DNA from: Clostridia bacterium
Lineage (GTDB): Bacteria; Bacillota; Clostridia; UBA1381
Length of the DNA stretch: 64,000 nucleotides
NCBI GenBank assembly: GCA_017443895.1
Contig: JAFSXU010000064.1
Location: forward strand, 1-64,000
Direction: 5' to 3'
Both the position numbers and the translations under genes were made by a program. A model generated the notes under the pieces. The model searched no databases, was not told where the DNA came from, and saw only the letters and a list, made by a program, of their open reading frames with translations. Below, piece after piece: positions 1 through 64,000 of the stretch. Each line of letters begins with the position of its first letter. Within the stretch, counting starts at the first letter, position 1.

Positions 1-101
1 CCCTTGAGATCAGGAAACGAAGCGACAAAACCACCTTCTGATGTGTCCTCTACGATTTCCATACGGTACGGTAACTTCATGTATTCATCAATCGTTTTCA
101 T
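1..101 (-). CDS. HicB-family antitoxin, N-terminal part (runs off left edge)
   Basis: The minus strand from 101 reads MKTIDEYMKLPYRMEIVEDT and continues SEGGFVASFPDLK before the window ends. This is the N-terminus typical of HicB-family antitoxins, whose partial RNase-H-like fold begins with such a strand-turn-strand. An AGGAGG-type ribosome site lies just upstream (about 111-116). HicB proteins normally neutralise the HicA mRNA interferase. No hicA is seen immediately upstream on this strand (the neighbour is yafQ-like), so it may be solitary or have its partner beyond the edge. The assignment rests on about 33 residues only. Confidence 0.65.
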   Translation of the reverse strand, partial: MKTIDEYMKLPYRMEIVEDTSEGGFVASFPDLK

Positions 102-182
102 TATCGTTAGCCTCCTCGCTTTCGATTATTTCTTTGACCATATTTGTTTTAGAGATAGCGGTGTTAGCATTTGATGAAAATA

Positions 183-473
183 TTATTTGTCAAAGAGATC
201 GGAATGTGTGCCGGTACGGGTGGCAAGCAAGACTAAAGCCTCTTTCTCCACACGGTATATCAGCACCCAATCAGGTTCTATGTGACAATCACGATAACCA
301 CTCCAATTTCCTGTCAATGGGTGGTCATGATATTTTTCGGGAAGCGGTTCTTGCCTTAACAGCATATCAACAACCTCATTCAAAAGATCTAAATCTGCAC
401 CCCGCTTTACCATTCGGCGCAGATCTTTTTTGAAACTTGAGGTTTGCTTTAACTCAAGCATCTGCTGTGACAC
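183..473 (-). CDS. yafQ: YafQ-family mRNA interferase toxin
   Basis: A 96-residue RelE/ParE-superfamily toxin of the YafQ branch, which cuts mRNA in the ribosome A site. The family's catalytic pattern is visible: histidines at 49 and 51, H64, D68-W69, H90 and F94, within KYHDHPLTG, CHIEPDWVLIY and GTHSDLF. The length equals the usual 90-96 residues. It starts 3 bases after the RelB-like antitoxin stop, so the two are one operon in antitoxin-toxin order. The set of catalytic residues looks complete, so the toxin should be active when free. Confidence 0.93.
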   Translation of the reverse strand: MSQQMLELKQTSSFKKDLRRMVKRGADLDLLNEVVDMLLRQEPLPEKYHDHPLTGNWSGYRDCHIEPDWVLIYRVEKEALVLLATRTGTHSDLFDK

Positions 474-476
474 AGA

Positions 477-773
477 TTACACCTCCTCATCATTTTCCTC
501 AAGTGCATCAGCAAGTGCATCTTTAAATGAGGAATAAGGCTTAGCTTCAACCTTTCCGCTGATAATATCATCTGCTTCTTTCATTGCAGCAATAGTCTCA
601 GCATTTGGTATCTCACGAACAAGGTCAAAGGGTAATCCTCTAAAGTCGAGAGATTTGTATAAAAACATATTGATTGCATCTGAGAGTGAAACGCCCATGC
701 TCTTATAAAGAGCTTCTACTTGAGCTTTTATATCAGGCTCGGTGCGAACATTTATAACTGCGGTCTTAGCCAT
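477..773 (-). CDS. dinJ: RelB/DinJ-family antitoxin
   Basis: 98 residues. The first 45 form a ribbon-helix-helix DNA-binding domain (AVINVRTEPDIKAQVE, then MGVSLSDAINMFL), which binds its own operator. The acidic, charged tail (EADDIISGKVEAKPYSS onward) should wrap the toxin. It is the first gene of a minus-strand operon with the YafQ toxin and has a good AAGGAGG ribosome site (about 781-787). In this family the antitoxin-toxin complex represses the operon, which fits the repeated ATTTGT motifs around its promoter. Confidence 0.93.
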   Translation of the reverse strand: MAKTAVINVRTEPDIKAQVEALYKSMGVSLSDAINMFLYKSLDFRGLPFDLVREIPNAETIAAMKEADDIISGKVEAKPYSSFKDALADALEENDEEV

Positions 774-804
774 AGAAAAAACCTCCTTAAATCTTTATGT
801 TTAT

Positions 805-833
805 AGTATATCACAAATGTATGACAAATGCAA
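805..833 (-). promoter_or_regulatory. Promoter of the relB-yafQ operon
   Basis: On the minus strand TTGCAT (828-833) and TATACT (805-810) are separated by 17 bases. Two copies of CATTTGT flank the -35 region and may be the antitoxin operator. Confidence 0.65.
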
Positions 834-969
834 CACAAATTAAAAGTTTTTGAAGCGGCCGGTCAAATCTCTACAGGTATTTTTCCACTGAACGGGCGCC
901 TCCCTTCGTGCGCAAAAAAAGCGAAATCAAAAGGGTAATTAAAACCACAATAAAAAGGAAGGTGAAAAA
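834..969. other. Non-coding stretch before small terminase; possible packaging-start region
   Basis: About 135 bases between the divergent toxin-antitoxin operon and the small terminase gene carry no gene. In phages with P27-type small terminases the packaging start commonly sits just before this gene, usually after an HNH endonuclease gene that is not present here. The region is GC-rich at 852-905 relative to its neighbours. Assignment as a packaging site is inference from position only. The small terminase ribosome site AAGGAAGGTG is at about 955-964. Confidence 0.25.
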
Positions 970-1518
970 ATGCCAACAAAATCAAATAACATAGGCGGTC
1001 GCGGTGGCAAACGACTGGGCGCCGGACGCAAGAAATCCGCTGCAAAAGAAAAAGCCGAAAGCGGTAATCCGGGCGGCAGAAAATTGGCGGTTTTGGACAT
1101 ACCCGAAGTTGAGGGTGTTGAAATGCCGAGGCCTCACGATTTTCTATCGGCAGAACAGAGAGACGGAAGTACGCTTCAGGCGGAGGAAATATACTCCGAC
1201 ACATGGGAGTGGCTCAAAAAGATAGGCTGCGCCGCAAAAGTATCTCCTCAGCTTTTGGAGCGATATGCTATGTGCAGCGCACGGTGGATACAGTGCGAGG
1301 AAATGACTAACCGCATGGGTTTCCTTTCAAAGCACCCGACCACGCAAAAGCCGATACCATCTCCCTTTATCAATATCGGCATCAATTATATGAATCAGGC
1401 GGTGCGCCTGTGGAACGAAATATTCCAAATCGTAAAAGAAAATTGCAGTACAGACTATGGGGACTCCTCTCCGCAGGATGACCTTATGGAAAGATTGCTA
1501 AAAGCAAGGAAAGGATAA
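970..1518 (+). CDS. terS: Phage terminase small subunit, P27 family
   Basis: 182 residues. The N-terminus is basic and glycine-rich (GGRGGKRLGAGRKKSAA, residues 9-25), as in P27-family small terminases that recognise the packaging site. A conserved helical core follows (IYSDTWEWLKKIG, then LLERYAMCSARW around residues 97-111) and a C-terminal stretch MNQAVRLWNEIFQIVKEN. It should form a ring that loads the large terminase onto DNA. The large subunit normally follows directly, but here it lies 7.8 kb downstream. Confidence 0.88.
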   Translation: MPTKSNNIGGRGGKRLGAGRKKSAAKEKAESGNPGGRKLAVLDIPEVEGVEMPRPHDFLSAEQRDGSTLQAEEIYSDTWEWLKKIGCAAKVSPQLLERYAMCSARWIQCEEMTNRMGFLSKHPTTQKPIPSPFINIGINYMNQAVRLWNEIFQIVKENCSTDYGDSSPQDDLMERLLKARKG

Positions 1519-1522
1519 AATT

Positions 1523-2311
1523 ATGTTTGAAAAAGTAAACCCCTCGCACCCTGATAAGGTAGCGGATAGAATTGCGGGCGCAGTTGTTGACCTCGCATAC
1601 CAAAAAGAGAATAACCCCAAAATCGCCGTGGAAGTCTTAATAGGTCACGGCGTTTGTCATGTTATAGCTGAATCGTCTGTTGAAATTGATACAGTAGATG
1701 TGTGCAAAGCAGTGCACAGGATCGCGGGAAATAACATGATGGTAAACTTCAGATGTGTAAAACAGAACCGCCGCCTCGCTCAAAACCAAGAACACGGTTT
1801 TCGTTGCGGAGATAACGGTATATTCAAAGGCGTGCCCTTAACCAAAACTCAGAAGAAACTTACAGAGATTGCAAAAGATGTGTATAACACATACCCTTAT
1901 GACGGCAAGTACATTTTAGACAAGTCACGGTTTGTCATTTGCCAAAGCAATGCCAATACATCAGATTTAAAGGAGCGCTACCCCGCCGCCGAAATAAATC
2001 CAATCGGTGATTGGACAGGCGGTACGGATGTTGATACGGGCGCAACAAACAGAAAGCTCGGTTCCGATATGGCAGACAGCGTAACAGGTGGTGGCTTACA
2101 CGGCAAAGACCTATCAAAAGCCGATGTCTCTGTCAACATCTACGCTTTCTTAACAGCGCAGGAAATACACAAACCCGTAGAGCTTTGCTGCGCTATCGGT
2201 GACGACACTGTTGACGGCAGACCGTATTCGGAGATTGTCGGGATCGCAAGAGAGTATATTCGCTCCGTTGGCGGTTTTGAGAAGTTTGCGGAATGGGGGC
2301 TTGTAAGATGA
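1523..2311 (+). CDS. metK: Phage-encoded S-adenosylmethionine synthetase (short form)
   Basis: Makes S-adenosylmethionine from ATP and methionine. The family landmarks are present in order: NPSHPDKVADRI (residues 6-17, the ATP/Mg HPDK loop), FRCGDNGIF (the GAGDQG-like loop), DWTGGTDVDTGATNRKLGSD and GGGLHGKDLSKAD (the phosphate-binding GGGAFSGKD motif). At 262 residues it is much shorter than the cellular enzyme (about 380-400), having lost parts between motifs, as in other phage forms. It lies directly before a DNA methyltransferase whose start overlaps its stop codon (ATGA), so the operon pairs cofactor supply with DNA methylation. Activity is inferred. Confidence 0.82.
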   Translation: MFEKVNPSHPDKVADRIAGAVVDLAYQKENNPKIAVEVLIGHGVCHVIAESSVEIDTVDVCKAVHRIAGNNMMVNFRCVKQNRRLAQNQEHGFRCGDNGIFKGVPLTKTQKKLTEIAKDVYNTYPYDGKYILDKSRFVICQSNANTSDLKERYPAAEINPIGDWTGGTDVDTGATNRKLGSDMADSVTGGGLHGKDLSKADVSVNIYAFLTAQEIHKPVELCCAIGDDTVDGRPYSEIVGIAREYIRSVGGFEKFAEWGLVR

Positions 2312-3552
2312 ATACTACTACAGAGATGCAACTGATACCGGTTGAGAAACTTGTGCCGTATGCAAACAACGCGCGTACACATTCCCCGGAGCAGATAACC
2401 AAGCTCCGCTCCTCCTTGCGTGAATTTGGGTTTGTAAACCCCGTTATCATTGATAAGGATTTCAATGTAATAGCCGGACACGGCAGAATAACCGCCGCCA
2501 AAGAAGAAGGTATTAAGGAAGTGCCGTGTGTTTTTGTTGATTATCTAACAGAAGCACAGAAGAAAGCGTATATCTTAGCCGACAACCGTATGGCCTTAGA
2601 TGCAGGTTGGGACGATGAGCTTTTACGCATCGAATTGGAAGAACTGCAAGGACTGGATTTTGACCTTGCTCTTACGGGATTTGACGATAAAGAACTCGCT
2701 TCTCTCTTTAATACCGATGTCGAAACCAAAGAAGATGACTTTGATGTAGATGCGGAACTTGAAAAGCCTACATTTACACACAAGGGCGATGTGTGGGTTT
2801 TAGGCAGACATCGACTTGTCTGCGGTGACAGCACAAAAAAAGAAACCTTTGACCTGCTTATGCAGGATGAAAGGGCAAATCTCGTTATTACGGACCCGCC
2901 GTATAATGTCAACTATGAAGGCTCAGCGGGTAAAATACAAAACGATAATATGGCAGACGATAAGTTTTACTCTTTTCTGCTCGATGCCTTTAAAAATACC
3001 GAAGCGGTTATGGCAGATGACGCTTCCATATATGTTTTCCACGCCGACACCGAAGGCCTCAATTTCAGACGAGCCTTTAAGGATGCCGGTTTTTATTTGT
3101 CCGGGACTTGTATCTGGAAAAAGCAGTCGCTTGTTCTCGGCCGTTCCCCGTATCAGTGGCAGCACGAGCCTATCCTATTCGGTTGGAAGAAAGGCGGAAA
3201 GCATCAATGGTACACGGGGCGGAAAGAAACAACGATATGGGAATACGACAAACCCAAAAAGAACTCCGATCACCCGACTATGAAGCCTATTCCGCTTCTT
3301 GCGTATCCGATACAGAATTCAAGTATGTCAAACTGTATCGTTCTCGATCCGTTCGGTGGTAGCGGTTCTACCCTTATCGCCTGTCAGCAGACGGACAGGA
3401 TTTGCCGAACCATAGAGCTTGACGAAAAGTTCTGTGATGTCATAGTCAAGAGATATATAGAGTTTGTCGGTTCGGATGATGAGGTTAAAGTGATCAGAGA
3501 TAATCAAGAGATATCTTTCAAAGATATACACGAGGATTATGCAAATGAATGA
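2308..3552 (+). CDS. ParB-domain DNA adenine/cytosine-N4 methyltransferase
   Basis: 414 residues from the ATG at 2308, chosen over an ATG at 2293 because a GGGGG ribosome site lies 8 bases upstream and the start overlaps the metK stop. Residues 8-110 are a ParB/sulfiredoxin-like domain with the GHGR motif (57-60). Residues 165-400 are an amino-methyltransferase: DPPY (196-199) and the SAM-binding DPFGGSGS (347-354). DPPY before FxGxG marks the beta group of N6-adenine/N4-cytosine enzymes. Such ParB-methylase fusions are common in phages and plasmids and probably protect phage DNA from host restriction. Confidence 0.9.
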   Translation: MNTTTEMQLIPVEKLVPYANNARTHSPEQITKLRSSLREFGFVNPVIIDKDFNVIAGHGRITAAKEEGIKEVPCVFVDYLTEAQKKAYILADNRMALDAGWDDELLRIELEELQGLDFDLALTGFDDKELASLFNTDVETKEDDFDVDAELEKPTFTHKGDVWVLGRHRLVCGDSTKKETFDLLMQDERANLVITDPPYNVNYEGSAGKIQNDNMADDKFYSFLLDAFKNTEAVMADDASIYVFHADTEGLNFRRAFKDAGFYLSGTCIWKKQSLVLGRSPYQWQHEPILFGWKKGGKHQWYTGRKETTIWEYDKPKKNSDHPTMKPIPLLAYPIQNSSMSNCIVLDPFGGSGSTLIACQQTDRICRTIELDEKFCDVIVKRYIEFVGSDDEVKVIRDNQEISFKDIHEDYANE

Positions 3553-3690
3553 TAGAAAACTAACCCTCGGCAGTCTCTTTGACGGCTCCGGCGGTTTTCC
3601 GCTCGGCGGTCTGCCATTTCCCATTAGTGTGATAACAAAATGGACGCCGTAGCTCAAACATTATAGCAATAAGGGGGGCTTTTGCTTCCA
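3545..3690 (+). pseudogene. Remnant of a C5-cytosine DNA methyltransferase
   Basis: An ATG at 3545 overlaps the end of the preceding methyltransferase and reads MNDRKLTLGSLFDGSGGFPL, the SAM-binding motif I of C5-cytosine methylases (LFDGSGGF). After GGL the sequence jumps to PFPISVITKWTP and a stop (3650-3652). Reading on past the stop gives LKHYSNKGG. In intact relatives these blocks flank a stretch of about a dozen residues and are followed by an MKHYG segment, so the gene has an internal deletion, a stop, and loses the rest. Motif IV (PCQ) is absent. A new methyltransferase gene begins at 3785. Confidence 0.72.
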
Positions 3691-3784
3691 TATTTTTCAA
3701 TATATGTGATGTTATGGATGCCTGTTTCTGAATTGTTGCAATCTATTTTTTTATAGTAATCAAGATTAAAAAAAGGAGGTCGCT

Positions 3785-4753
3785 TTGAATTTTCAAGCTG
3801 ATAAAATCTATTGCGGAGATGCTTTTGAAACACTTAAAACTTTTCCCGATGAAAGTGTAAACTGCTGTATAACTTCACCCCCATATTACGGTTTGCGTGA
3901 CTATGGAGTTGATGGCCAAATAGGCAATGAAACAACTACGGAAGAATATATTTATAACTTGATTAAAGTTTTTGATGAAATCAAGCGTATTCTGAAAAAA
4001 GATGGCACATTATGGCTAAACATTGGTGATAGCTACGCTGGAAGCAATCAAGGAAAAGGCGCAAAAAATCCAAGTCGCCTGCAATTTGCGAACAGAGGAA
4101 CCCAATATATGTTTACACAAAGTGTATCAAGACTTGCGCATGTAAAAGGTTGCAAGCCAAAAGACCTAATAGGTATCCCTTGGATGTTGGCGTTTGCTCT
4201 TCGCGGTAGTGGTTGGTATCTAAGGCAAGACATTATTTGGGCGAAGGGTAACCCAATGCCTGAAAGCGTAAAAGACAGATGTACAAAATCGCATGAATAT
4301 ATTTTTCTGTTAAGTAAATCAAAACGATACTACTTTGACAACTCTGCGATGCGAGAGCCTGCAGTATCATTGAATGACCTTAGCCGCCGCCTACAAAGTG
4401 GACATGCTTTGTGGACTAACAACAAAGCAAAAGACACATATGCTGTATCTGGGAAAAACCGTAGCAGAACCGAATTATATAGCAAAGACGGTATGCGAAA
4501 CAAACGTGATGTTTGGTTTGTCAATACAAAAAAATATAGTGGCGCACATTTTGCAACATACCCTGATACACTTATAGAACCTTGTATCTTAGCAGGTTGT
4601 CCTAAAGGTGGTATTGTTTTAGATCCTTTTATAGGTAGTGGAACAACGGCCGTGGTCGCTGCACGGCACAACCGGCATTACATAGGTATAGAGTTAAACC
4701 CAAACTATGTTAAAATAGCCAATACACGGATCGAGGATAGCTTGTCTGTGTAA
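3785..4753 (+). CDS. DNA methyltransferase, beta-class (TSPPY)
   Basis: 322 residues. The catalytic TSPPY (30-34) comes first and the SAM-binding DPFIGSGT (280-287) last, the beta-class order. SPPY rather than DPPY is more usual in N4-cytosine enzymes. A target-recognition stretch lies between (about residues 85-260). The start is TTG at 3785, supported by AGGAGG at 3774-3780. The gene sits just after the C5-methylase remnant and is AT-richer than the metK-methylase operon, so it looks like a later arrival, perhaps one that replaced the older enzyme's function. No cognate restriction gene is seen nearby. Confidence 0.88.
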   Translation: MNFQADKIYCGDAFETLKTFPDESVNCCITSPPYYGLRDYGVDGQIGNETTTEEYIYNLIKVFDEIKRILKKDGTLWLNIGDSYAGSNQGKGAKNPSRLQFANRGTQYMFTQSVSRLAHVKGCKPKDLIGIPWMLAFALRGSGWYLRQDIIWAKGNPMPESVKDRCTKSHEYIFLLSKSKRYYFDNSAMREPAVSLNDLSRRLQSGHALWTNNKAKDTYAVSGKNRSRTELYSKDGMRNKRDVWFVNTKKYSGAHFATYPDTLIEPCILAGCPKGGIVLDPFIGSGTTAVVAARHNRHYIGIELNPNYVKIANTRIEDSLSV

Positions 4754-4826
4754 TAAATATATATTCCCAATGAAAGCGCTTAACATTACACAAAATAAAC
4801 ACTAAAATCTTGGGTAGTATACATAC

Positions 4827-4855
4827 TTGATATATAAAGCTTTGCAAGCTAATAT
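4827..4855 (+). promoter_or_regulatory. Accessory-block promoter, copy 1
   Basis: TTGATA (4827-4832), 17-base spacer, TAATAT (4850-4855) followed by GTGACTAC. First of six copies of the same promoter layout. It drives the 229-residue gene at 4890. Confidence 0.7.
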
Positions 4856-4889
4856 GTGACTACAAAATTACAAAGGAGGACATATAAAA

Positions 4890-5579
4890 ATGACAGTAAC
4901 TTATGCAAAAATCAAATTTAATGTCACAGGCACAAAACGAAAAGAGCTCGTGAGCCTTATTTCACGCTTCACAGGTTGTGATGCGAAGTACAAAGGCGCG
5001 CCGTCGTTTGCCTACGAGGTGGACTACTTCACCATCGACAAAAACGGAACGCTCATATTTGATGACAGAGCCGACAGCGAGGTTATCGAAAGACTGCTCG
5101 AAATGCTCTACGACAACGGCTTTATTGCCGAAAATGATGAAACGGAGCAGGAACCGCAGGCGGACGAAACAGGACTGACGATTGAAATTCCCCGTGATAA
5201 AGTCGATTACAACAAATTCATAAAACAGCTTCAAGTTAAAAAGAGTCTAATAAAACAGGCACTTGAAGTTGATGATATTGTTATACCGCACACACAGGAT
5301 AATATTTCATTCCGTTGGTTTAACAATGTTGAACCAAGAATTGCAAAGGCTTATGACGAATTTTTATCCGCCCTTTACAAATTCACAAATAAGCAAACAA
5401 GGATAAACTCGACTGAAGCAAAATCGGAAAATAAAAAGTACGCATTTCGTTGTTTCCTGCTTCGGCTCGGTTTTATCGGCTCAGAATATAAAGAGACCAG
5501 AAAAATCCTGCTCAGAAACCTTGAAGGCAGCAGTGCATTTAAAAACGGCAGAACAAGCGAGGTGACAGAAAATGACTGA
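4890..5579 (+). CDS. Phage accessory protein of unknown function with C-terminal module shared with the amidoligase
   Basis: 229 residues, not assigned to a function. The N-terminus (1-80) looks like a small alpha/beta domain, followed by an acidic linker (81-95) and a helical region. Residues 183-221 (YAFRCFLLRLGFIGSEYKET, then a segment ending SAFKNG) closely match the C-terminus of the amidoligase 1.3 kb downstream, so the two proteins share a portable module. Ribosome site AAAGGAGG at about 4872-4879. It overlaps the next gene by 8 bases. Similar proteins are often labelled virulence-related in Firmicutes mobile elements, but I see no basis for that. Confidence 0.8.
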   Translation: MTVTYAKIKFNVTGTKRKELVSLISRFTGCDAKYKGAPSFAYEVDYFTIDKNGTLIFDDRADSEVIERLLEMLYDNGFIAENDETEQEPQADETGLTIEIPRDKVDYNKFIKQLQVKKSLIKQALEVDDIVIPHTQDNISFRWFNNVEPRIAKAYDEFLSALYKFTNKQTRINSTEAKSENKKYAFRCFLLRLGFIGSEYKETRKILLRNLEGSSAFKNGRTSEVTEND

Positions 5580-5796
5580 CAGGTTTTTCACCGTAACCAA
5601 ATGCGACCGTTGCGGAGCCTCGCTTGACGGTGGCAGAATAATGTCAATGTTCAATACTGACTGTATTTGTATGGACTGCCACAAAAAGGAGCGTAAACTC
5701 CCCAAATTCAAGGAGGCGCTTGATGCAGAACTTGCCGAAATACAGCGTGGGAACTACAATTTCAAGGGCATCGGATACCCCGATAAACAGATGTAA
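5572..5796 (+). CDS. Small zinc-ribbon protein
   Basis: 74 residues with two CxxC pairs: KCDRCGAS (10-17) and CICMDCHKKE (31-40). This forms a single zinc ribbon, followed by a charged helix. The start ATG overlaps the preceding stop, so the two are translationally coupled. Function unknown; possibly a DNA- or RNA-binding accessory factor. A second, unrelated zinc-ribbon gene lies at 7416 in the same block. Confidence 0.8.
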   Translation: MTDRFFTVTKCDRCGASLDGGRIMSMFNTDCICMDCHKKERKLPKFKEALDAELAEIQRGNYNFKGIGYPDKQM

Positions 5797-5837
5797 TATA
5801 CACAATAATATGTGTGTATCTTTGTGTAGTAATCGTA

Positions 5838-5866
5838 TTGATATAATCTCCTTTCAGAGGTAATAT
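5838..5866 (+). promoter_or_regulatory. Accessory-block promoter, copy 2
   Basis: TTGATA (5838-5843), 17 bases ending CAGAGG, TAATAT (5861-5866) followed by GTGTACAAC. Precedes the amidoligase. Upstream at 5793-5830 are TAATATACACAA and TTTGTGTAGTAAT boxes that recur before the other copies. Confidence 0.75.
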
Positions 5867-5914
5867 GTGTACAACAAAAGGGACAGGAAACCCAAAGAAA
5901 AGGAGATTAAAACA

Positions 5915-6859
5915 ATGACAGAAAGAACATTAAACCAAATCACAGAAATGAAAAAGCAGACCATAGGCGTTGAGGTTGAAATGAACAACATCAGCAGAGA
6001 AAAAGCAGCGAGAGTTGCAGCCGAGTATTTCGGAACACACCGCTACCAAAACACAGCAAGCCGAAACGGTTACATGACCTGGTCAGCTTGGGACGCCGAC
6101 GGCAGAGAATGGAAATTCCAAAAGGATGTAAGCATTCAAGGCCCCGACGACGAGAAATGCGAACTGGTAACGCCGATACTTTACTACAGCGACATTGAAA
6201 CCTTGCAGGAGCTTGTAAGACGGTTAAGGAAAGCAGGAGCAAAAAGCGACTACTCAAGAGGCTGCGGAGTACACATTCACATCGGCGCAAACGGACACAA
6301 CGCCAAGACCTTAAGAAACCTTGCAAACATCATGGCAAGCCACGAAAGCCTTTTGATAAACGCAATCAACATTGACGAGGGCAGAACGAGAACATACTGC
6401 AAAACGGTAAACAGAAACTTCTTAACAGCCCTCAATCAAACAAAGCCAAGAACCATGTCGGCGCTTGCAGATGTTTGGTACACATCACAGGGAGCAAGCT
6501 ACGGACGGAGCCAGCACTACAACGAAAGCAGATACCATCAGCTAAACTACCATTCAGTATTTACAAAAGGTACGATTGAGTTAAGACTTTTCCAATTCGA
6601 CATACCGAGAAACGGAAAGAAAAACGGCCTCCACGCAGGCGAGCTTAAAGCCTACATACAGCTTTGCTTAGCGCTTTCGCAAATGGCAAAAACAGCAAAG
6701 AGCGCAAGCCCCAAGCCACAGCAAAACGAAAACCCAAAATACGCAATGCGGACTTGGCTCCTACGCCTCGGATTTATCGGAGACGAATTCAAAACCGCAA
6801 GAGAGGTTTTAACAAAAAGACTTGAAGGAGACTGCAGTTTCAGACACGGCAGAGCATAA
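5915..6859 (+). CDS. Amidoligase-family enzyme (GCS/ATP-grasp-like peptide-bond former)
   Basis: 314 residues from ATG 5915, chosen over an upstream GTG (5867) that lies inside the promoter tail; AGGAG is at 5901-5905. It carries the amidoligase_2 hallmarks: GVEVEMN (18-24), an acidic metal-binding strand as in glutamate-cysteine ligase; CGVHIHIG (117-124), a metal/nucleotide histidine motif; and GTIELRLFQFD (219-229). Members are predicted to form amide bonds between an amino acid and a peptide or amine with ATP. Residues 275-314 are the module shared with the protein at 4890. Two gamma-glutamylcyclotransferase-like genes follow, the expected partners for such a ligase. Substrate unknown. 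Confidence 0.87.
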   Translation: MTERTLNQITEMKKQTIGVEVEMNNISREKAARVAAEYFGTHRYQNTASRNGYMTWSAWDADGREWKFQKDVSIQGPDDEKCELVTPILYYSDIETLQELVRRLRKAGAKSDYSRGCGVHIHIGANGHNAKTLRNLANIMASHESLLINAINIDEGRTRTYCKTVNRNFLTALNQTKPRTMSALADVWYTSQGASYGRSQHYNESRYHQLNYHSVFTKGTIELRLFQFDIPRNGKKNGLHAGELKAYIQLCLALSQMAKTAKSASPKPQQNENPKYAMRTWLLRLGFIGDEFKTAREVLTKRLEGDCSFRHGRA

Positions 6860-6861
6860 AG

Positions 6862-6935
6862 CGAAGGTGATAGCCTTCCGCCGCCTTCCCGACCGCCACG
6901 AGCGGTCTTAAGGCAGTAGAAGGGTGTTACCTTCG
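6862..6935 (+). promoter_or_regulatory. Structured leader between amidoligase and first cyclotransferase gene
   Basis: CGAAGGTGATA (6862-6872) can pair fully, with two G-U pairs, with TGTTACCTTCG (6925-6935). Inside are GCCTT/AAGGC and a tip GACCGC-CACGA-GCGGTC (6891-6907). The right arm CCTT can alternatively pair with the AAAGG of the next ribosome site. This resembles an on/off translational switch. Function is inference. Confidence 0.45.
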
Positions 6936-6942
6936 GAAAGGA

Positions 6943-7419
6943 ATGATGAATACTATGAAAAAATACTACATTGCTTACGGGAGCAATTTAAACCTCCCAC
7001 AAATGCAGTACCGCTGTCCGACTGCAAAAATCATCGGCACGGCATTGATTAAAGACTACGAGCTACTCTTTAAGGGTGGTTTCGGATACGCTTACCTCAC
7101 CATTGAACCAAAGCAGGGCGAGCAAGTACCCGTCGCAGTATGGGAACTGGAAACAGCCGATGAGAAATCGCTTGACCAATACGAAGGGTACCCGAACTTT
7201 TACTACAAAAAGGATATGACGGTTACGGTAAAAGATATACAAACGGGCGAAGAAAAGGTCCTGGATGCGTTTGTATACATAATGCGCGAAGAACATAAAT
7301 GCAGTATTCCGTCAATGCGATACTGGGAAACCTGCCTTGACGGATACCGAAGCTTTTGCTTTGACGAGGCGGTGCTAAGGAAGGCTGCAATAGAAAGCGA
7401 GAGGAGATGCAAGGAATGA
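6943..7419 (+). CDS. Gamma-glutamylcyclotransferase-like (AIG2 fold) protein 1
   Basis: 158 residues, or 154 if the in-frame ATG at 6955 is used; the family N-terminus fits the latter (KKYYIAYGSNLN), while AAGGA at 6938-6942 touches the first ATG. YGSN is the substrate-binding loop of the cyclotransferase fold, and the conserved acidic site is in DQYEGYPNFYYKK. Known relatives release 5-oxoproline from gamma-glutamyl amines or peptides. Placed directly after the amidoligase, it could remove or cyclise what the ligase adds. A zinc-ribbon gene overlaps its end. Confidence 0.87.
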   Translation: MMNTMKKYYIAYGSNLNLPQMQYRCPTAKIIGTALIKDYELLFKGGFGYAYLTIEPKQGEQVPVAVWELETADEKSLDQYEGYPNFYYKKDMTVTVKDIQTGEEKVLDAFVYIMREEHKCSIPSMRYWETCLDGYRSFCFDEAVLRKAAIESERRCKE

Positions 7420-7625
7420 AGGTTCAAATCACAAGAGAAAGAAAATGCCCCATTTGCGGCGGAATATATACCGGAGCGCCTGCCATGTCAAGGACTGATA
7501 ACAAGACCTTAATATGCAGTGATTGCGGCACAAGACAGGCTTTGATGTCAATAGGTGTAAATAAGTCGGAGCAGGATAAAATACTTGAAACGATACATCG
7601 GTTCAAGGCTACCGAAGATCAGTAA
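7416..7625 (+). CDS. Small zinc-ribbon protein 2
   Basis: 69 residues from ATG 7416, which overlaps the preceding stop. Two CxxC pairs, CPICGGIY and CSDCGTRQAL, form a zinc ribbon at residues 9-38, followed by a helix. The same kind of protein occurs widely in Clostridia mobile elements. Function unknown. It is co-transcribed with the first cyclotransferase-like gene. Confidence 0.75.
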   Translation: MKVQITRERKCPICGGIYTGAPAMSRTDNKTLICSDCGTRQALMSIGVNKSEQDKILETIHRFKATEDQ

Positions 7626-7666
7626 ACTACACAAAAGCCAGGAAAGAACATTGTGTAGTAATCGTA

Positions 7667-7695
7667 TTGATATATGCAGGTATTTATTGTAATAT
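7667..7695 (+). promoter_or_regulatory. Accessory-block promoter, copy 3
   Basis: TTGATA (7667-7672), 17 bases, TAATAT (7690-7695). Upstream the boxes CTACACAA (7627-7634) and TTGTGTAG (7651-7658) form a perfect inverted repeat. The spacer differs from other copies (no CAGAGG). Confidence 0.65.
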
Positions 7696-7721
7696 CCTAT
7701 ACGATGAAGGAGCTGATGAAA

Positions 7722-8213
7722 ATGAAAAGATACTACATTGCATACGGCAGCAATATAAATATGTTTCGCATGAAAGGTCGCTGCCCAAATGCCGAACTGC
7801 TCGGTACGGCAACACTAAACGGTTGGGAGCTATGGTTTAAGAAAAGCAAAACAGGCGCATACCTCACGATAGAAGAAAATCCGACCAGGAGCATACCTGT
7901 GGTTGTTTGGAGCATAAGCGCTGACGATGAGGCAACTCTTGACCGCTGCGAGGGGTTCCCTGTTTGCTATTACAAGCGGAGACTGAAGGTAAAATACAAG
8001 GGTATATCCACAGGCAAGGAACGAACCGTACACGGCTTTACCTACATAATGCCCGAAGAACGGGAATACGGAACACCAACCGACGGGTATATGAACATCT
8101 GCATTGCCGGATACCGTACATTCAAGTTTGACCGCAGAGCGCTGTATGAGGCAGAATATAAAAGCAAACAGATGGAAAGGAAAAGACGAGGCTGGTATAT
8201 TTACGAGCCGTAA
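7722..8213 (+). CDS. Gamma-glutamylcyclotransferase-like (AIG2 fold) protein 2
   Basis: 163 residues from ATG 7722, chosen because AAGGAG (7707-7712) lies 9 bases upstream; longer versions would start inside the promoter. It begins MKRYYIAYGSNINMFRMKGR with the YGSN loop and has DRCEGFPVCYYKR in place of the partner's DQYEGYP. It is clearly a diverged paralogue of the gene at 6943 (similar layout, TYIMPEE versus VYIMREE), so there are two enzymes of this fold in one cassette. The tail is basic (KSKQMERKRRGW). Confidence 0.86.
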   Translation: MKRYYIAYGSNINMFRMKGRCPNAELLGTATLNGWELWFKKSKTGAYLTIEENPTRSIPVVVWSISADDEATLDRCEGFPVCYYKRRLKVKYKGISTGKERTVHGFTYIMPEEREYGTPTDGYMNICIAGYRTFKFDRRALYEAEYKSKQMERKRRGWYIYEP

Positions 8214-8265
8214 TATACACAAATTGCGCATTACATATTTGTGTAATATACAGCTCATAAATAGC

Positions 8266-8294
8266 TTGATATGTGTCCCCATCAGAGGTAATAT
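8266..8294 (+). promoter_or_regulatory. Accessory-block promoter, copy 4
   Basis: TTGATA (8266-8271), 17 bases TGTGTCCCCATCAGAGG, TAATAT (8289-8294), then GTGACTACC. Upstream ATACACAAAT (8215-8224) and ATTTGTGTAAT (8237-8247) form an inverted repeat. Confidence 0.78.
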
Positions 8295-8328
8295 GTGACT
8301 ACCAAAAGAAAAGAAGGAGGACATAAAA

Positions 8329-8595
8329 ATGTCAAAGAAGGAACAAATCACTACATTAGCAGATCACGGGTTATGGAAAGAAGGCGGAATGAAAGTCGGA
8401 AACAGCATATTCCAGTTCTGGGCAAAGGTATATGACCTGCCGTCAGATTACGGAATAGAAAACGGCAGGATTTCAAAGCTTACTCTCCGCCGAAACGGAA
8501 AAATTGTATGCAACTACGACCGTGGCTGGGATATAGAGCCTGTGGACGATGATACGAAAATGGCGGTGGCGGTAATGCTTTACAGCTACCAATAA
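8329..8595 (+). CDS. Small phage accessory protein (DUF7678-like)
   Basis: 88 residues. It has a hydrophobic beta-rich core (FQFWAKVYDLPSDYG), then GRISKLTLRRNG and NYDRGWD. It resembles a small family of mobile-element proteins with the same GRISKL...NYDRGW pattern, which I recall as DUF7678; the name is uncertain and no function is known. AAGGAGG precedes the ATG by about 10 bases. It stands alone between its own promoter and a terminator. Confidence 0.75.
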   Translation: MSKKEQITTLADHGLWKEGGMKVGNSIFQFWAKVYDLPSDYGIENGRISKLTLRRNGKIVCNYDRGWDIEPVDDDTKMAVAVMLYSYQ

Positions 8596-8616
8596 AAGGT
8601 ACGGAATACCGTACGC

Positions 8617-8639
8617 AAAGAGCCACAAAACGGCTCTTT
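8617..8639 (+). terminator. Terminator after the 88-residue gene
   Basis: AAAGAGCC (8617-8624) pairs with GGCTCTTT (8632-8639), followed by T-rich sequence. A second hairpin, GTACGG-AATA-CCGTAC, lies just before it at 8599-8614. Confidence 0.7.
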
Positions 8640-8703
8640 TGCTCTTTGTAATATACACAACATCACCTCCGTATATTTGTGTAATATATGCTTCATAAAT
8701 AAC

Positions 8704-8732
8704 TTGATATATGTCCCCGGCAGAGGTAATAT
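8704..8732 (+). promoter_or_regulatory. Accessory-block promoter, copy 5
   Basis: TTGATA (8704-8709), 17 bases TATGTCCCCGGCAGAGG, TAATAT (8727-8732), then GTACACAAC. Upstream boxes ATACACAA (8653-8660) and ATTTGTGTAAT face each other as in copies 3 and 4. Confidence 0.78.
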
Positions 8733-8767
8733 GTACACAACAAAAGAAAAGGAGGTCACAGACCATA

Positions 8768-8980
8768 ATGAAAAATATTGTAAACGAAGAGGCTATAAGA
8801 AGATTACAAAAGGACGGCGAATACCGATTTCCGGGATTGACGAGGGAGCAAACAAAAAAGGCGGCTTCCACACTTGCCACAGAAACAATGGCCAAGGACA
8901 GGAAGAACGGAATAAAAAGCAGTTTCGGGATTGCAAGAGATGCATTCGGATGCTATTATGCAGTTCAAATAAACGACTGA
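8768..8980 (+). CDS. Small hypothetical phage protein
   Basis: 70 residues from ATG 8768; AAAGGAGG lies 11-12 bases upstream. The sequence is charged and mostly helical (EEAIRRLQKDGEYRFPG, TREQTKKAASTLATETMA) with a short C-terminal beta part (FGIARDAFGCYYAVQIND). I do not recognise a family. It is followed after 47 bases by another small gene in the same transcription unit. Confidence 0.65.
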   Translation: MKNIVNEEAIRRLQKDGEYRFPGLTREQTKKAASTLATETMAKDRKNGIKSSFGIARDAFGCYYAVQIND

Positions 8981-9027
8981 GGTGGCGGACACACGCTTTA
9001 GAGAACAAACGGAAAGAGGTAAAGAAA

Positions 9028-9207
9028 ATGACAAAGCAAGAATTAGATAAGCTCGTAACGATTGCGAAAGAAAATATCGTAGCAATAGAAAACAGAACAG
9101 ACCTTGAAAGGCGCTACAGTGACGAAGAGGATTTTCTCGACATTGCGGTTTGGGAATTAAAAACTATTCTCATTAACGCATACGAGCTTGGCAAGAAAAG
9201 TAAATAA
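9028..9207 (+). CDS. Small acidic phage protein (DUF6900-like)
   Basis: 59 residues from ATG 9028, with AAAGAGG upstream (about 9012-9020). It contains LVTIAKENIVAIENR, then DEEDFLDIAVWELKTILINA and YELGKK. This pattern of a helix, a conserved D-F-DIAVW turn and a second helix recalls the DUF6900 family of mobile-element proteins; the name is from memory and uncertain. Function unknown. A pair of hairpins follows before the large terminase. Confidence 0.7.
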   Translation: MTKQELDKLVTIAKENIVAIENRTDLERRYSDEEDFLDIAVWELKTILINAYELGKKSK

Positions 9208-9231
9208 CAAAAGAATTAGACAATAACGGAG

Positions 9232-9285
9232 AGAGCCTCAAGGCTCTGTTCCTCTCTATACACAAGACCGAAAGGTCTATTTTTT
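9232..9285 (+). terminator. Tandem hairpins and terminator before terL
   Basis: AGAGCC-TCAA-GGCTCT (9232-9247) followed by AGACC-GAAA-GGTCT (9265-9278) and ATTTTTT. The second is a good rho-independent terminator and ends the accessory block just before the large terminase gene. Confidence 0.75.
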
Positions 9286-9307
9286 GTGCCTTTTAGGAGG
9301 TGATAAT

Positions 9308-10909
9308 ATACGAAAACTAAAGAAATATACGCCAACGCGGTTTATGGAAAAGACCTCGCACTATGATAAGGACGCCGCCGATTATGCGGTAATGTTCATA
9401 CAAGCGCTTAGCCATACAAAAGGCACCTGGGCTGGCAAGCCGTTTGAGCTTATCGACTGGCAGGAACAGATTATCCGAGACCTGTTCGGTGTGGTAAAAG
9501 AAAACGGCTATCGGCAGTTTAATACCGCATATATCGAAATACCTAAAAAGCAGGGCAAGTCTGAGCTTGCGGCGGCGGTTGCTCTTCTTCTCACCTGCGG
9601 TGACGGTGAAGAACGCGCCGAGGTCTACGGCTGTGCGGCGGATAGAAACCAGGCAAAGATTGTATTTGATGTTGCGGTCGATATGGTTAGGTTTTGTCCC
9701 GCCCTGTCAAAGCGGGTAAAGATACTCGAGTCGCAGAAAAAACTTGTGTATAAGCCGACAAACAGCTTCTATCAGGTGCTTTCTGCGGATGTGGCGAACA
9801 AGCACGGCTTTAACACCCACGGCGTCATATTCGATGAACTTCATACCCAGCCGAACAGAAAACTGTTTGATGTTATGCTTCAAGGCTCCGGCGATGCAAG
9901 AATGCAGCCTCTGTATTTTCTCATAACCACAGCCGGGAACGATGTAAATTCGATATGCTACGAGGTGCATCAAAAAGCCATAGACATACAGGAAGGCAGA
10001 AAGCACGATCCGACATTCTATTCCGTGATATACGGTGCCAAACCCGAGGACGACTGGACAGACCCAAAGGTGTGGAAGAAATCAAACCCGTCCCTCGGCA
10101 TAACGGTCGGGATAGATAAAGTTAAAGCTGCCTGTGAATCGGCAAAGCAGAACCCCGGCGAGGAAAACGCATTCAGACAGCTCCGTCTGAATCAGTGGGT
10201 AAAACAAACGGTCAGGTGGATGCCAATGGAAAAGTGGGACGCTTGTTCATTTCCCGTTATTCCCGATGATTTGGAGGGGCGTGTTTGCTACGGTGGTCTT
10301 GACCTTTCATCTACAACGGACATTACGGCATTTGTGCTTGTATTTCCTCCGATTGACGATGACGATAAATATGTTGTTCTGCCGTATTTCTGGATACCCG
10401 AAGATAATATTGACCTGCGAGTGCGCCGCGACCATGTCCCGTATGATTTATGGGAGCGTCAGGGTACCCTGCAAACAACAGAGGGAAATGTCCTGCACTA
10501 CGGATACATCGAAAAGTTTATCGAATCACTCGGTGAAAAATACAATATCCGAGAAATCTCCTTCGACCGTTGGGGCGCTGTTCAAATGGTGCAAAACCTT
10601 GAGGGTATGGGATTTACGGTAGTTCCTTTCGGACAGGGATTTAAGGATATGTCACCGCCTACAAAGGAGCTTATGAAACTGGTACTTGAGGGAAGAATTG
10701 CACACGGCGGTCACCCCGTTCTTCGATGGATGATGGATAACATATTTATCCGAACCGACCCTGCGGGAAACATAAAACCCGATAAGGAAAAATCAACAGA
10801 AAAGATAGACGGCGCAGTTGCAACAGTTATGGCTCTTGACCGCGCCATAAGATGTGGGAACGATACCTCGGAGAGTGTCTATGACAGCCGAGGTATTCTC
10901 TTTATTTGA
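9308..10909 (+). CDS. terL: Phage terminase large subunit
   Basis: The ATP-driven DNA-packaging motor and nuclease. The ATPase half has a Walker A-like IPKKQGKSE (about residues 78-86) and Walker B VIFDELHT (173-180). The nuclease half has GGLDLSSTTD (first acidic residue) and KIDGAVATVMALDR near the end. Total about 533 residues, normal for the family. The start is unusual: AGGAGG (9295-9300) is 7 bases before an ATA codon in frame at 9308 and no ATG is near. Alternatives are TTG 9284 (upstream of the ribosome site) or ATG 9344. The packaging partner terS is 7.8 kb away. Confidence 0.92.
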   Translation: MRKLKKYTPTRFMEKTSHYDKDAADYAVMFIQALSHTKGTWAGKPFELIDWQEQIIRDLFGVVKENGYRQFNTAYIEIPKKQGKSELAAAVALLLTCGDGEERAEVYGCAADRNQAKIVFDVAVDMVRFCPALSKRVKILESQKKLVYKPTNSFYQVLSADVANKHGFNTHGVIFDELHTQPNRKLFDVMLQGSGDARMQPLYFLITTAGNDVNSICYEVHQKAIDIQEGRKHDPTFYSVIYGAKPEDDWTDPKVWKKSNPSLGITVGIDKVKAACESAKQNPGEENAFRQLRLNQWVKQTVRWMPMEKWDACSFPVIPDDLEGRVCYGGLDLSSTTDITAFVLVFPPIDDDDKYVVLPYFWIPEDNIDLRVRRDHVPYDLWERQGTLQTTEGNVLHYGYIEKFIESLGEKYNIREISFDRWGAVQMVQNLEGMGFTVVPFGQGFKDMSPPTKELMKLVLEGRIAHGGHPVLRWMMDNIFIRTDPAGNIKPDKEKSTEKIDGAVATVMALDRAIRCGNDTSESVYDSRGILFI

Positions 10910-10918
10910 ACACATATG

Positions 10919-10980
10919 GTATCATTTCGGTTAGTTTTAGAATAAAATATATTGACAAACGGAATGATAAATGATACAAT
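10919..10980 (+). promoter_or_regulatory. Promoter and operator of the relB-yoeB operon
   Basis: TTGACA (10952-10957), 17 bases, TACAAT (10975-10980). A perfect inverted repeat GTATCATTT (10919-10927) / AAATGATAC (10969-10977) brackets the promoter and overlaps the -10, as expected for the operator bound by the antitoxin-toxin complex. Confidence 0.78.
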
Positions 10981-11003
10981 ATTTGTGAAAGGAAGTGAGT
11001 ATT

Positions 11004-11270
11004 ATGGCACAAGCAACATTTAGTGTACGCATGGATAATGCTCTGAAGCAGGATTTTGACAGCTTATGTTCGGATTTTGGAATGAGCATGTCAACGGCTA
11101 TTACTGTTTTTGCAAAAGCAGTGGTCAGAGAAAGAAGAATCCCATTTGAAATTTCGGCTTATGATCCATTTTATTCTGAGTCAAACCAAAAATATCTGGA
11201 CAGATCTCTTAAGGCATACAAGCATGGGGACTTGACTCCACACGACTTAATAGAGATAGATAATGAATAA
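11004..11270 (+). CDS. RelB/DinJ-family antitoxin
   Basis: 88 residues from ATG 11004 (AAAGGA 10 bases upstream; a GTG at 10995 overlaps that site). The ribbon-helix-helix domain covers about residues 3-50 (ATFSVRMDNALKQDFDSLC, then FGMSMSTAITVFAKAVV). The C-terminal part (LKAYKHGDLTPHDLIEID) should bind the toxin. Its last codons overlap the toxin start by 8 bases, coupling their translation. It sits with its own promoter between the large terminase and the portal, an odd place that interrupts the packaging operon. Confidence 0.92.
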   Translation: MAQATFSVRMDNALKQDFDSLCSDFGMSMSTAITVFAKAVVRERRIPFEISAYDPFYSESNQKYLDRSLKAYKHGDLTPHDLIEIDNE

Positions 11271-11520
11271 GTTATGGACTGATGATGCCTGGAATGACTA
11301 TATCTACTGGTCAACACAGGATAAAAAAACTTTAAAGCGGATAAACCAAATCCTCAAGGACATTGATAGAAATGGAAATGACGGCATAGGCAAGCCTGAA
11401 CCGCTTAAATATGAGTATCACGGATTTTGGAGCAGAAGAATTGATGATACAAATCGTCTGGTATACAAAATTGAAAATGGGAATATAGTTATTCTACACT
11501 GTCGAGGACACTATGAATAA
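11263..11520 (+). CDS. yoeB: YoeB/Txe-family mRNA interferase toxin
   Basis: 85 residues, the family's usual length. It has the typical N-terminus WTDDAWNDYIYWSTQDKKTL, the central KPEPLKYEYHGFWSRRIDD with the catalytic glutamate and arginine, and the end NRLVYKIENGNIVILHCRGH followed by Y83-E84. YoeB toxins cut mRNA at the ribosomal A site. All family landmarks are present, so it should be active when freed from the overlapping antitoxin. Confidence 0.94.
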   Translation: MNKLWTDDAWNDYIYWSTQDKKTLKRINQILKDIDRNGNDGIGKPEPLKYEYHGFWSRRIDDTNRLVYKIENGNIVILHCRGHYE

Positions 11521-11525
11521 CCGTG

Positions 11526-11552
11526 AAGCACTTACATTTTTTGTAGGTGCTT
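11526..11552 (+). terminator. Terminator of the relB-yoeB operon
   Basis: AAGCACTTACA (11526-11536) pairs with TGTAGGTGCTT (11542-11552), one G-T pair, 5-base T loop, followed by TTC. It separates the toxin unit from the portal gene. Confidence 0.72.
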
Positions 11553-11586
11553 TTCTTATGCCAATTTTTAAAAGGAGCTGATTTAT

Positions 11587-12963
11587 TTGGGAATTTTTAC
11601 AGGCCTATTCAGGTCAAGGGATAAACCTCAAAACAGAACCGTGGGTTCAAGCTACAGCTTTTTCTTTGGTGGAACTACATCGGGAAAAGCGGTAAACGAA
11701 ATGTCCGCCATGCAAATGACTGCGGTATACTCATGCGTCAGGATACTTGCAGAGGCTGTGGCAGGACTCCCGCTTCACCTTTACAGATACACCGAAAACG
11801 AAAGTAAAGTTAAGGCAATCGAACACCCGCTTTATCGGCTACTGCACGACGAACCGAACCCTGAAATGTCAAGCTTTGTGTTTCGGGAAACACTTATGAC
11901 ACATCTTCTCTTATGGGGCAACGCGTATGCGCAAATTATCCGGAACGGCAAAGGTGAAGTAATCGGGCTTTACCCCTTGATGCCTAACAAGATGTCGGTT
12001 GACCGTGACCGTGACGGAAGACTATGGTACACATATACACGCTCGTCAGAAGAAGCCCCGACCATGAAAGGCTCTACCGTGAAGCTGTATCCCTATGATG
12101 TTCTGCATATTCCGGGACTCGGCTTTGACGGGCTTGTCGGTTACTCGCCTATAGCAATGGCAAAGAACTCGATAGGTATGGGTATAGCCTGCGAGGAATA
12201 CGGCGCAAGGTTCTTTGCAAACGGCGCAGCTCCGAGCGGTGTTTTGGAACATCCCGGTACTATCAAAGACCCACAAAAGATACGCGACAGCTGGAACGCC
12301 ACCTTTAAGGGCTCTGCCAACGCCCACAAGGTCGCTGTTTTAGAGGAGGGCATGAAGTATACGCAAATAGGAATATCGCCCGAACAGGCGCAGTTCTTGG
12401 AAACACGCAAGTTCCAAATAAATGAAATAGCTCGAATTTTCAGAGTGCCACCGCATATGGTGGGCGACCTTGAAAAGTCGAGCTTTTCTAATATTGAGCA
12501 ACAGTCTTTGGAGTTTGTAAAATACACGCTTGAGCCGTGGATTGTCAGGTGGGAGCAATCGCTTATGCGTATTCTCCTTTCTCCCGATGAAAAGAAACAG
12601 TATTTTGTTAAATTCAATCTTGAGGGTTTGCTTCGCGGCGACTACCAAAGCCGTATGCAGGGCTATGCCATTGCAAGGCAGAACGGGTGGATGTCTGCAA
12701 ATGATATCCGTGAGCTTGAGAACCTTGATAAAATTCCTGCCGAGCTTGGCGGTGATTTGTATCTTGTAAACGGGAACATGAAACGACTCCAAGACGCAGA
12801 TTTGGGGACAGATAACCCTGATAATAACAATAAACAACAAAAGGAGGAAAACGATGAAAACGGGCAAGAAGAGGAAGTTCTGGAACTGGACAAAGAACGA
12901 GGAAACCAAGGAGCGGACACTGCATCTGAACGGGACAATCGCAGAGGAAAGCTGGTTCGGTGA
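11587..12963 (+). CDS. Phage portal protein, HK97 family
   Basis: 458 residues. It forms the dodecameric ring through which DNA enters and leaves the head. Recognisable stretches are MTAVYSCVRILAEAVAGLPL (residues 39-58), AQIIRNGKGEVIGLYPL and the FRVPPHMVGDLEKSSFSN block. The start is TTG 11587 with AAAGGAG 9 bases upstream. The acidic, glutamine-rich C-terminus (after about residue 420) overlaps the protease gene by 110 bases in another frame, a common phage economy. Confidence 0.93.
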   Translation: MGIFTGLFRSRDKPQNRTVGSSYSFFFGGTTSGKAVNEMSAMQMTAVYSCVRILAEAVAGLPLHLYRYTENESKVKAIEHPLYRLLHDEPNPEMSSFVFRETLMTHLLLWGNAYAQIIRNGKGEVIGLYPLMPNKMSVDRDRDGRLWYTYTRSSEEAPTMKGSTVKLYPYDVLHIPGLGFDGLVGYSPIAMAKNSIGMGIACEEYGARFFANGAAPSGVLEHPGTIKDPQKIRDSWNATFKGSANAHKVAVLEEGMKYTQIGISPEQAQFLETRKFQINEIARIFRVPPHMVGDLEKSSFSNIEQQSLEFVKYTLEPWIVRWEQSLMRILLSPDEKKQYFVKFNLEGLLRGDYQSRMQGYAIARQNGWMSANDIRELENLDKIPAELGGDLYLVNGNMKRLQDADLGTDNPDNNNKQQKEENDENGQEEEVLELDKERGNQGADTASERDNRRGKLVR

Positions 12964-13684
12964 CGATGTCACTCCGAAGATATTTGAAGAGGAGCTAAAC
13001 GCCGCAGACGGTAATGTGGTGGTTTGGATAAACTCATTAGGCGGAGACTGCTTTGCCGCAAGCAGGATATATAACCTTCTAAAAGAATACAGTGGCAAGG
13101 TTACGGTAAAGGTTGACGGTATTGCTGCATCCGCGGCTTCCGTTATTGCAATGGCGGGCGATACTGTGTATGTATCACCTGTATCAATACTGATGATACA
13201 TAATCCGCTTACATCTGCATTCGGTAATGTTCAGGACATGCAAAAAGCGATTGAAATGCTCGACAGCGTTAAGGACAGCATCATAAACGCATACAGACTA
13301 AAGACAGGCCTTACAAACTCCAAAATATCACATCTTATGGACAACGAGACCTGGATGGATGCGTACAAGGCAGTGGAGCTTGGTTTTGCGGATAAGGTTC
13401 TGTATGCGGACGGTGAAGAGAAGAATGAGGACGAAGAGGAAGCGTTAAAGGCTTCGGCTATGCTGTTCTCACGCCGTGAGATATCTAACAATTTCATTAA
13501 CAAGCTATCAGAGCATTTTAGTTCTCAAATACCTATACCAAAAAATACAGCTACACCTGATATAGCTGTCCCCTCTCCCGCTTTGGAATCAGAACCCGAA
13601 CCCCAAACACAGGAGAATGACACCAATGAACGCTCCGTTGATATGCTTATGGAGCGTTTGAACCTTATTAAGAAACATATTTAG
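12854..13684 (+). CDS. Phage head maturation protease, ClpP/S49-like
   Basis: 276 residues. It cleaves capsid and scaffold proteins during prohead maturation. Residues 20-205 form a ClpP fold: VVVWINSLGGDCFAA (oxyanion region), DGIAASAASVIAMAG with nucleophile S93, and LMIHNPLT with H116. The remainder is an acidic, proline-rich tail (EEKNEDEEEA, LESEPEPQ) and a last helix that could serve as scaffold-like extension. AGGAGG lies 6 bases before the ATG, which is inside the portal gene. The capsid gene follows after 12 bases. Confidence 0.92.
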   Translation: MKTGKKRKFWNWTKNEETKERTLHLNGTIAEESWFGDDVTPKIFEEELNAADGNVVVWINSLGGDCFAASRIYNLLKEYSGKVTVKVDGIAASAASVIAMAGDTVYVSPVSILMIHNPLTSAFGNVQDMQKAIEMLDSVKDSIINAYRLKTGLTNSKISHLMDNETWMDAYKAVELGFADKVLYADGEEKNEDEEEALKASAMLFSRREISNNFINKLSEHFSSQIPIPKNTATPDIAVPSPALESEPEPQTQENDTNERSVDMLMERLNLIKKHI

Positions 13685-13696
13685 GAGGATAATATT

Positions 13697-14890
13697 ATGA
13701 CAATTTTAGAGCTAAGAGAAAAGAGGAACAAGACATGGGAAACAGCCAAGGCGTTTCTTGACACGCACAGAAACGAAAAGGGTACGCTTTCGGCAGAAGA
13801 TGATGCAACATACACCAAAATGGAGCGTGATATAGAGGACTACGGCAAAGAAATCGCAAGGCTTGAGCGACAGGCGGCGCTCGATGCGGAGCTTTCTAAG
13901 CCCGTAGGCGAGCCTATAGTGAACACGCCCACAGGTACAAAGCCTGAAAAGTCAGGTCGCGCGTCTGACGAGTACAGAAAGAATTTCTGGAACGCTATGC
14001 GTTTTAAGAGTCCTGACAGAAGCGTTATCGATGCCTTGCAGGTAGATACCGACACAGAAGGCGGATACCTTGTTCCCGATGAGTTTGAGCATACGCTTAT
14101 TGACGGGCTTACAGAGAATAACATATTCCGTACCCTTGCAAAGACTGTACATACAAGCGGAGAGCGAAAGATACCTGTAGTCGCATCACACGGCACGGCA
14201 TCATGGCTTGATGAGGAGGGCGCATACACAGAAAGCGATGACTCGTTTGGACAGATAACATTAGGTGCATATAAGCTGGGCACAATGATTAAGGTTTCCG
14301 AGGAGTTGCTCCATGACAGTGTTTTCGATCTGCAAAGCTACATTTCAGGCGAGTTTGCAAGACGAATGGGTAATGCTGAAGAGGACGCATTCCTAAACGG
14401 AAACGGTACGGGCAAGCCTACAGGTATCCTAAACGCCACAGGCGGAGCGCAGACAGGTGTTACATCTGCGGCGGCGGTTGCAATAACAGGCGACGAGCTC
14501 ATTTCACTCTACCACAGTCTTGCTGTTCCATACCGTAAAAACGCAGTATGGCTTATGAACGACTCAACCGTTCAGGCTATAAGGAAGCTAAAGGATAAGA
14601 ATGACCAGTATTTGTGGCAGCCGTCCTTAGTTACCGGCGCGCCCGATACCATTTTGGGTGTTCCGGTAAAGATTTCACGGTATATGCCTGAAATCGGCGC
14701 GGGCAAGAAAACCATCGCATTCGGTGATTTCTCATATTACTGGATAGCAGACCGCGAGGGCATTACATTCCTGCGTCTTGACGAGTTGTTCCGTACAACC
14801 GGTCAGATAGGCTTCAGAGGTTCAAAGCGAGTTGACGGCAAGCTCATCCTCCCTGAAGCAGTCAAGGTACTGCAGCAGAAGGCTTCGTGA
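13697..14890 (+). CDS. Major capsid protein, HK97 fold
   Basis: 397 residues. Residues 1-95 form the charged, coiled-coil delta domain (LRLEREQ-like helices) that is removed by the protease just upstream. The shell domain begins near residue 100 with FWNAMRFKS and includes EGGYLVPDEFEHTLID, SEELLHDSVFDLQSYISGEF and the C-terminal FRGSKRVDGKLILPEAVKVL. All are characteristic of HK97-type capsids. The ribosome site is AGGAGG 8 bases upstream. Confidence 0.95.
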   Translation: MTILELREKRNKTWETAKAFLDTHRNEKGTLSAEDDATYTKMERDIEDYGKEIARLERQAALDAELSKPVGEPIVNTPTGTKPEKSGRASDEYRKNFWNAMRFKSPDRSVIDALQVDTDTEGGYLVPDEFEHTLIDGLTENNIFRTLAKTVHTSGERKIPVVASHGTASWLDEEGAYTESDDSFGQITLGAYKLGTMIKVSEELLHDSVFDLQSYISGEFARRMGNAEEDAFLNGNGTGKPTGILNATGGAQTGVTSAAAVAITGDELISLYHSLAVPYRKNAVWLMNDSTVQAIRKLKDKNDQYLWQPSLVTGAPDTILGVPVKISRYMPEIGAGKKTIAFGDFSYYWIADREGITFLRLDELFRTTGQIGFRGSKRVDGKLILPEAVKVLQQKAS

Positions 14891-14901
14891 GGTGATGGCT
14901 T

Positions 14902-15081
14902 GTGAAGATACGAATACTTAAAGGCTGTGTGGGTATTGGTTTTTCGTATGGCAAGGATACAATCGCAGATGTGGATAACGAGCTGGGACAGGACTTAGTA
15001 TCTGCGGGACTTGCCGAGCCTTTTAAGGACACAAAGCCAACAGCTGCAAAGGCGGGTGCTAAAAAGAATGCTGAGTCTTGA
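14902..15081 (+). CDS. Small head-completion region protein, unknown
   Basis: 59 residues from GTG 14902 with GAGGTGAT upstream at 14889-14896. It reads VKIRILKGCVGIGFSYGKDT, then IADVDNELGQDLVSAGLAEPF and a lysine/alanine-rich tail. Small proteins of this type, with an SH3-like strand pattern and an AGLAEP-like turn, are common between capsid and connector genes of clostridial phages. Its role is unknown; it may be a connector or decoration factor. It overlaps the next gene's start by 14 bases. Confidence 0.72.
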   Translation: MKIRILKGCVGIGFSYGKDTIADVDNELGQDLVSAGLAEPFKDTKPTAAKAGAKKNAES

Positions 15082-15325
15082 TTTTGTTAAAGAGTTTATG
15101 CGTATAGACCATGATAGCGAGGACGGGTATTTATCCGTCCTCATTCTATTGGCAAAAGAGGTTTGTGAAAACTATCTAAGACATGAACTCCCTAAAACCC
15201 GTGTTGAGCCTATTGAGCAGGCTCAGCTTTTGGTTATTGCTCACTTTTACGAGAACAGGAGCGGCGGTCCGATACCGCAAGCCGTATACAGACTTCTTGA
15301 CGCATACAGGAACGAGGTGTTTTAG
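15068..15325 (+). CDS. Head-tail connector, gp6-like
   Basis: 85 residues from ATG 15068. The N-terminal helix LSLDFVKEFMRIDHDSEDGY, followed by LIEQAQLLVIAHFYENR-type helices, is the all-helical head-tail connector (HK97 gp6 / SPP1 gp15-like) that sits under the portal. An in-frame start at 15011 would only read through the preceding small gene. It belongs to a tight run of connector genes with 3-26 base gaps or overlaps. Confidence 0.87.
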   Translation: MLSLDFVKEFMRIDHDSEDGYLSVLILLAKEVCENYLRHELPKTRVEPIEQAQLLVIAHFYENRSGGPIPQAVYRLLDAYRNEVF

Positions 15326-15328
15326 GAT

Positions 15329-15820
15329 ATGAATTTCTCTAAATTACGGCACAGGATCATATTCCTGCGCCCGACTGATATGATTTCTAACTCTATGGGT
15401 GAGGCTGTTCCAAGGTATAAGCCATATAAACCGTACCTTCCCCTGCCACTGCAAATGGAAGATGACTGTGTATATTTAGCTATTGATGATGACGGGAACG
15501 CCATACTCTTAGACAAGAACAATGAACTGATTGCGCATCATATGGCGATTAAGGAATATTCCGTTGCCGCCTATGTTATGCCCATGAGTGGCCGTGAGTA
15601 TGAAGAGAGCCAAAAGCTCCGCGCAGAAACCACATACAAAATATCAACACGGTACTTTAGCGGCATTTCACAGGAGAACCGAATCCTATATAACAACCGT
15701 GAGTTAGACATCATTTCGGTATTAGACCTGGGTGAACGGCACGAGGAACTTCAAATTATTGCGGCGGAACGCAGTATAAAGACTGCGCAGAGCTTTGACA
15801 GCGGTGATTACGATGGCTAA
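15329..15820 (+). CDS. Head-tail adaptor (head closure protein)
   Basis: 163 residues. The start MNFSKLRHRIIFLRP and the end YNNRELDIISVLDLGERHEE with LQIIAAERSI are diagnostic of the phage head-tail adaptor (SPP1 gp16-like) beta-barrel family. Residues about 36-72 (QMEDDCVYLAIDDDGNAILL onward) are an extra stretch relative to the usual 105-115 residue proteins, probably a surface loop or inserted small domain. Confidence 0.85.
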   Translation: MNFSKLRHRIIFLRPTDMISNSMGEAVPRYKPYKPYLPLPLQMEDDCVYLAIDDDGNAILLDKNNELIAHHMAIKEYSVAAYVMPMSGREYEESQKLRAETTYKISTRYFSGISQENRILYNNRELDIISVLDLGERHEELQIIAAERSIKTAQSFDSGDYDG

Positions 15821-16280
15821 GAAAGATAACACTTTCGGGTTTGAGGATTTGGAGAAAGCATTTAAAAGGATAGAAGGTAAGTATAAATCCAAAGGCGACG
15901 CCCTCTTAATGAGTATGGTAAGACTGGCGGCGCAAAGGACAAGATCCAAAACGCCTGTCGGCAAAACCAAAAAACTGCGCGGAAGCTGGCGTACCAAAAA
16001 GCCTAAAACATACGGTAAAGCCCGTGTTGCGCGAATGCAGTCGGGAAACCGCTATGCGCACCTTGTTGACCGTGGGCATGAGATTGTACACGGTGGCAGC
16101 ACCAGAGCATCAAACGGCAGAAAGCTTAATGCTTTGGGGCGCAAGGTACGAGGCGTTTCCGTAAACGGACGGACTCAGGGTGCGCACATGATTTCCGATG
16201 CTATGGACGATATTGAATCAACATTCGGAAAGAATGCTAAAAAGCTCCTTGACGAGCTTACTAAGGAGGTAGAGCTATGA
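15813..16280 (+). CDS. HK97 gp10-like head-tail/tail-completion protein
   Basis: 155 residues from ATG 15813, which overlaps the preceding gene by 8 bases. Early residues GFEDLEKAFKRIEGKYKSKG and the basic middle (TPVGKTKKLRGSWRTKKPK) fit the HK97 gp10 family of tail-completion proteins that join tail to connector. The end is acidic and helical. It overlaps the next gene by 4 bases. Confidence 0.86.
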   Translation: MAKKDNTFGFEDLEKAFKRIEGKYKSKGDALLMSMVRLAAQRTRSKTPVGKTKKLRGSWRTKKPKTYGKARVARMQSGNRYAHLVDRGHEIVHGGSTRASNGRKLNALGRKVRGVSVNGRTQGAHMISDAMDDIESTFGKNAKKLLDELTKEVEL

Positions 16281-16732
16281 TTACGGTAAAAGATATTCAA
16301 ACCGCTGTGTCAAAGCTTTTACAGGATAACGGATATACGGTGTTTGCTACCGAGGTAAAGGAAGGTTTTAAAAAGCCTGCCTGCTTTGTTGATGTTCTGC
16401 CCCTGTCGGTGGAGCTTCAAAATGCCAATACCGAGCTTGTAACAGATACGGTGGAAATAGCATACTTCCCGGCTATTGAAACAAGGGAAGATTTGATAAA
16501 TACACAAGATAACCTAAAACATATATTCCTGTACAATTCCATAGCTATAGGCGACAGGTTTTTATCGGTCAATGAAATCACATTTGACTATGACAAGCCT
16601 GCCCTTATAGCGTCTTTTAATCTGGAATACCTACAGGAGACAGGCACAAGTATTACACCTATGCCAAAAATGGAGACTTTATCAGAAAGCGTGGTGTTGG
16701 AATCACATGGGACTTCCAAAAATACTGATTGA
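16277..16732 (+). CDS. Phage tail terminator-like protein (DUF6838 type)
   Basis: 151 residues starting MITVKDIQTAVSKLLQDNGY. The pattern of a helix, FATEVKEGFKKPACFVDVLP, and VEIAYFPAIETREDL matches the small tail-terminator family found before the sheath gene in PBSX-like tails. Terminators cap the tube and set its junction to the head. The end overlaps the sheath gene by 26 bases. Confidence 0.8.
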   Translation: MITVKDIQTAVSKLLQDNGYTVFATEVKEGFKKPACFVDVLPLSVELQNANTELVTDTVEIAYFPAIETREDLINTQDNLKHIFLYNSIAIGDRFLSVNEITFDYDKPALIASFNLEYLQETGTSITPMPKMETLSESVVLESHGTSKNTD

Positions 16733-17762
16733 ATTTAAAACTCTCGCCCAGACCTTAATACAGCGCAGTGAGCGCGGTATTGTTATGCTGATTTTAAGGG
16801 ACAGTCAAAACACAAGGGAAAGCTATACATTTACAAACGAGAGCGAGGTAATTAAAAGCCATTTTAGCGCTTCAAGTCTTGCATATTTGCATCTTGCCTT
16901 TCTCGGCTCACCGGCAAAGGTTATGGTAGAGCGAATACCCCAAGAGGGCAATCTTGATGCGGTACTTGACCGGTTAAAAATCCGAAGATGGAACTATTTA
17001 GCTATGCCCGAAGCAACGGCGGCGGAAACACAAGAACTATCCGATTTCGTTATCGAGCAGAGGGATACATACCATAAAACATTCAAGTTTGTGGGAGCAA
17101 ATATAGGGAGCAACCATGAGGGCGTTATTAACTTTGCGACCGATAATATAAAGGCAGGGACAAAAACATATTCATGCTCAGAGTTCTCTGTAAGGATTGC
17201 GGGTATCCTCGCAGGTATGCCCCTTAACAGAAGCGCTACATATTATGTGCTTGATGATGTGGATAGTATTGACGAATCCGCTACTCCCGATTCTGATATT
17301 GATGCGGGTAAGCTCATCTTAATAAACGACGGTACAAAAATAAAGATAGGACGGGGTGTTAATTCACTTGTATCCCCGCCCGAAACAAAGAACGACGACT
17401 TCAAAAAGATAAAAATTATTGAGGCTATCGACCTTATCCGTGACGATATCCGTACAACTTTTGAGAACGACTTTGTGGGTAAGGTTGAAAACTCCTACGA
17501 CAATAAGGTTGTGTTTATTGCGGCAATCAACAGATATTTTTCAGACCTTGTATCACAGGGTGTTCTCTACGACCAATACGACAACAGAGCCGAGATAGAC
17601 ATTGACGGGAACAGGGATTGGTTATCAGAGCATAAGGATATTTCCGAGTGGAACGAGGAGCAGATAAAAACCGCAAACACAGGAACCAATGTCTTTGTAA
17701 AAGCATACATTCAGATTCAGGACGCTATTGAGGATCTGAACTTCAAGGTGTATATGGAATAA
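16707..17762 (+). CDS. xkdK: Contractile tail sheath protein
   Basis: 351 residues. The N-terminus MGLPKILIEFKTLAQTLIQR with RSERGIVMLIL is typical of XkdK-like sheaths, and the C-terminal domain (KIKIIEAIDLIRDDIRTTFE, NDFVGKVENS, NTGTNVFVKAYIQIQDAIED) is the conserved sheath core that contracts. It proves a myovirus morphology. It is shorter than many sheaths because the variable middle domain is small. Confidence 0.93.
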   Translation: MGLPKILIEFKTLAQTLIQRSERGIVMLILRDSQNTRESYTFTNESEVIKSHFSASSLAYLHLAFLGSPAKVMVERIPQEGNLDAVLDRLKIRRWNYLAMPEATAAETQELSDFVIEQRDTYHKTFKFVGANIGSNHEGVINFATDNIKAGTKTYSCSEFSVRIAGILAGMPLNRSATYYVLDDVDSIDESATPDSDIDAGKLILINDGTKIKIGRGVNSLVSPPETKNDDFKKIKIIEAIDLIRDDIRTTFENDFVGKVENSYDNKVVFIAAINRYFSDLVSQGVLYDQYDNRAEIDIDGNRDWLSEHKDISEWNEEQIKTANTGTNVFVKAYIQIQDAIEDLNFKVYME

Positions 17763-17777
17763 AGGGGTTGTTGTTAC

Positions 17778-19418
17778 ATGAAGGATATACGGTTAGCCGC
17801 ATATACGGACTTACAAACAGAAACACAGGAACGCTCGTCAGCAGACGATGCATTATCCGAGCGTATTGATAATCTGCCTGATGAAATCCATGCAGATATT
17901 CAAGCCGAAACACAAGCCCGTAAAAGCGCAGATTTGGCGCTTAAGCAGGATATTGAAACAGTATCCGAGGAACTCCAAAACGCCCTTGTAAACGAAACAC
18001 AGGGGCGAATAAGCGCCGATACAGAGCTTAGGCAAGAGCTTGACGATAACAAATCGGAGATACAAGCCCAAATTCAGAATGAGGCTCAGTCAAGAGAAGA
18101 AGCCGATGCCAATATACGGCAGGATATTGAAGAGCTATCCGATAATATGCGTTCTGACTTACAACTTGAGGCGCAAGCAAGAGAGGATGCGGACGGCGCA
18201 TTGTCGGATCGGATTGACAGCGTTCCCGATTATTCGGGTAATATACAAGACTTGCGTAACGCTGATCAAGCTTTAAACAGCAGGGTTTTCCAAAACGAAA
18301 CCGCCCTGCTTAATCTTAACGCCAAGAAGCTTGAACCGCGAATTGTTCAGGAACTGCCGTCACAGACCGTAAAGTATGATTTCAGCGACGGTATTTCACA
18401 ATTTGCAAACGATTACCGTACCGCCTGCTCTGTTTTACAGGATACGGAAACGCTAAACTACTATCAGTCAATAACCAACAGCGGTAACAGCAATACATAC
18501 CGCAGGGCGTTCTTTAACTGTATGGATATTCTAAGCAGCGCAACACACTTGGTTATTGACCTTGATTTTATGCTCTCAAACAGATGGCATATAGGGTTTG
18601 CAGACCTTTCACAGCGTCCCGGAGGCTCATCAGGCAGTAAGTATACAACCGACGGAGTTGCGTTCTATTTCGGAACGGCAGATGATGCATACTTAAATGT
18701 GTGCGGTACAAAAACAAATGTCGCTATAAAGGGAGTTTGGCTGAGACTGCATTTGGTACTTGATATGAATAAAAGGACAGCCGCATATTCGTTTTTAGAC
18801 CGTGACAGAGATGTTACCGTGGCAAGCGGAACGGTTGCGTTTTCGGATACCGAGCTAAACTTCATTACAGGTATTGAGGCATACACATGGTATGTGGGTG
18901 ATTTGAAGATTGACAATATCAATATCACATCTACATATAACGCAGAGAACAATATCCTTTACCTGTTGCCAAGCTATGATAACAATACCGACGCATATGT
19001 GTTTGTGAACAATTCGCCTTTGCATATCGGCAACGGATATATAAACAGCTTTAGCACTGTACCGCAGCAGATAGGGACATGGGTTGACAATACCCCTGTT
19101 TGGCGTGTTGCGTTTGTTGATATGCCGATACCGTATAACCCTGACAGACCGGAGTTGTATGAGGATATGTGCTACGGCCCGTTTTACGACTATGAAAACC
19201 TTTGCAATAAATATGTAAAATCGACTGACGGAGTTTTTATACTAAAAGGTTTGTTTTCGTTAAATGTATCAGGGTCTGTGTATATAGGCGATTTGTGGAG
19301 TCCGCTTGAGTATTCATTCGATATTTCCGAGCATCATGGATTTATTAACCGTGAAACTATGTACTTTACAGGGTATGTGGATTTTGTGTCCCCAAGCAAT
19401 AATATTTACGGAGGTTAA
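17778..19418 (+). CDS. Coiled-coil fibre-like protein with lectin-like C-terminus, between sheath and tube
   Basis: 546 residues, no recognised family as a whole. Residues 8-155 are about five heptad-type repeats of roughly 28-30 residues (for example QAETQARKSADLALKQDIE), forming a long trimeric or parallel coiled coil. From about 190 on it is beta-rich and contains a segment resembling a jelly-roll/lectin sandwich (YYQSITNSGNSNTYRR, then VIDLDFMLSNRWHIGF and GVWLRLHLVLDMNKRTAAYS). It looks like a fibre or decoration protein. Its position between sheath and tube genes, which are normally adjacent, is unusual. A ribosome site AAAGGGG is 8 bases upstream. Confidence 0.8.
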   Translation: MKDIRLAAYTDLQTETQERSSADDALSERIDNLPDEIHADIQAETQARKSADLALKQDIETVSEELQNALVNETQGRISADTELRQELDDNKSEIQAQIQNEAQSREEADANIRQDIEELSDNMRSDLQLEAQAREDADGALSDRIDSVPDYSGNIQDLRNADQALNSRVFQNETALLNLNAKKLEPRIVQELPSQTVKYDFSDGISQFANDYRTACSVLQDTETLNYYQSITNSGNSNTYRRAFFNCMDILSSATHLVIDLDFMLSNRWHIGFADLSQRPGGSSGSKYTTDGVAFYFGTADDAYLNVCGTKTNVAIKGVWLRLHLVLDMNKRTAAYSFLDRDRDVTVASGTVAFSDTELNFITGIEAYTWYVGDLKIDNINITSTYNAENNILYLLPSYDNNTDAYVFVNNSPLHIGNGYINSFSTVPQQIGTWVDNTPVWRVAFVDMPIPYNPDRPELYEDMCYGPFYDYENLCNKYVKSTDGVFILKGLFSLNVSGSVYIGDLWSPLEYSFDISEHHGFINRETMYFTGYVDFVSPSNNIYGG

Positions 19419-19423
19419 AAAAT

Positions 19424-19864
19424 ATGGCAGTAAAACCAACAGCGCCCAGAGTTATGAACGGTAAATGGGGCATGGTGTACTTAGACGGCGAGCCTGTCTA
19501 TGAAACCGATTCATACGAGGCAAAAATTACTATTGAGCGTGAGGATGTGGACTTTGTCGGACAGATGGCAAAGGACTCTAAAATGACAGGCATTACAGGC
19601 GAGTGGAGTATGAAAGTCAAGAAGGTATTCTCCCGTGGCGCGCAGCTCTTATCGGAGAATGTTAAAAAGGGACATGATGTGCGTATTCAGATAATATCCA
19701 AAATTGACGATCCCGATGCCTACGGCTCGGAACGGCTCGTGATTGAGAATGCGTGGTTTAACGAGCTTACACTCCAAAAATTTGAAAATGCAAAAATGAT
19801 TGACGAGGAGTATTCAGGCGGATTCACCGACTATTACTTCCCCGATATGGTAGAAGTGAGGTAA
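19424..19864 (+). CDS. xkdM: Contractile tail tube protein
   Basis: 146 residues, the standard length of XkdM-type tail tubes. It has APRVMNGKWGMVYLDGEPVY, KITIEREDVDFVG, MTGITGEWSMKVKKVFSR and the end EEYSGGFTDYYFPDMVEVR. These form the hexameric beta-sandwich ring that stacks into the tube inside the sheath. Confidence 0.92.
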   Translation: MAVKPTAPRVMNGKWGMVYLDGEPVYETDSYEAKITIEREDVDFVGQMAKDSKMTGITGEWSMKVKKVFSRGAQLLSENVKKGHDVRIQIISKIDDPDAYGSERLVIENAWFNELTLQKFENAKMIDEEYSGGFTDYYFPDMVEVR

Positions 19865-19868
19865 CATT

Positions 19869-20246
19869 ATGAACAAAAATACAAAGATAACCCTCCAGGA
19901 GCTTATACGGCGAAAGGAGCAGATGCTTGAGAGCAATAACAAGCTAAAAACCAAAGAACTGTATGTCGCATCACTCGACGGCACAATTACCATTGAATGT
20001 CCTACCTCAGCTATGGCTAAGGAAGCGCAGGAGATGGACAACGGCGATAGTTACATGGTGTATCAGTGCGTGAAAGAGCCGTGCTTAAAATCAAAAGAGC
20101 TTCGTGATGCGTTTTGCTGTATTGAGCCTATGGAGATTGTGGACAAGATATTTGAGCCGGGCGAAATCCCACAGATAGCTCTTGAGTGCTTAAAGCTTGC
20201 AGGGTATGTTGACTCTGTTAAGGCGGTCGACGATATAAAAAACTGA
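19869..20246 (+). CDS. xkdN: Tail assembly chaperone, zero-frame product (XkdN-like)
   Basis: 125 residues. It is the short form of the two-part chaperone that holds the tape measure during tube polymerisation (gpG of lambda, XkdN in PBSX-like tails). Features are TLQELIRRKEQMLESNNKLK and ELRDAFCCIEPMEIVDKIF. The gene ends at a stop 1 base after a slippery A AAA AAC. A fraction of ribosomes should shift to the -1 frame and add 57 residues. Confidence 0.9.
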   Translation: MNKNTKITLQELIRRKEQMLESNNKLKTKELYVASLDGTITIECPTSAMAKEAQEMDNGDSYMVYQCVKEPCLKSKELRDAFCCIEPMEIVDKIFEPGEIPQIALECLKLAGYVDSVKAVDDIKN

Positions 20247-20283
20247 TAAGAAGTGACGGAGAACTCGGTATGCTCTGTCACTT
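20237..20283 (+). promoter_or_regulatory. Programmed -1 ribosomal frameshift signal
   Basis: Slippery heptamer A AAA AAC in the zero frame at 20237-20243, immediately before the stop TGA. After a 7-base spacer an 11-bp stem follows: AAGTGACGGAG (20251-20261) with CTCTGTCACTT (20273-20283), one G-U pair and an 11-base loop. Heptamer, spacer and stem all match the classical signal. Confidence 0.93.
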
Positions 20284-20416
20284 TTTAAATCGTGGTATTC
20301 TGCCCGAAAAGATAATCAATCTCCCATTCTCTGAAAAGGTTTTCTATAAAGGGTGCTATGAGATATATGTTGAGGATGAATACGAAAAAGCAAAGACACT
20401 TGCGGGAGGTGGTTAA
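20243..20416 (+). CDS. Tail assembly chaperone, -1 frame extension
   Basis: After the -1 shift at 20243 the frame is open for 57 codons to TAA 20414-20416 (LIRSDGELGMLCHFLNRGIL onward, ending YEKAKTLAGGG). It has no start of its own and ends just before the tape measure, as gpT does in lambda. The fusion is 182 residues. This explains the otherwise gene-free 170 bases between chaperone and tape measure. Confidence 0.9.
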   Translation: MIRSDGELGMLCHFLNRGILPEKIINLPFSEKVFYKGCYEIYVEDEYEKAKTLAGGG

Positions 20417-20418
20417 GA

Positions 20419-22422
20419 GTGGCTAAAAATATCGGCGCTACACTATCTCTAAAGGACAATGGCTTTTTTACCACTATCAAAAACGCTACCAACTCGTTAA
20501 ACGGTTTTCATAAGCACACAACAAATGCAACGGGCAGCTTAAAGAGAATGGGAACAGAGAGCAGATTATCTGGCGACTCCCTTACTTCCCTTGCCAAAAA
20601 GGCGGTTGGCGTTGTTGCGACTTATGCATCGTTTAGACAGGTTATTTCCATCGGCAAGGAATGTGTGGAGCTTGCGCAAAAAGCCGAAGAAGCAAATGTC
20701 CGTTTAAATACCATTATGGATCAGATTCCGGGTATAACGGACAAGGCAAAGGATAGCGTGGCAGGTCTGTGTAAAGAGTTGTCAAACCAAACTACCATAG
20801 GCGCAACGGCGCAAAAGTCAGGTGCTTCTCAGCTTGCATCGTTTCAGATGTCGGCAGACAGTATCAAAAAGCTACTGCCGGAGCTTAACAATCTCGCAGT
20901 TGCAAGCTACGGTGTAAATGTCACTTCAGACCAAATGATACAGGCGGCGAATATGCTCGGTAAAGCGTATTCGGGTCAAACAGGCGCTCTGTCCCGTGCA
21001 GGTATTGTTATGACCGATGCGCAGAAAAACATGGTAAAGACAGGTAACGATGCGCAAAAATCCGCGGCATTGGTTGAAATACTTCAGCAGAACTTTGGCG
21101 ACCTGGCAAACCAAATGGCAAATACCAATGAAGGTAGGATTATACGGCTTAAAAATGCCATTGCAGGTATCAAGGTAACAGTCGGTCAGGCTCTGCTTCC
21201 TGCAGTTACTGCCATAGTCGGTTATGTTGCGGATAAAATTCCAACCATAATGAACTTGGTTGAAAGAGCAATCGAAAAAGTAAAAGCGCCTATAATTTGG
21301 CTAAAGGACAATGCCCTCCCACCTCTTATTTCAGCCTTTGGTGAAGTTAAGGCTTATGTGGTCAGCGCCTTTGATAATATCAACGGCGCAATCAGTCAGA
21401 ACAGCGATAAAATAAACGGCTTGGGAAATGTAGCTCTAAACATCGGGACATTACTAAAAAAAGCATTTGAACTGTGCAGGCCTACGCTTGATTGGATTAA
21501 GGATACTGCACTTCCCGGACTGGTCGGCATATTCGGCTCAGTACTTAGTGCTATAACAGGTATTGCAGATTTCTTTGTGAGTAATTGGAGCTTGATTGCT
21601 CCGATTATATCAGGCATTGCAGGAGCCGTGCTTGCATATAAGGCTGTTATACTCACAATAAATACAGTAACAAAGATATGGACTGTAGCGCAGATGGTAT
21701 TAAACGCTGTCCTTACGGCAAACCCGATAGGTATTATCATTGTTGCAATCGGCGCACTTATAGCCATTGGTGTGGCGCTATGGATGAATTGGGATAATAT
21801 CTGCAAGTGGTGTATGAGTGCATTCGGTGCGGTCAAAGATTTCTTCGTGTCTGTCGGCAGTGCAATAGGTAATTTCTTTGTAGGGCTTTGGAATGGGATA
21901 AAAGATACAGCGGTTTCTGTATGGACAGGCATTACAGGCTTTTTATCAAGTGCTTGGAATACGGTGTCTATGGGAGCAAAAGCTGTGTTTACAGGAATTG
22001 CAAATACGATAAAGAATATATGGAACGGCATCGTCAACACGATTAAAGGCGCAATCAACAGAATAATAAGTGGCATTAACAGCATGATACGGGGTGCTGT
22101 AGGCGGACTAAACGGTCTGATTAACGGCATCAATAATATAACCGGTGCTGTCGGCATTCCTGCCATTCCCACATTCACCGCTCCGCAAATACCTATGCTT
22201 GCAAACGGTGGTATCCTACGGACAGCAGGTAGTGTTATTGTCGGTGAGAGAGGCGCTGAAATGCTGACTCTTCCAAAGGGCGCGCAGGTTACACCGCTGA
22301 ATAAGACAACAAACACGAACAACAATGTGTTCTATATAACTATAAACGCTGACGGAAAGACTGTTGATACAATCGTAAACGAACTTGTGCCAAAGCTCAA
22401 GCTTGCACTGTCGAATTTGTAA
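20419..22422 (+). CDS. Tail tape measure protein
   Basis: 667 residues from GTG 20419, with GGGAGGTGG upstream. It sets tail length; the length suggests a tail of roughly 100 nm at about 0.15 nm per residue. N-terminal tape measure motif at about 85-260 (LCKELSNQTTIGATAQKSGA, LNNLAVASYGVNVTSDQMIQ, AYSGQTGALSRAGIVMTDAQ). Hydrophobic segments around 370-460 (SLIAPIISGIAGAVLAYKAV, ANPIGIIIVAIGALIAIGVA) probably insert into the host membrane. A glycine/isoleucine-rich helical region and a conserved ILRTAGSVIVGERGAEMLTL end follow. Confidence 0.94.
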   Translation: MAKNIGATLSLKDNGFFTTIKNATNSLNGFHKHTTNATGSLKRMGTESRLSGDSLTSLAKKAVGVVATYASFRQVISIGKECVELAQKAEEANVRLNTIMDQIPGITDKAKDSVAGLCKELSNQTTIGATAQKSGASQLASFQMSADSIKKLLPELNNLAVASYGVNVTSDQMIQAANMLGKAYSGQTGALSRAGIVMTDAQKNMVKTGNDAQKSAALVEILQQNFGDLANQMANTNEGRIIRLKNAIAGIKVTVGQALLPAVTAIVGYVADKIPTIMNLVERAIEKVKAPIIWLKDNALPPLISAFGEVKAYVVSAFDNINGAISQNSDKINGLGNVALNIGTLLKKAFELCRPTLDWIKDTALPGLVGIFGSVLSAITGIADFFVSNWSLIAPIISGIAGAVLAYKAVILTINTVTKIWTVAQMVLNAVLTANPIGIIIVAIGALIAIGVALWMNWDNICKWCMSAFGAVKDFFVSVGSAIGNFFVGLWNGIKDTAVSVWTGITGFLSSAWNTVSMGAKAVFTGIANTIKNIWNGIVNTIKGAINRIISGINSMIRGAVGGLNGLINGINNITGAVGIPAIPTFTAPQIPMLANGGILRTAGSVIVGERGAEMLTLPKGAQVTPLNKTTNTNNNVFYITINADGKTVDTIVNELVPKLKLALSNL

Positions 22423-22440
22423 GAGAATGCAAAAAAAATA

Positions 22441-22469
22441 TTGAAAAAGCATAAATTTTAATATATAAT
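22441..22469 (+). promoter_or_regulatory. Promoter of small RNA/peptide locus
   Basis: TTGAAA (22441-22446), 17 bases, TATAAT (22464-22469). It lies just after the tape measure gene and starts transcription near 22476. Confidence 0.75.
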
Positions 22470-22588
22470 GTATGCGTCGGAGAAATCCGATAAGGTAAGA
22501 CTTCTTAACGGTGATTACACCGGCGGTTATGCCCATCCTTTATATTCACAAGGAATTATTCCTGAGTCTATGAAAGGAGGGGATGCTT

Positions 22589-22720
22589 ATGAAAAGTAAG
22601 CATTTTGCTACATATGGCAAAAAAACTGCTTATTGCAGTTTTTGTTATCGTCCTTGTGATGATAATTTTATCCATAAAAGCACAATAGCCGCCTCTGCCA
22701 AGGTCGGCTATTGTAAATAA
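22589..22720 (+). CDS. Short cysteine-containing ORF overlapping the hydrophobic peptide (possible leader)
   Basis: 43 residues with the best ribosome site of the locus (AAAGGAGG at 22573-22580). It starts MKSKHFATYGKKTAYCSFCY and includes four cysteines. It fully covers the 24-codon hydrophobic frame in another phase. It could be a coupling leader like mok before hok, or the real product of the locus. No family recognised. Confidence 0.4.
   Translation: MKSKHFATYGKKTAYCSFCYRPCDDNFIHKSTIAASAKVGYCK
22614..22688 (+). CDS. Tiny hydrophobic peptide, candidate type I toxin
   Basis: 24 residues: a two-lysine start (MAKK) followed by one membrane segment (LLIAVFVIVLVMIILS) and IKAQ. Small single-helix membrane peptides with an antisense RNA are the pattern of type I toxins. 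The frame ends inside a hairpin (22682-22714). A strong promoter on the opposite strand reads back over it. It has no direct ribosome site, so translation may depend on the overlapping frame at 22589. Toxicity is inference. Confidence 0.5.
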   Translation: MAKKLLIAVFVIVLVMIILSIKAQ

Positions 22721-22763
22721 TAGTCTATTCTGGGCATAACCGTTTGAGGTCTTGCCTTTTTCT
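22676..22763 (-). ncRNA. Candidate antisense RNA to the hydrophobic peptide
   Basis: From the minus promoter at 22770-22798 transcription would begin near 22763 and end at the hairpin ACAATAGCCG/CGGCTATTGT (22682-22714), followed on this strand by GCTTTT. The predicted RNA of about 88 bases is complementary to the 3' end of the 24-codon frame and to the downstream repeat arms. Confidence 0.5.
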
Positions 22764-22769
22764 ATATAC

Positions 22770-22798
22770 ATTATACATCTCAATCTTGCATTTGTCAA
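22770..22798 (-). promoter_or_regulatory. Consensus promoter reading back over the small peptide
   Basis: On the minus strand TTGACA (22793-22798), 17 bases, TATAAT (22770-22775): a perfect sigma-A consensus facing against the phage operon. No minus-strand gene explains it. Confidence 0.82.
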
Positions 22799-22835
22799 TA
22801 CAGGATTTTCAGAAAAATATGAGGTGTGAAGCTGT

Positions 22836-23231
22836 ATGGATATATATTTAAGTGTTAATAACCGTGAACAGGTTATATGTCTGCCTGTTCTTCCTTCTGA
22901 GTTTACAGTTACAAAATCTCGGTCAAATGAGGTTTTTGAAACAGTGGCGCAGGGAGAGCTTAACCTGATAGGCAAAAGTAAACTAAAAAGTATTTCATGG
23001 GATAGTTTCTTCCCCGTAAGGGACTATCCCTTTTTGCGTGACAGAAGTGACACAGCGTTTGGCTACCTTTACACGCTCGATACCTGGTATGAACAAAAGC
23101 TACCTATGCGCCTTATCATCACAGAAACACCAATCAATATGGCTTGTACCATTGAAGATTTTTCATACACTATTAAAAATGACGGCGATATGCACTACAG
23201 TATAACGCTATCGGAGGTGAAGTTAATATAA
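22836..23231 (+). CDS. XkdP-like baseplate protein lacking LysM
   Basis: 131 residues. MDIYLSVNNREQVICLPVLP, FTVTKSRSNEVFETVAQGEL and SISWDSFFPVRDYPF match the N-terminal domain of XkdP/gp53-like baseplate proteins, which usually continue into a C-terminal peptidoglycan-binding LysM. Here the protein ends after the first domain, and a peptidoglycan hydrolase domain is instead found at the start of the next gene. The next gene begins right after its stop. Confidence 0.82.
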   Translation: MDIYLSVNNREQVICLPVLPSEFTVTKSRSNEVFETVAQGELNLIGKSKLKSISWDSFFPVRDYPFLRDRSDTAFGYLYTLDTWYEQKLPMRLIITETPINMACTIEDFSYTIKNDGDMHYSITLSEVKLI

Positions 23232-24746
23232 ATGGGCGCAGTAATTGAAAGTGCGGTTAATTGGGCGGTTGCTATTGCAAACGACAACTCACACGGCTAT
23301 GACCAAAACAGTCGTTGGGGTATTGACTATGACTGTTCCTCACTCGTTATTTCCGCTTTTGAACAGGCAGGCGTAAGGGTTAAAACAGGTGGCGCTACAT
23401 ATACGGGCGATATGAAACCCGTATTTTTAAGGTATGGCTTTTTAGATGTAACAGGACAGATAAACTTATCAAGCGGCGGTGGATTAAAGCGTGGAGATGT
23501 GCTTTTAAATACCACGCACCATACTGCGCTTGTGGTTACTGACGGTGGCGGAACAATAGTCAATGCCTCAATCAATGAAAAAGGCAGAGCCACGGGCGGA
23601 CAAAAAGGCGACCAGACAGGCAGAGAAATATATACAAGAGGATATTATAATTATCCATGGAACTGTGTGCTTAGGTATATGGGCGATGACTCTGTTGCGC
23701 CGTCAAATACTTCAGGCTCGGATAAGGAATACAGCCTGACGGACAAATACGGTACTGGCGGTAATAGTATCCGTGAGGATTTTTCTTTATCGAGAAATGA
23801 ACAGTATAAGCTGCTTGCGGACGGTGTGGATATTTCAGGCTATGTGGGTGGTCTTTCGTGGCAAAACACAATTGATGAACTTGCAACAAAAATGAATTTT
23901 GAAGTTGCAAAATCCGATACCAAGTATGTAAATACATACATTCCTGAGCTTGGGAGTATTATAAACCTATTTACCAATATTGAAATTTTCAGAGGTATAG
24001 TAATTGATGTTGACGATGGCTCTGAAACTGTTAATAAATACACAGTTTGTGATTTTGGTTGGTATTTAAATAAATCCAAAGAAACATACCAGTTTAATAA
24101 TATGTCGGCATACAAGGCTATTAAAAAGGTGTGTGAAGATTTTAATATACCGATTGACACCATTCCCGAACTTAAAACTGAAATAAAACAAATATACATT
24201 GACAAGGCGGTATCTGAGATAATTTCAAATATACTTGAACAGTGTGGCGGCGGATATAACTTTGATATGACTCCACATGGACTTCGCATTTACAAATACG
24301 GTACACTTTATGCCTATCCCGAATTTCGTATAACGCCAAATACGCAGCTTATTTATTCACCTTCCTTGCGCGGTAATGTATCGCATTCGGTGTCTATTGA
24401 GGATATGAAAAACAGCATAAAGGTCATAACCGATGCAGATAATGTATATACCGTTCAAACCGTCCTCAAGGATACCGACAGCATATATAAATTCGGTGTG
24501 TTGCAGGAAGTCGTAAAGATAGACCCTGAAAAGGAAAATGCAAATACTGTGGCAAAAAATAAACTCTCTGAACTGAACAAGCAATCAGAGACTTTTTCCT
24601 TTGAAATGATAGAGGCTGTGGACAGCTACACAAGAGCAGGAATGGTTATGGATATTGACGATGTGCGGTATTTGATTGAAGGAACAAGCCACAGTATAAC
24701 AAACGGTATCCATCATGTGAAAGTTGATTTGCGGAAATTTATATAA
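23232..24746 (+). CDS. Tail lysin fused to baseplate hub (Amidase_5 + XkdQ)
   Basis: 504 residues, two parts. Residues 1-150 are a phage peptidoglycan hydrolase of the Amidase_5/NlpC-P60 type: VNWAVAIANDNSHGYDQ, YDCSSLVI with nucleophile C35, and TTHHTALVVTD with H96-H97. Residues about 185-504 are the XkdQ/gpD-like hub (LLADGVDISGYVGGLSWQNT, then EIFRGIVIDVDDGSE and the RYLIEGTSHSI end). Usually these are separate genes. The fusion delivers the wall-cutting enzyme at the tail tip. Confidence 0.9.
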   Translation: MGAVIESAVNWAVAIANDNSHGYDQNSRWGIDYDCSSLVISAFEQAGVRVKTGGATYTGDMKPVFLRYGFLDVTGQINLSSGGGLKRGDVLLNTTHHTALVVTDGGGTIVNASINEKGRATGGQKGDQTGREIYTRGYYNYPWNCVLRYMGDDSVAPSNTSGSDKEYSLTDKYGTGGNSIREDFSLSRNEQYKLLADGVDISGYVGGLSWQNTIDELATKMNFEVAKSDTKYVNTYIPELGSIINLFTNIEIFRGIVIDVDDGSETVNKYTVCDFGWYLNKSKETYQFNNMSAYKAIKKVCEDFNIPIDTIPELKTEIKQIYIDKAVSEIISNILEQCGGGYNFDMTPHGLRIYKYGTLYAYPEFRITPNTQLIYSPSLRGNVSHSVSIEDMKNSIKVITDADNVYTVQTVLKDTDSIYKFGVLQEVVKIDPEKENANTVAKNKLSELNKQSETFSFEMIEAVDSYTRAGMVMDIDDVRYLIEGTSHSITNGIHHVKVDLRKFI

Positions 24747-24754
24747 TGTGATGA

Positions 24755-24782
24755 TTGAAAAATCTAAAAAATGTGGTATACT
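24755..24782 (+). promoter_or_regulatory. Promoter of the inserted DUF4160-like gene
   Basis: TTGAAA (24755-24760), 16 bases, TATACT (24777-24782), directly after the hub gene. Confidence 0.7.
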
Positions 24783-24828
24783 TAAATCAAACAAATTCAA
24801 TTTGGAAAGGATGCTATATTGATTTAAA

Positions 24829-25128
24829 ATGTATAATATGGAATATATTGGTGAATTACGAAAAAAAGTTATTTCGCAATTTGTCGGTGTCACTATTGAC
24901 ATGGACTACATTCTTTGCATTCCGTCTATTCACGGAAAGTACAAAAAGGAAGAAATAACAGTTGACTTTGACGGAAATATTCGAAGTATTAGTGACGCAT
25001 TCCCAGAGGACAAAGCAGCTTGTGTTATTAAATGGGTTAAGCTTCATAAAGAGGAAATCAAGAATAATCACCTGCGCATCAATTTTTCCCATACAGAGCC
25101 TCTTATGATTGAACCTTTGCACATCTAA
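24829..25128 (+). CDS. DUF4160-like protein, independently transcribed insertion in the baseplate operon
   Basis: 99 residues (96 from ATG 24838). The C-terminal half, CVIKWVKLHKEEIKNN with the IEPL ending, matches the DUF4160 pattern of a helix with W-x-x-LH-x-E-E-L followed by a basic strand and a KIEPL-like end. DUF4160 proteins are small, often next to DUF2442, and suspected of belonging to toxin-antitoxin pairs; no partner is seen here. It has its own promoter and terminator, so it behaves as a moron gene. AAAGGA is rather far upstream (17 bases), so the start is uncertain. Confidence 0.65.
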   Translation: MYNMEYIGELRKKVISQFVGVTIDMDYILCIPSIHGKYKKEEITVDFDGNIRSISDAFPEDKAACVIKWVKLHKEEIKNNHLRINFSHTEPLMIEPLHI

Positions 25129-25173
25129 GATAAGACCGCTAAATACCGATTTGTCAAATTCAATAGTGTTTAG

Positions 25174-25199
25174 AGCATCACATCAAGTGGTGCTTTTTT
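25174..25199 (+). terminator. Terminator after the DUF4160-like gene
   Basis: AGCATCAC (25174-25181) pairs with GTGGTGCT (25187-25194), then TTTTT. Confidence 0.8.
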
Positions 25200-25226
25200 C
25201 GTGCATATTTTTAGGAGGTGGTCATA

Positions 25227-25493
25227 ATGGACGGTATCACAGAACTTGCAAAACTACTAAAGGAACGGGAAAACAGTACGGGATATTCGCCTGTATTCGG
25301 AACAATCATAGAGCTTCCGGATACAAAAATCCGTATCAGTGATAAAATCATCTTAAACGATACCTATATTAAATCGCTTTTCGATTTCAAAAAGCAAAAT
25401 ACGGATAACGAGTACATTTATCTTGGCTGTGAGGTGGTTCTTTTACCGTACCAAAACCATCAAAAATTCATACTTATGGGGGTGGTGCGTTAA
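25227..25493 (+). CDS. Baseplate protein, DUF2577
   Basis: 88 residues from ATG 25227 (AGGAGG 9 bases upstream; a GTG at 25218 is too close to it). It has an N-terminal helix GITELAKLLKERE, then GTIIELPDTKIRISDKIIL and the end VVLLPYQNHQKFILMGVV, matching the DUF2577 (XkdR-like region) small OB-fold baseplate family. It abuts the next gene. Confidence 0.87.
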   Translation: MDGITELAKLLKERENSTGYSPVFGTIIELPDTKIRISDKIILNDTYIKSLFDFKKQNTDNEYIYLGCEVVLLPYQNHQKFILMGVVR

Positions 25494-25918
25494 TGTTTCC
25501 CGAAACAAACGATATTGCTTTCACTTCATCAGCGGACAGCTTCGGCACAAAGTCATATCTATTTGACTTTAATACGGGTGATTTTGTTGTTCGTGACGGA
25601 AAGCTCATAGAGTGTGACGGCATTGATGCTGTGAAAGTTTGGATTGAGAAAATCCTGCGTACGGAAAAAGGCAGATTTCACATATATGACAATACCGAAT
25701 ACGGAGCGCATCTTGAGGACTTAATTATCGGCAACAGTTATACTGTAGCCTTTATTGAATCGGAGCTTAAGCGTGAAATAGAAGATGCCATTTTGCAAAT
25801 TCCACAAATACGCTCTGTATCTAATATCAAAATAACACGAGGTATAAACTCATTAACCGTCGAACTGGAGGTGAAGCTTAATGACACAGGAGGAAATTCT
25901 ATCACGGTTACTGTCTGA
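25493..25918 (+). CDS. xkdS: Baseplate wedge protein, DUF2634/XkdS (gp25-like)
   Basis: 141 residues. KSYLFDFNTGDFVVRDGKLI, IEKILRTEKGRFHIYD and YGAHLEDLIIG are typical of XkdS, which resembles the gp25 wedge of T4 that starts sheath assembly. It overlaps the baseplate J gene by 38 bases. Confidence 0.9.
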   Translation: MFPETNDIAFTSSADSFGTKSYLFDFNTGDFVVRDGKLIECDGIDAVKVWIEKILRTEKGRFHIYDNTEYGAHLEDLIIGNSYTVAFIESELKREIEDAILQIPQIRSVSNIKITRGINSLTVELEVKLNDTGGNSITVTV

Positions 25919-26915
25919 CATTTCAAATGAGTACGACAAAACAGTCGGCTCATTTTTTTATGATGTAGAAAAGCCTGTATCAGAGGAGCTTGAAGCAGTA
26001 TACGAAAAAGTTACAGATATATTAAAAAACGGCTTTGCAAAAACCGCCGAAGGCAAATACCTTGACAACAAGGTATTGGAGCAAGGCATAACCCGAAAGC
26101 CTGCCACCTCATCAACGGTGACAGTAAAAATATCGGGGACACAAAACAGCGGTATTTCCATTGGTGATAAGGTGGCATCTGACGAGCTTGTGTTCACCGT
26201 TATAGAAAACGCAACTCTCAATGAAAATGGCACAGCTTATGTTCTGGCAAGCTGTGATACCACGGGCAGTATAGGCAATATCCCCATTGGCGCAATCAAT
26301 AAGTTCCCTGTAACATTGCCGGGACTTGTAGCTGTTACAAACGAGGAAGCGGCAACAGGCGGTTATGACGAGGAAACAGACGACGAGCTTCGTGAAAGGT
26401 ATTTTGAAAAAGTGTATCTTCCTGCCACATCGGGAAGTAAACACCACTATGTTGCATGGGCAAAGGAGGTAAGCGGTGTCGGTGATGCAAAATGTATACC
26501 GCTTTGGAACGGCAACGGAACGGTTAAGGTGATTATCATAAATAAGGACAAGGGCGCGGCGGATACTGATTTAATAGACGAGGTCGCATCGCATATTGAG
26601 GATAACCGACCTATAGGCGCATCTGTTACGGTTGAGAGCGCAATACCGCTGCCGATAAATATATCCGTATCACCCGTTCTTGCAAGCGGGGTAACGGAAG
26701 AAACAGCAATAGAGCAAATATCTAAAACCGTTAGCGCATTCTTACAAAAGAGCGCCTTTTCATCAACATACATATCCTTTGCGCAGATAGGCGGTTGTAT
26801 CTTAAATTGTGACGGTATCACGGATTATACCAATCTTACCATTAACGGCGGTACGGAAAATATAGAAGTTTCCGAAACCTCCGTGCCTGTTTTGGGAGGT
26901 GTTACGATTGTTTGA
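25881..26915 (+). CDS. xkdT: Baseplate J-like protein (XkdT)
   Basis: 344 residues. An N-terminal helical part (EEILSRLLSDISNEYDKTVG) is followed by TAEGKYLDNKVLEQGITRK, then the J-like core with GSIGNIPIGAI and DETDDELRERYFEKV-type turns. It forms the peripheral baseplate wedge. It overlaps the next gene slightly. Confidence 0.93.
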   Translation: MTQEEILSRLLSDISNEYDKTVGSFFYDVEKPVSEELEAVYEKVTDILKNGFAKTAEGKYLDNKVLEQGITRKPATSSTVTVKISGTQNSGISIGDKVASDELVFTVIENATLNENGTAYVLASCDTTGSIGNIPIGAINKFPVTLPGLVAVTNEEAATGGYDEETDDELRERYFEKVYLPATSGSKHHYVAWAKEVSGVGDAKCIPLWNGNGTVKVIIINKDKGAADTDLIDEVASHIEDNRPIGASVTVESAIPLPINISVSPVLASGVTEETAIEQISKTVSAFLQKSAFSSTYISFAQIGGCILNCDGITDYTNLTINGGTENIEVSETSVPVLGGVTIV

Positions 26916-27549
26916 GGGTATGCCGAACTACTATAAAAAATCTTTGGTAATGAAAGAAATTGTAGACAGTATTGAAACGGAATTCAGTCGGTTACAAAAT
27001 GAAATGGTTTTGACCGAAAATCAGTTCTTTGTTTTGCTATCTGACCGTGATATATCAGAGCATGAAAAAGATGTAGGACTTATGCCAGATACCGCTTCGG
27101 ACATAGACACTCGCAGAGGCAGAGTATTGTCAAAACTCCGTGGCACAGGAACGGTTACAAAAGCCATGATGAAGAATGTGGCGGCTTCGTTTGTAAACGG
27201 CGCTATTGAGGTTATAGAATACCCTACCGAATACGCCTTTGCCGTTAAGTTTAAATCAAAGACAGGCGTTCCATACAACCTTTCGGATATACAGGCAATG
27301 ATTGAGGAGATAAAGCCTGCGCACCTTGCGGTTGAATATATCTTTACCTACAGGCTATGGCAGGATATTAAGGACGAGCTTGACACATGGGATACGGTAA
27401 ACGAATATACATGGGAGTATTTGCTTGTATATGAAGTACCCAAATCTGTTATGGTACGGGATAAGGGTATATATTTCTGTCCTGACTATAACGGCAATGC
27501 AAAGGTTGTATGGGACGGAAACAGAGCGTATGCAAGGAAGGAGGAATAG
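26908..27549 (+). CDS. xkdU: Baseplate/tail-tip protein, XkdU (DUF2313/YmfQ) family
   Basis: 213 residues from TTG 26908, chosen because GGGAGGTG lies 7-8 bases upstream; GTG 26899 falls inside that site. It contains MPNYYKKSLVMKEIVDSIET, the conserved ISEHEKDVGLMP and RRGRVLSKLRGTGTVTKAM, and the C-terminal KPAHLAVEYIFTYR. XkdU joins the baseplate J ring to fibres. Confidence 0.9.
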   Translation: MFEGMPNYYKKSLVMKEIVDSIETEFSRLQNEMVLTENQFFVLLSDRDISEHEKDVGLMPDTASDIDTRRGRVLSKLRGTGTVTKAMMKNVAASFVNGAIEVIEYPTEYAFAVKFKSKTGVPYNLSDIQAMIEEIKPAHLAVEYIFTYRLWQDIKDELDTWDTVNEYTWEYLLVYEVPKSVMVRDKGIYFCPDYNGNAKVVWDGNRAYARKEE

Positions 27550-27552
27550 GAA

Positions 27553-29487
27553 ATGGCAGACATACATCCTAACGATATAGGTCTTGCTACATATGCAGAT
27601 GTGGGAAATGTGGACAGACTAAAAACATCAGCTAAAAACATAGTAGATGCGATAAATGAGGTATATCAAAACTGCGATAGTGATACGGCAGATACTATAC
27701 ACCAGTTGTATGTTGAGGGCGAGAATAATGTAATACTTGGCAAAGGCAATGTCGTATACGGTAACAACAACCTTGTTATCGGTAATGACAACATCATTGT
27801 CGGAGATAATATTAACTTAATAGGCAATGCTAAATCTGTATATACGGTGCCAAACCAATATTTTAGCATTACGGATATTGAGGCGCCTGACACTATACAT
27901 TTTGATAACTATGATTATTCTGCAAAGGAATATGTACCCGTACCGTTTGTTACAGGAGATAAGGTTATCATTACCTTTAATCTTAGCTGGGCAAACGATA
28001 CCTGGACGGATTGGATAAGCTACAAGACAGAGCCGCAGGTATGTGAAATTCAAGAAATCGGAACAAACTATGCAATAGTATCGGGACTTAATATGGACTT
28101 TGAACCGCCCGATGATGTGCATACCAATTTTGAAGAGCCGTATTGCAGCGACTTTATCGTTCTAAACTCAGACTATTCATATACCGGTACAAAGAGTTCA
28201 ATTATCTTAGGCTCAAATGCAGACGGTACAAACAGTGTTACCTTTAATAACGGCTCTGTAAAATCAGGCAATTCAGCCTTTGTAGCAAACCACGGCATTG
28301 TATCGGGTGATGACTCTTCGGCGTTTGGTAAATCTACAGTAATCGCAAAAACAGCATTTTCTGCAAATGAGGCTAAAAACGAGGGTGTGGCATCTGCCGC
28401 ATTCAACCATGCGTATGTATCCGCGCCGTACTCGTTTGGCTTGGGATATTATTCACGGGCATTCGGAAGAATTCTAAGATGCCGTTCACTTAACAAGGAT
28501 CAAAAAACTATCACTTTAGACTCCGGACAGCGCACTGATAACTTAGTCGGGAAAAAGATATATATACGCTACTACAACAGAGCAAACTCCTGCGCTTTTT
28601 TAGAGGCAACAATAGAAAGCGTGTATGGGGATATCCTAACGCTTACCGGTGTGGAATTCCCTGCCGATATGCAACACCCCGACTCCTATGCGTTTGTTGA
28701 AAATACCACTACTGTATACGGCTTTTCAAATACAGCGGGCGGCAGTATGAGCGCTGCCGCAAACAGGAACAGCCTTGCATACGGAGAACGGGTATTATCG
28801 GTAGCTGAAGGCGCAGTTACATTCGGGAAGAACGGAAACAATACATACGATTATTCCATAGCCCTTGCAAACGGCAGTTCATTACAGAACAAAGGCCTTG
28901 CTTTCTTGGTACAGTCAACAGGTGATGTTTCCGCAGACGGTGCATACACCTCACCCTGCGCCGATTATGCCGAGTTTTTTGAATGGACAGACCAAAACCC
29001 CGATAATGAGGACAGAACAGGATATTTTGTAAAGCTTCTGGGTGATAAGATAGTAAAATGTGATGATTTTGATGTACCTTTGGGTGTAATTTCCGTAACG
29101 CCTGCCATTGTCGGTGACAGTGGAGAAATGCACTGGCAAGGTAAGTTTGTAACGGACGACTTTGGGCGTGTACAATATCATGATGTGGTCATTCCCGCAG
29201 AATTTGATGAGGAAGGCAACATCATAAACGAAGAACATATGGAAACACAGCCTATTCTAAACCCCGACTGGAGCCCTGATACAGAATACATACCTCGAAA
29301 AGACCGTAAAGAGTGGGCAACGGTCGGTGTACTTGGCAAACTCGTTGTATACGATGACGGAACACTAAATCCCGGTGATATTTGCAGATGCGGTAATGGC
29401 GGTATAGCGGTAAAGTCCATTGAGAACGGTTATCCTGTGCTTAAAAGAGTAGCAGATGACAAGGTTTTAATTTGGTTCAGGGGGTGA
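27553..29487 (+). CDS. Self-cleaving tail fibre with Peptidase_G2 chaperone domain
   Basis: 644 residues. Residues 1-45 are an attachment region (ATYADVGNVDRLKTSAKNIV). From about 55 to 95 it has short GN-rich repeats (GNVVYGNNNLVIGNDNIIVG) like a left-handed beta-roll head, repeated in another form near 215-300. The C-terminus from about 460 is a Peptidase_G2 intramolecular chaperone: SPCADYAEFFEWTDQN, LGDKIVKCDDFD and GVLGKLVVYDDGTLNPGD. In this family the chaperone drives trimerisation and then cleaves itself off. Confidence 0.9.
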   Translation: MADIHPNDIGLATYADVGNVDRLKTSAKNIVDAINEVYQNCDSDTADTIHQLYVEGENNVILGKGNVVYGNNNLVIGNDNIIVGDNINLIGNAKSVYTVPNQYFSITDIEAPDTIHFDNYDYSAKEYVPVPFVTGDKVIITFNLSWANDTWTDWISYKTEPQVCEIQEIGTNYAIVSGLNMDFEPPDDVHTNFEEPYCSDFIVLNSDYSYTGTKSSIILGSNADGTNSVTFNNGSVKSGNSAFVANHGIVSGDDSSAFGKSTVIAKTAFSANEAKNEGVASAAFNHAYVSAPYSFGLGYYSRAFGRILRCRSLNKDQKTITLDSGQRTDNLVGKKIYIRYYNRANSCAFLEATIESVYGDILTLTGVEFPADMQHPDSYAFVENTTTVYGFSNTAGGSMSAAANRNSLAYGERVLSVAEGAVTFGKNGNNTYDYSIALANGSSLQNKGLAFLVQSTGDVSADGAYTSPCADYAEFFEWTDQNPDNEDRTGYFVKLLGDKIVKCDDFDVPLGVISVTPAIVGDSGEMHWQGKFVTDDFGRVQYHDVVIPAEFDEEGNIINEEHMETQPILNPDWSPDTEYIPRKDRKEWATVGVLGKLVVYDDGTLNPGDICRCGNGGIAVKSIENGYPVLKRVADDKVLIWFRG

Positions 29488-29492
29488 TTGAT

Positions 29493-30113
29493 ATGCCAAA
29501 AGAAACAGCAAACTACAGCTTTAAAAAACCATTGTATACGGAGAATGCGGATATTGCGGTACTTAACGAGAACTTAGACGAGATTGACTTGGCGCTTACC
29601 CCGTCCGTGTCCGCCACAAACGCCCCTCAGAGCGATTCTGTTGGTGGCAGGCTATCAGTTGTCCTTGGTTGGCTTGCAAACCGAATAAAGGCAATAACAG
29701 GGCTATCGTCTTGGCAAGGTGAACCGTCTGTTACCTTGGAGGACTGTAAAAACCATATACAAAACGGCGCTCATGCCACAGCAACACATGCATCAAGCGG
29801 ATTTATGAGCGCTGTGGATAAAACTGTGCTTGATAATGCCACACCGAACAACACGGGCGGTAGATTGGTAGCTCGTGATGTAAACGGCAGAGCAAAAATG
29901 AACAATCCTATAGAAGATCATGACATCGCAAACAAAACATATGTGGATACAAACTTTGCAAGAAAGAACGCCGATACACAAATGACAGCAAGGCTTATCG
30001 CTCAGTCAAACACTGCGTATGAGACTAAGCAGGTTAGGAATATCGTATTCTGGACAAGCGGTACTACTCCGCCTGTAACAGGTAACGGTGATATTATTAT
30101 CAAGATATTTTGA
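29493..30113 (+). CDS. Tail fibre protein (short)
   Basis: 206 residues from ATG 29493, with GGGGTGAT upstream; a TTG at 29472 lies inside the previous gene. The N-terminus PKETANYSFKKPLYTENADI with DIAVLNENLDEIDLAL is typical of phage fibres that pack as bundles. Near the end are RLVARDVNGRAKMNNPI and the fibre repeat DHDIANKTYVDTNFARKN. It is probably a fibre shaft or adaptor for the neighbouring self-cleaving fibre. Confidence 0.85.
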   Translation: MPKETANYSFKKPLYTENADIAVLNENLDEIDLALTPSVSATNAPQSDSVGGRLSVVLGWLANRIKAITGLSSWQGEPSVTLEDCKNHIQNGAHATATHASSGFMSAVDKTVLDNATPNNTGGRLVARDVNGRAKMNNPIEDHDIANKTYVDTNFARKNADTQMTARLIAQSNTAYETKQVRNIVFWTSGTTPPVTGNGDIIIKIF

Positions 30114-30124
30114 GGTATCAGAAT

Positions 30125-30988
30125 ATGGCAACTATTAACTTTACATATGATTATCCCTACACTTATTACGATGAAGAAAAAGGGCGCTTTACATGTCACT
30201 TGTCAACAGGCAGAGCAACTCTTAACGGCTGTTATACATATCCAATACAGTTTAACTCTACTGTTCCCAAATGTTCGCGCATTACCATTGAACTTGAAGT
30301 TACAAACACCGGCAGTGTTACGGTGCTTGGCAGGGACTGGGATATATACACATATAACGAGGTGAACGGTTGGAGAAAAGCTACCAAGTTTACTATGCCC
30401 TCTGACGGAAAATGCAGTGTAGACTGTATATTCCAAACCGCAACTAACATTTCAAGGCTTGCATGCGTTCCCTCATCTGACCCCGGTTCAAGGGCGCAAT
30501 GGTCATTAAGCTGTTCAATAAACCGTATGACCATTACAGAGGCACTTCCCGTACAGGAGCTTGATACGGGAGTATTCCATTACGGAGTGTTTCTGTATAA
30601 TTTCGGGGTAAAGACTGATGTGGCAGAGGTTTTTGTAAATATGGCCGGTTTGCTTGTAAGGGTATCTGACATATTCGTGAATATTGATGATGAATTAAGA
30701 GCTGTTTCCTCTGTTTACTCAGCTTATCTTAAAACCGAAACAGAGAGTATATCCTTATACAGGTTTATACCGCAAAAAAGCGGTACTTACCGAATACAGA
30801 ACAAACGGTTATCGGGCGATCATGAAATACGGTTATATGACAGTAATTTTATGCAGATAGCCGATGAGTATTTTTATTCAAAGAGCTTTCCTTTAGAGGA
30901 AGGCTCTGCTTATTATATAACCATAACACATTATTATGCGAACACCGATACAGGTGAGAGCTACTTACAAATTTACAAGGAGGACTGA
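30125..30988 (+). CDS. Phage tail-associated protein of unknown function, likely receptor-binding
   Basis: 287 residues from ATG 30125; the track of GAGG is 10 bases upstream. It is beta-rich with few recognisable motifs. Residues 1-160 look like a sandwich domain (FTCHLSTGRATLNGCYTYPI). The end (LYRFIPQKSGTYRIQNKRLS, FPLEEGSAYYITITHYYANT) resembles the pre-peptidase C-terminal type beta domain that binds polymers. Lying between fibre and holin genes, it is a candidate receptor-binding or surface protein. Not assigned to a family. Confidence 0.72.
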   Translation: MATINFTYDYPYTYYDEEKGRFTCHLSTGRATLNGCYTYPIQFNSTVPKCSRITIELEVTNTGSVTVLGRDWDIYTYNEVNGWRKATKFTMPSDGKCSVDCIFQTATNISRLACVPSSDPGSRAQWSLSCSINRMTITEALPVQELDTGVFHYGVFLYNFGVKTDVAEVFVNMAGLLVRVSDIFVNIDDELRAVSSVYSAYLKTETESISLYRFIPQKSGTYRIQNKRLSGDHEIRLYDSNFMQIADEYFYSKSFPLEEGSAYYITITHYYANTDTGESYLQIYKED

Positions 30989-30993
30989 TTTTT

Positions 30994-31404
30994 ATGAAAG
31001 ATTTATGGAACACATCACAGTTTATATTTGCCGCTATAGGCGGTTGGCTCGGTTGGTTTCTGGGCGGATGCGACGGGTTATTGTATGCTCTTGTCGCATT
31101 TGTTGTACTTGATTATATAACGGGACTAATGTGCGCTATATCGGATAAGAGATTATCGAGCGAGGCAGGCTTTAGGGGCATATGCAAGAAGGCGCTTATC
31201 TTTGCGCTTGTGGGAATGGGACATATCCTTGATACGCATATTATCGGTTCAGGCTCGGTTTTAAGAACGGCGGTAATATTCTTCTATATCTCAAACGAGG
31301 GTGTTTCGCTGTTGGAGAATGCAACGCATTTAGGATTGCCCGTGCCAAAGAAGATAAAGATTATCTTAGAGCAGTTACACGACAGAAGCGAGAAGGAGGA
31401 CTGA
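30994..31404 (+). CDS. Holin, TcdE/BlhA (Phage_holin_4_1) family
   Basis: 136 residues with three or four membrane segments (FIFAAIGGWLGWFLGG, GLLYALVAFVVLDYITGLMC, ALIFALVGMGHILD, AVIFFYISNEGVSLLENA) and the conserved LDYITG motif. A charged C-terminal tail (EQLHDRSEKED) is cytoplasmic. It forms the pores that let the adjacent amidase reach the wall. Confidence 0.93.
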   Translation: MKDLWNTSQFIFAAIGGWLGWFLGGCDGLLYALVAFVVLDYITGLMCAISDKRLSSEAGFRGICKKALIFALVGMGHILDTHIIGSGSVLRTAVIFFYISNEGVSLLENATHLGLPVPKKIKIILEQLHDRSEKED

Positions 31405-31407
31405 TAT

Positions 31408-32241
31408 ATGCAGATAGTAAAGAGTATCCTTACAAATAACCCATGCTACAAAGCTGGCAGGAAAATATCCGTTAAGGGGCTTATGCTGCACAGCGTGGGC
31501 TGTCCACAACCAAGCGCCCGTGTCTTTGTACAAAGCTGGAACGGACCAAACTATAACAGCGCTTGTGTGCATGCCTTTATTGATGCGAATACCGGCGTGG
31601 TATATCAGACTTTGCCCTGGGACCACAGGGGCTGGCATGGCGGCGGTAGTTCAAACAATACACATATCGGAGTTGAGATGTGCGAGCCTTCCGTAATCAA
31701 GTATACGGGAGGCTCTTCGTTTACCTGCTCGGATAAGGCAAAGGCGCAGGAGTGTGTAAAAAGGACATATGACAGTGCGGTAGAGCTTTTTGCAATGCTG
31801 TGTACCATGTTTAATCTTAACCCAATGCGGGATATTGTATCGCATAAAGAGGGATACGCATTGGGCATTGCTACAAACCACGGTGATCCTGAACATTTAT
31901 GGCGTGGTGTGGGACTGAATTATACAATGGACAGTTTTAGAGCCGATGTTAAAAAGAAGATGGAAAATAAGGAGGATGAACCTATGACTAATGACGAAAG
32001 AAAAAAATTTAACGCGCTTGTTGATGCAGTTGGTACGCTTACAAAGAAGGTGGATAAGCTTGAGCATAAAATGATTTACTCGTGGGTGGATGAGAATATG
32101 CCTGATTGGGCAGTAGCGACCGTTACAAAGCTAAAGAAGAAAGGATACTTGCAGGGCGACAAGCAAGGCAAGCTAAACCTTGATGATAATATGCTGCGTA
32201 TGCTTGTAATAAACGACAGAGCCGGGATTTACGGTGAATAA
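31408..32241 (+). CDS. Endolysin, N-acetylmuramoyl-L-alanine amidase (Amidase_2)
   Basis: 277 residues. Residues 20-190 are a zinc amidase with KGLMLHSVG (H28), SHKEGYALGI (H146) and NHGDPEHLWR, the H-x-DP-x-H metal/catalytic cluster. Residues 200-225 form a short coiled coil (VDAVGTLTKKVDKLEHKM). The last 45 residues (WVDENMPDWAVATVTKLKKK, ending NDRAGIYG) are an SLH-like or helical wall-binding tail. It cuts the peptide from muramic acid. The gene follows the holin directly. Confidence 0.94.
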   Translation: MQIVKSILTNNPCYKAGRKISVKGLMLHSVGCPQPSARVFVQSWNGPNYNSACVHAFIDANTGVVYQTLPWDHRGWHGGGSSNNTHIGVEMCEPSVIKYTGGSSFTCSDKAKAQECVKRTYDSAVELFAMLCTMFNLNPMRDIVSHKEGYALGIATNHGDPEHLWRGVGLNYTMDSFRADVKKKMENKEDEPMTNDERKKFNALVDAVGTLTKKVDKLEHKMIYSWVDENMPDWAVATVTKLKKKGYLQGDKQGKLNLDDNMLRMLVINDRAGIYGE

Positions 32242-32277
32242 GTTTTAGTTGATAATGCAGTAAAACGGAGGACATTT

Positions 32278-32688
32278 ATGACATCGGAACAAAAGTACGA
32301 TATTGATAGGTTACAGCAACGGGGAATGGGTTATCGCAAGATAGCATCGGAGCTTGGAGTTTCTCCGAACACCGTAAAATCGTATTTAAGAAGAAATCAA
32401 AACTCAACTAAAGAAATACAGGGAGTATGTAAGCAGTGCAAAAAGCCTGTGAAGCAGACACCTCATAAAAAAGCAAAAGTGTTCTGTTCCAATTATTGCC
32501 GAAGCAAATGGTGGCGAAATAATACGGACTTAGTTGAGAGTAAGGCTTGTGTTGTGACAATATGCAAAGGGTGCGGCAAAGAATTTATCACTTACAAATG
32601 CCAAAAACGAAGTTTTTGTTCAAGAAGGTGTTATGTTCAATCATTAAATAATGAGAAAGGTATGGGCAGTTACAATGATGAAAAATGA
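32278..32688 (+). CDS. HTH protein with zinc-binding cysteines
   Basis: 136 residues. The start YDIDRLQQRGMGYRKIASEL and GVSPNTVKSYLRR is a resolvase/sigma-like helix-turn-helix (residues 5-42). It is followed by two cysteine modules (CKQCKKPV, FCSNYCRSKWW; then CKGCGKEF, FCSRRCYV). Proteins like it accompany recombinases in Clostridia mobile elements and may regulate them. It overlaps the next small gene by about 11 bases. Confidence 0.82.
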   Translation: MTSEQKYDIDRLQQRGMGYRKIASELGVSPNTVKSYLRRNQNSTKEIQGVCKQCKKPVKQTPHKKAKVFCSNYCRSKWWRNNTDLVESKACVVTICKGCGKEFITYKCQKRSFCSRRCYVQSLNNEKGMGSYNDEK

Positions 32689-32839
32689 TTATCTTGAAAA
32701 GGTATCGTCTTACAGGCGGGCTATGTCGCTTGCCGGAAGTATGAGGGTGCGGGGTATTATTTCTGAAAAAGAGTACGATAAAATTGATACAATCATGGCA
32801 GATAAATACGGTATATCTTTGGTAAGTATATTCCGATAA
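32675..32839 (+). CDS. SHOCT-like small protein
   Basis: 54 residues from ATG 32675 (or ATG 32678). The C-terminus GIISEKEYDKIDTIMADKYG is the SHOCT-type short helix found in many mobile-element proteins, with the typical I-S-x-x-E-Y core. It probably binds a partner protein or DNA and lies just before the recombinase promoter. Confidence 0.78.
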   Translation: MMKNDYLEKVSSYRRAMSLAGSMRVRGIISEKEYDKIDTIMADKYGISLVSIFR

Positions 32840-32844
32840 ATTTC

Positions 32845-32873
32845 TTGATGTTATGCGGTATAAGAGGTAATAT
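32845..32873 (+). promoter_or_regulatory. Promoter of the recombinase operon (accessory-block type, copy 6)
   Basis: TTGATG (32845-32850), 17 bases ending AAGAGG, TAATAT (32868-32873) and GCTATCCG. The same layout as the 4.8-8.7 kb promoter family, here 24 kb downstream. Confidence 0.7.
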
Positions 32874-32896
32874 GCTATCCGAAGGGAGAGGGACAT

Positions 32897-34153
32897 ATGG
32901 GAAAAACCATAACTAAAATTGAAAAAAGCATACCGGATAAAATAATCCTGAAAAGAGTAGCCGCATATGTCAGAGTATCAAGCGGAAAGGATGCAATGCT
33001 TCATTCACTTTCGGCACAGGTAAGCTATTACAGCGACATGATACAACACCACAAGGGTTGGGTATATGTTGGGGTGTATGCTGATGAAGCCTTTACCGGA
33101 ACAAAGGATACAAGAGATAATTTCCAAAGACTGCTCGCTGATTGCAGGAAGGGTAAGATTGACTGTGTGATCACAAAATCAATATCAAGGTTTGCAAGAA
33201 ATACTGTAACGTTGCTACAAACCGTAAGGGAGCTAAAAAGCCTGGGAATTGATGTGTATTTTGAGGAGCAGAATATACATTCAATGAGTTCTGACGGTGA
33301 GCTTATGCTTACTATACTTGCATCATACGCTCAGGAGGAAAGCAGATCGGTTTCTGAAAACTGCAAGTGGCGGATACGGCACAAATTTGAAGAAGGGATT
33401 GAACATCACTTTACATTGTACGGATATGAAAAGGTTGATGGTGAAATCAAGATAAAAGACGGTGAGGCAGAGGTTGTCCGAGAAATATTTAAATGCTATC
33501 TATCGGGTATGGGTATAACAAAAATTGCGAAAAAGCTTAGACAAGATAATATTCCTTCACCAAAAGGTAGCTCATGGACATTATCGTCTGTCAGAAATGT
33601 TTTAATAAACGAAAAGTATATGGGTGATATGATGTTACAAAAATACTATACCAAAGACCATTTATGTAAAAGGTCAAGATGTAACAACGGTGAACTACCA
33701 AAATACTATGTTGAAGAAACGCATCCCGCCATAATTTCTAAAGAGGACTTTGAAAAAGTGCAGAAAATATTTTCAAGCAAAAATAATAGTATGGGAGCTT
33801 TAAGATATGATTATGATTTTAAAGGCATAGTGTTTTGCGGATGCTGTGGGCGGAATTATGTGCGGAAGAAAAATTATAAAAAATATGTGTGGAAATGCAG
33901 TGCATATAGCAAAAACAGTCGTGAATTTTGCGTCTCAAAACAAATACCCGACAGTATTCTTCATGAACTTTCAGACAGTTTTGAAAAGGAGATTGAAAAG
34001 ATTATAGTATTACCAAACAACGATGTAAAATTTGTTTTTGCGGATAAAAGCGAAACAACAAAGCATTGGGTTCAGCCCTCCCGTGCAGACAGCTGGACTT
34101 ACGAAATGAAAGAAGAAGCGAAAAGAAAGTCATTGGAGCGGGGTGAAATGTAA
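32897..34153 (+). CDS. Large serine recombinase 1
   Basis: 418 residues. The resolvase catalytic domain (20-170) has RVAAYVRVSSGKD with nucleophile S28, KSISRFARNTVTLLQTVREL and QEESRSVSENCKWR. The recombinase domain (180-280) and a zinc-ribbon domain (CGCCGRNYVRKKNY about 313-326) follow. It lacks the long C-terminal coiled coil of the second recombinase. It probably acts with it as a pair, as in other Clostridia elements. The next gene starts one base before its stop. Confidence 0.94.
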   Translation: MGKTITKIEKSIPDKIILKRVAAYVRVSSGKDAMLHSLSAQVSYYSDMIQHHKGWVYVGVYADEAFTGTKDTRDNFQRLLADCRKGKIDCVITKSISRFARNTVTLLQTVRELKSLGIDVYFEEQNIHSMSSDGELMLTILASYAQEESRSVSENCKWRIRHKFEEGIEHHFTLYGYEKVDGEIKIKDGEAEVVREIFKCYLSGMGITKIAKKLRQDNIPSPKGSSWTLSSVRNVLINEKYMGDMMLQKYYTKDHLCKRSRCNNGELPKYYVEETHPAIISKEDFEKVQKIFSSKNNSMGALRYDYDFKGIVFCGCCGRNYVRKKNYKKYVWKCSAYSKNSREFCVSKQIPDSILHELSDSFEKEIEKIIVLPNNDVKFVFADKSETTKHWVQPSRADSWTYEMKEEAKRKSLERGEM

Positions 34154-35724
34154 TGCCAAAGGTGAGAAAAATTGATGCAACCGTAAACCCTATTACACAT
34201 ATGCCGTCATTTGAAAACATAAAGCGCAGGGTTGCGGGGTATGCCAGGGTATCGACAGATAGCGATGAACAGTTTACAAGCTATGAGGCACAGGTAGACT
34301 ATTATACTAATTACATAAAATCGAGAGCGGATTGGGAATTTGTCGAGGTCTATACTGACGAGGGGATTTCGGCAACAAACACAAAACATAGAGCCGGATT
34401 TAACCGAATGATAGAAGATGCTCTTGCCGGTAAGATTGACCTCATAGTTACAAAGTCGGTAAGCCGTTTTGCAAGGAATACGGTTGACAGTCTTGTAACG
34501 GTGAGAAAGCTCAAGGACAAGGGGGTAGAGGTATATTTTGAAAAGGAAAACATATATACGCTCGACTCCAAAGGTGAGCTGCTTATAACAATCATGTCAT
34601 CGCTTGCACAAGAGGAGAGCCGGAGTATATCGGAAAATGTAACATGGGGACAAAGGAAAAGATTTGCAGACGGTAAGGTCAGTATGCCGTATAAATGTTT
34701 CTTGGGCTATAGAAGAGGGGAGGACGGTACTCCGGAAATTGTTCCCGAGGAAGCTGAAATTGTGCGAAGGATTTACAGTATGTACCTGCAAGGTAAGGGA
34801 GTAGGTTCTATTGCAAATCAACTTACAAAAGAAAATATTCTGACTCCGGCCGGAAAGAGCAAGTGGGCCACATCAACGGTGCAGAGTATTCTGACAAATG
34901 AGAAATATAAAGGGGATGCACTTTTACAAAAGACATTTACGGTGGATTTTTTGCAGAAGAAGGTTAAGAAAAATGAGGGTGAGGTCCCTAAGTATTATGT
35001 CGAACAAAGCCATGAGGCTATAATTGATCCGAGAGAATTTGAACTGGTGCAGCAGGAGATTGTGCGGCGGACGGCCATAGGTAAGCGTTACAGCGGGCAA
35101 AGCATTTTATCGGCAAGAATAATATGCGGAGACTGCGGCGGGTTTTACGGTCAGAAGGTCTGGCATTCCACGAGTAAGTATAAAAGAACGGTATGGCAGT
35201 GTAATGAGAAATTCAGAGGAAAAGAGTGCAGTACACCGCATTATGATGAGGAGGAAATCAAGGAACGCTTTTTAAAAGCATATAACATTCTGGTAAATGA
35301 TAAGGAAGCATTATTGGAGGATTGCAGACTAATACAAAAAGTTCTTTCCGATACGGCGGAGGTTGACAAAAAGATAACTGAGCTTTTCCGTGAATTGGAA
35401 ATTGTGTCAGAGCTGATGCAAAAGAGTATAGATGAAAATGCTTACATAGCACAAAGTCAGGCGGATTATAACAAAAGGTACGCCGCCCATGAAGCCAAAT
35501 ATGATGAGCTTGTTGAAAAGATACGAAGCCTGAGAGATAAGAAAGAAAAACGAAATAGGCAATATAAAGCCATAGAAGCGTTTATGTTCGAAATCATGGA
35601 GCGCGAAGAACCGCTGAATATATTTGACGCGAAGCTCTGGATCGCGACAATAGATACCGTAACGGTGTACCGTGACGGGAGAATGGTATTCAAATTTAAA
35701 ACAGGAGCGGAAATTGAAGCATAA
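34153..35724 (+). CDS. Large serine recombinase 2 (probable integrase)
   Basis: 523 residues. The catalytic domain has RVAGYARVSTDSDEQ with nucleophile S34 and SVSRFARNTVDSLVTVRKLK. The recombinase domain (185-290) is followed by a zinc ribbon with CGDCGGFYGQKVW, and a long coiled coil (about 390-470) with a small C-terminal beta domain (IATIDTVTVYRDGRMVFKFK). This is the complete layout of phage serine integrases. Its start overlaps the stop of recombinase 1, so both are made from one message. It marks the right end of the element. Confidence 0.95.
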   Translation: MPKVRKIDATVNPITHMPSFENIKRRVAGYARVSTDSDEQFTSYEAQVDYYTNYIKSRADWEFVEVYTDEGISATNTKHRAGFNRMIEDALAGKIDLIVTKSVSRFARNTVDSLVTVRKLKDKGVEVYFEKENIYTLDSKGELLITIMSSLAQEESRSISENVTWGQRKRFADGKVSMPYKCFLGYRRGEDGTPEIVPEEAEIVRRIYSMYLQGKGVGSIANQLTKENILTPAGKSKWATSTVQSILTNEKYKGDALLQKTFTVDFLQKKVKKNEGEVPKYYVEQSHEAIIDPREFELVQQEIVRRTAIGKRYSGQSILSARIICGDCGGFYGQKVWHSTSKYKRTVWQCNEKFRGKECSTPHYDEEEIKERFLKAYNILVNDKEALLEDCRLIQKVLSDTAEVDKKITELFRELEIVSELMQKSIDENAYIAQSQADYNKRYAAHEAKYDELVEKIRSLRDKKEKRNRQYKAIEAFMFEIMEREEPLNIFDAKLWIATIDTVTVYRDGRMVFKFKTGAEIEA

Positions 35725-35997
35725 GAGTGAAGCCGTGAATTTGTGCAGAGGTACAGATTCAAGGTTTAAACCAGTAATTCCAATTTTAGTGATGAATTAA
35801 ACTATTTAAGTGGGATGCATATAGTTTTGAGTTAAATAAATGTTTTATTAATTAAAAACACAATTTATATAGTTAAATGGTTCTGTATTTATAAATGCGA
35901 AATGAAATACAATTTTTGTTTAATATGCAGCTTGTACTATTAAGAAAAAGATGGTATAATATCGTAAAAGACTATATAGAGAGTGGTGAATATATAA
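35725..35997. other. AT-rich intergenic region with promoter; likely prophage/host or island junction
   Basis: No gene is seen in these 273 bases. Composition falls abruptly compared with the phage. A promoter TTGTAC (35932-35937), 17 bases, TATAAT (35955-35960) serves the next operon. The attachment site probably lies in or near here, but no repeat could be matched. Confidence 0.6.
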
Positions 35998-37206
35998 ATG
36001 TGTAGTAATTTTAATATTAAAAACACTCATGTGCCAGATAAAGTATATGCATATATGATACAGGCATTTCATATGCTATATGTCTTAATTAGCTGTCAAA
36101 GAGGCGATGTTGTTAGCATGGAGCTTTTTGACGATCTTGGAGTTAATAGGGAAGAAAATACTGTTGAGGCTATACAAATTAAAAGTGTAACATCTGAAAA
36201 TAATCCTGTTTCGAATAAATCGATTGATTTATGGAAAACTCTTTATAATTGGTTGATGGGAGTCAAGAACGAAGAAATACCGCTAGAAAAAACACTATTT
36301 ACTTTGTTTATTACAGTAAATAAGAGTGGTGATGTTGTTAAAGCATTTAATGAGTCTAAAAATAATACTGAAGCATTAAATGCATGGGAAGAAACAAAAG
36401 AATTATTTTTTGATGGAGACACAATAAAGAAAAAAATCCCAGACGCATATAAAACATATGTTGAAACTTTTTTTGCGGAAGATAACAAAACAATTTCAGT
36501 TAAGATTATTGAAAGTTTTTGTCTTAAAACATGTAAACAGAATTATAGTGATTTTGTAAAAGATGAAGCAAGAAAGCTTCATATTCCATCAGATATTTTT
36601 TCTGAAGTTTTTAAGGCACTATTAGGTTGGATTAATTTGAAAATAGCAGATTGCGTCGAGAGCAAAAAAAACATACTGATAAAATTTGATGATTTTGAAA
36701 AAGAATTGTCTGCGCTTTACAGAGAATATAATCAGAAATATAGCTTGCGCAGTGTAACAGTACAACCGAGTAATGGCAAAATTGAAGAAGAATTATCAGA
36801 ACGAAAGAAATATATAGAACAATTAGAACTTATCGATGCCGAATACGAGGATGTGCTTGAAGCAATAAATGATTTTCTCGTTGCGGCTGGAGATAGAGTA
36901 AGATGGGGGCTTGATGGAAAAGTAAGCGTACAGCAAATTGAAGAGTATGAGCAGTCATTGCTTAGACATTGGAAAAATAAAAAAAGAATTAATGATATTG
37001 AATGTGATAAATATGAAGAAAAAACGGCTGGAAAGTATCTATATGCAAAATGCGTTGATAGCAAAGTTGACATGGAGACTTGTTCTGTCCCAGCTTCATT
37101 CTATAATGGTTGTCTACATGCCCTTTCAGATACATTAAAGATTGGTTGGCATCCTAAATATATAGAAATCTTTGAGGAGAAGAATTATAGTGGTAAGTCT
37201 AAGTAA
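35998..37206 (+). CDS. ABC-3C system effector, PD-(D/E)xK-like nuclease (Cap4-like N-terminus)
   Basis: 402 residues. The N-terminus has a helix (KVYAYMIQAFHMLYVLISCQ) then VSMELFDDLG and EAIQIKSV: acidic residues E42, D45-D46 and Q60-x-K62. This is the E-x(n)-D...QxK pattern of Cap4/DUF4297-like endonucleases of the PD-(D/E)xK fold. The remainder (about 150-402) is helical with a coiled-coil stretch and a C-terminal region like the ABC-3C C-terminal domain. Together with the next two genes it makes a three-component ABC system, in which the ATPase senses invasion and licenses the effector. Nuclease activity is inferred. Confidence 0.82.
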   Translation: MCSNFNIKNTHVPDKVYAYMIQAFHMLYVLISCQRGDVVSMELFDDLGVNREENTVEAIQIKSVTSENNPVSNKSIDLWKTLYNWLMGVKNEEIPLEKTLFTLFITVNKSGDVVKAFNESKNNTEALNAWEETKELFFDGDTIKKKIPDAYKTYVETFFAEDNKTISVKIIESFCLKTCKQNYSDFVKDEARKLHIPSDIFSEVFKALLGWINLKIADCVESKKNILIKFDDFEKELSALYREYNQKYSLRSVTVQPSNGKIEEELSERKKYIEQLELIDAEYEDVLEAINDFLVAAGDRVRWGLDGKVSVQQIEEYEQSLLRHWKNKKRINDIECDKYEEKTAGKYLYAKCVDSKVDMETCSVPASFYNGCLHALSDTLKIGWHPKYIEIFEEKNYSGKSK

Positions 37207-37684
37207 AGAAATAAAAAACATTCAAAATCCTGCATTAGGTGGATATTTGCTGTCTATATTCGTGAATGAATACTATGTGAATTCAGATAAGTTTCCACCT
37301 TTGCAATTATTATTTGTGGTTTATCCTCTAATATATATAAATGATCTGTTTGAAATAATAAACTCTACAAAAAAGCCAACAGGTTTAAGAGGGTGCATGG
37401 ATAAGTTAAAGGAAAATAAGAATAATGACATTATACTTCATGTACAGACTGTGGTTTTAAATAATAAAACTCAAATAATGGATTGTATAAGATTCGCCAT
37501 GCTTAGCGGTTTTATAAGTGTTGACAAAACAGGAGAAGCTATACCTTTATATGATAGAATTAAAGAAATAAAAATATCTAGTAAAGATATAGAAAAATTA
37601 CAAAAAGTATCAAAAAAACTTGGTGTATGGTTTTCTGAATTGAATTTAGTAGAAATATCGCAAATTTTAAAAGTGAGGTTTTAG
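37190..37684 (+). CDS. ABC-3C system middle component
   Basis: 164 residues from GTG 37190, with GAGGAG 10 bases upstream and the start inside the effector gene. Its helical sequence begins VVSLSKEIKNIQNPALGGYL, with PLQLLFVVYPLIYINDLFEI and STKKPTGLRGCMDKL; this NPALGAYLL...LPLLFLVLPL...S(T)xKPxGLR pattern is that of ABC-3C middle components. Middle components bridge effector and ATPase. It ends 3 bases before the ATPase gene, so the three genes form one operon. Confidence 0.82.
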   Translation: MVSLSKEIKNIQNPALGGYLLSIFVNEYYVNSDKFPPLQLLFVVYPLIYINDLFEIINSTKKPTGLRGCMDKLKENKNNDIILHVQTVVLNNKTQIMDCIRFAMLSGFISVDKTGEAIPLYDRIKEIKISSKDIEKLQKVSKKLGVWFSELNLVEISQILKVRF

Positions 37685-37687
37685 TAT

Positions 37688-39655
37688 ATGTATTTTCAAA
37701 TAAAAAAACTAATTTTGTGGCCTAAAAAGGAAGATATACCATATAAAGAAATTTCATTTAGGTTAGGCATGGTCAATGTTATAACCGGATCATCTCGGAC
37801 CGGAAAATCTGCAATTATTCCCATTGTAGACTATTGTTTGGGTTCAAAAGAATGTGCTATTCCGGTTAATATCATACGAGATTCGTGTAGCTGGTTTGGA
37901 GTAATAATCAAGACAAAAGATTCTGAAATGTTATTAGCAAGAAGAGAGCCGGGCGAGAGAAAATCTACTGATGATATGATGTTCGTTGTGGATAAAAACA
38001 TTGATATTCCCGCACAGCCAGAAAAGAATAATAGCAGAGAACGAGTGTGTAGAACATTAGATGAGATCGCTAAAATAACATTTCAAAGTATCGATGAAGA
38101 TGAAAATAGTGGATTTAATGCGAGACCTTCTTTTAGAGATATGATGGCTTTTAGCTATCAACCACAAAATATAATTGCCAATGCGAACACGTTATTTTAT
38201 AAAGCTGATACGATGGAACATCGGCAAAAACTTATTAACATTTTCCCGTATGTATTAGGTGCAATAGACGGTGAAATACTTAGTAAAAGGAAAAGACTTG
38301 AATCGTTAGAAAAAGAATTAACCAAGAGAGAGAAAGAAATAGAGAATATAAAAAGGGTTTCTGCAAAATGGGATTTTGAAATAAAAGGATGGCTCAAGGC
38401 AGCTCAAGGAGTTGGTTTGCTTGATAAAACAATTAATCTTAAAAACTTAACTTACGATATTTGCTTAGAATATTTAACAGAAGTAAGCGAGAAAAGCATT
38501 GATAATATAGATGTATCCATAGATGGAATTGAGCTCGTTTCAAAGAATATTAACGAGTTGAGGGAACAAGAACGAGAGATTTCTTATAATTTGGCTATTC
38601 TTTCTAGACGAAAGACCGAAATGATGCAGTTTTATGATAATATATCTGATTATAAGAAGAATCTATCTATACAAAGAGATAGATTAAAAATAGCAGATTG
38701 TATTTCAAATATGACAAGCGACTTTTCAGTCTGTCCATTTTGTGGTTCTGAGCATAGTAGAAGTGAAGAATTAAATGCTTTAGTAGGAAACTTGAAAGAA
38801 ATTGAGGATGAGGCTGAAAATGCTGGTGAGATTCCGGTGGCATTTGAAAGAGAATTTAAAACTGTAGATGGTGAAATCAGAATTTTATCTGATAAACTAA
38901 GCGGTATTCAAAATAGTTTGAAACTCTTAAGAAGAGAGCAGCAAAGTAAAAAAAGATATGGCTATACATTAGAAGAAATATCAAAGTTTATTGGAAAAGT
39001 GCAATATGCAAAAGAAACATATAAAAATATTTTTGATGATGAAGAGTTGGATAAAAGAATTCAAGCTTTAAAAGAAGAGATTGAGCAATTAAAAAAAGAA
39101 GTAAATGAACATGAAATAATTCGTAGAATAAACAAGTCTTTAAACGATATTCAAAAAAGAATCATGGAGAAGTTGCCACAATTAGATTTAGAGAATCCAT
39201 ATAATCTGGTTCAGATGGATTATAAAAATTTGACTTTAAAAATAAACAATAATGGAAGAATGGATTATTTATGGCAAATAGGTAGTGGATCCAATTGGAT
39301 ATCTTATCATCTGGCAACAATACTTTCTATGCAAGAATTTGCAATAAGTAAAGCAAACTCACCGTTAGCTCAGTTCATAATAATTGATCAACCAAGCCAA
39401 GTGTATTTTCCAAGAAAACTAGCAAATGACGAAGAATATGATATTGATCAGGAACTAGAAGATGAAGATGTTGTTGCGGTTAATAAAATGTTTAAAGTAA
39501 TGAGTAACGCAATTGAAAGCAATGATAAGAATTTGCAAATTATAGTTCTTGAACATGCTGATGAAGAAGTTTGGAAAGGTGTTGAAAATGTACATAAGGT
39601 TTGCGAGTGGAGAGATGGAAATCAAAAATTAATCCCCAGTGAGTGGCTTGAATAA
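37688..39655 (+). CDS. ABC-3C system ATPase, DUF3732 (SMC/Rad50-like)
   Basis: 655 residues. Walker A GSSRTGKS (34-41) and the Walker B-like FIIIDQPSQVYFP near residue 575 belong to a Rad50/SMC-type head. Between them lie long coiled coils interrupted by a zinc hook CPFCGSEH near residue 350. GSGSNWISYHLATILSM is the signature-like region. DUF3732 ATPases of this layout are the sensors of ABC-3C defence systems. The final DUF3732-type ending (IVLEHADEEVWKGVENVHKV) is intact. Confidence 0.9.
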   Translation: MYFQIKKLILWPKKEDIPYKEISFRLGMVNVITGSSRTGKSAIIPIVDYCLGSKECAIPVNIIRDSCSWFGVIIKTKDSEMLLARREPGERKSTDDMMFVVDKNIDIPAQPEKNNSRERVCRTLDEIAKITFQSIDEDENSGFNARPSFRDMMAFSYQPQNIIANANTLFYKADTMEHRQKLINIFPYVLGAIDGEILSKRKRLESLEKELTKREKEIENIKRVSAKWDFEIKGWLKAAQGVGLLDKTINLKNLTYDICLEYLTEVSEKSIDNIDVSIDGIELVSKNINELREQEREISYNLAILSRRKTEMMQFYDNISDYKKNLSIQRDRLKIADCISNMTSDFSVCPFCGSEHSRSEELNALVGNLKEIEDEAENAGEIPVAFEREFKTVDGEIRILSDKLSGIQNSLKLLRREQQSKKRYGYTLEEISKFIGKVQYAKETYKNIFDDEELDKRIQALKEEIEQLKKEVNEHEIIRRINKSLNDIQKRIMEKLPQLDLENPYNLVQMDYKNLTLKINNNGRMDYLWQIGSGSNWISYHLATILSMQEFAISKANSPLAQFIIIDQPSQVYFPRKLANDEEYDIDQELEDEDVVAVNKMFKVMSNAIESNDKNLQIIVLEHADEEVWKGVENVHKVCEWRDGNQKLIPSEWLE

Positions 39656-39728
39656 CATTAACTATGAATTATAGCAAAATATTAATAAAGGTATTCAATA
39701 AAAGAAGAGAAATAAAGGAGTGAAAGTG

Positions 39729-40433
39729 ATGTGGATTTTTAGTTCACCTAAAGACTATTCTGAGATGATTGAAAAAATCTCTAAGACAACTTTTATGGTA
39801 TCAGTATTAATATTGTATTTTCTATCATGCATAAATAATGAATTTGCAGTGTTTTTAAAAACAATTTCCTTTGGAATACAAATGAAGTTTATTAACATAG
39901 AATTAAGTTTATCTTGTCTTTATATACCATTATTCATTGGCGTTATGGAACATATTTTTAAATTGCATGATAAAATGTCCAACCTTCTACAAATTAGGGC
40001 TTCATATGATAAAAATATTATTGTAAAACAAATGATTGAAAACAGTGGTATAAAATATAAGACTGAGCAACTAACTAAAGAAAAGGTAAAACTTATAATG
40101 AATAAGGTTTTTTACAAGTATACCAGTTCAACAAATCCCCAAATAGATAAGCATTATATTACTCTAGCATTGAATGGATGGTGTTGGTTTTGGATATTAC
40201 TGGACATAACTGTTTTAATTACTATTATGCTTGTTGTTTTTACAATATTAAACTGTGTGGCTAAGAATATTATATTATCAATAGCTATTCTTATGATTCT
40301 ATTGGCGTTTTTAATTCTTATATACTTTCAGAACAAGAAATATACGCAACTGGAAATTGAAGCTGTTTTTAGTGATGATAATAGAAAGAATGAAATAAAA
40401 AAGGAATTAAGGAATGCATTATATAATAGATAA
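39729..40433 (+). CDS. Four-helix membrane protein, unknown
   Basis: 234 residues from ATG 39729 (AAGGAG 8 bases upstream; GTG starts at 39720 and 39726 are closer to that site). Two membrane segments near residues 20-40 and 55-80 (MVSVLILYFLSCINN, SLSCLYIPLFIGVM), a cytoplasmic domain of about 90 residues with KEKVKLIMNKVFYKY, then two segments (WFWILLDITVLITIMLVVF, IILSIAILMILLAFLILIYF). I do not recognise a family. It may be a membrane-disrupting effector paired with the methyltransferase that follows. It lies 73 bases after the ABC-3C operon. Confidence 0.7.
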   Translation: MWIFSSPKDYSEMIEKISKTTFMVSVLILYFLSCINNEFAVFLKTISFGIQMKFINIELSLSCLYIPLFIGVMEHIFKLHDKMSNLLQIRASYDKNIIVKQMIENSGIKYKTEQLTKEKVKLIMNKVFYKYTSSTNPQIDKHYITLALNGWCWFWILLDITVLITIMLVVFTILNCVAKNIILSIAILMILLAFLILIYFQNKKYTQLEIEAVFSDDNRKNEIKKELRNALYNR

Positions 40434-41058
40434 TAAAGTTATCAAATCTGAATTAGCAGCTAAATCAACCAAACAGACCAATAGCCATATGTTACAAATA
40501 ATAGATGAACTACCTTCAGGATTAACAGTTTTAGACTATGGATGTGGTAAACTTAGATATAGTATTCCATTAGCCTCAAAAGCAAAGACTGTAATTGCTA
40601 TCGATTCATCATTTCAAATAGAAAAGAAACAGATTGTGAATGGCATGAAGATGACTATTCGAGATTATGACCAAAGCAATTTATATGTTTATGATATTAA
40701 CAGTGAAATATGGAGAAAACATACATATGATTTAGTGTTTTGTATCAATGTTCTATCAGCTGTTCCGTGTGATATGGAGCGACGAAATATATTGAATAAT
40801 GCTTATGCGGTTTTAAAGAATGGAGGATTTGTGCTCATAGCTGTGCAATATCGAAATTCGTATTATAATCAGTATTCTAAGAGAAGTGATACAATAAGAT
40901 TTCATGATGGCTGGCTGATAAAAAGAAAAGAAAACATGTATTCATTTTATGGGATTCCTTCTGAAGAAAAAGTGGTTGAGATGTGCATCAATGTAGGATT
41001 TAATGAGGTCAATACACATAGACTGAACGGTAGTTACTATATAAAAGCATATAAATAA
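40414..41058 (+). CDS. Class I SAM-dependent methyltransferase
   Basis: 214 residues. Motif I VLDYGCGKLRYSIPLA (about 39-54) and IAIDSS bind SAM, followed by YDLVFCINVLSAVPCDMERR and LKNGGFVLIAVQYRN. The substrate is unknown; the sequence resembles small-molecule or protein methylases rather than DNA ones (no DPPY). It overlaps the membrane-protein gene by 20 bases, so the two are made together. The pairing with a membrane protein next to a defence system suggests a role in the same island. Confidence 0.8.
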   Translation: MHYIIDNKVIKSELAAKSTKQTNSHMLQIIDELPSGLTVLDYGCGKLRYSIPLASKAKTVIAIDSSFQIEKKQIVNGMKMTIRDYDQSNLYVYDINSEIWRKHTYDLVFCINVLSAVPCDMERRNILNNAYAVLKNGGFVLIAVQYRNSYYNQYSKRSDTIRFHDGWLIKRKENMYSFYGIPSEEKVVEMCINVGFNEVNTHRLNGSYYIKAYK

Positions 41059-41291
41059 AAGAGGGAAGAGTAAGAATACTCTTGATAGTGCACAAGTATG
41101 AATAAAACTAATAGCTGAGCCTTCGTGTATAATAAAACTTTTATTGTTATATTATCGGGGAAAGACTGAAAACTAAAAACAATACTATAGATAAGAATTA
41201 GTTTTTGGGAGACTGCGCCCCATTTAAAATGGGGTGCAAATCCTCTTAAGTGGGGTGCATTGTATCAAAGTTGACCGAGGATGCCATAATA

Positions 41292-41330
41292 GGACAATGG
41301 AATTGATACAATTTCCGTTGTTCTTTTTTT
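41292..41330 (+). terminator. Strong rho-independent terminator
   Basis: GGACAATGGAA (41292-41302) pairs with TTCCGTTGTTC (41313-41323), 11 pairs with two G-U, followed by seven Ts. It ends transcription through the ABC-3C island. Confidence 0.82.
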
Positions 41331-41372
41331 GCGTAAAAATTGGCTTAACAGTGAGGTTTGCGGGAGTTAGCG

Positions 41373-41510
41373 GTGTCAAGGGTATAGAAAAAATCGGCTA
41401 AATAATAGCCTACAATCCTAAAAATGTCGCATACCCTTGACACTTTTAGCTATACTCGTGACACTTTAGCCGTACTCGTGACACTTTTCCAAATCTTTCG
41501 GTGTCAAGGG
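41373..41510. repeat. Inverted and tandem repeat cluster (GTGTCAAGGG / TACTCGTGACACTTT)
   Basis: A perfect 13-bp inverted repeat GTGTCAAGGGTAT (41373-41385) / ATACCCTTGACAC (41431-41443) encloses a GGCTA-AATAA-TAGCC hairpin. The right arm starts three 20-base units ending in GACACTTT-type sequence (41431-41450, 41451-41470, 41471-41490). A further GTGTCAAGGG is at 41501-41510. It resembles element ends or recombinase binding sites. No transposase is seen. Confidence 0.7.
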
Positions 41511-41570
41511 TTGTGCAAAAAATGCACAAATTTTCTAAGGTTGCGGTGAAGAGTATTAAGAAAACAAAAG

Positions 41571-41597
41571 AAAAAATGCCCCACATATGTGAGGCAC
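41571..41597 (-). terminator. Terminator after the recombinase remnant
   Basis: On the minus strand GCCTCAC-ATAT-GTGGGGC is followed by ATTTTTT. It belongs to the remnant gene just upstream on that strand. Confidence 0.7.
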
Positions 41598-41611
41598 TTA
41601 TGGGTTTAATG

Positions 41612-41779
41612 CTATATTTCTATTTCCGTACCGTCCTTAAACAAAAATGTCATTTTTCCGTTATGGAATACCGTTACCTTATCTATAAGCAGTACCCGGA
41701 GCATATCATCCCATTCGGATATAACATTATCAGAGTTTTGTAGTTTTTTGATATATAACCTAATCTCGCTGATGCGGTA
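41612..41779 (-). pseudogene. Serine recombinase C-terminal remnant
   Basis: The minus strand reads SEIRLYIKKLQNSDNVISEW, then DDMLRVLLIDKVTVFHN and GKMTFLFKDGTEIEI with a stop at 41612-41614. This is the end of a large serine recombinase: compare the intact integrase in this window, which ends IATIDTVTVYRDGRMVFKFK. Upstream of about 41779 the frame meets a stop and the rest is gone. It marks a second, lost mobile element. Confidence 0.75.
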
Positions 41780-41816
41780 TTAAAATCCCTGCTTTTACAT
41801 AGAGTAAAGGATTTTT

Positions 41817-43859
41817 TTATAGTCCAAGCCTTGACATTTCATCTCTTAAAAGCACATATGCTGTAAGTCTCACAATAAAATCCTTCACATTGCTATCTTC
41901 CATACTTATAAGTTTGTTATTTGGAAAAACTCCAAGATGTATTCTATTTTGTTTTACAAGTGCGCTGCAAACGGATTTAACATAGTCAATAGTATCTTGT
42001 CTTTTTCTGCGTGAGCGTGCTCCGTCGTGAGAAAGAGTTGTAGAAAATATACCAATATCGCAATTGGCATCCAGTCTGAGCTGTAATCTCGATATATGTT
42101 GCGAGCCACGGTCGACACCACATACAAGCGATGTATAGCCTCCTTTTGTGGCGTTGCTCCAAGTGCCTAAAACTGCGAAAGATACCAATAAATGATTTCC
42201 AGACCTGTCACATACAAGAAATTGTCTGTACCTGCCGGGAAAACTGCCACCTGACACATTGGTAAGCTTCATATCAACAGTGCCGTTGTCTTTTTCAATA
42301 GTAATGCCACAGCCTGTACATTCCTGAATCCGGTGTTCACTATCCATAAATGCCCACATCAAATTTATAATGAATGGGACCAGATAATCAGGCGTATTTA
42401 CCCCAACATAAAAGCCGTCATTTTTATATTGATTTATTGTTTCCGGATTTTTCATTTCCGTAATAGAAGGCCTTTTTAATTGATTCCTTTTTATTGGATT
42501 AATTTCTGCCATTGTTCCGTTTATCATATCACCATATGTCGGTAACTGCGTAATCGAATCATACTTACCTGCAGAGTTGCGCTGAAAAATATAAGAATCG
42601 GTACCGTTTGTTAACAAAAGATACTTACTTTTCAAAATATCATTATACCCAAACAATTGACGGATCGGATCGCCGTCAATTACAATGTCAGGGGCTTTAC
42701 ATTCAACAATCAGATATGTTTCATCGTTGTGGCGAACGGTTATATCAGCTCGGGTGGTTGAGTTTTTATCGTAATGTGACATATGATCTTCAGATATAAT
42801 ATAATCTCTTGGGATTGCCAATATATCAAGCAAATATCTTAAGACCTTTTGCCGAACTGTTTCTTCCGGCGTAAGGGGGATAGCCTTATTTCTTACAGGA
42901 TCAAGATAACGCCTGGTACCGTCATAGTCTTTTATTATTTCCGGTAGAGGCATATCAGTAAAGCCTAAATCAATTCTGTGTTTTACAAAATCATTTCCCA
43001 TTACGGAATCGGCGTTTATATGTACAGGAGCATACGACACAATGCGGTCGTATGCATAACCCCAATCATCAAGATAACTTCTATCCGAAATCATATCAGC
43101 AATGCTTTTTGCTTCGGCATTGTAGTATGCACGGAAGTAGAGTATAGCAAGTCTTGATAGATATGCGTCATCTGATTTTTTCTCTTCAAAACACCGTTCC
43201 AGATATATTCTGGCGTTTTTATAGTCGGCGCAGTCCATAAGCGATATGCCCAGTTGAAACATAATGTCTTTGTTATGCCGGTCTTTTTCATATTCTCTTT
43301 TCCATATTTCCAATGACTTTAAATACTGATGTGCATTATCGTATTCGATAGAAACCTCAACAAGTTCATTATATGTCTTTGCCGCGGCGACTTTTTTATC
43401 CAATTGACATGTATCAATTTTAACACAGTTTTTTGGTATGCATATTTTGTTCAAATAACTGTTGGTCTTCGGGGAATTGTCCCATAAAAATGTTTCAGTT
43501 GTAAAAACAAGTTCTCTGTCAGCAGGCTGAATAAAAAAACAGTCTTCTGCATTGCATACAATATTGTAATTTGCGTACAACCAATTATATTCTACACTGT
43601 TTTTATAGACTGTTGCATTTTTCATACAGGCAACGGCAATGCATTTACCACCCTGCATTTCTTGGCACAAAATAATTATCTGATTTTTTATGGTGTCAAC
43701 AAAAGGTGGGGCATGAAAAATGTCTTCAAGAGAAATTGAATAATCGTTATCGCTTATACTTTCTGCACCAATATACACCTTTCCACCTAAATCAAAAATA
43801 TATTCATACGGATCAGTTTCATTGTTAAATTCATTGAGTATTAATACTTTTTCGTTCAT
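41817..43859 (-). CDS. Putative nuclease with HsdR N-terminal-type domain and TPR-like N-terminus
   Basis: 680 residues, not a known named family. Residues about 170-280 have TPR-like helices (DIMFQLGISLMDCADYKNAR, IYLERCFEEKK). Residues about 330-440 are an HSDR_N_2-type restriction fold: VRQKVLRYLLDILAIP, RADITVRHNDETYLIVECKA and TNGTDSYIF, giving the D...ECK of PD-(D/E)xK enzymes. No helicase or methylase domain follows; instead a C-terminal domain of unknown type (VSGGSFPGRYRQFLVCDRSG). It lies downstream of an XRE regulator on the same strand and is probably a stand-alone defence nuclease. Confidence 0.75.
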   Translation of the reverse strand: MNEKVLILNEFNNETDPYEYIFDLGGKVYIGAESISDNDYSISLEDIFHAPPFVDTIKNQIIILCQEMQGGKCIAVACMKNATVYKNSVEYNWLYANYNIVCNAEDCFFIQPADRELVFTTETFLWDNSPKTNSYLNKICIPKNCVKIDTCQLDKKVAAAKTYNELVEVSIEYDNAHQYLKSLEIWKREYEKDRHNKDIMFQLGISLMDCADYKNARIYLERCFEEKKSDDAYLSRLAILYFRAYYNAEAKSIADMISDRSYLDDWGYAYDRIVSYAPVHINADSVMGNDFVKHRIDLGFTDMPLPEIIKDYDGTRRYLDPVRNKAIPLTPEETVRQKVLRYLLDILAIPRDYIISEDHMSHYDKNSTTRADITVRHNDETYLIVECKAPDIVIDGDPIRQLFGYNDILKSKYLLLTNGTDSYIFQRNSAGKYDSITQLPTYGDMINGTMAEINPIKRNQLKRPSITEMKNPETINQYKNDGFYVGVNTPDYLVPFIINLMWAFMDSEHRIQECTGCGITIEKDNGTVDMKLTNVSGGSFPGRYRQFLVCDRSGNHLLVSFAVLGTWSNATKGGYTSLVCGVDRGSQHISRLQLRLDANCDIGIFSTTLSHDGARSRRKRQDTIDYVKSVCSALVKQNRIHLGVFPNNKLISMEDSNVKDFIVRLTAYVLLRDEMSRLGL

Positions 43860-43898
43860 AGTAATAAATTCTCCAATTCACGCAGTTTTTTGTAGGAA

Positions 43899-43962
43899 AT
43901 TACTGCTTTGCAGTAATGACGAAATAACAAAAAAGATTTCCTTTCCCCCAAAAGATTGGGGG
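43899..43962. repeat. Pair of hairpins between regulator and nuclease genes
   Basis: ATTACTGC-TTT-GCAGTAAT (43899-43917) and CCCCCAA-AAGA-TTGGGGG (43945-43962). The first resembles a terminator or RNA-processing hairpin. They may reduce expression of the downstream nuclease. Confidence 0.6.
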
Positions 43963-43979
43963 TCAGAGGGTTGATGTTT

Positions 43980-44705
43980 TTAAATCTTTTTTATAAACTC
44001 TATTGCTTGTTTTAAAATATCTGCTTGCTTGTCCTTGTCCTTTTTGCTTAGCTCATGAAAAAGAATATCAGCATAATGCATATAATGATTGGGCATATCA
44101 AGTGATATCAGCATTGCGGGATTTGTACCGAATACATTAGCTATTTGACACAATGTTTTCAGTGACGGACACTTTTGCTCTTTTTCAAGCTGTGCTATAT
44201 ATTGTCTTGTAACATCTGTGCTATAGGCAAGATCTGTAACAGAATCTATGTTAGCCCATTCCCTGAGTGATTTCAGATTATGTGCCAGTGTTTTTGTAAT
44301 GGTTTTTAAATCTGTTTTTTTACCGAAAAGATTTGTCAGTCCGCACTCATCAACGGCTTTTTCGTATTTCTTAATCGGGCTGTAACGCACTTGTGATTCT
44401 TCAAGAACAGTTTCGTGTGAAATTCTTTTAGTAGCGGTTCCCACCCTTTTATACGGTCCGTCTTTGCGCTCAAATCCGATAGGAACATCTGACGCAGTGA
44501 AGGCCCTATCGCCCCAAAGATGCCAATATTCCAACCAGTATTCATCTTCGGGCAACTCAACTTCCTCAAAAGTGTATTCAAGTGGAGTATTTTCTGATGA
44601 TGCGTTTTCCGGTTGCGCACAGTTTGCATCCTGTCGCGTAAATTCATCTCTCCGAGTTGCGGTGGTTATTCTGGCTCCGTTTGTGTTAATGTTGTTTTTA
44701 TTCAT
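43980..44705 (-). CDS. XRE-family helix-turn-helix regulator with unusual N-terminal half
   Basis: 241 residues from ATG 44705, supported by AAAGGAGG at about 44713-44720. The C-terminal half has an XRE/lambda repressor helix-turn-helix (LKSLREWANIDSVTDLAYST, VTRQYIAQLEKEQKCPSLKT). The N-terminal 110 residues (EELPEDEYWLEYWHLWGDRA-type acidic tract) match nothing I recognise. It is the first gene of the minus-strand pair with the nuclease and probably controls it. The order is regulator-nuclease, with 120 bases between. Confidence 0.82.
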   Translation of the reverse strand: MNKNNINTNGARITTATRRDEFTRQDANCAQPENASSENTPLEYTFEEVELPEDEYWLEYWHLWGDRAFTASDVPIGFERKDGPYKRVGTATKRISHETVLEESQVRYSPIKKYEKAVDECGLTNLFGKKTDLKTITKTLAHNLKSLREWANIDSVTDLAYSTDVTRQYIAQLEKEQKCPSLKTLCQIANVFGTNPAMLISLDMPNHYMHYADILFHELSKKDKDKQADILKQAIEFIKKI

Positions 44706-44728
44706 AGTTTTTCCTCCTTTTTTTGTGT

Positions 44729-44757
44729 AGTATAGCATAGAAAAATTGCTTTGTCAA
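44729..44757 (-). promoter_or_regulatory. Promoter of the XRE-nuclease operon
   Basis: Minus strand TTGACA (44752-44757), 17 bases, TATACT (44729-44734), close to the ribosome site and start. Confidence 0.75.
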
Positions 44758-44760
44758 AGG

Positions 44761-44948
44761 GAACTGAGAGTTTCGCTTTTTTATAAAAGGTGTATATTTA
44801 TACATTAAAGAGTAATTGGCGGGAAATAGAATTTGCAAGCCCAATACTTAAAAAGTTTTATGGATATGATGCGACTATAAGTTGGTACAACGGTAGTTGA
44901 ATCGGTGATAAAAATAATCTGACATTCCCGACTTGGAATAAAAAAACA
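44761..44948. other. Short gene-free stretch, possible gene fragment
   Basis: On the plus strand around 44810-44900 a frame reads FASPILKKFYGYDATISWYN followed by a stop, without a start; it could be the end of a lost gene. Nothing else is recognised here. Confidence 0.35.
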
Positions 44949-44974
44949 CCTCATAAGCTAAAATGCTTATGAGG
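44949..44974 (-). terminator. Terminator of the flavin reductase gene
   Basis: CCTCATAAGC (44949-44958) pairs perfectly with GCTTATGAGG (44965-44974); on the minus strand it is followed by TGTTTTTTT. Confidence 0.88.
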
Positions 44975-45065
44975 TAAACCGTTTGTATAGGTTTGATATG
45001 GAACTATCATTACCAAGCCCGTAAAAAGCCGGTAGCAAAAAAGAAGTTCAAAATTATATTTACGG

Positions 45066-45629
45066 TTATTTTAATTTTAAGCCGTCTTTAAAAGCGTCAC
45101 CGACACGCTCACAAACCTTATAATAGCCGTGAGTATACGGATCAAATACGATGGCATTAACCTTTGAGATGTCAACCTTGTCATTTGTCATAACGCTTTC
45201 ATCAACAGTCACTTTTACAACTTTTCCGATAACGCCAAGGCCGTAGGCGTTGTCCTGATACTCGATAAATTCACATTCCATACAAATTGGAAATTCATTT
45301 ATAACAGGCGCATCAACCTTTTCAGATTTTGTAGCAGTCAACTTGCTTTTTGCCAATTTGTCGCCTACAGCATTGCCCGACTCAACACCGAAATAGTCCG
45401 CCTCAACTACATGCTTGGCATCGGCTATGCTGACTGTAAATGCTTTTTTCGATTTAATGTTTTTAACCGTTTTATGTGTCTCGGTCAAATTAAGTGCAAC
45501 AATATCCCGTTCTACCATTGTACCCCATGCGGCATTCATAACATTTACAGTTCCGTCATCGTTATATGTTGCTACAAGCAATACAGGCATTGGGAAAATA
45601 GCTTCAGTTGTTTTAATACTTTTACGCAT
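45066..45629 (-). CDS. Flavin reductase family protein (FMN-binding split barrel)
   Basis: 187 residues, the size of anaerobe flavoredoxin-like proteins. FPMPVLLVATYNDDGTVNVM begins the split-barrel FMN-binding fold, followed by NLTETHKTVKNIKSKKAFTV, then DYFGVESGNAVGDKLAKS and FDPYTHGYYKV. It uses FMN to pass electrons and is probably part of the host's core metabolism. Regulation unknown. The gene stands alone between a divergent upstream region and its own terminator. Confidence 0.9.
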   Translation of the reverse strand: MRKSIKTTEAIFPMPVLLVATYNDDGTVNVMNAAWGTMVERDIVALNLTETHKTVKNIKSKKAFTVSIADAKHVVEADYFGVESGNAVGDKLAKSKLTATKSEKVDAPVINEFPICMECEFIEYQDNAYGLGVIGKVVKVTVDESVMTNDKVDISKVNAIVFDPYTHGYYKVCERVGDAFKDGLKLK

Positions 45630-46001
45630 TGTAATTCCTCCGTTTTTAATATAAATTCATTATTATTTGTGTTAGTTACTATACCACAAAAACCTGTAAA
45701 ATTCAATCCAAACATAAAAAAGTAAAACTTCAAAGACAGTCTATGGTTATTTTTCGTGTTTGCCACGATTTGACTTTGGTAGTGTTTATGAATTTGAATA
45801 CAATTCTCCCGTCTTTACAGTATTCTCGGTATGAAATAAAATTTCTGAAAAAAACAATACTTTTGTGTAAAAAAACGACATTGAAGTCAGGATAAAAAAT
45901 TTGTAAAATACAACTAAGATATAAATTGGTTGCAATTTTGCAATAAATACGCATAAGGCGTGTATCAAGAGACAGAATATATAAAAGAAAGAAGGGAAAA
46001 T
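45630..46001. promoter_or_regulatory. Divergent intergenic region with mannosidase operon promoter
   Basis: 372 bases, AT-rich. A promoter TTGAAG (45881-45886), 17 bases, TAAAAT (45904-45909) reads toward the mannosidase operon. The element CAATACTTTTGTGTAAAAAA (45855-45874) continues as ACGACA and abuts its -35; it is nearly identical to one before the secreted-protein operon at 53157-53181. Confidence 0.6.
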
Positions 46002-48365
46002 ATGGCTAAAATACATTTAATAGGAAATGCACATTTGGATCCGGTATGGCTTTGGCGATGGCAGGAGGGATTTTCGGAGGTATTGGCAACCTTCAAAAGT
46101 GCGCTTGAGAGAATGAACGATTTTGAAGATTTCAAATTTACAAGTGCATGTTCCGTCTATTACGAATGGATTGAAAAAATAGATTTGGGTATGTTTGAAG
46201 AAATAAAGAAGCGTGTAAAGGAAGGCAGATGGAATATAGTGGGTGGCTGGTACCTTCAGCCGGACTGTAATATACCCGACGGAGAGAGCTTTGCCCGTCA
46301 TGCCCTTATTTCTCAGAGGTATTTTAAGGAGAAATTCGGAGTAACGGCAAAAGTGGGATATAATGTTGATTCTTTCGGGCATAATGGGGCTTTACCAAAA
46401 ATCTTAAAAGCAAGCGGAATGGATAACTATATCTTTATGCGACCGTCTGATAAGGAGCAGGGAAGAGGCGAAAGTCTTTTTATGTGGGAAAGTGACGATG
46501 GGTCAAGGGTTTGTACTTACCGTATCCCGTGGTTTTATAACTATGACCTTGGTAAAATGGACTGCTTTGGAAAGCTCAAGGAAAAGGCAGAAGATGAAAA
46601 TACGGACTTTATGGCATTTTACGGTGTTGGCAATCATGGCGGAGGACCGACCATTGCATTGATTGATGCGATAAACAAGCTTGGTATAGAGGATATGGTT
46701 TATTCAACGCCCGATGAGTATTTTGAGGATGTAAATAAGGATAAGCTCCCGATTATCCATGATGAGTTGCAACATCATGCAAGGGGCTGTTATTCTGCCG
46801 AAAGCTATGTAAAGACGGCTAACAGAAAATGTGAACAAAATCTTTTGGCGACGGAAAAGCTCTGTGTTATGGCAAAGGAGCTTACGGGTGAGGAATATCC
46901 TGCCAAAAAGCTCAAAAAAGCATGGAAAAATGTATTGTTTAATCAGTTTCATGATATTCTGGGTGGCTGCTGTGTTAAGAAGGCTTATGAAGATGCATCA
47001 TATTTATATGGCGAAACGATGAGCATAACCGAGCAGGCAATGAATATTGCAATGCAGAAAATTGCATGGAATATTGACACTTTGGGTAATAATAATCTTC
47101 CTTCATATAAATCTCACATAAACTGGAAAATATGGGAGCACGAGGTTTTGGGAACCCCTATAATAGTGTTTAATCCTCACGCATGGAGCGTTAAAACTGT
47201 CGTTACGGTCAACTGTGTTGCAAAAAAGATGACCGACAGCACAGGTTCTCAAATAGCGTTTCAGTCAGTAAGAGGTGATCAGACTAACGGTGATGATAAA
47301 TATCATACGGCTTTTGTTGCCCAAGTTCCTGCAATGGGATATGCGGTTTATCGCTTTTTTGTCGAAAAGGAAAGCGAAGAAGTGTTTGAGTCGGAAATTT
47401 CTGTAACTGAAACAAGCTTGGAAAACAGTAAAATAAAAGTTGAATTTGATAAGTTTAGCGGTGATATTTGCAGGTTCTTTGATAAGACGCAGGATAAATA
47501 CATAATTGATAAACCTTGCAGAGCCGTTTTGGTAGATGATACCGAGTGTGATACATGGGCGCATGACAAAGAGATTTTGGGCGAAACTGTCGGTATGTTT
47601 GGCACTCCCGAATTTAAGGTTATAGAGAACGGAGCCGTCAGGTGTACAATTCGTGTTATAACTAAGTATAACAATTCAACTCTTCAAAGGGATTATACTA
47701 TAGTACCCGATAGCAGTGAAGTAAGAGTTAAAGTTAAGGTTGATTTTCATCAAACACATAGGGTAGTGAAATTTACCTTCCCAATGACTGATGAAAGAGT
47801 GATAGCAAAAATTCCGTACGGTACAATTACAAGATGCGGATATACAGGCGAAGAGCCTTGCGGAAGCTGGATAGCAAGCGGAGATTTGTGTGTTGCAAAT
47901 GATTCAAAATACGGATACGACACCCAAGACGGTGAGATGAGAATGACCGTGCTAAGAAGCGCTATATATGCAGACCATTTCGGGCAAAGGGATGAATTTT
48001 GCGAATTTATGGAACAGGGAGTTACGGAATTTAGCTATTCTGTATTTCCGTATCGGACAAACGCAGCTGCAGAGAAAAAAGCTTGTGAGCTTAATTTTCC
48101 TCTTCCGCATATTCTTGGCAGTTTCCATAAGGGAAAATTGCCGGAGGTAATGAGCTGTATTGAATGTGAAAATGAAAGTATAATCGTAACTGCACTAAAG
48201 CAGGCGGAGGATTGTGACGGTACGGTTATACGGGCATATGAGACAGACGGAAAAAATGCTAATGCAAAAATCAGGCTGTTTGGTGAGGAAATAAGCGCCG
48301 AATTTTTTCATAATCAGGTTAAAACCTTAAAAAACGGCAAAGAGGTAAATATGATTGAATGGTAA
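46002..48365 (+). CDS. Alpha-mannosidase, glycoside hydrolase family 38
   Basis: 787 residues from ATG 46002 (AGAAGGG upstream; an ATG at 45960 lacks a site). Catalytic head: GNAHLDPVWLWRW (7-19) with metal-binding H and D, VDSFGHNG with the nucleophile aspartate (D123), GVGNHGGGPT and QFHDILGG. C-terminal beta domains follow. GH38 enzymes release alpha-mannose with retention and need zinc. No signal peptide, so it acts in the cytoplasm. It is first in an operon with a ROK kinase and a SIS isomerase. Confidence 0.93.
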   Translation: MAKIHLIGNAHLDPVWLWRWQEGFSEVLATFKSALERMNDFEDFKFTSACSVYYEWIEKIDLGMFEEIKKRVKEGRWNIVGGWYLQPDCNIPDGESFARHALISQRYFKEKFGVTAKVGYNVDSFGHNGALPKILKASGMDNYIFMRPSDKEQGRGESLFMWESDDGSRVCTYRIPWFYNYDLGKMDCFGKLKEKAEDENTDFMAFYGVGNHGGGPTIALIDAINKLGIEDMVYSTPDEYFEDVNKDKLPIIHDELQHHARGCYSAESYVKTANRKCEQNLLATEKLCVMAKELTGEEYPAKKLKKAWKNVLFNQFHDILGGCCVKKAYEDASYLYGETMSITEQAMNIAMQKIAWNIDTLGNNNLPSYKSHINWKIWEHEVLGTPIIVFNPHAWSVKTVVTVNCVAKKMTDSTGSQIAFQSVRGDQTNGDDKYHTAFVAQVPAMGYAVYRFFVEKESEEVFESEISVTETSLENSKIKVEFDKFSGDICRFFDKTQDKYIIDKPCRAVLVDDTECDTWAHDKEILGETVGMFGTPEFKVIENGAVRCTIRVITKYNNSTLQRDYTIVPDSSEVRVKVKVDFHQTHRVVKFTFPMTDERVIAKIPYGTITRCGYTGEEPCGSWIASGDLCVANDSKYGYDTQDGEMRMTVLRSAIYADHFGQRDEFCEFMEQGVTEFSYSVFPYRTNAAAEKKACELNFPLPHILGSFHKGKLPEVMSCIECENESIIVTALKQAEDCDGTVIRAYETDGKNANAKIRLFGEEISAEFFHNQVKTLKNGKEVNMIEW

Positions 48366-48378
48366 GAGGACAAACAAT

Positions 48379-49344
48379 ATGGTTGGATTTGATATAGGCG
48401 GTACAAAATGCGCCGTATGTATTGGCGAAGATATAGGCGGAGAGCTTATTATAAATGACAAAAGAGTAATTCCCACAGATCACAGTGTCTCGCCATATGA
48501 TATGATAGACAGAATGTGCATTTTGGCTGAAGAAATGAGCGATAAGATAGATGTAATAGGAATTTCGTGCGGCGGACCGCTAAATTCAAAAAAAGGTATA
48601 ATTATGTCGCCCCCAAATCTTTTGGGATGGAACGATGTAAGTATAGTTGAATATCTTAAAGCAAGGTACAATACCAATGTATATCTTGAAAATGATGCCA
48701 ATGCCTGTGCGGTCGCTGAATGGAAATACGGTGCAGGCAAAGGCGTAGATAATATGATATTTATGACCTTTGGAACGGGGTTAGGCGCAGGCATTATCTT
48801 AGACGGGAAATTGTATCGGGGCACAAGTGATATGGCGGGAGAAGTAGGGCATATCAGACTTAAAAAATTTGGCCCTGTCGGGTATGGAAAAGCAGGCTCG
48901 TTTGAGGGCTTTTGCTCGGGCGGTGGAATTGCACAGCTTGGGAAAATGTATGCACAGGAGAAACTGCAGATGGGGGAAAGCGTATCGTTTTGCAGAGACT
49001 TTTCCGAGCTTGAGGGTATAAATGCAAAATTCATTGCAGAATGTGCCAAGCGTGGCGAGGAGGATGCAATAGAGGTGTACAATACCTGCGGGGAAATGCT
49101 TGGACATGGATTAAGTATCATAGTCGATATACTAAACCCCCGCATGATTGTGCTGGGAAGCATATTCCAAAGAAGTGAAAACCTCATAAGACCGAAAATG
49201 CAGGAGGTATTGAAAAAAGAATGTCTTTCATATTCATTAAATGTATGCGAGGTTGTCCCTGCAAAATTGGGAGATAATATTGGAGATTATGCGGCGCTTT
49301 CCATTGCGGTAATGAACGAGGAGGGTAATTTATGGACGATTTAA
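48379..49344 (+). CDS. ROK-family sugar kinase
   Basis: 321 residues from ATG 48379 (AGAGGA 8 bases upstream; a TTG at 48355 has none). MVGFDIGGTKCAVCIGEDIG is the ATP phosphate loop, and LENDANACAVAEWKYG with TFGTGLGAGIILDG the sugar site. Instead of the usual CxCGxxGCxE zinc motif it has GYGKAGSFEGFCSGGGI, so it belongs to the zinc-motif-lacking ROK type. It probably phosphorylates a sugar released by the mannosidase. It starts just after the mannosidase stop and overlaps the isomerase gene by 13 bases. Confidence 0.88.
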   Translation: MVGFDIGGTKCAVCIGEDIGGELIINDKRVIPTDHSVSPYDMIDRMCILAEEMSDKIDVIGISCGGPLNSKKGIIMSPPNLLGWNDVSIVEYLKARYNTNVYLENDANACAVAEWKYGAGKGVDNMIFMTFGTGLGAGIILDGKLYRGTSDMAGEVGHIRLKKFGPVGYGKAGSFEGFCSGGGIAQLGKMYAQEKLQMGESVSFCRDFSELEGINAKFIAECAKRGEEDAIEVYNTCGEMLGHGLSIIVDILNPRMIVLGSIFQRSENLIRPKMQEVLKKECLSYSLNVCEVVPAKLGDNIGDYAALSIAVMNEEGNLWTI

Positions 49345-49925
49345 TAAAGAGGTATCCGAGCCTCCAAGAGTGCAGGAGTGATATTGAAAATGCAACAGAG
49401 CTTTTTATAGATACATATAAAAACGGCGGAAAAATTTTAGTCTGCGGAAACGGCGGAAGTGCCGCCGACAGCGAGCATATAGTTGGCGAGCTAATGAAGG
49501 GGTTTATGCTCAAAAGAACGGTTAAAGACACGAAAATACCTGAGGATTTACGAAAAAATCTTCAGGGAGCATTGCCTGCAATTTCTCTCACAAGCCAGTG
49601 CGCAATTTTATCGGCATTTATAAATGATGTAGAGCCTGATATGATGTATGCACAGCTTGTTTACGGCTACGCAACTGATAAGGACTTGCTTATCTGTCTT
49701 TCAACCTCGGGTAATTCGCAAAACTGTGTTAATGCGGCAAGGGTTGCAAAATGCATGGGAGTAAGAGTGCTGTCGCTTACAGGAAAAAGAGACAGCGCGT
49801 TGTCTGAAATTTCAGATTGCACGGTAAAGGTGCCAGAGACTGAAACTTTTAAGGTTCAGGAACTGCATCTGCCAATATACCACTATTTATGTGCAGTTAC
49901 GGAACGGATATTTTTTAATGATTGA
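49332..49925 (+). CDS. SIS-domain sugar-phosphate isomerase (GmhA-like)
   Basis: 197 residues, GmhA-like. GGKILVCGNGGSAADSEHIV (residues 32-51) and STSGNSQNCVNAARVAK (sugar-phosphate loop), with ETFKVQELHLPIYHYLCAVT near the end. GmhA converts sedoheptulose-7-phosphate to a mannoheptose phosphate, but in this operon it may act on another ketose/aldose phosphate such as a mannose derivative. Its ribosome site GGAGGGT lies at the end of the kinase gene. Confidence 0.88.
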   Translation: MDDLIKRYPSLQECRSDIENATELFIDTYKNGGKILVCGNGGSAADSEHIVGELMKGFMLKRTVKDTKIPEDLRKNLQGALPAISLTSQCAILSAFINDVEPDMMYAQLVYGYATDKDLLICLSTSGNSQNCVNAARVAKCMGVRVLSLTGKRDSALSEISDCTVKVPETETFKVQELHLPIYHYLCAVTERIFFND

Positions 49926-49932
49926 TAAAATC

Positions 49933-49967
49933 GGGGGCTGTTCGATATTGAACAGCCCCCGCTTTTT
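49933..49967 (+). terminator. Terminator of the mannosidase-kinase-isomerase operon
   Basis: GGGGGCTGTTC (49933-49943) pairs perfectly with GAACAGCCCCC (49950-49960), followed by GCTTTTT. Between converging genes it can serve both strands. Confidence 0.93.
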
Positions 49968-49985
49968 GAATGTATTTTATAACCG

Positions 49986-52967
49986 TCATACCTTAAATTT
50001 AAGTGTCACAATTTCAAAATTTTTAACTGATACGCTTAATTTTCTGCCGTCATGGCAGAGCTCTTTTATATTATTTTCCAAAAGATTGCAAAGATAAACC
50101 TTTTTAAAATCAAAGCCTACAGTAATTTCTGCTTTTGATTTTTGATTGTAAGCCTCATAAAGGCGGACAATTATATCGTCTGAGTCCTCTGCTTTTTTAA
50201 CGGTTTCTATAATAACATTTTCCTTGTTGCTTGATATTAAGGAATAGCAGTCTGCAATGTTACCCTCGGTTTTTGAAACCTTTTGAGCTTCAAGAGGCAT
50301 ATTTAAAAGGTACGCCTCCCTAACCGTTTTACCCTGCCTGAAATCACCCTTGTGCGGATATAATGAATATGTGAAGGTATTTATACCGCGATCCGCCTCA
50401 GGGTTTGGATAGGTTGCAGCCTTTAAAAGAGATATTTTCATAATATTATCTTCAATGCTGTATCCGTATTTGCAGTCGTTTAATATACTTACGCCGTAAT
50501 TTGATTCCGAAAGATCTGCCCATTTATGAGCGCAAACCTCAAATTTTGCTGCATCCCAGCTTGTATTTTTGTGAGTGGGACGGCTAAGATTACCAAACTG
50601 AATATCGTAAGTTGCATATGTGTTTCTTATATCAACAGGGAATGATGCCTTCATAAGAACATGGTCCTCATGCCAATCCACGGTTGTAATAAAATCTATT
50701 CTCTTTGATGCATTCCTTAAAATGATGTCCTGTGAAATTTCCGATTTCTGATATAATCGCTTTATTCTTATGCCGTTAGGAAGATACGATACCTGTGAAA
50801 CATTATCTGCAATCCACATTTTTTGCTTGTAGTAGCTTGTAATTTCCCATGCATCATGGTCTCTTGGGTAATCTTCAAAAATTTCTATTACATTAGCCTC
50901 GGCGTTATCTGCCAAAACCTCACGCTCCTCCTCTTTATCATACACCGAAACAATATGGAATTTATCATTGAATGTAATTTTTATTAAATCATTTTCAATC
51001 ACATTATCAGATACCCTTACCTCGTTTTTGGCCTCTGTATCGGGAATTACCCTCCAGCCGTGAGCAGGAATTTTTTCGGCGCAAACCGTCTTTTTGTTTA
51101 TCTCTATGCAGTCGCTTATTTCAAAAGGAGTCGGGTTATATACAAATATTCCGCCATCTGTATTTAAGTTTGCCTTTATATCGGCAAGCTTTTGTGATTT
51201 AATATCATTTCCGTCTTTTAAAATATTTGCATATTCAACATCGGTTACATCATAAACTTCTTTTATTGAAGAGCCCGGGATAATATCATGGAATTGATTT
51301 AGCAGGATATTTTTATAATTCTTGTCAAACTGCTCTTTTGGATATTCTCCTCCCAATAAAACCATATCGGTAACAGCAAGCGCCTCTGCCTCTGAATAGA
51401 GCAACTCGCTTTTTCTGTTGTTTTTCTTGTTTTTTGCAATGGAGGTGTATGTACCTCTGTGTATTTCAAGATACAATTCTCCGACCCATTTGGGCTCGTC
51501 CATCAATTCCTTTGCATTTTTCTTAAAATCTTCTTCAATCCTGTCAAAAAATTTTCCGGCATGTTCAATTTTTGTCGCAGGTATACCGGGAATACCGTAT
51601 TTTAATCTTTTGTGGCTTTCCAACATTTCATATGTTGGACCGCCGCCACCGTCACCGTAGCCAAAGGTGAGAAGAGTATTATTCGTATGGGATTTATTTT
51701 TGTAATCGTGCCATGTTCTGTGAATTTCATGGGGGTTTATAGGATTGACATATCCGTGTATAAATGATGTAAACACACGGCTTCCGTCTATTCCCTCCCA
51801 AATGAAGGTATCGTCAGGCATTTGGTTTGATTCATTCCAGCTCATTTTAGTGGTGAAAAACTGTGTTACACCGCTTTTTCGCAATATTTGAGGCAAAGCA
51901 CCGCTGTATCCGAACACATCGGGCAACCAGAGAATTTTATTGTCAACTCCGAATTCTTCCCTCATAAATCGCTTGCCATATATAATCTGGCGGACAAGGC
52001 TCTCTCCGCTTATTAAGTTTGTATCTGCTTCAAGCCACATAGCGCCCTCGGGTTCAAAACGGCCCTCCTTTATGCGCTGTTTAATTTCCTCATAAAGCTC
52101 CGGATCGGATTCTTTTACATGCTGATATAGCTGAGGCTGACTTGACATAAAGATATAGTCGTCATATCGGCGCATCATATTGATTACCGTAGAAAAGCTC
52201 CGCTGAGCCTTTTCACGGGTTTGCGCAACAGTCCACAGCCATGCTACATCTATGTGAGTATGACCTATACAGCTTACAATGCCCTCGGAATTTCCGCAGA
52301 TTTTTTCATAAAATTCCGTTTTCAAATATTGGGATGTATTTTTTATACTTTCATAAAAATCCTCAGAATAAACATGGCGTAAATCCAAAAGTAACAGAGC
52401 TTTGTTCAAAGAGTCCCGTATTTTTACATAGTCGTATGAGTTATTTTCAAGCTCATTCATGCAAAGAAAAGGAATATGAATATCGTAATAAAGTGCCTCA
52501 ACTCTAAGGTCGGCAGTTTCAAGAAAAGCCAAACAATCAAAATTTCCGCCAACCATACCCGTATACAGATACATATAAATATCGTAATCGGTATCGGGCA
52601 TTAGGGGCAGCCAAGTATGATTTATATCAAGAGCCTGTGTGGTTTTGCCGTTTAGGTATACGGTAAATTGCGGATTTATTCCGTCCCATTCTCCCTCACG
52701 ACCTGTTTTTACAGAAAGTCTAAGTTCTTTGCCATCTTGCAGTTTGGGGGTTTTCAGCGTCATATGCAGCCAGAAATGCTCGTCTGTACCGGAAAAACGC
52801 ATACCCTTTTCAAATGGCTTCCAGTTTGCATCTTCTTTCGGTGGAGTATTGGTCGTCTTGTATTTGTGACACTCCACATATTTAAAATTAAGCTCCTGCC
52901 GATCTGTTATTATAAGCTTTTTTAAATTTTCGGTTGCAATGCGTATCTTTTCCCTTATAAAATCCAT
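49986..52967 (-). CDS. Large alpha-mannosidase, glycoside hydrolase family 38
   Basis: 993 residues, the long form of GH38 with an N-terminal beta domain (1-220). The catalytic part begins GHTHIDVAWLW (235-245), has LPDVFGYSGALP with nucleophile D350, MSWNESNQMPDDTFIWEGID, FGYGDGGGGPT and NQFHDIIPGSS, followed by a large C-terminal beta region. No signal peptide. It is a paralogue of the enzyme at 46002 and probably acts on a different linkage or on longer chains. It faces the sugar-kinase operon and shares a divergent control region with the secreted-protein operon. Confidence 0.93.
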   Translation of the reverse strand: MDFIREKIRIATENLKKLIITDRQELNFKYVECHKYKTTNTPPKEDANWKPFEKGMRFSGTDEHFWLHMTLKTPKLQDGKELRLSVKTGREGEWDGINPQFTVYLNGKTTQALDINHTWLPLMPDTDYDIYMYLYTGMVGGNFDCLAFLETADLRVEALYYDIHIPFLCMNELENNSYDYVKIRDSLNKALLLLDLRHVYSEDFYESIKNTSQYLKTEFYEKICGNSEGIVSCIGHTHIDVAWLWTVAQTREKAQRSFSTVINMMRRYDDYIFMSSQPQLYQHVKESDPELYEEIKQRIKEGRFEPEGAMWLEADTNLISGESLVRQIIYGKRFMREEFGVDNKILWLPDVFGYSGALPQILRKSGVTQFFTTKMSWNESNQMPDDTFIWEGIDGSRVFTSFIHGYVNPINPHEIHRTWHDYKNKSHTNNTLLTFGYGDGGGGPTYEMLESHKRLKYGIPGIPATKIEHAGKFFDRIEEDFKKNAKELMDEPKWVGELYLEIHRGTYTSIAKNKKNNRKSELLYSEAEALAVTDMVLLGGEYPKEQFDKNYKNILLNQFHDIIPGSSIKEVYDVTDVEYANILKDGNDIKSQKLADIKANLNTDGGIFVYNPTPFEISDCIEINKKTVCAEKIPAHGWRVIPDTEAKNEVRVSDNVIENDLIKITFNDKFHIVSVYDKEEEREVLADNAEANVIEIFEDYPRDHDAWEITSYYKQKMWIADNVSQVSYLPNGIRIKRLYQKSEISQDIILRNASKRIDFITTVDWHEDHVLMKASFPVDIRNTYATYDIQFGNLSRPTHKNTSWDAAKFEVCAHKWADLSESNYGVSILNDCKYGYSIEDNIMKISLLKAATYPNPEADRGINTFTYSLYPHKGDFRQGKTVREAYLLNMPLEAQKVSKTEGNIADCYSLISSNKENVIIETVKKAEDSDDIIVRLYEAYNQKSKAEITVGFDFKKVYLCNLLENNIKELCHDGRKLSVSVKNFEIVTLKFKV

Positions 52968-53399
52968 AAAATCACCTCGTATATATATTGTAAATTAAAC
53001 CATGGGACATTGTCACATCGGTTATGAATGTAAAAATGTGCTACCGCCTACACCCGTTTTCTCATCTGAATATCTTCGGTAACATTATTTTTAATTATAT
53101 ATAAAGCCTGCAAAAAATCAATAAAAATCTGTAAAAATATTTTTGAAGTAGAAAATCAATACTTTTTGTAAAAAAATCACATTGATATACTTGGTTTGAT
53201 GTGGTAACATATATATAAATAATGGGTGTTTAATACTCGTCAATATGTTTAAAATGACGAAAAATTACTGTAATTTGTCAAAAACTGCCTTTGTCGGAAC
53301 AGGTATACATTGAGAAAGCAGATGAAAAATCTATACTTTATATAATCCTGTGTGCAAACAGTAACACATATAATTATCAGCGAATAAGGAGTGGAAAAA
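52968..53399. promoter_or_regulatory. Divergent control region of mannosidase and secreted glycan-binding operons
   Basis: 430 bases without a gene. Minus-strand promoter: TTGATT (53116-53121), 16 bases, TATAAT (53094-53099). Plus-strand promoter: TTGATA (53182-53187), 17 bases, TAACAT (53205-53210). Directly before the plus -35 lies CAATACTTTTTGTAAAAAAA (53157-53176) continuing TCACA, matching the element at 45855. A long leader of about 190 bases precedes the start at 53400. Confidence 0.6.
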
Positions 53400-56393
53400 A
53401 TGAAGAAGGTAAGAAAATCAGTTGCTTTATTTATTGCAATCATAACGGTGTTGTCATTGGTGCCTCAAGCGGTGTTGGGAGCGCAGGCTGACGATGCTTA
53501 TTTATATGCTTGGACAAGATACGAATCAGCTGCAAATATCTCCGCCGACCAATCTTCGGCTGTAACAACAGACAAGGCATATTCAGGCATAAATAGTATA
53601 CAAATAAGGAATGAGCAGTCTGCCTCATGGAAATTTATAGGAATTTCTCAGGGTGTGACAGTTACAGCAGGCAGTTATGAAATAAGTTTTTGGTATTCGG
53701 GTTCGGGTGAGCCTTTCATACAAGTGGACGGAGCAGGTATCTGGAAAGAATATAGACTAAATACGACTGATACAAGCATTAAATTTATAAACAGCGGAAC
53801 ATCTGGGGACTTCACCCATTATACACAAACCGTAACATTTACAGGTAGCGGAACGGCACAGATAAGAGTAGGCGGTGTAGGCTGGGGTGCTAATTTCTAT
53901 GCCGATGAAATAAGCCTGACAAAGTCAGGAACAACTCAAAACCTTGTTAAAAACGGAGGCTTTGAATTGACAGCGCAATCTGCTGTAGGGACCACACCGA
54001 CATATACTGATGCATATAAGGACTATTTCACAGGCTGGAGCGATTGGAGCGGTGCAAAAGCAGACAATAACTTAAAATTTATGTGCGTAACAAATGAGAT
54101 TGCACATACGGGAGACCACAGTATTCTTATACGGCATATTGGCGCACAAGGGAATAATCAGAATATATGCCTTGCACAGTCAGAGCTTGGCTTAGAAGCA
54201 GGAACTTACACGATTAGCTTTTGGGCAGTCGGGACTAAGACTGACAGCGACATACAGGGTGTAACATTGGCCGACCCATGGAGAAAATACTCTATGAAAA
54301 ATCGTCAGCCTGTAAAAACGGATGGAATTTGGTCAAAGTATGAAGTAGAAGTAACTGTGTCGGGCACAGAAACAGCAATGACCTTTGTAACCGACGGAAA
54401 TACACAGGGCTGGTACATAGACGATATAAGCCTTGTTAAAAAGGACACAACAGATAACCGTATCAAAAATGGAGGCTTTGAGTTTGATAACAGTGCAGCA
54501 TATACAAATAAGTATGAAGATTATTTGGCAGGCTGGACAAGATGGGACGCATTCACTCCGGACCAATCCAAGGCATTTTCTTGTGTAACAGATGTGATGG
54601 CGCATATGGGAAATAACAGTGTAGTTATAAAGCATACAGACTCGGGCAACGCGTGGAAAGCTATAGTTATTGCACAGGAGAAGCTCAGCCTTATAGGTAC
54701 ATATACTTTAAGTTTCTGGGCGGCAGGAGATTATGATGTCAATACAAACTGTATCACAGTGAACGGAGAGGCATGGGAAGATTATTATTTAAATGACTTT
54801 ACTGTTTCCCAAACAGACGGACAGTGGAAAAAGTATACAATAGATATAACCATTCCGGACGGAAAAACCAATAATGCAATCACTTTTGCAAGTAACGGAA
54901 ACACAAAAAGCTGGTATATAGACGATGTAAGCCTTGTAAAAGAAGGAACAAGTCAAAGTATTCTTAAAAACGGAGGCTTTGAATTAACAGAGCAGACCGC
55001 TGTGGAGCTAACACCGACATATACAGATGCATATGCGGACTATTTTACAGGCTGGAGCGACTGGAGCGGTGCAAAAGCAGACAATAACTTAAAATTTATG
55101 TGTGTAACAGATGAGATTGCACATACGGGAGACCACAGTATTCTTATAAGGCATATTGGCGAGCAGGGGAATAATCAGAATATATGCCTTGCACAGTCAG
55201 AGCTTGGCTTAGAGGCAGGAACCTACACGATTAGCTTTTGGGCAGTGGGAACTAAGACAGACAGTGAAATACAGGGTGTAACATTGGCCGACCCATGGAA
55301 AAAATACTCTATGAAAAATCTGAAGCCAAAGGCGACGGATGGAATTTGGTCAAAGTATGAAATAGAAGTGACTATATCGGGTACAGAAACAGCAATGACC
55401 TTTGTAACCGACGGAGATACGGACGGCTGGTACATAGACGATATAAGCCTTATTAAAAAGAACACAACAGACAACCGTATTAAAAACGGGAGCTTTGAAG
55501 AGAAGCAAGAGCCTGCTATAGAGATTACACCTCAATATACATCGGCGTACGAGGAATATTTCAACGGCTGGACAAGATGGGACGCGCTTGAGCCTGACGG
55601 AGTTTTGAGATTTTCGTGCGTAACAAACGATATTGCGCATATGGGAAGTAACAGTGTTCTTTTAAGGCATGCCGATTCTGCAAATAATTATAAAGCCATA
55701 GCGGCTGCTCAGGAAGGTCTTAGTTTAACAGGAACATATACACTTAGCTTCTGGGCGATTGGCACGGTTACATCGGGTGATAAGCAGTGTTTTACATTAA
55801 ACGGTGATGAATGGGTTAAATACTCTATGGATAATCGCGTACCTGTGGAAACAGACGGAGTATGGTCAAAGTATGAAATAGAAGTAACCGTCCCTGACGG
55901 AGCAATAGACACAGCCATAGCTTTCGCTGCTGACGGAGACACAAACGGCTGGTATATAGACGATGTAAGCCTTGTTAAAAAGAACACAGCAGAGAATGTC
56001 TTAAAAAACGGCGGCTTTGAAGAAGTGGACACCAATGCGCCAAAAGGCGATGTTGTTAAGGAGGTTGTCTTAAAGAAGGACGGACAGAGAGTACAAAGTC
56101 TTGACGGACAGGGAAATTACAGCGTGTCGCTGGTATTGAGCAATTACGCTATAGACGCGGATTTTGGCGTAGACCAGATTGTTGCAATATATGATGAGGA
56201 CGGAGTTTTATACGATACGGTAAAATCAACATCGCAAACTATTAAAAAGGCTGATTGCAACGGAGCATTTACAACAATTGACACAAGCTTTGCCTTGCCT
56301 GAGGGAAAATTCACAGTCGAATATTTTGTTTTTGACGGAAGAGATACGCTCAATATCATAGGCAATCCAAATCCGCACAGAGTATTTGAATAA
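53400..56393 (+). CDS. Secreted protein of five carbohydrate-binding-type modules
   Basis: 997 residues from ATG 53400 (AAGGAG 7 bases upstream). Signal peptide MKKVRKSVALFIAIITVLSL to about 28. Modules: A (about 30-181), B (182-354), C (355-520), D (521-693), E (694-866), each beginning with a KNGGFE motif or its variant and ending WYIDDISLVKK. This is the CBM4/9-like (CBM_4_9 / galactose-binding) sandwich pattern. B and D are nearly identical. A last domain (867-997) is Ig-like. It has no catalytic site, so it should bind glycan on the outside. Retention at the surface is not evident (no SLH). Confidence 0.88.
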   Translation: MKKVRKSVALFIAIITVLSLVPQAVLGAQADDAYLYAWTRYESAANISADQSSAVTTDKAYSGINSIQIRNEQSASWKFIGISQGVTVTAGSYEISFWYSGSGEPFIQVDGAGIWKEYRLNTTDTSIKFINSGTSGDFTHYTQTVTFTGSGTAQIRVGGVGWGANFYADEISLTKSGTTQNLVKNGGFELTAQSAVGTTPTYTDAYKDYFTGWSDWSGAKADNNLKFMCVTNEIAHTGDHSILIRHIGAQGNNQNICLAQSELGLEAGTYTISFWAVGTKTDSDIQGVTLADPWRKYSMKNRQPVKTDGIWSKYEVEVTVSGTETAMTFVTDGNTQGWYIDDISLVKKDTTDNRIKNGGFEFDNSAAYTNKYEDYLAGWTRWDAFTPDQSKAFSCVTDVMAHMGNNSVVIKHTDSGNAWKAIVIAQEKLSLIGTYTLSFWAAGDYDVNTNCITVNGEAWEDYYLNDFTVSQTDGQWKKYTIDITIPDGKTNNAITFASNGNTKSWYIDDVSLVKEGTSQSILKNGGFELTEQTAVELTPTYTDAYADYFTGWSDWSGAKADNNLKFMCVTDEIAHTGDHSILIRHIGEQGNNQNICLAQSELGLEAGTYTISFWAVGTKTDSEIQGVTLADPWKKYSMKNLKPKATDGIWSKYEIEVTISGTETAMTFVTDGDTDGWYIDDISLIKKNTTDNRIKNGSFEEKQEPAIEITPQYTSAYEEYFNGWTRWDALEPDGVLRFSCVTNDIAHMGSNSVLLRHADSANNYKAIAAAQEGLSLTGTYTLSFWAIGTVTSGDKQCFTLNGDEWVKYSMDNRVPVETDGVWSKYEIEVTVPDGAIDTAIAFAADGDTNGWYIDDVSLVKKNTAENVLKNGGFEEVDTNAPKGDVVKEVVLKKDGQRVQSLDGQGNYSVSLVLSNYAIDADFGVDQIVAIYDEDGVLYDTVKSTSQTIKKADCNGAFTTIDTSFALPEGKFTVEYFVFDGRDTLNIIGNPNPHRVFE
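53943..55478 (+). repeat. Near-identical direct repeats encoding glycan-binding modules
   Basis: Module B (53943-54461) and module D (54960-55478) agree at most bases. A related unit lies at 63121-63618 in another gene and shares a run of about 70 identical bases with module B. Such repeats can recombine and change module number. Confidence 0.85.
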
Positions 56394-56425
56394 AAATTTC
56401 TAAATGTATCGGAAGAGGTTAAAAA

Positions 56426-59400
56426 ATGAAAGAAAAATTTACTAACAGACACCTAAAGAAACTTACTGCAATGCTGTTGTCGGTTGCAACGGTGATAACC
56501 TGCTTATCGGGCATAACCGTTGCTCGGGCGCAGACATACGATGTAGGCGGATGGACTATTGACTGTCTTAATAACTGTGTGGGAGAGGCTACTTTGGATA
56601 CCGCAGAGGTATATCAGGGAAAATATTCCATGAAGATAGTCAATGAAACGCCTTCCGCTCCAAATGTATATATGCTGGGACGATACACTGTAGATGTAGT
56701 CAAAGGACATCACTACAGTGTCGGCTCAAAGGTAAAATCACTAAATTCAAGCATTCTGCAATTTAGTATAGACTGGGAAAAGCGTTATGATCTTACCCCG
56801 TTTAGCAATACATTCGGCTGGACAAACTATGAATTTGAGTGGACTGCAAAAGCCACGGGTCAGGTTAACTTCCTTATAATTATTGACGGCACAACAAAGG
56901 GTGCGTGGTTTGACGATATGAAGTTTACCGACATGGAAACAGGTGAGAATTTAATTCAGAACGGTGGTTTTGAAGGGAACGGTAAAAATCTTTCGGTAAG
57001 TGATACGGGAGCATCCGAGAGTATTGTTGAGCTTTATGAGAAGATTTCAAGTGCGGATTCGTTTACCGTTGAAGAAATGGAAAAGGTTCTGGGCGGATTT
57101 AAGTATATGCCGGTTTATGAACAGCAGGGCATTACAATAGACGGAAAAATGGACGACTGGAATGCATATGCTTTTGGAATACCCACTTTACCTACACAGT
57201 ATCAGGTGTATATAGATGATGGCAAGAAAAAGGATGCTACGGCTGTCTGTATGTTTGCTCAGGACAGAGAGAAATTCTATCTTGTTGTGGAGGTTACAGA
57301 CGATGTATTCCACCATATGCCCGGCGGCGCCGATTTCTATTGGCAGGGCGATAGCCTGCAACTTGCAATTTCAGGACTTGACGAGGGCTATGGCGTAGAG
57401 ATAGGCTTTGCACATAATCCTCAGACCGGTAAGGGCGAGGTGTTTGCAGGCAATCTTACTCCCGAAAAGCTTGCAACAATTGATTTAAAAACCACGCAAA
57501 ACGGAAACAAGACTGTGTATGAGGCATCAATTCCTTGGAATGTGTGGTTTAATAAAACCCCTGAGAGAATTTGGTTTGATGTTTTGGCAAACGACAATGA
57601 CGGTGATGGAAGGCGCTATTGCGTGGAGCTTGCGCCGGGAATATCCGAGGGAAAAACCAATGCACAATTCCCCATGCTTGAAATGGTAAGAGAGGACAAG
57701 GATTGGTATGCATGGACTCAGGGTGTAAGAAACGGTGTGGAGGACACTCAATATACATATGATACTTTTATAATTAACAACGGTGAGAGCAGAAGCTTTA
57801 CACTTACATATCCTGACGGAAAGACCGAGGAGATTACCGTGCCTGAAAAAACAGGTGTAAGAAGAAGCTACAGTACATCCTTTGAAGAGGCAGGGACATA
57901 TAATCTTTTGTTTAAATACCAATGCGGGGATATTTCAGATCAGACAAGCATTGATATGAAGGTTGAAAGAACACCTGCAAGTCCCGACTATCATAAGAAG
58001 GTGATAGAAAAAAACAAAAAGAATATTGCCCAAATTGAAAAGCTCTTAAAAAAATGTAAGGACAAAGGTATTTCAACCGATTATGAAACGGTAAACTATA
58101 AGGTTATGGAAAGGTTTGATACCTACCTTCAAGATGACCTTCAAAATAATGTATTTGATAAAACATATTATACAGAGGCTGCCCTTGATAAGCTTTATAA
58201 CGAGGCAAAAGAAAATCTTAATGCTTATCTTGACGGAAAGAGGGAGCCTCGAAAGGTACCCAAATATATAAGCTCTGATATGCGTATAGACGGCGACAGT
58301 GTTTATGCGACAACCGAGCTTGACGGCAAAACCGAGGAAAGACCGGTATTCTTTGTCGGTTACGGACATTTTGACCAGGCAGTAAAAGATATGCCGTTGT
58401 TTAAAGAGATTGGGTTAAACACAATACAGACGGAAATCGGACCTACAGATGTAATGATATTCTCCGAGTTTGACAGCTGGGAGTTCACTGCATCCAATGA
58501 CCCTCAATACACTGCCAAGATATCTGATGAGGAGGCATATGAGGGGAACAAGTCTTTAAAAATCACATATGATTCGGAGCTGAAAGCTAATCAGTTTATT
58601 TCATTTTCACAGTATGTGCCTGTTGAGCCGGGTAAGAAATATAACTTTAAGGGTTATGTAAAAACTAACAATACCACGGATTCATGGATGAGCTTGTATG
58701 ACTGGGATAACCGCATCAAAATCCCCGCAAACGGCGACTGGACAGAGATTAACGCAACATATACCGCCCCTGAAGGAACTATGGGAACAGTCATCCGATT
58801 TAACTGTGACGCCGTATGCGATGCGTGGTATATGGATAATTTATCCTTTAGTGAGGAAGGCAGCGATGTAAATCTGTTACAGAACGGTGGCTTTGAAAAG
58901 AGCAATGACAAAGATTATCAGATAAATGTAAATGCGGGAAAGCTTAAAAAACTTGAAAATATTTTAAAAACTGCCGAGGAGAATGATATAGCAGTGTCTG
59001 TGCTTCTCTCTCCGCACTATTTCCCGACAAACATCATAGAAAAATATGATATAGCGCACCCCGGTAACCCAAGTGAATTTATTAAATATAATATTCATAC
59101 AGATATTGCAAAGGAAATCATAGAGGCATATTTAAGGGCAGTTGTTCCAAGGATAAAGGATTACAAAGCTTTAAACAACATATGTATATCCAACGAGCCT
59201 TTGTTTAAGCCCGAGCGCTGCGGTGATTTCTATTTGGGCGACTGGCATAAATTCCTCAGGGAAAGATATGGAAACGACATAGCTACTCTTAACAAGGCAT
59301 ACGGAGCATCTTATGGCTCATTTGATGAAATAGATTTAAAATATACAAATGACGCTATGGAATATGACTATAAGATGTTTAACGACAAGGTATTTTCAGA

Positions 59401-61120
59401 TTGGCACAGATGGATGGCAGGAATAATTCATGAGCTTGCGCCCGATGTACCTCTGCACTCAAAAATAATGAACTATGTTGATGATGATGACACCTCCGGA
59501 CAAATGAAGAGAGGTGTAGGCTACGAGAATTATTACGACTTCTTGGACCTTAACGGCTGTGACGCCCATGATTATATCAACGATGGCAGCGGCGCGCACC
59601 ATGTTGATGACGGTTATCTTGTTGAGGAGATGTGGTATGATTATATGAGGAGCATTAGAAATGCGCCTGTAATAAATGCAGAGGATCATATAATTCCCGA
59701 CAGAAGCCGTAACTACAGTGATGATGTAACGGATTATGTTGCTCAGAATATATATATGGGAGCAATTCACGGACGGGCAATCTCAGATATTTGGGTGTGG
59801 GAAAGATCCTATGACACAGGATCCGATTTTGACGGAAGTATTCTTACCCGACCTGATACAATCGCGGCAATAAGCAAGGAAGCGCTTAATCTTAATACAA
59901 ATGCATATGAAATTACCTCACTTTTAAATGATGATAAAGAAGTAGGGATTTTATATTCGGATTCGAGTATGATTTATGATGATGCTACATCATTTGCAAC
60001 CTATCAAGCATATTCGGCGTGTCTTTACAGCGGTAAGGCGGTGCAGTTTGTAACTTCTTCCCAGCTTAAAAAGATGAATAACTGCAAGGTACTTATAGTT
60101 CCGCAAGCGACTTATGTAAGCGAAGAAACGCTTGACTATATCAAGAGCTTTATTGAAAAAGGCGGAAAAGTAATGATAATAGGACAAAACTCCTTAAAAA
60201 AGAGCGATAAGGGTTTTGATAATGATGCGGATAAGCTTAATTTCATTTTTGCAAATTCGTATGTTATTAACTATGACGGAGCTAAGAATACAACGGGAAG
60301 TATGACAGAGTCGGAGCTTTATGACCAGATCAGAAAGGTTCTTACAAAGGCAGGTATTTACAATATATTTGTAAAAGACGCAAAAACAGGTGAAGCAGTT
60401 GACTATGTTGAATATAACATTGGTGTTTATAAAGGCGACATTATCCTCAATATGGTAAGCTATGAGGAGGACAAGGATGTAAATATATTCTTAGGTGATA
60501 AGCTTGTTGGTAGCTCATATGACATCAATAACCAAACAGAGCTTTCCGATACGATTTCACTAAAGCGTTATGTTCCGGTAACAGTCAGGATTGCTACCGA
60601 TAACTGCTTTATTGACACTATCGGGCATTGGGCGGAAAGCGATATCGTTGAGCTTGCAAAAAAAGGCATAGTTAAAGGAGTATCGGAATCAAGGTTTGCT
60701 CCTCAAAGAACGCTTACACGGGCGGAGTTTTTGTCATTGCTTATGCGTGGAATAGATGTAAGCGAGGGAAATGTTCTTCCAAAAGATGTGGACGCATCAA
60801 GCTGGTATGCAACTAATGTAAGAAAAGCTATTATGGCAGGCGTTATTACAGCAGATACATTCAGACCTGACGACTATATAACCCGTGAAGAAATGTGCCG
60901 TATGCTTGTAAACGGTTACGAGTATATGAAAGGTACTATCAAAGAAACGAAAAAAGCGGATTTCACCGACAGAAGTTCAATAAATGACTTTGAAGCGATT
61001 TTAAAAGCATATTCGCTTGACCTTATGGTGGGCCGTGAGGATGGAAGCTTCGGACCTAAAAACAATGCGACCCGTGCAGAGGCGGCGGCAGTTATTGCCA
61101 GATTTAACAGACTAAAGTAA
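56426..61120 (+). CDS. Cell-surface GH42-like glycosidase with CBMs and SLH domains
   Basis: 1,564 residues. Signal peptide to about 36 (ATVITCLSGITVARA). A CBM4/9-like domain (37-180), a CBM9-like domain (about 230-415: GITIDGKMDDWNAYAFG, FYWQGDSLQLAI), an Ig-like linker, then a GH-A barrel (about 600-1,390) with the acid/base ISNEPLF (E924) and a candidate nucleophile in INAEDH (E1086). A CBM4/9-like module (about 690-830) is inserted into the barrel. C-terminal SLH repeats (about 1,396-1,564; GHWAESDIVELAKKGIVKGV) anchor it to the wall. Closest fit is beta-galactosidase GH42; substrate unknown. It follows the previous gene by 32 bases. Confidence 0.88.
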   Translation: MKEKFTNRHLKKLTAMLLSVATVITCLSGITVARAQTYDVGGWTIDCLNNCVGEATLDTAEVYQGKYSMKIVNETPSAPNVYMLGRYTVDVVKGHHYSVGSKVKSLNSSILQFSIDWEKRYDLTPFSNTFGWTNYEFEWTAKATGQVNFLIIIDGTTKGAWFDDMKFTDMETGENLIQNGGFEGNGKNLSVSDTGASESIVELYEKISSADSFTVEEMEKVLGGFKYMPVYEQQGITIDGKMDDWNAYAFGIPTLPTQYQVYIDDGKKKDATAVCMFAQDREKFYLVVEVTDDVFHHMPGGADFYWQGDSLQLAISGLDEGYGVEIGFAHNPQTGKGEVFAGNLTPEKLATIDLKTTQNGNKTVYEASIPWNVWFNKTPERIWFDVLANDNDGDGRRYCVELAPGISEGKTNAQFPMLEMVREDKDWYAWTQGVRNGVEDTQYTYDTFIINNGESRSFTLTYPDGKTEEITVPEKTGVRRSYSTSFEEAGTYNLLFKYQCGDISDQTSIDMKVERTPASPDYHKKVIEKNKKNIAQIEKLLKKCKDKGISTDYETVNYKVMERFDTYLQDDLQNNVFDKTYYTEAALDKLYNEAKENLNAYLDGKREPRKVPKYISSDMRIDGDSVYATTELDGKTEERPVFFVGYGHFDQAVKDMPLFKEIGLNTIQTEIGPTDVMIFSEFDSWEFTASNDPQYTAKISDEEAYEGNKSLKITYDSELKANQFISFSQYVPVEPGKKYNFKGYVKTNNTTDSWMSLYDWDNRIKIPANGDWTEINATYTAPEGTMGTVIRFNCDAVCDAWYMDNLSFSEEGSDVNLLQNGGFEKSNDKDYQINVNAGKLKKLENILKTAEENDIAVSVLLSPHYFPTNIIEKYDIAHPGNPSEFIKYNIHTDIAKEIIEAYLRAVVPRIKDYKALNNICISNEPLFKPERCGDFYLGDWHKFLRERYGNDIATLNKAYGASYGSFDEIDLKYTNDAMEYDYKMFNDKVFSDWHRWMAGIIHELAPDVPLHSKIMNYVDDDDTSGQMKRGVGYENYYDFLDLNGCDAHDYINDGSGAHHVDDGYLVEEMWYDYMRSIRNAPVINAEDHIIPDRSRNYSDDVTDYVAQNIYMGAIHGRAISDIWVWERSYDTGSDFDGSILTRPDTIAAISKEALNLNTNAYEITSLLNDDKEVGILYSDSSMIYDDATSFATYQAYSACLYSGKAVQFVTSSQLKKMNNCKVLIVPQATYVSEETLDYIKSFIEKGGKVMIIGQNSLKKSDKGFDNDADKLNFIFANSYVINYDGAKNTTGSMTESELYDQIRKVLTKAGIYNIFVKDAKTGEAVDYVEYNIGVYKGDIILNMVSYEEDKDVNIFLGDKLVGSSYDINNQTELSDTISLKRYVPVTVRIATDNCFIDTIGHWAESDIVELAKKGIVKGVSESRFAPQRTLTRAEFLSLLMRGIDVSEGNVLPKDVDASSWYATNVRKAIMAGVITADTFRPDDYITREEMCRMLVNGYEYMKGTIKETKKADFTDRSSINDFEAILKAYSLDLMVGREDGSFGPKNNATRAEAAAVIARFNRLK

Positions 61121-61148
61121 ACGATTACGGAATTTTTGCGGATAAACA

Positions 61149-61178
61149 GTTATGTTCGGATTTTCGGACATAACTTTA
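61149..61178 (+). terminator. Hairpin after the GH42-like gene
   Basis: GTTATGTTCG (61149-61158) pairs with CGGACATAAC (61165-61174), then TTTAT. Weak as a terminator (short T-run), so downstream genes may still be read through. Confidence 0.5.
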
Positions 61179-61240
61179 TCTGCAGATGTGGCTGCCGGTA
61201 TCAGGCAATCATATAGTGACAGATGTGAGGTAATATAAAA

Positions 61241-62479
61241 ATGGACTTTGAGCAAATACAAAAATATGGACAAATTATAAAAGATTATACTTATAAAAAT
61301 TATAAAGAGTGTTTTCGTGAGCCGATTGGGAATTTGAAATACAAATTCATAGTTCCCGGGAGTTGCTATCCTAATGCACTTTGGGACTGGGACAGCTGGC
61401 TTACCGACCTTGCGCTTGGAAGACTGCCCGAAACTGATGAGATGCTTGAATATGAGCAGGGCTGTATACTTAATTTCCTTGAATATGTACAGGAGGACGG
61501 AACAACCCCAATATTTATTGAACCAAACAGCATGGGCGAGGAGTATGTTCAGGGGCTGACTAATATACATAAGCCGAACTTAGCACAGCATGCACTGTTT
61601 ATTTGCCAAAAGAGCGGAAATAATGCCGACTGGTTAAAGGATAAGTTTTATTTAATTGAAACATATCTTGGTTTTTATGAGAATAAGTGCAAGCATGAGT
61701 CGGGACTGTACTTTTGGATTGACGATTTCGCCATTGGTGTGGATAATGATCCCTGCACTTTTTACAGACCAAAAGGAAGTTCTGCTTCGATATTCTTAAA
61801 CTGTTTAATGTACAAAGAGCTTCTTGCGACCTGTGAGCTTTCAAAAATGCTTGGTATCGCGGATAAAGCAGAACTGTACAAAAAGCGTGCCGAGGTACTA
61901 AAGGAGGCAATTCGGGAAAACTGCTGGGACGAGCGTGACGGATTTTATTATAGCGTGGATATAAATTTAATACCGATAGATCCCACACAACGCCTGCATT
62001 CGGGCTGTCCCAGACATTGGAATTGTTTAATTCAGAGAATTGGCGTATGGTCGGGCTTTTTGGCAATGTGGGCAAATATTGCAACACCCGAACAGGCGGA
62101 GCGTATGGTTAAGGAGCATTATCTGAATGATAAAACCTTTCATTCACCGTATGGCGTAAGATCGCTTTCCAAAATGGAAAAAATGTACAGAATTGTAGAA
62201 TCGGGAAATCCGTCCTGCTGGCTCGGACCGATTTGGGGAATAGCTAACTATATGGTGTTTGAAGGCCTGTGTAATTACGGCTTTATAAATGAAGCGCGCT
62301 CCCTTGCCAAAAAAACAATTACACTTTTTGGCAGTGACATAGAAAAGAACGGTCAAATGCACGAATATTATGATCCTGAGAGTGGCGAGGGTGTATATAA
62401 TTTAGGATTTCAAAGCTGGAATCTCCTGTCTTTGAATATGGTAGATTGGATAAACGGAGGTAATTTTTCTGATGAGTAA
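61241..62479 (+). CDS. GH63/trehalase-like alpha-glycosidase
   Basis: 412 residues, (alpha/alpha)6-barrel type. Early YPNALWDWDSWLTDLALG, then a proposed acid in DDFAIGVDNDP (about 160-172), HWNCLIQRIGVWSGF and MHEYYDPESGEG (about 374-385) with the proposed base, matching GH63 mannosylglycerate- or glucosylglycerate-hydrolase-type enzymes. No signal peptide, so it is cytoplasmic. It probably processes the oligosaccharide imported after extracellular cutting. The ribosome site is GAGGT. Confidence 0.82.
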   Translation: MDFEQIQKYGQIIKDYTYKNYKECFREPIGNLKYKFIVPGSCYPNALWDWDSWLTDLALGRLPETDEMLEYEQGCILNFLEYVQEDGTTPIFIEPNSMGEEYVQGLTNIHKPNLAQHALFICQKSGNNADWLKDKFYLIETYLGFYENKCKHESGLYFWIDDFAIGVDNDPCTFYRPKGSSASIFLNCLMYKELLATCELSKMLGIADKAELYKKRAEVLKEAIRENCWDERDGFYYSVDINLIPIDPTQRLHSGCPRHWNCLIQRIGVWSGFLAMWANIATPEQAERMVKEHYLNDKTFHSPYGVRSLSKMEKMYRIVESGNPSCWLGPIWGIANYMVFEGLCNYGFINEARSLAKKTITLFGSDIEKNGQMHEYYDPESGEGVYNLGFQSWNLLSLNMVDWINGGNFSDE

Positions 62480-62520
62480 TCAGAACGGTTATATATTAAA
62501 ATTTAAGGAGGAATAATCAA

Positions 62521-64000
62521 ATGAAAAGGATACGGAAATCAGTAAGTTTACTTGTTACGCTCATAATGGCGTTGTCACTGCTGCCACAAATGGCTATGGC
62601 GGCAACTGTTCAGGTACCGTCATATACTAACGCATATGAGTCATATTTCTATGGATGGAGCCGTGCCACTGATGTTACAACGAATGAAACAAATGCATAT
62701 TCATGCGTGACAAATGAGATTGCACATGGTGGAGATCACAGCCTTGCCTTAAGATATGCAACCAACGGGCCTCAGGGTAGTTGGCTTATAGTACGACCAA
62801 GAGGTCTTAGCTTAGGAGAGGGGACATATACATTAAGCTTCTGGTCGGCTGAAAATGATGATGACGATATTTGGTGCAAGCTCGTACAAATACCTAACAC
62901 CTCTGACATAGCTTCAGGCAGTGAGCATTCTACAGGTGGTTGGGCTTACACATACTATGCAGCAACCGGTAAAAAAGAGGGTATATGGAAAGAGTATTCA
63001 TTGAATTTTACCGTGCCTGCAGGACAGACAGTGACCAATGTGGGAATTGCCACCAACGGCAATACCAAGGGTTGGTATATAGATGATGTAAGCTTGACAA
63101 AGCAGGGAACAACAGACAACCTTATTAAAAACGCTGGCTTTGAGGAGAAAACGGCGGAATATACTAACGAATATAAGGACTATTTCACAGGCTGGAGCGA
63201 CTGGAGCGGTGCAACAGCCGACAATAATCTCAAATTCATGTGTGTAACAGATGAAAAGGTGCATATGGGAGCACACAGTATTGTTATAAGGCATGTTGGC
63301 GAGCAGGGAAATAATCAAAATATATGCCTTGCACAGTCAGGACTCAGCTTAGAGGCAGGAACCTACACAATTAGCTTTTGGGCAGTCGGGACTAAGACTG
63401 ACAGCGACATACAGGGTGTAACATTGGCCGACCCATGGAGAAAGTACTCCATGAAAAATCGTCAGCCTGTCGAAACGGACGGTATTTGGTCAAAGTACGA
63501 AATAGAAGTAACAATGGATGGCACAGAAACAGCAATGACCTTTGTAACCGACGGAGATACAGAGAGCTGGTATATAGACGATATAAGCCTGACAAAGGAA
63601 GGCACAACAGACAACCGTATTAAAAACGGCGGTTTTGAGTTTACTGACAGTGCAGCATATACAGACAAGTATGAGGATTATTTCAACGGCTGGACCAGAT
63701 GGGATGCAATTGGGCCTGATAAAAATCTTACATTCTCTTGTGTAACGGATGCTATTGCCCATGACGGAAATAACAGTGCTGTTATAAAACATTCTGACCC
63801 TGATAATGCATGGAAAGCTATAGTTATTGCACAGGAGGGGCTTAGCCTTACAGGTACATATACTGTAAGTTTCTGGGCGGCAGGAGATTATGATGTCAAT
63901 AAAAATTGTATCACAGTGAACGGAGAGGCATGGGAAGATTATTATTTAAATGACTTTACTGTTTCTCAAAGCGACGGACTGTGGAAAAAGTATACAATAG
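62521..64000 (+). CDS. Secreted glycan-binding-module protein (runs off right edge)
   Basis: At least 493 residues. Start MKRIRKSVSLLVTLIMALSL with cleavage near residue 28; AAGGAGG lies upstream at about 62504. It begins with a CBM4/9-like module (29-198), then modules related to those of the protein at 53400: one like module B (DYFTGWSDWSG, about 199-365) and one like module C (about 366 on). The signal peptide is also similar to that of the 53400 gene, so the two are paralogues. The C-terminus is beyond the window. Confidence 0.88.
   Translation, partial: MKRIRKSVSLLVTLIMALSLLPQMAMAATVQVPSYTNAYESYFYGWSRATDVTTNETNAYSCVTNEIAHGGDHSLALRYATNGPQGSWLIVRPRGLSLGEGTYTLSFWSAENDDDDIWCKLVQIPNTSDIASGSEHSTGGWAYTYYAATGKKEGIWKEYSLNFTVPAGQTVTNVGIATNGNTKGWYIDDVSLTKQGTTDNLIKNAGFEEKTAEYTNEYKDYFTGWSDWSGATADNNLKFMCVTDEKVHMGAHSIVIRHVGEQGNNQNICLAQSGLSLEAGTYTISFWAVGTKTDSDIQGVTLADPWRKYSMKNRQPVETDGIWSKYEIEVTMDGTETAMTFVTDGDTESWYIDDISLTKEGTTDNRIKNGGFEFTDSAAYTDKYEDYFNGWTRWDAIGPDKNLTFSCVTDAIAHDGNNSAVIKHSDPDNAWKAIVIAQEGLSLTGTYTVSFWAAGDYDVNKNCITVNGEAWEDYYLNDFTVSQSDGLWKKYTI

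Follow-up and report, generated by a model that had tools for sequence, protein, structure and literature searches.

A putative gamma-glutamyl modification system of amidoligase, cyclotransferases and a predicted dead ligase paralog in a gut-bacterial prophage

Why should a prophage carry a putative amide-forming ligase together with two putative gamma-glutamyl cyclotransferases (GGCTs) between the genes for its terminase subunits? The question is raised by a gut-bacterial prophage of a Clostridia bacterium (contig JAFSXU010000064.1), which was analyzed within a window of 64,000 nucleotides. The location between the terminase subunit genes was already recognized in an earlier sequence-only reading of this DNA and is borne out by the flanking genes. 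The features of the cassette and its boundaries are as follows.

970 to 1518, plus strand: terminase small subunit gene terS, context (phrog_83, 4.8e-32).
4890 to 5579, plus strand: pseudo-amidoligase, 229 aa, a predicted degenerate full-length amidoligase paralog (phrog_2443, "amidoligase enzyme", 8e-53).
5572 to 5796, plus strand: zinc-ribbon protein, 74 aa (phrog_27033, a single profile holding a GGCT-like region and the 74-aa-ribbon region).
5915 to 6859, plus strand: amidoligase (Amidoligase_2), putative gamma-glutamyl ligase and writer (PF12224, E = 4.1e-54; AF2 model, pLDDT 89.5).
6943 to 7419, plus strand: GGCT1, AIG2-type gamma-glutamyl cyclotransferase and putative eraser (PF06094, E = 1.1e-15; Glu81 and YGSN present).
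7407 to 7625, plus strand: zinc-ribbon protein, 72 aa, found after GGCT in most window-like phages.
7674 to 8213, plus strand: GGCT2, second cyclotransferase and putative eraser (PF06094, E = 1e-8; catalytic Glu and YGSN present).
9284 to 10909, plus strand: terminase large subunit gene terL (tblastn homology of 60-90% to terminase large subunits of related loci and annotated phage records).

After terS, the gene order is a short SAM-synthetase-like gene, a ParB-methyltransferase fusion, a second DNA methyltransferase, the 229-aa ORF, the 74-aa zinc ribbon, the amidoligase, GGCT1, the 72-aa zinc ribbon, and GGCT2. The 229-aa ORF, which proved to be the most informative neighbor, was absent from the sequence-only reading. 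That reading had also placed two zinc ribbons after the amidoligase; one is indeed there (7407-7625), but the other (5572-5796) lies upstream, outside 5915-8213. The conserved core of the system does not include the zinc ribbons: the ICE loci examined had no 72-aa ribbon of the window type. As for the other neighbors, the SAM-synthetase-like protein (1523-2311, 262 aa), which adjoins the ParB-methyltransferase fusion and recurs in related phages (phrog_1569), has a full match to the N-terminal domain and only a weak one to the C-terminal domain. A YafQ/RelB-type toxin-antitoxin pair lies on the minus strand directly upstream of terS (183-773), and a second small two-gene pair directly after terL (10995-11520) appears from its sequence to be RelB/YoeB-type toxin-antitoxin-like. 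A DUF7678 protein (8329-8595) recurs in related phages between the GGCT/zinc-ribbon genes and terL. In a search for anti-phage defense functions, the PADLOC models gave zero matches for six cassette proteins at E values of up to 0.1.

The identity of the amidoligase is clear. It scores 184.5 bits against PF12224 (curated cut-off of 22) over profile positions 2-244 of 245, and contains the GVEVEM and CGVHIHIG motifs pointed out earlier; no second copy was found in the host genome. PF12224 was its sole Pfam match at E values of up to 0.1, with no match to the GCS2 model, and none of the ligase, the GGCTs, and the 229-aa ORF could be named by an NCBIfam scan. Among 294 scorable homologs, including the window amidoligase, the GxExE, E-V-x-P, CGxHxH, R-Y, and E-x-R motifs are essentially invariant, as are E19, E21, E82, H119, H121, R205, N210, E221, and R223 (counted from the codon at 5918; plus 1 if the Met at 5915 is included), which, from what is known of the family, are the likely metal, ATP, and substrate residues. 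The solved folds nearest to the AF2 model in the VIA comparison are those of glutamate-cysteine ligases (YbdK-type, plant GCL, and GshA; Z of 12-14), with 1tt4, 1r8g, 2gwc, and 2d33 at Z of 12.8-13.9 over 237-252 residues, followed by glutamine synthetases and the depupylase Dop at Z of about 11. The Z values of 10.8-13.9 to GCS, YbdK-type, and GS chains support a glutamine synthetase/GCS fold for the model, which does not sharply distinguish glutamate-cysteine ligase from glutamine synthetase or Dop. Sequence profiles stop short of the solved ligases: a PDB sequence search with the ligase and 229-aa profiles gave zero matches, and a single-sequence hhalign comparison of the amidoligase with YbdK was not significant. 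The predicted function of the enzyme is probably the attachment of glutamate to some amine.

Relatives of the amidoligase show additional modules. The enzyme of NatCom_6392 (L100, 5335-6891) has 518 aa with an N-terminal extension of roughly 220 aa; there, the GGCT gene follows two small ORFs, and a 229-aa-type paralog is on the other strand. ICE amidoligases (48 ORFs) share with an unrelated DUF6103 protein (about 22) a C-terminal tail (e.g., L250, 9001-10044 and 11669-12031) composed of an acidic stretch and then G/A-[MLF]-[ST]-M-S-M, which the window amidoligase does not have. The tail occurs in 71 of 3121 ORFs of at least 90 aa, compared with about 0.07 expected from internal rates, and is possibly a sorting or conjugation signal.

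The two YGSN-type cyclotransferase-fold proteins named in the sequence-only reading were likewise confirmed, with PF06094 scores of 58.6 (GGCT1) and 36.2 bits (GGCT2) against a cut-off of 22.8, and both match phrog_2520. A search with the family profile recovers human GGCT at 1.4e-21, and the catalytic Glu residues align. In the tree, GGCT2 groups with GGCTs of other phages and not with GGCT1, which does not support the idea that it is a recent tandem duplicate of GGCT1. For cyclization, GGCT requires a glutamate that is gamma-linked and has its alpha-amine free, and it is predicted that GGCT1 and GGCT2 probably take the attached glutamate off again. Two overlapping tandem GGCT genes also occur in Bacillus phage G (gp513 and gp514; L105, 4586-5438), near a GatB/YqeY-like gene and with no recognized amidoligase beside them.

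The amidoligase and GGCT genes are tightly linked. In the window, the amidoligase and GGCT1 are 84 bases apart on the same strand, an arrangement of the Firmicute amidoligase-AIG2 type. We collected loci seeded by amidoligases in viral contigs and species genomes, comprising two phage groups, Faecalibacterium-type phages, and ICEs, and 277 of the 282 loci with enough sequence had a GGCT gene on the same strand, no more than 3 kb downstream. Among the five exceptions, one encodes an amidoligase-GGCT fusion of 513 aa (L300), and the other four have no recognizable GGCT nearby. Across 249 surveyed genomes from the host phylum, all 22 strong amidoligases adjoin a GGCT gene, although any GGCT of this AIG2/GGCT family is present in only 76 of these genomes. 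GGCT relatives were found in 44 of 50,697 phage records, and by list comparison 41 of these also match the amidoligase or its C-terminal module. In the reverse test, an amidoligase gene was directly upstream in all 32 GGCT-seeded viral loci with upstream sequence, the viral loci of the separate searches partly overlapping. Chance linkage was rejected on the basis of these counts (277/282, 22/22, and 32/32).

The catalytic Glu of GGCT is kept in all 302 loci (243 distinct) that have an active ligase and a scorable GGCT. In 27 other loci (21 distinct by sequence), GGCT is present with no active ligase in view; here, the catalytic Glu is replaced by Ile, the YGSN loop is changed, typically to YGVG, and a dead amidoligase paralog is visible in 24 of the 27. 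Among the viral loci compared, an intact GGCT was found in none without an active ligase, and no amidoligase was found elsewhere in eleven of the viral records with a dead GGCT that were searched, several of which are fragments. The dead GGCTs form one clade (support of 1.0) nested in the active phage GGCTs, and their genes are under purifying selection, with a median dN/dS of 0.16 compared with 0.11 for the active ones. The coupled loss is one evolutionary event. It supports the interpretation that the writer and eraser act on one product and, single as it is, says that without the writer there was no further use for the eraser chemistry, although the scaffolds of both proteins remained useful. 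This natural experiment of paired active-site loss suggests a mutual dependence of the two enzymes. Both checks proposed in the sequence-only reading, co-occurrence beyond chance (in viral/ICE loci, phylum genomes, and the reverse test) and conservation of the catalytic residues (invariant where the pair is intact, with losses confined to loci that lack the active ligase), were therefore passed, so its idea of a pair that makes and removes a tag is well supported, although it was already in the literature.

Based on these results, we propose, with a probability of about one in two, a reversible gamma-glutamyl modification in which the amidoligase is the writer, GGCT is the eraser, and the dead paralog is a reader or regulator. 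The amidoligase would be an ATP-dependent ligase of the glutamine synthetase/glutamate-cysteine ligase fold that couples free glutamate through its gamma-carboxyl to an amine, the acceptor most likely being a host protein or one of the element; the GGCTs would release the glutamate as 5-oxoproline and restore the amine, and the dead paralog would probably bind the same target or the active ligase. Gamma-glutamyl chemistry may be common to both enzymes because the ligase model is nearest to glutamate-cysteine ligases and GGCT is nearest to human GGCT. Family chemistry thus points to a gamma-glutamyl product, and if the enzymes share it, then glutamate would be the donor, with one residue added via the gamma-carboxyl, which is our main mechanistic inference. 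Of the peptide or gamma-glutamyl tag suggested earlier, the latter is retained as a single gamma-linked glutamate, while a peptide is less likely because of the same ligase resemblance and the free alpha-amine that GGCT requires. The place of the pair in packaging and conjugation operons suggests that it may act when DNA leaves the cell.

Less likely, the product of the ligase is a soluble compound, either a gamma-glutamyl amino acid or a gamma-glutamyl polyamine, that GGCT degrades, and the pair serves in auxiliary metabolism or nitrogen handling. Free amino acids are the substrates of the YbdK-type and GshA-type ligases, whose folds are nearest; human GGCT, which the GGCT family profile resembles, is active on gamma-glutamyl amino acids; and nitrogen metabolism was proposed by the authors who reported such genes in Phage-ZRK32 (PMC10945688). 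However, a maker and a destroyer of one metabolite placed together would run a futile cycle that only burns ATP, and binding to a macromolecule more easily explains why a dead ligase, and in one lineage a dead GGCT, has been kept under purifying selection. A protein target for the proposed modification is favored over a free metabolite for these two reasons.

It has also been proposed that such enzymes serve superinfection exclusion, in which the ligase would decorate the cell envelope with amino acids or peptides and so keep competing phages from entering. The proposal was made for phiEco32 and is cited as the 2009 prediction in PMC11318856 and PMC11253131. The ICE copies also adjoin an M23 peptidase gene. 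However, in the phages the genes belong to the packaging region, and GGCT cannot act on an amide whose Glu has a blocked alpha-amine, as is the case in peptidoglycan stems. We therefore consider this explanation unlikely.

A reader or regulator role in the proposed gamma-glutamyl modification would fall to the 229-aa ORF, which is publicly annotated as a "virulence-related protein" and which no Pfam or NCBIfam model names. We interpret it as a full-length amidoligase paralog that, judged from its residues, is catalytically dead. It might instead owe only its C-terminal module to the amidoligase and be a different protein in all other respects, perhaps an accessory for packaging or DNA binding, since blastp of the window ORF against the amidoligase gives 42% identity confined to the 69-aa C-terminal module. 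The AF2 model (pTM of 0.64) had no confident Foldseek match in BFVD (best of 4e-3; the weak matches included two "amidoligase" entries) and mixed weak VIA matches with Z below 8; these probably reflect two halves that are not packed confidently in the model. On the other side, hhalign of the 229-aa family with the amidoligase profile over the whole proteins gave a probability of 99.9 (E of 4e-34), and without the C-terminal module the N-terminal parts still aligned with an E value of 1.3e-11, compared with 0.02-0.5 for eight column-shuffled profiles and 0.14 for a reversed profile. Intermediates (e.g., 8178-8915 of L102/L335) align to ligase residues 110-312 (33%, E of 7e-28) with EISLPLA in place of HIHIGA, and the N-terminal profile of the 229-aa family finds several ICE amidoligases at E values of 7e-6 to 9e-5. 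The helix/strand order of the two models also appears to correspond by eye. The profile comparisons and intermediates led us to reject the sharing of a C-terminal domain only, and an unrelated protein is very improbable. The catalytic positions are gone across 73 members of the family; in the window ORF, those aligned with E19, E21, H119, H121, and E221 are replaced, and the E82 and R205/N210 segments are missing, so that activity as an amidoligase is not predicted. The dead paralog occurs alone in many phages, including Streptococcus phages, and in 82 viral loci it was seen with neither ligase nor GGCT in view.

We can tentatively extend the gamma-glutamyl modification to mobile elements at large, with a writer, an eraser, and dead-enzyme readers: the pseudo-amidoligase would bind the target or the tag, and the lineage that keeps only the dead ligase and the dead GGCT might use them as binders, such as decoys or shields for a target modified by competing elements. 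This extension is rather doubtful, and both the protein target and the binding role would be inferred only.

Most phage loci with the pair, in terminase-linked phages of gut Firmicutes, have the same terminase neighborhood, as expected if the genes were merely co-inherited there with no functional link, but such hitchhiking is largely refuted and can be given hardly any weight, because the pair is inside the conjugation operon of ICEs, between VirB4 and the M23 peptidase and with no terminase, is on the strand opposite to the terminase in NatCom_6392, occurs in an unrelated Bacillus phage (26%-identical ligase, with GGCT about 1.1 kb downstream), is fused in one protein, and lost its catalysis jointly. 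The ICE surroundings include TrbL, DUF6103, an actin-like protein, and MobL relaxase.

With the widespread "virulence-related protein" recognized as a dead amidoligase, a misleading name can be dropped and a bait for the target becomes available, and the dead copy, together with the lineage with joint active-site loss, makes the joint function of the pair testable. If the product is protein gamma-glutamylation, then this would be a reversible modification used by phages and conjugative elements alike.

Compared with YbdK (GCS2), whose GIELE, GQHVHVG, and GTVEVRV motifs are of the same types and in the same order as those of the amidoligase in an alignment by eye, the amidoligase model has its best structural matches but no significant sequence alignment. 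In human GGCT (2pn7), the catalytic Glu, which is the mutated residue of 3cry/2rbh, corresponds in the alignment to Glu81 of GGCT1, whereas the window GGCTs are phage encoded and in an operon with an amidoligase. Pupylation (PafA/Dop) has in common with the proposed system the carboxylate-amine ligase fold (Dop at Z of about 11) and the logic of reversible protein modification. However, no Pup-like peptide was noticed here, and the eraser has an unrelated cyclotransferase fold.

The amidoligase/GGCT pair itself is already known. Iyer and colleagues are said to have predicted in 2009 a Firmicute gene pair of an amidoligase (PF12224) and AIG2/GGCT. Later reports include Arthrobacter cluster AL phages (PMC5513430), prophages of C. 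clostridioforme LM41 (PMC11318856), Terrisporobacter phage TPDSL_ph1 (PMC11253131), and Tn6164 (PMC3485107), which has the same order of SAM synthetase, DNA methylase, "virulence-related" protein, amidoligase, AIG2/GGCT, and terminase. In the literature searched, no substrate has been reported for such pairs; nor did we find, in what were mostly papers outside subscription, an earlier account of the pseudo-amidoligase identity or the coupled catalytic loss, both of which appear to be new. Compared with the reported Firmicute pairs, the window has two GGCTs, the "virulence-related" neighbor is identified here as a predicted dead amidoligase, and the coupled catalytic loss, the copies in ICE conjugation operons, and the amidoligase-GGCT fusion are added.

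What the first reader, a model, noticed from the sequence alone, without database searches (positions are those of the whole stretch)
22441..22798. Candidate type I toxin-antisense RNA locus between tape measure and baseplate genes
A forward promoter (TTGAAA-17-TATAAT), a 24-residue hydrophobic peptide, a hairpin, and a perfect consensus promoter facing backwards (TTGACA-17-TATAAT). The forward transcript carries nested arms that can join its ends (12 perfect pairs and 11 pairs with two G-U), as in hok/sok-like systems. An overlapping 43-residue frame with a strong ribosome site could couple translation. I know no described family with this peptide.
Basis: partly seen in the sequence, partly recalled or inferred. 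Interest (0 to 1): 0.75.

Follow-up and report, generated by a model that had tools for sequence, protein, structure and literature searches.

The report
Phage-borne toxin peptide with antisense RNA
A tiny gene for a greasy, probably toxic 24-residue peptide, paired with its own silencing antisense RNA, has been slotted between two tail genes of a resident virus; it belongs to a previously undescribed family of such gene pairs scattered in many copies through uncultured gut bacteria.

Summary
The 320-nt element is one copy of a family not named in Rfam, Pfam, NCBIfam, PHROGs or PADLOC. It has 11 apparently intact copies in its own genome, matches in 45 of 150 related genomes, and 84 distinct full-length modules were collected. 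All but a few encode a 20-30-residue, very hydrophobic peptide. The reverse promoter matches TTGACA/TATAAT at 12/12 positions in 78 of 84 modules. Every folded transcript (63/63) joins its 5' and 3' ends by 16-34 base pairs, with compensatory changes, including copies in which both arms were replaced or shortened together. The ribosome site lies in a helix. The predicted antisense RNA (~88 nt) covers the mRNA 3' end and the last toxin codons. Related phages lack the element (10-20 nt between the tail genes), while four others carry members at the same spot. Best explanation: a new family of type I toxin-antitoxin, a phage 'moron' here. The hok-like leader frame is real in one subfamily, but it is not conserved as a protein, and hok-style release by 3' trimming is not predicted. 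Transcription and toxicity are untested.

The parts
22441..22469 (+). toxin mRNA promoter TTGAAA-17-TATAAT; start of transcription inferred near 22476
   Evidence: at least 10/12 in 73 of 84 modules
22476..22491 (+). 5' hairpin of the mRNA (GUCGGAGAAAUCCGAU)
   Evidence: conserved with compensatory changes
22492..22504 (+). 5' arm a (AAGGUAAGACUUC), pairs with 22746-22758
22509..22522 (+). small hairpin between arms a and b (CGGUG..CACCG)
22523..22535 (+). 5' arm b (GCGGUUAUGCCCA), pairs with 22731-22743
22536..22541 (+). anti-Shine-Dalgarno (UCCUUU) that sequesters the ribosome site
   Evidence: analogous locks CCACUCUCC/GGGGGUGG and AUCAUCUCC/GGGGGUGAU in other subfamilies (read)
22574..22582 (+). 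Shine-Dalgarno AAGGAGGGG
22583..22603 (+). leader start-codon hairpin AUGCUUAUGAAAAGUAAGCAU
   Evidence: covarying stem, helix 7 (100% paired, AU->GC in 5 of 18)
22589..22720 (+). overlapping leader frame, 43 codons; toxin lies in its +1 frame
   Evidence: start invariant in 18 nested members; not conserved as protein
22614..22688 (+). hydrophobic 24-aa peptide, presumed toxin
   Evidence: peptide of this kind in all but about 4 of 86 modules
22676..22763 (-). predicted antisense RNA (antitoxin), about 88 nt, transcribed from 22763 to about 22676
   Evidence: promoter, 5' hairpin and terminator hairpin
22683..22713 (-). terminator hairpin of the antisense RNA, followed on the minus strand by GCUUUU that overlaps the last toxin codons
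   Evidence: covarying helix 10
22731..22743 (+). 3' arm c (UGGGCAUAACCGU); complement of the 5' part of the antisense RNA
22746..22758 (+). 3' arm d (GAGGUCUUGCCUU); with the U run 22757-22761 the probable mRNA terminator
22770..22798 (-). antisense promoter TTGACA-17-TATAAT, 12/12

Best explanation
It is a type I toxin-antitoxin module of a new family, carried here as a moron in a temperate myophage. The forward promoter makes a ~286-nt mRNA that folds into a closed, largely inert structure: its Shine-Dalgarno is paired with an upstream anti-Shine-Dalgarno, its start codons sit in hairpins, and its two ends are joined by two helices of about 13 pairs each. The stronger reverse promoter makes an ~88-nt antisense RNA from the very end of the mRNA back into the last toxin codons. 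Its 5' hairpin is a near copy of the mRNA's own 5' arms, so it can take their place on the 3' arms and spread into a full duplex that RNase III would destroy. When the antisense supply stops (loss of the prophage, collapse of host transcription, or read-through from the tail operon), mRNA that escapes is translated into a membrane-active peptide that stops growth. In the window's subfamily, ribosomes load at the strong site of an overlapping leader frame and reach the toxin start 25-28 nt downstream by coupling; in the other subfamilies they start the peptide directly. Shown computationally: conservation of parts and order, peptide conservation, end joining with covariation, insertion at a tail-gene junction. 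Inferred: transcription, toxicity, duplex decay, coupling, trigger.
For: Conserved module in 45/150 relatives and 11 apparently intact copies in its own genome. 84 distinct modules, all but a few with a 20-30 aa hydrophobic ORF of varied sequence. Peptide frame under amino-acid constraint (pN/pS 0.24-0.50), unlike the leader frame. Reverse promoter 12/12 in 78/84. RNAalifold finds the end-joining helices unprompted in two alignments; in the nested set 18 pairs changed on both sides, 0/500 shuffles as high. 63/63 transcripts joined end to end, median fold z -7.7; cognate arms pair better than swapped arms. Arm pairs shortened or replaced in concert: GGUUAGCC/GGCUAACC and GGUUGAUUGAC/GUCAAUCAACC. 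Empty sites of 10-20 nt in related phages.
Against: No transcript, growth or translation data exist. In the direct class the end-joining columns barely vary (2 pairs with two-sided changes), and the antisense RNA is itself nearly identical to the 5' arms, so conservation of arms alone does not separate mRNA folding from antisense pairing. The nested-class pN/pS test does not separate the toxin frame (0.50) from the stop-ridden third frame (0.52), though the third frame cannot code. What opens the locked ribosome site is unknown: neither 3' nor 5' trimming freed it in equilibrium folds.
Confidence: 0.85

Rival explanations
1. Regulated small membrane peptide, not a toxin: the same sense/antisense control governs a benign membrane peptide, for instance a lysis timer, a superinfection-exclusion peptide or a regulator of a membrane enzyme.
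For: Nothing sequence-based proves toxicity; copies sit beside many unrelated host genes; the sense strand is codirectional with the tail operon at all five phage sites, which would suit late expression.
Against: Perfect-consensus antisense promoter, locked ribosome site and multicopy dispersal of tiny hydrophobic ORFs are the usual signature of type I toxins (PMC6563280, PMC4147584).
Confidence: 0.12
2. Hok-like two-step killer: 3' trimming removes arms c/d, the mRNA refolds, leader and toxin are then translated, and the antisense RNA acts only on this processed form.
For: Nested 5'/3' arms, overlapping leader, locked ribosome site; hok and aapA precedent (PMC4147584, PMC6733600).
Against: Mean P(SD unpaired) is 0.17 full length and 0.10 without the 3' arms across 57 modules; the antisense target is the 3' end, which trimming would remove, whereas Sok targets the leader region.
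Confidence: 0.15
3. The family is primarily a mobile or selfish RNA element whose conserved ends serve its own spread, with the peptide as by-product.
For: Many dispersed copies per genome, intergenic positions, tandem copies, concerted conservation of the ends.
Against: The peptide frame is constrained; no transposase or repeated target duplication seen; the two inward-facing promoters are among the best conserved parts.
Confidence: 0.05

Closest known systems
TxpA/RatA and BsrG/SR4 (Bacillus subtilis prophage type I systems)
   Same: Convergent transcripts with 3' overlap, small membrane peptide, prophage location, antisense that promotes RNase III decay (PMC4147584)
   Different: No sequence similarity found; toxins there are larger (TxpA 59 aa); the RatA model scores only 20.7 bits against a gathering score of 49; no 5' copy of the antitoxin that joins the mRNA ends is described there to my knowledge
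Fst/par pAD1 (RNA I/RNA II)
   Same: Convergent RNAs, Gram-positive, toxin ribosome site locked by its own 5' structure, repeat sequences at both ends of the locus (PMC7472228)
   Different: No PxxxG motif in any of 39 peptides; repeats here are inverted and pair within the mRNA; each RNA has its own terminator
hok/mok/sok
   Same: Closed mRNA with 5'-3' pairing and, in one subfamily, an overlapping leader frame with the good ribosome site (PMC4147584)
   Different: Antisense acts on the 3' end instead of the leader; 20-30 aa peptide without Hok similarity; Clostridia instead of enterobacteria; 3' trimming not predicted to open it
aapA/IsoA (Helicobacter)
   Same: End-to-end mRNA pairing, hairpins that lock the ribosome site, several copies per chromosome (PMC6733600)
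   Different: There the 3' end supplies the anti-SD; here a 5' anti-SD does; different bacteria; sequence relation not tested
C. difficile prophage type I modules (CD0977.1-RCd11 and others)
   Same: Clostridial prophages, convergent overlapping pairs, many copies (PMC6563280)
   Different: 34-59 aa toxins, SigB promoters, CRISPR neighbourhood (PMC6563280); direct sequence comparison not made beyond the family libraries

Membership tests
type I toxin-antitoxin (the kind) | small hydrophobic peptide gene | tested here: met
   all but about 4 of 86 modules; constrained frame
type I toxin-antitoxin (the kind) | antisense RNA gene overlapping the toxin mRNA | tested here: inconclusive
   promoter and terminator conserved in the family, but no transcript has been seen
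type I toxin-antitoxin (the kind) | peptide is toxic and the antisense RNA relieves it | not testable with these tools
   needs expression experiments
Fst/Ldr | PxxxG motif and charged C-terminal tail in a ~33-aa toxin | tested here: not met
   39 peptides aligned, none has PxxxG; no Pfam/NCBIfam match
Fst/Ldr | shared bidirectional terminator and direct repeats DRa/DRb | tested here: not met
   arms are inverted, separate terminators
hok/sok | toxin homologous to Hok | tested here: not met
   no credible Pfam or NCBIfam match
hok/sok | antisense complementary to the leader (mok) region | tested here: not met
   predicted antisense covers the 3' end, 22676-22763
hok/sok | overlapping upstream frame needed for toxin translation | tested here: inconclusive
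   frame and its start are invariant in 18 nested members, absent in direct members; coupling not testable here
hok/sok | 3' processing opens the mRNA for translation | tested here: not met
   equilibrium folds keep the ribosome site paired after removal of the 3' arms; a prediction, not an experiment
TxpA/RatA | RatA RNA family | tested here: not met
   RF01776 20.7 bits, gathering 49, E = 4
TxpA/RatA | convergent genes with 3' overlap | tested here: met
   as predicted from promoters and terminators

The most novel reading that the evidence does not exclude
The mRNA's 5' leader is a built-in copy of its own antitoxin: it folds back on the 3' end exactly where the antisense RNA binds, so antitoxin and leader compete by strand exchange. 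Because about 24 nt of these arms are nearly identical among many paralogues, the antisense RNAs of a dozen scattered and phage-borne copies in one genome may cross-regulate each other as a network, letting a resident copy silence, or be triggered by, an incoming phage copy.
Probability: 0.3. Interest if true: 0.8.

Novelty: new variant of a known kind. Interest (0 to 1): 0.62.

Why it matters
It adds a large type I toxin-antitoxin family to a major uncultured part of herbivore gut microbiota; the review of clostridial type I systems reports validated ones only from C. difficile (PMC6563280). It shows end-joined toxin mRNAs, and in one branch a hok/mok-like overlapping leader, in Clostridia, apparently by convergence. 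Direct and nested subfamilies of one locus side by side let one ask how and why an overlapping leader evolves. The repeated presence of different subfamilies at one tail-gene junction marks a moron site, and makes prophage stabilisation or exclusion by type I systems testable.

Tried and rejected
Rfam at gathering threshold over the window: nothing; the RatA and rli32 hints are far below threshold. Pfam, NCBIfam, PHROGs and PADLOC with one and with 39 peptides: nothing credible. Phage and plasmid record collections by distant blastn: no match. Programmed +1 frameshifting from leader into toxin (A-run GGCAAAAAAACTG): rejected because the run is not conserved among nested members. The length of the leader frame as evidence: rejected, since hydrophobic codons with T in the second position put T last in the leader-frame codon and cannot give stops there. 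Two odd pattern hits (Planctomycetota L102, Thermoplasmata L103) are chance matches in GC-rich DNA. Hok-like opening by 3' trimming: not supported. The one copy found in a named isolate (Lachnospiraceae MD329, L126) lacks the 5' half. A neighbour-gene tally gave no common partner gene.

Full report
OBSERVATION. The forward promoter is TTGAAA-17-TATAAT (22441-22469) and the reverse one TTGACA-17-TATAAT (22798-22770). The reverse one is the only perfect site in the window on either strand. The 24-residue frame is 22614-22688; the overlapping frame starts at 22583 or, judging by relatives in which the first ATG is lost, at 22589. The mRNA 22476-22761 folds at -118.2 kcal/mol, 11 standard deviations below shuffles, with its ends joined by 26 pairs, the Shine-Dalgarno in a helix and the start codons in hairpins. 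On the minus strand the RNA from 22763 has a 5' hairpin and a strong terminator hairpin followed by GCUUUU that overlaps the last toxin codons.

FAMILY. The 360-nt element matches 11 places in its own genome and 45 of 150 related genomes. An exact pattern from its 3' arms found 90 stretches in 84,980 species genomes, nearly all uncultured Clostridia/Oscillospiraceae/Ruminococcus from ruminant, rabbit and mouse gut, and five viral contigs. The pattern occurs in 13 of 60 genomes of the order and in none of 397 others sampled across the phylum. From these loci I collected 86 modules having both ends (84 distinct); all but a few encode one very hydrophobic peptide of 20-30 residues, and the exceptions include modules cut off by contig ends. 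Subfamilies: A, MAKKLLIA...SIKAQ with an overlapping leader (the window); B, MxKYILRIIFL..LTKKVR; C, MDNEYIISFMIILLLLVISIKK and MEYVYIMIYIITLIVLIITIKK; and rarer ones such as MTVESMILVLIVILFTLYVIKK. B and C start directly at the ribosome site. No library names any of them.

CONSTRAINT. The peptide frame has pN/pS 0.24-0.50 while the leader frame in A has 1.3-1.45. In A the third frame scores like the toxin frame but is full of stops, so the ratio alone is weak there; in B and C the peptide frame has the lowest ratio in every length class. The reverse promoter is 12/12 in 78 of 84 modules and 11/12 in five; the forward one is at least 10/12 in 73; random stretches of the window of the same size mostly reach 7-9.

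RNA STRUCTURE. RNAalifold, given no hint, pairs the 5' arms with the 3' arms in both alignments. In the direct class 99.4% of cells pair, and almost all variants keep the pair, mostly by changes between Watson-Crick and G-U pairs. In the nested class 18 pairs show changes on both sides against 6.9 in shuffles (0 of 500 as high), spread over the closing helices, the hairpin before the ribosome site, the leader start hairpin and the antisense terminator. All 63 transcripts tested join their ends by 16-34 pairs, and cognate arms pair better than swapped ones, -36.9 against -34.0 kcal/mol, none of 10,000 permutations as low, though relatedness inflates this. Outside the aligned sets, a subfamily in the same genome has lost one base in both arms (GGUUAGCC with GGCUAACC), and a phage copy (L210) carries an outer arm pair of unrelated sequence, GGUUGAUUGAC with GUCAAUCAACC. 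These are hard to explain without pairing.

MECHANISM. The predicted antisense RNA begins where the mRNA ends, and its 5' part is a near copy of the mRNA's own 5' arms; so leader and antitoxin compete for the same 3' arms. Full duplex would cover the terminator and the last toxin codons, as in txpA/RatA, where decay by RNase III is the main effect (PMC4147584). The ribosome site is held by a 5' anti-Shine-Dalgarno of varying sequence (UCCUUU/AAAGGA in the window, CCACUCUCC/GGGGGUGG, AUCAUCUCC/GGGGGUGAU). It remains held whether or not the 3' arms are present (mean unpaired probability 0.17 full length, 0.10 trimmed). That argues against hok- or aapA-type release by 3' trimming (PMC6733600) and leaves the trigger open. 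In subfamily A the toxin start has no ribosome site of its own and lies 25-28 nt inside the leader, in its +1 frame, so translation coupled to the leader, as for mok/hok (PMC4147584), is the simplest reading; it is inferred, not shown.

PHAGE SETTING. The window carries a temperate myophage: terminase, portal, capsid, sheath, tape measure, amidase and two adjacent serine integrases. In about twenty related phage loci the tape-measure stop and the next gene are 10-20 nt apart; in the window 413 nt intervene. Four other loci, L169 (391 nt), L172 (398 nt), L210 (493 nt) and L224, carry modules of different subfamilies at the same junction, all in the direction of the tail operon (L223, from the same genome as L210, matches weakly at the same place). 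So the element is an accessory cassette at a favoured site. Elsewhere copies lie between unrelated housekeeping or mobile-element genes.

VERDICT. A new family of the known kind 'type I toxin-antitoxin', with a distinctive layout (leader that mimics the antitoxin; direct and overlapping-leader branches). It works somewhat like hok/sok, Fst and txpA/RatA but is not a member of any of them by the features tested. No RNA or growth data exist, so toxicity and antisense action remain predictions.

Noticed in passing
G000:C13 (L229), C68 (L233), C64 (L227, L228), C33 (L231), C4 (L049), C46 (L050, L051), C60 (L048), C76 (L052): Ten further apparently intact paralogues of the module in the same genome, each with its own hydrophobic peptide; C28 (L230) and C53 (L232) are copies whose 5' half has been replaced.
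   Followed up: partly
L048, L049, L050 (own genome C60, C4, C46): Subfamily with an extra outermost arm pair, GGUUGGUUGU at the 5' end and ACAACCAGCC at the 3' end, and toxin starts TTG.
   Followed up: partly
L058, L060, L042, L161, L028: Two or more modules lying close together in a row, some apparently sharing parts by recombination.
   Followed up: no
window 32897-35724: Two adjacent serine integrases (PHROG integrase / DNA invertase) at the right end of the phage structural genes.
   Followed up: no
window 5867-6859: Amidoligase-like gene (phrog_2443) upstream of the terminase.
   Followed up: no
window 23232-24746: 504-aa tail protein whose N-terminal part weakly matches an endolysin family while its C-terminal part matches a tail protein family.
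   Followed up: no
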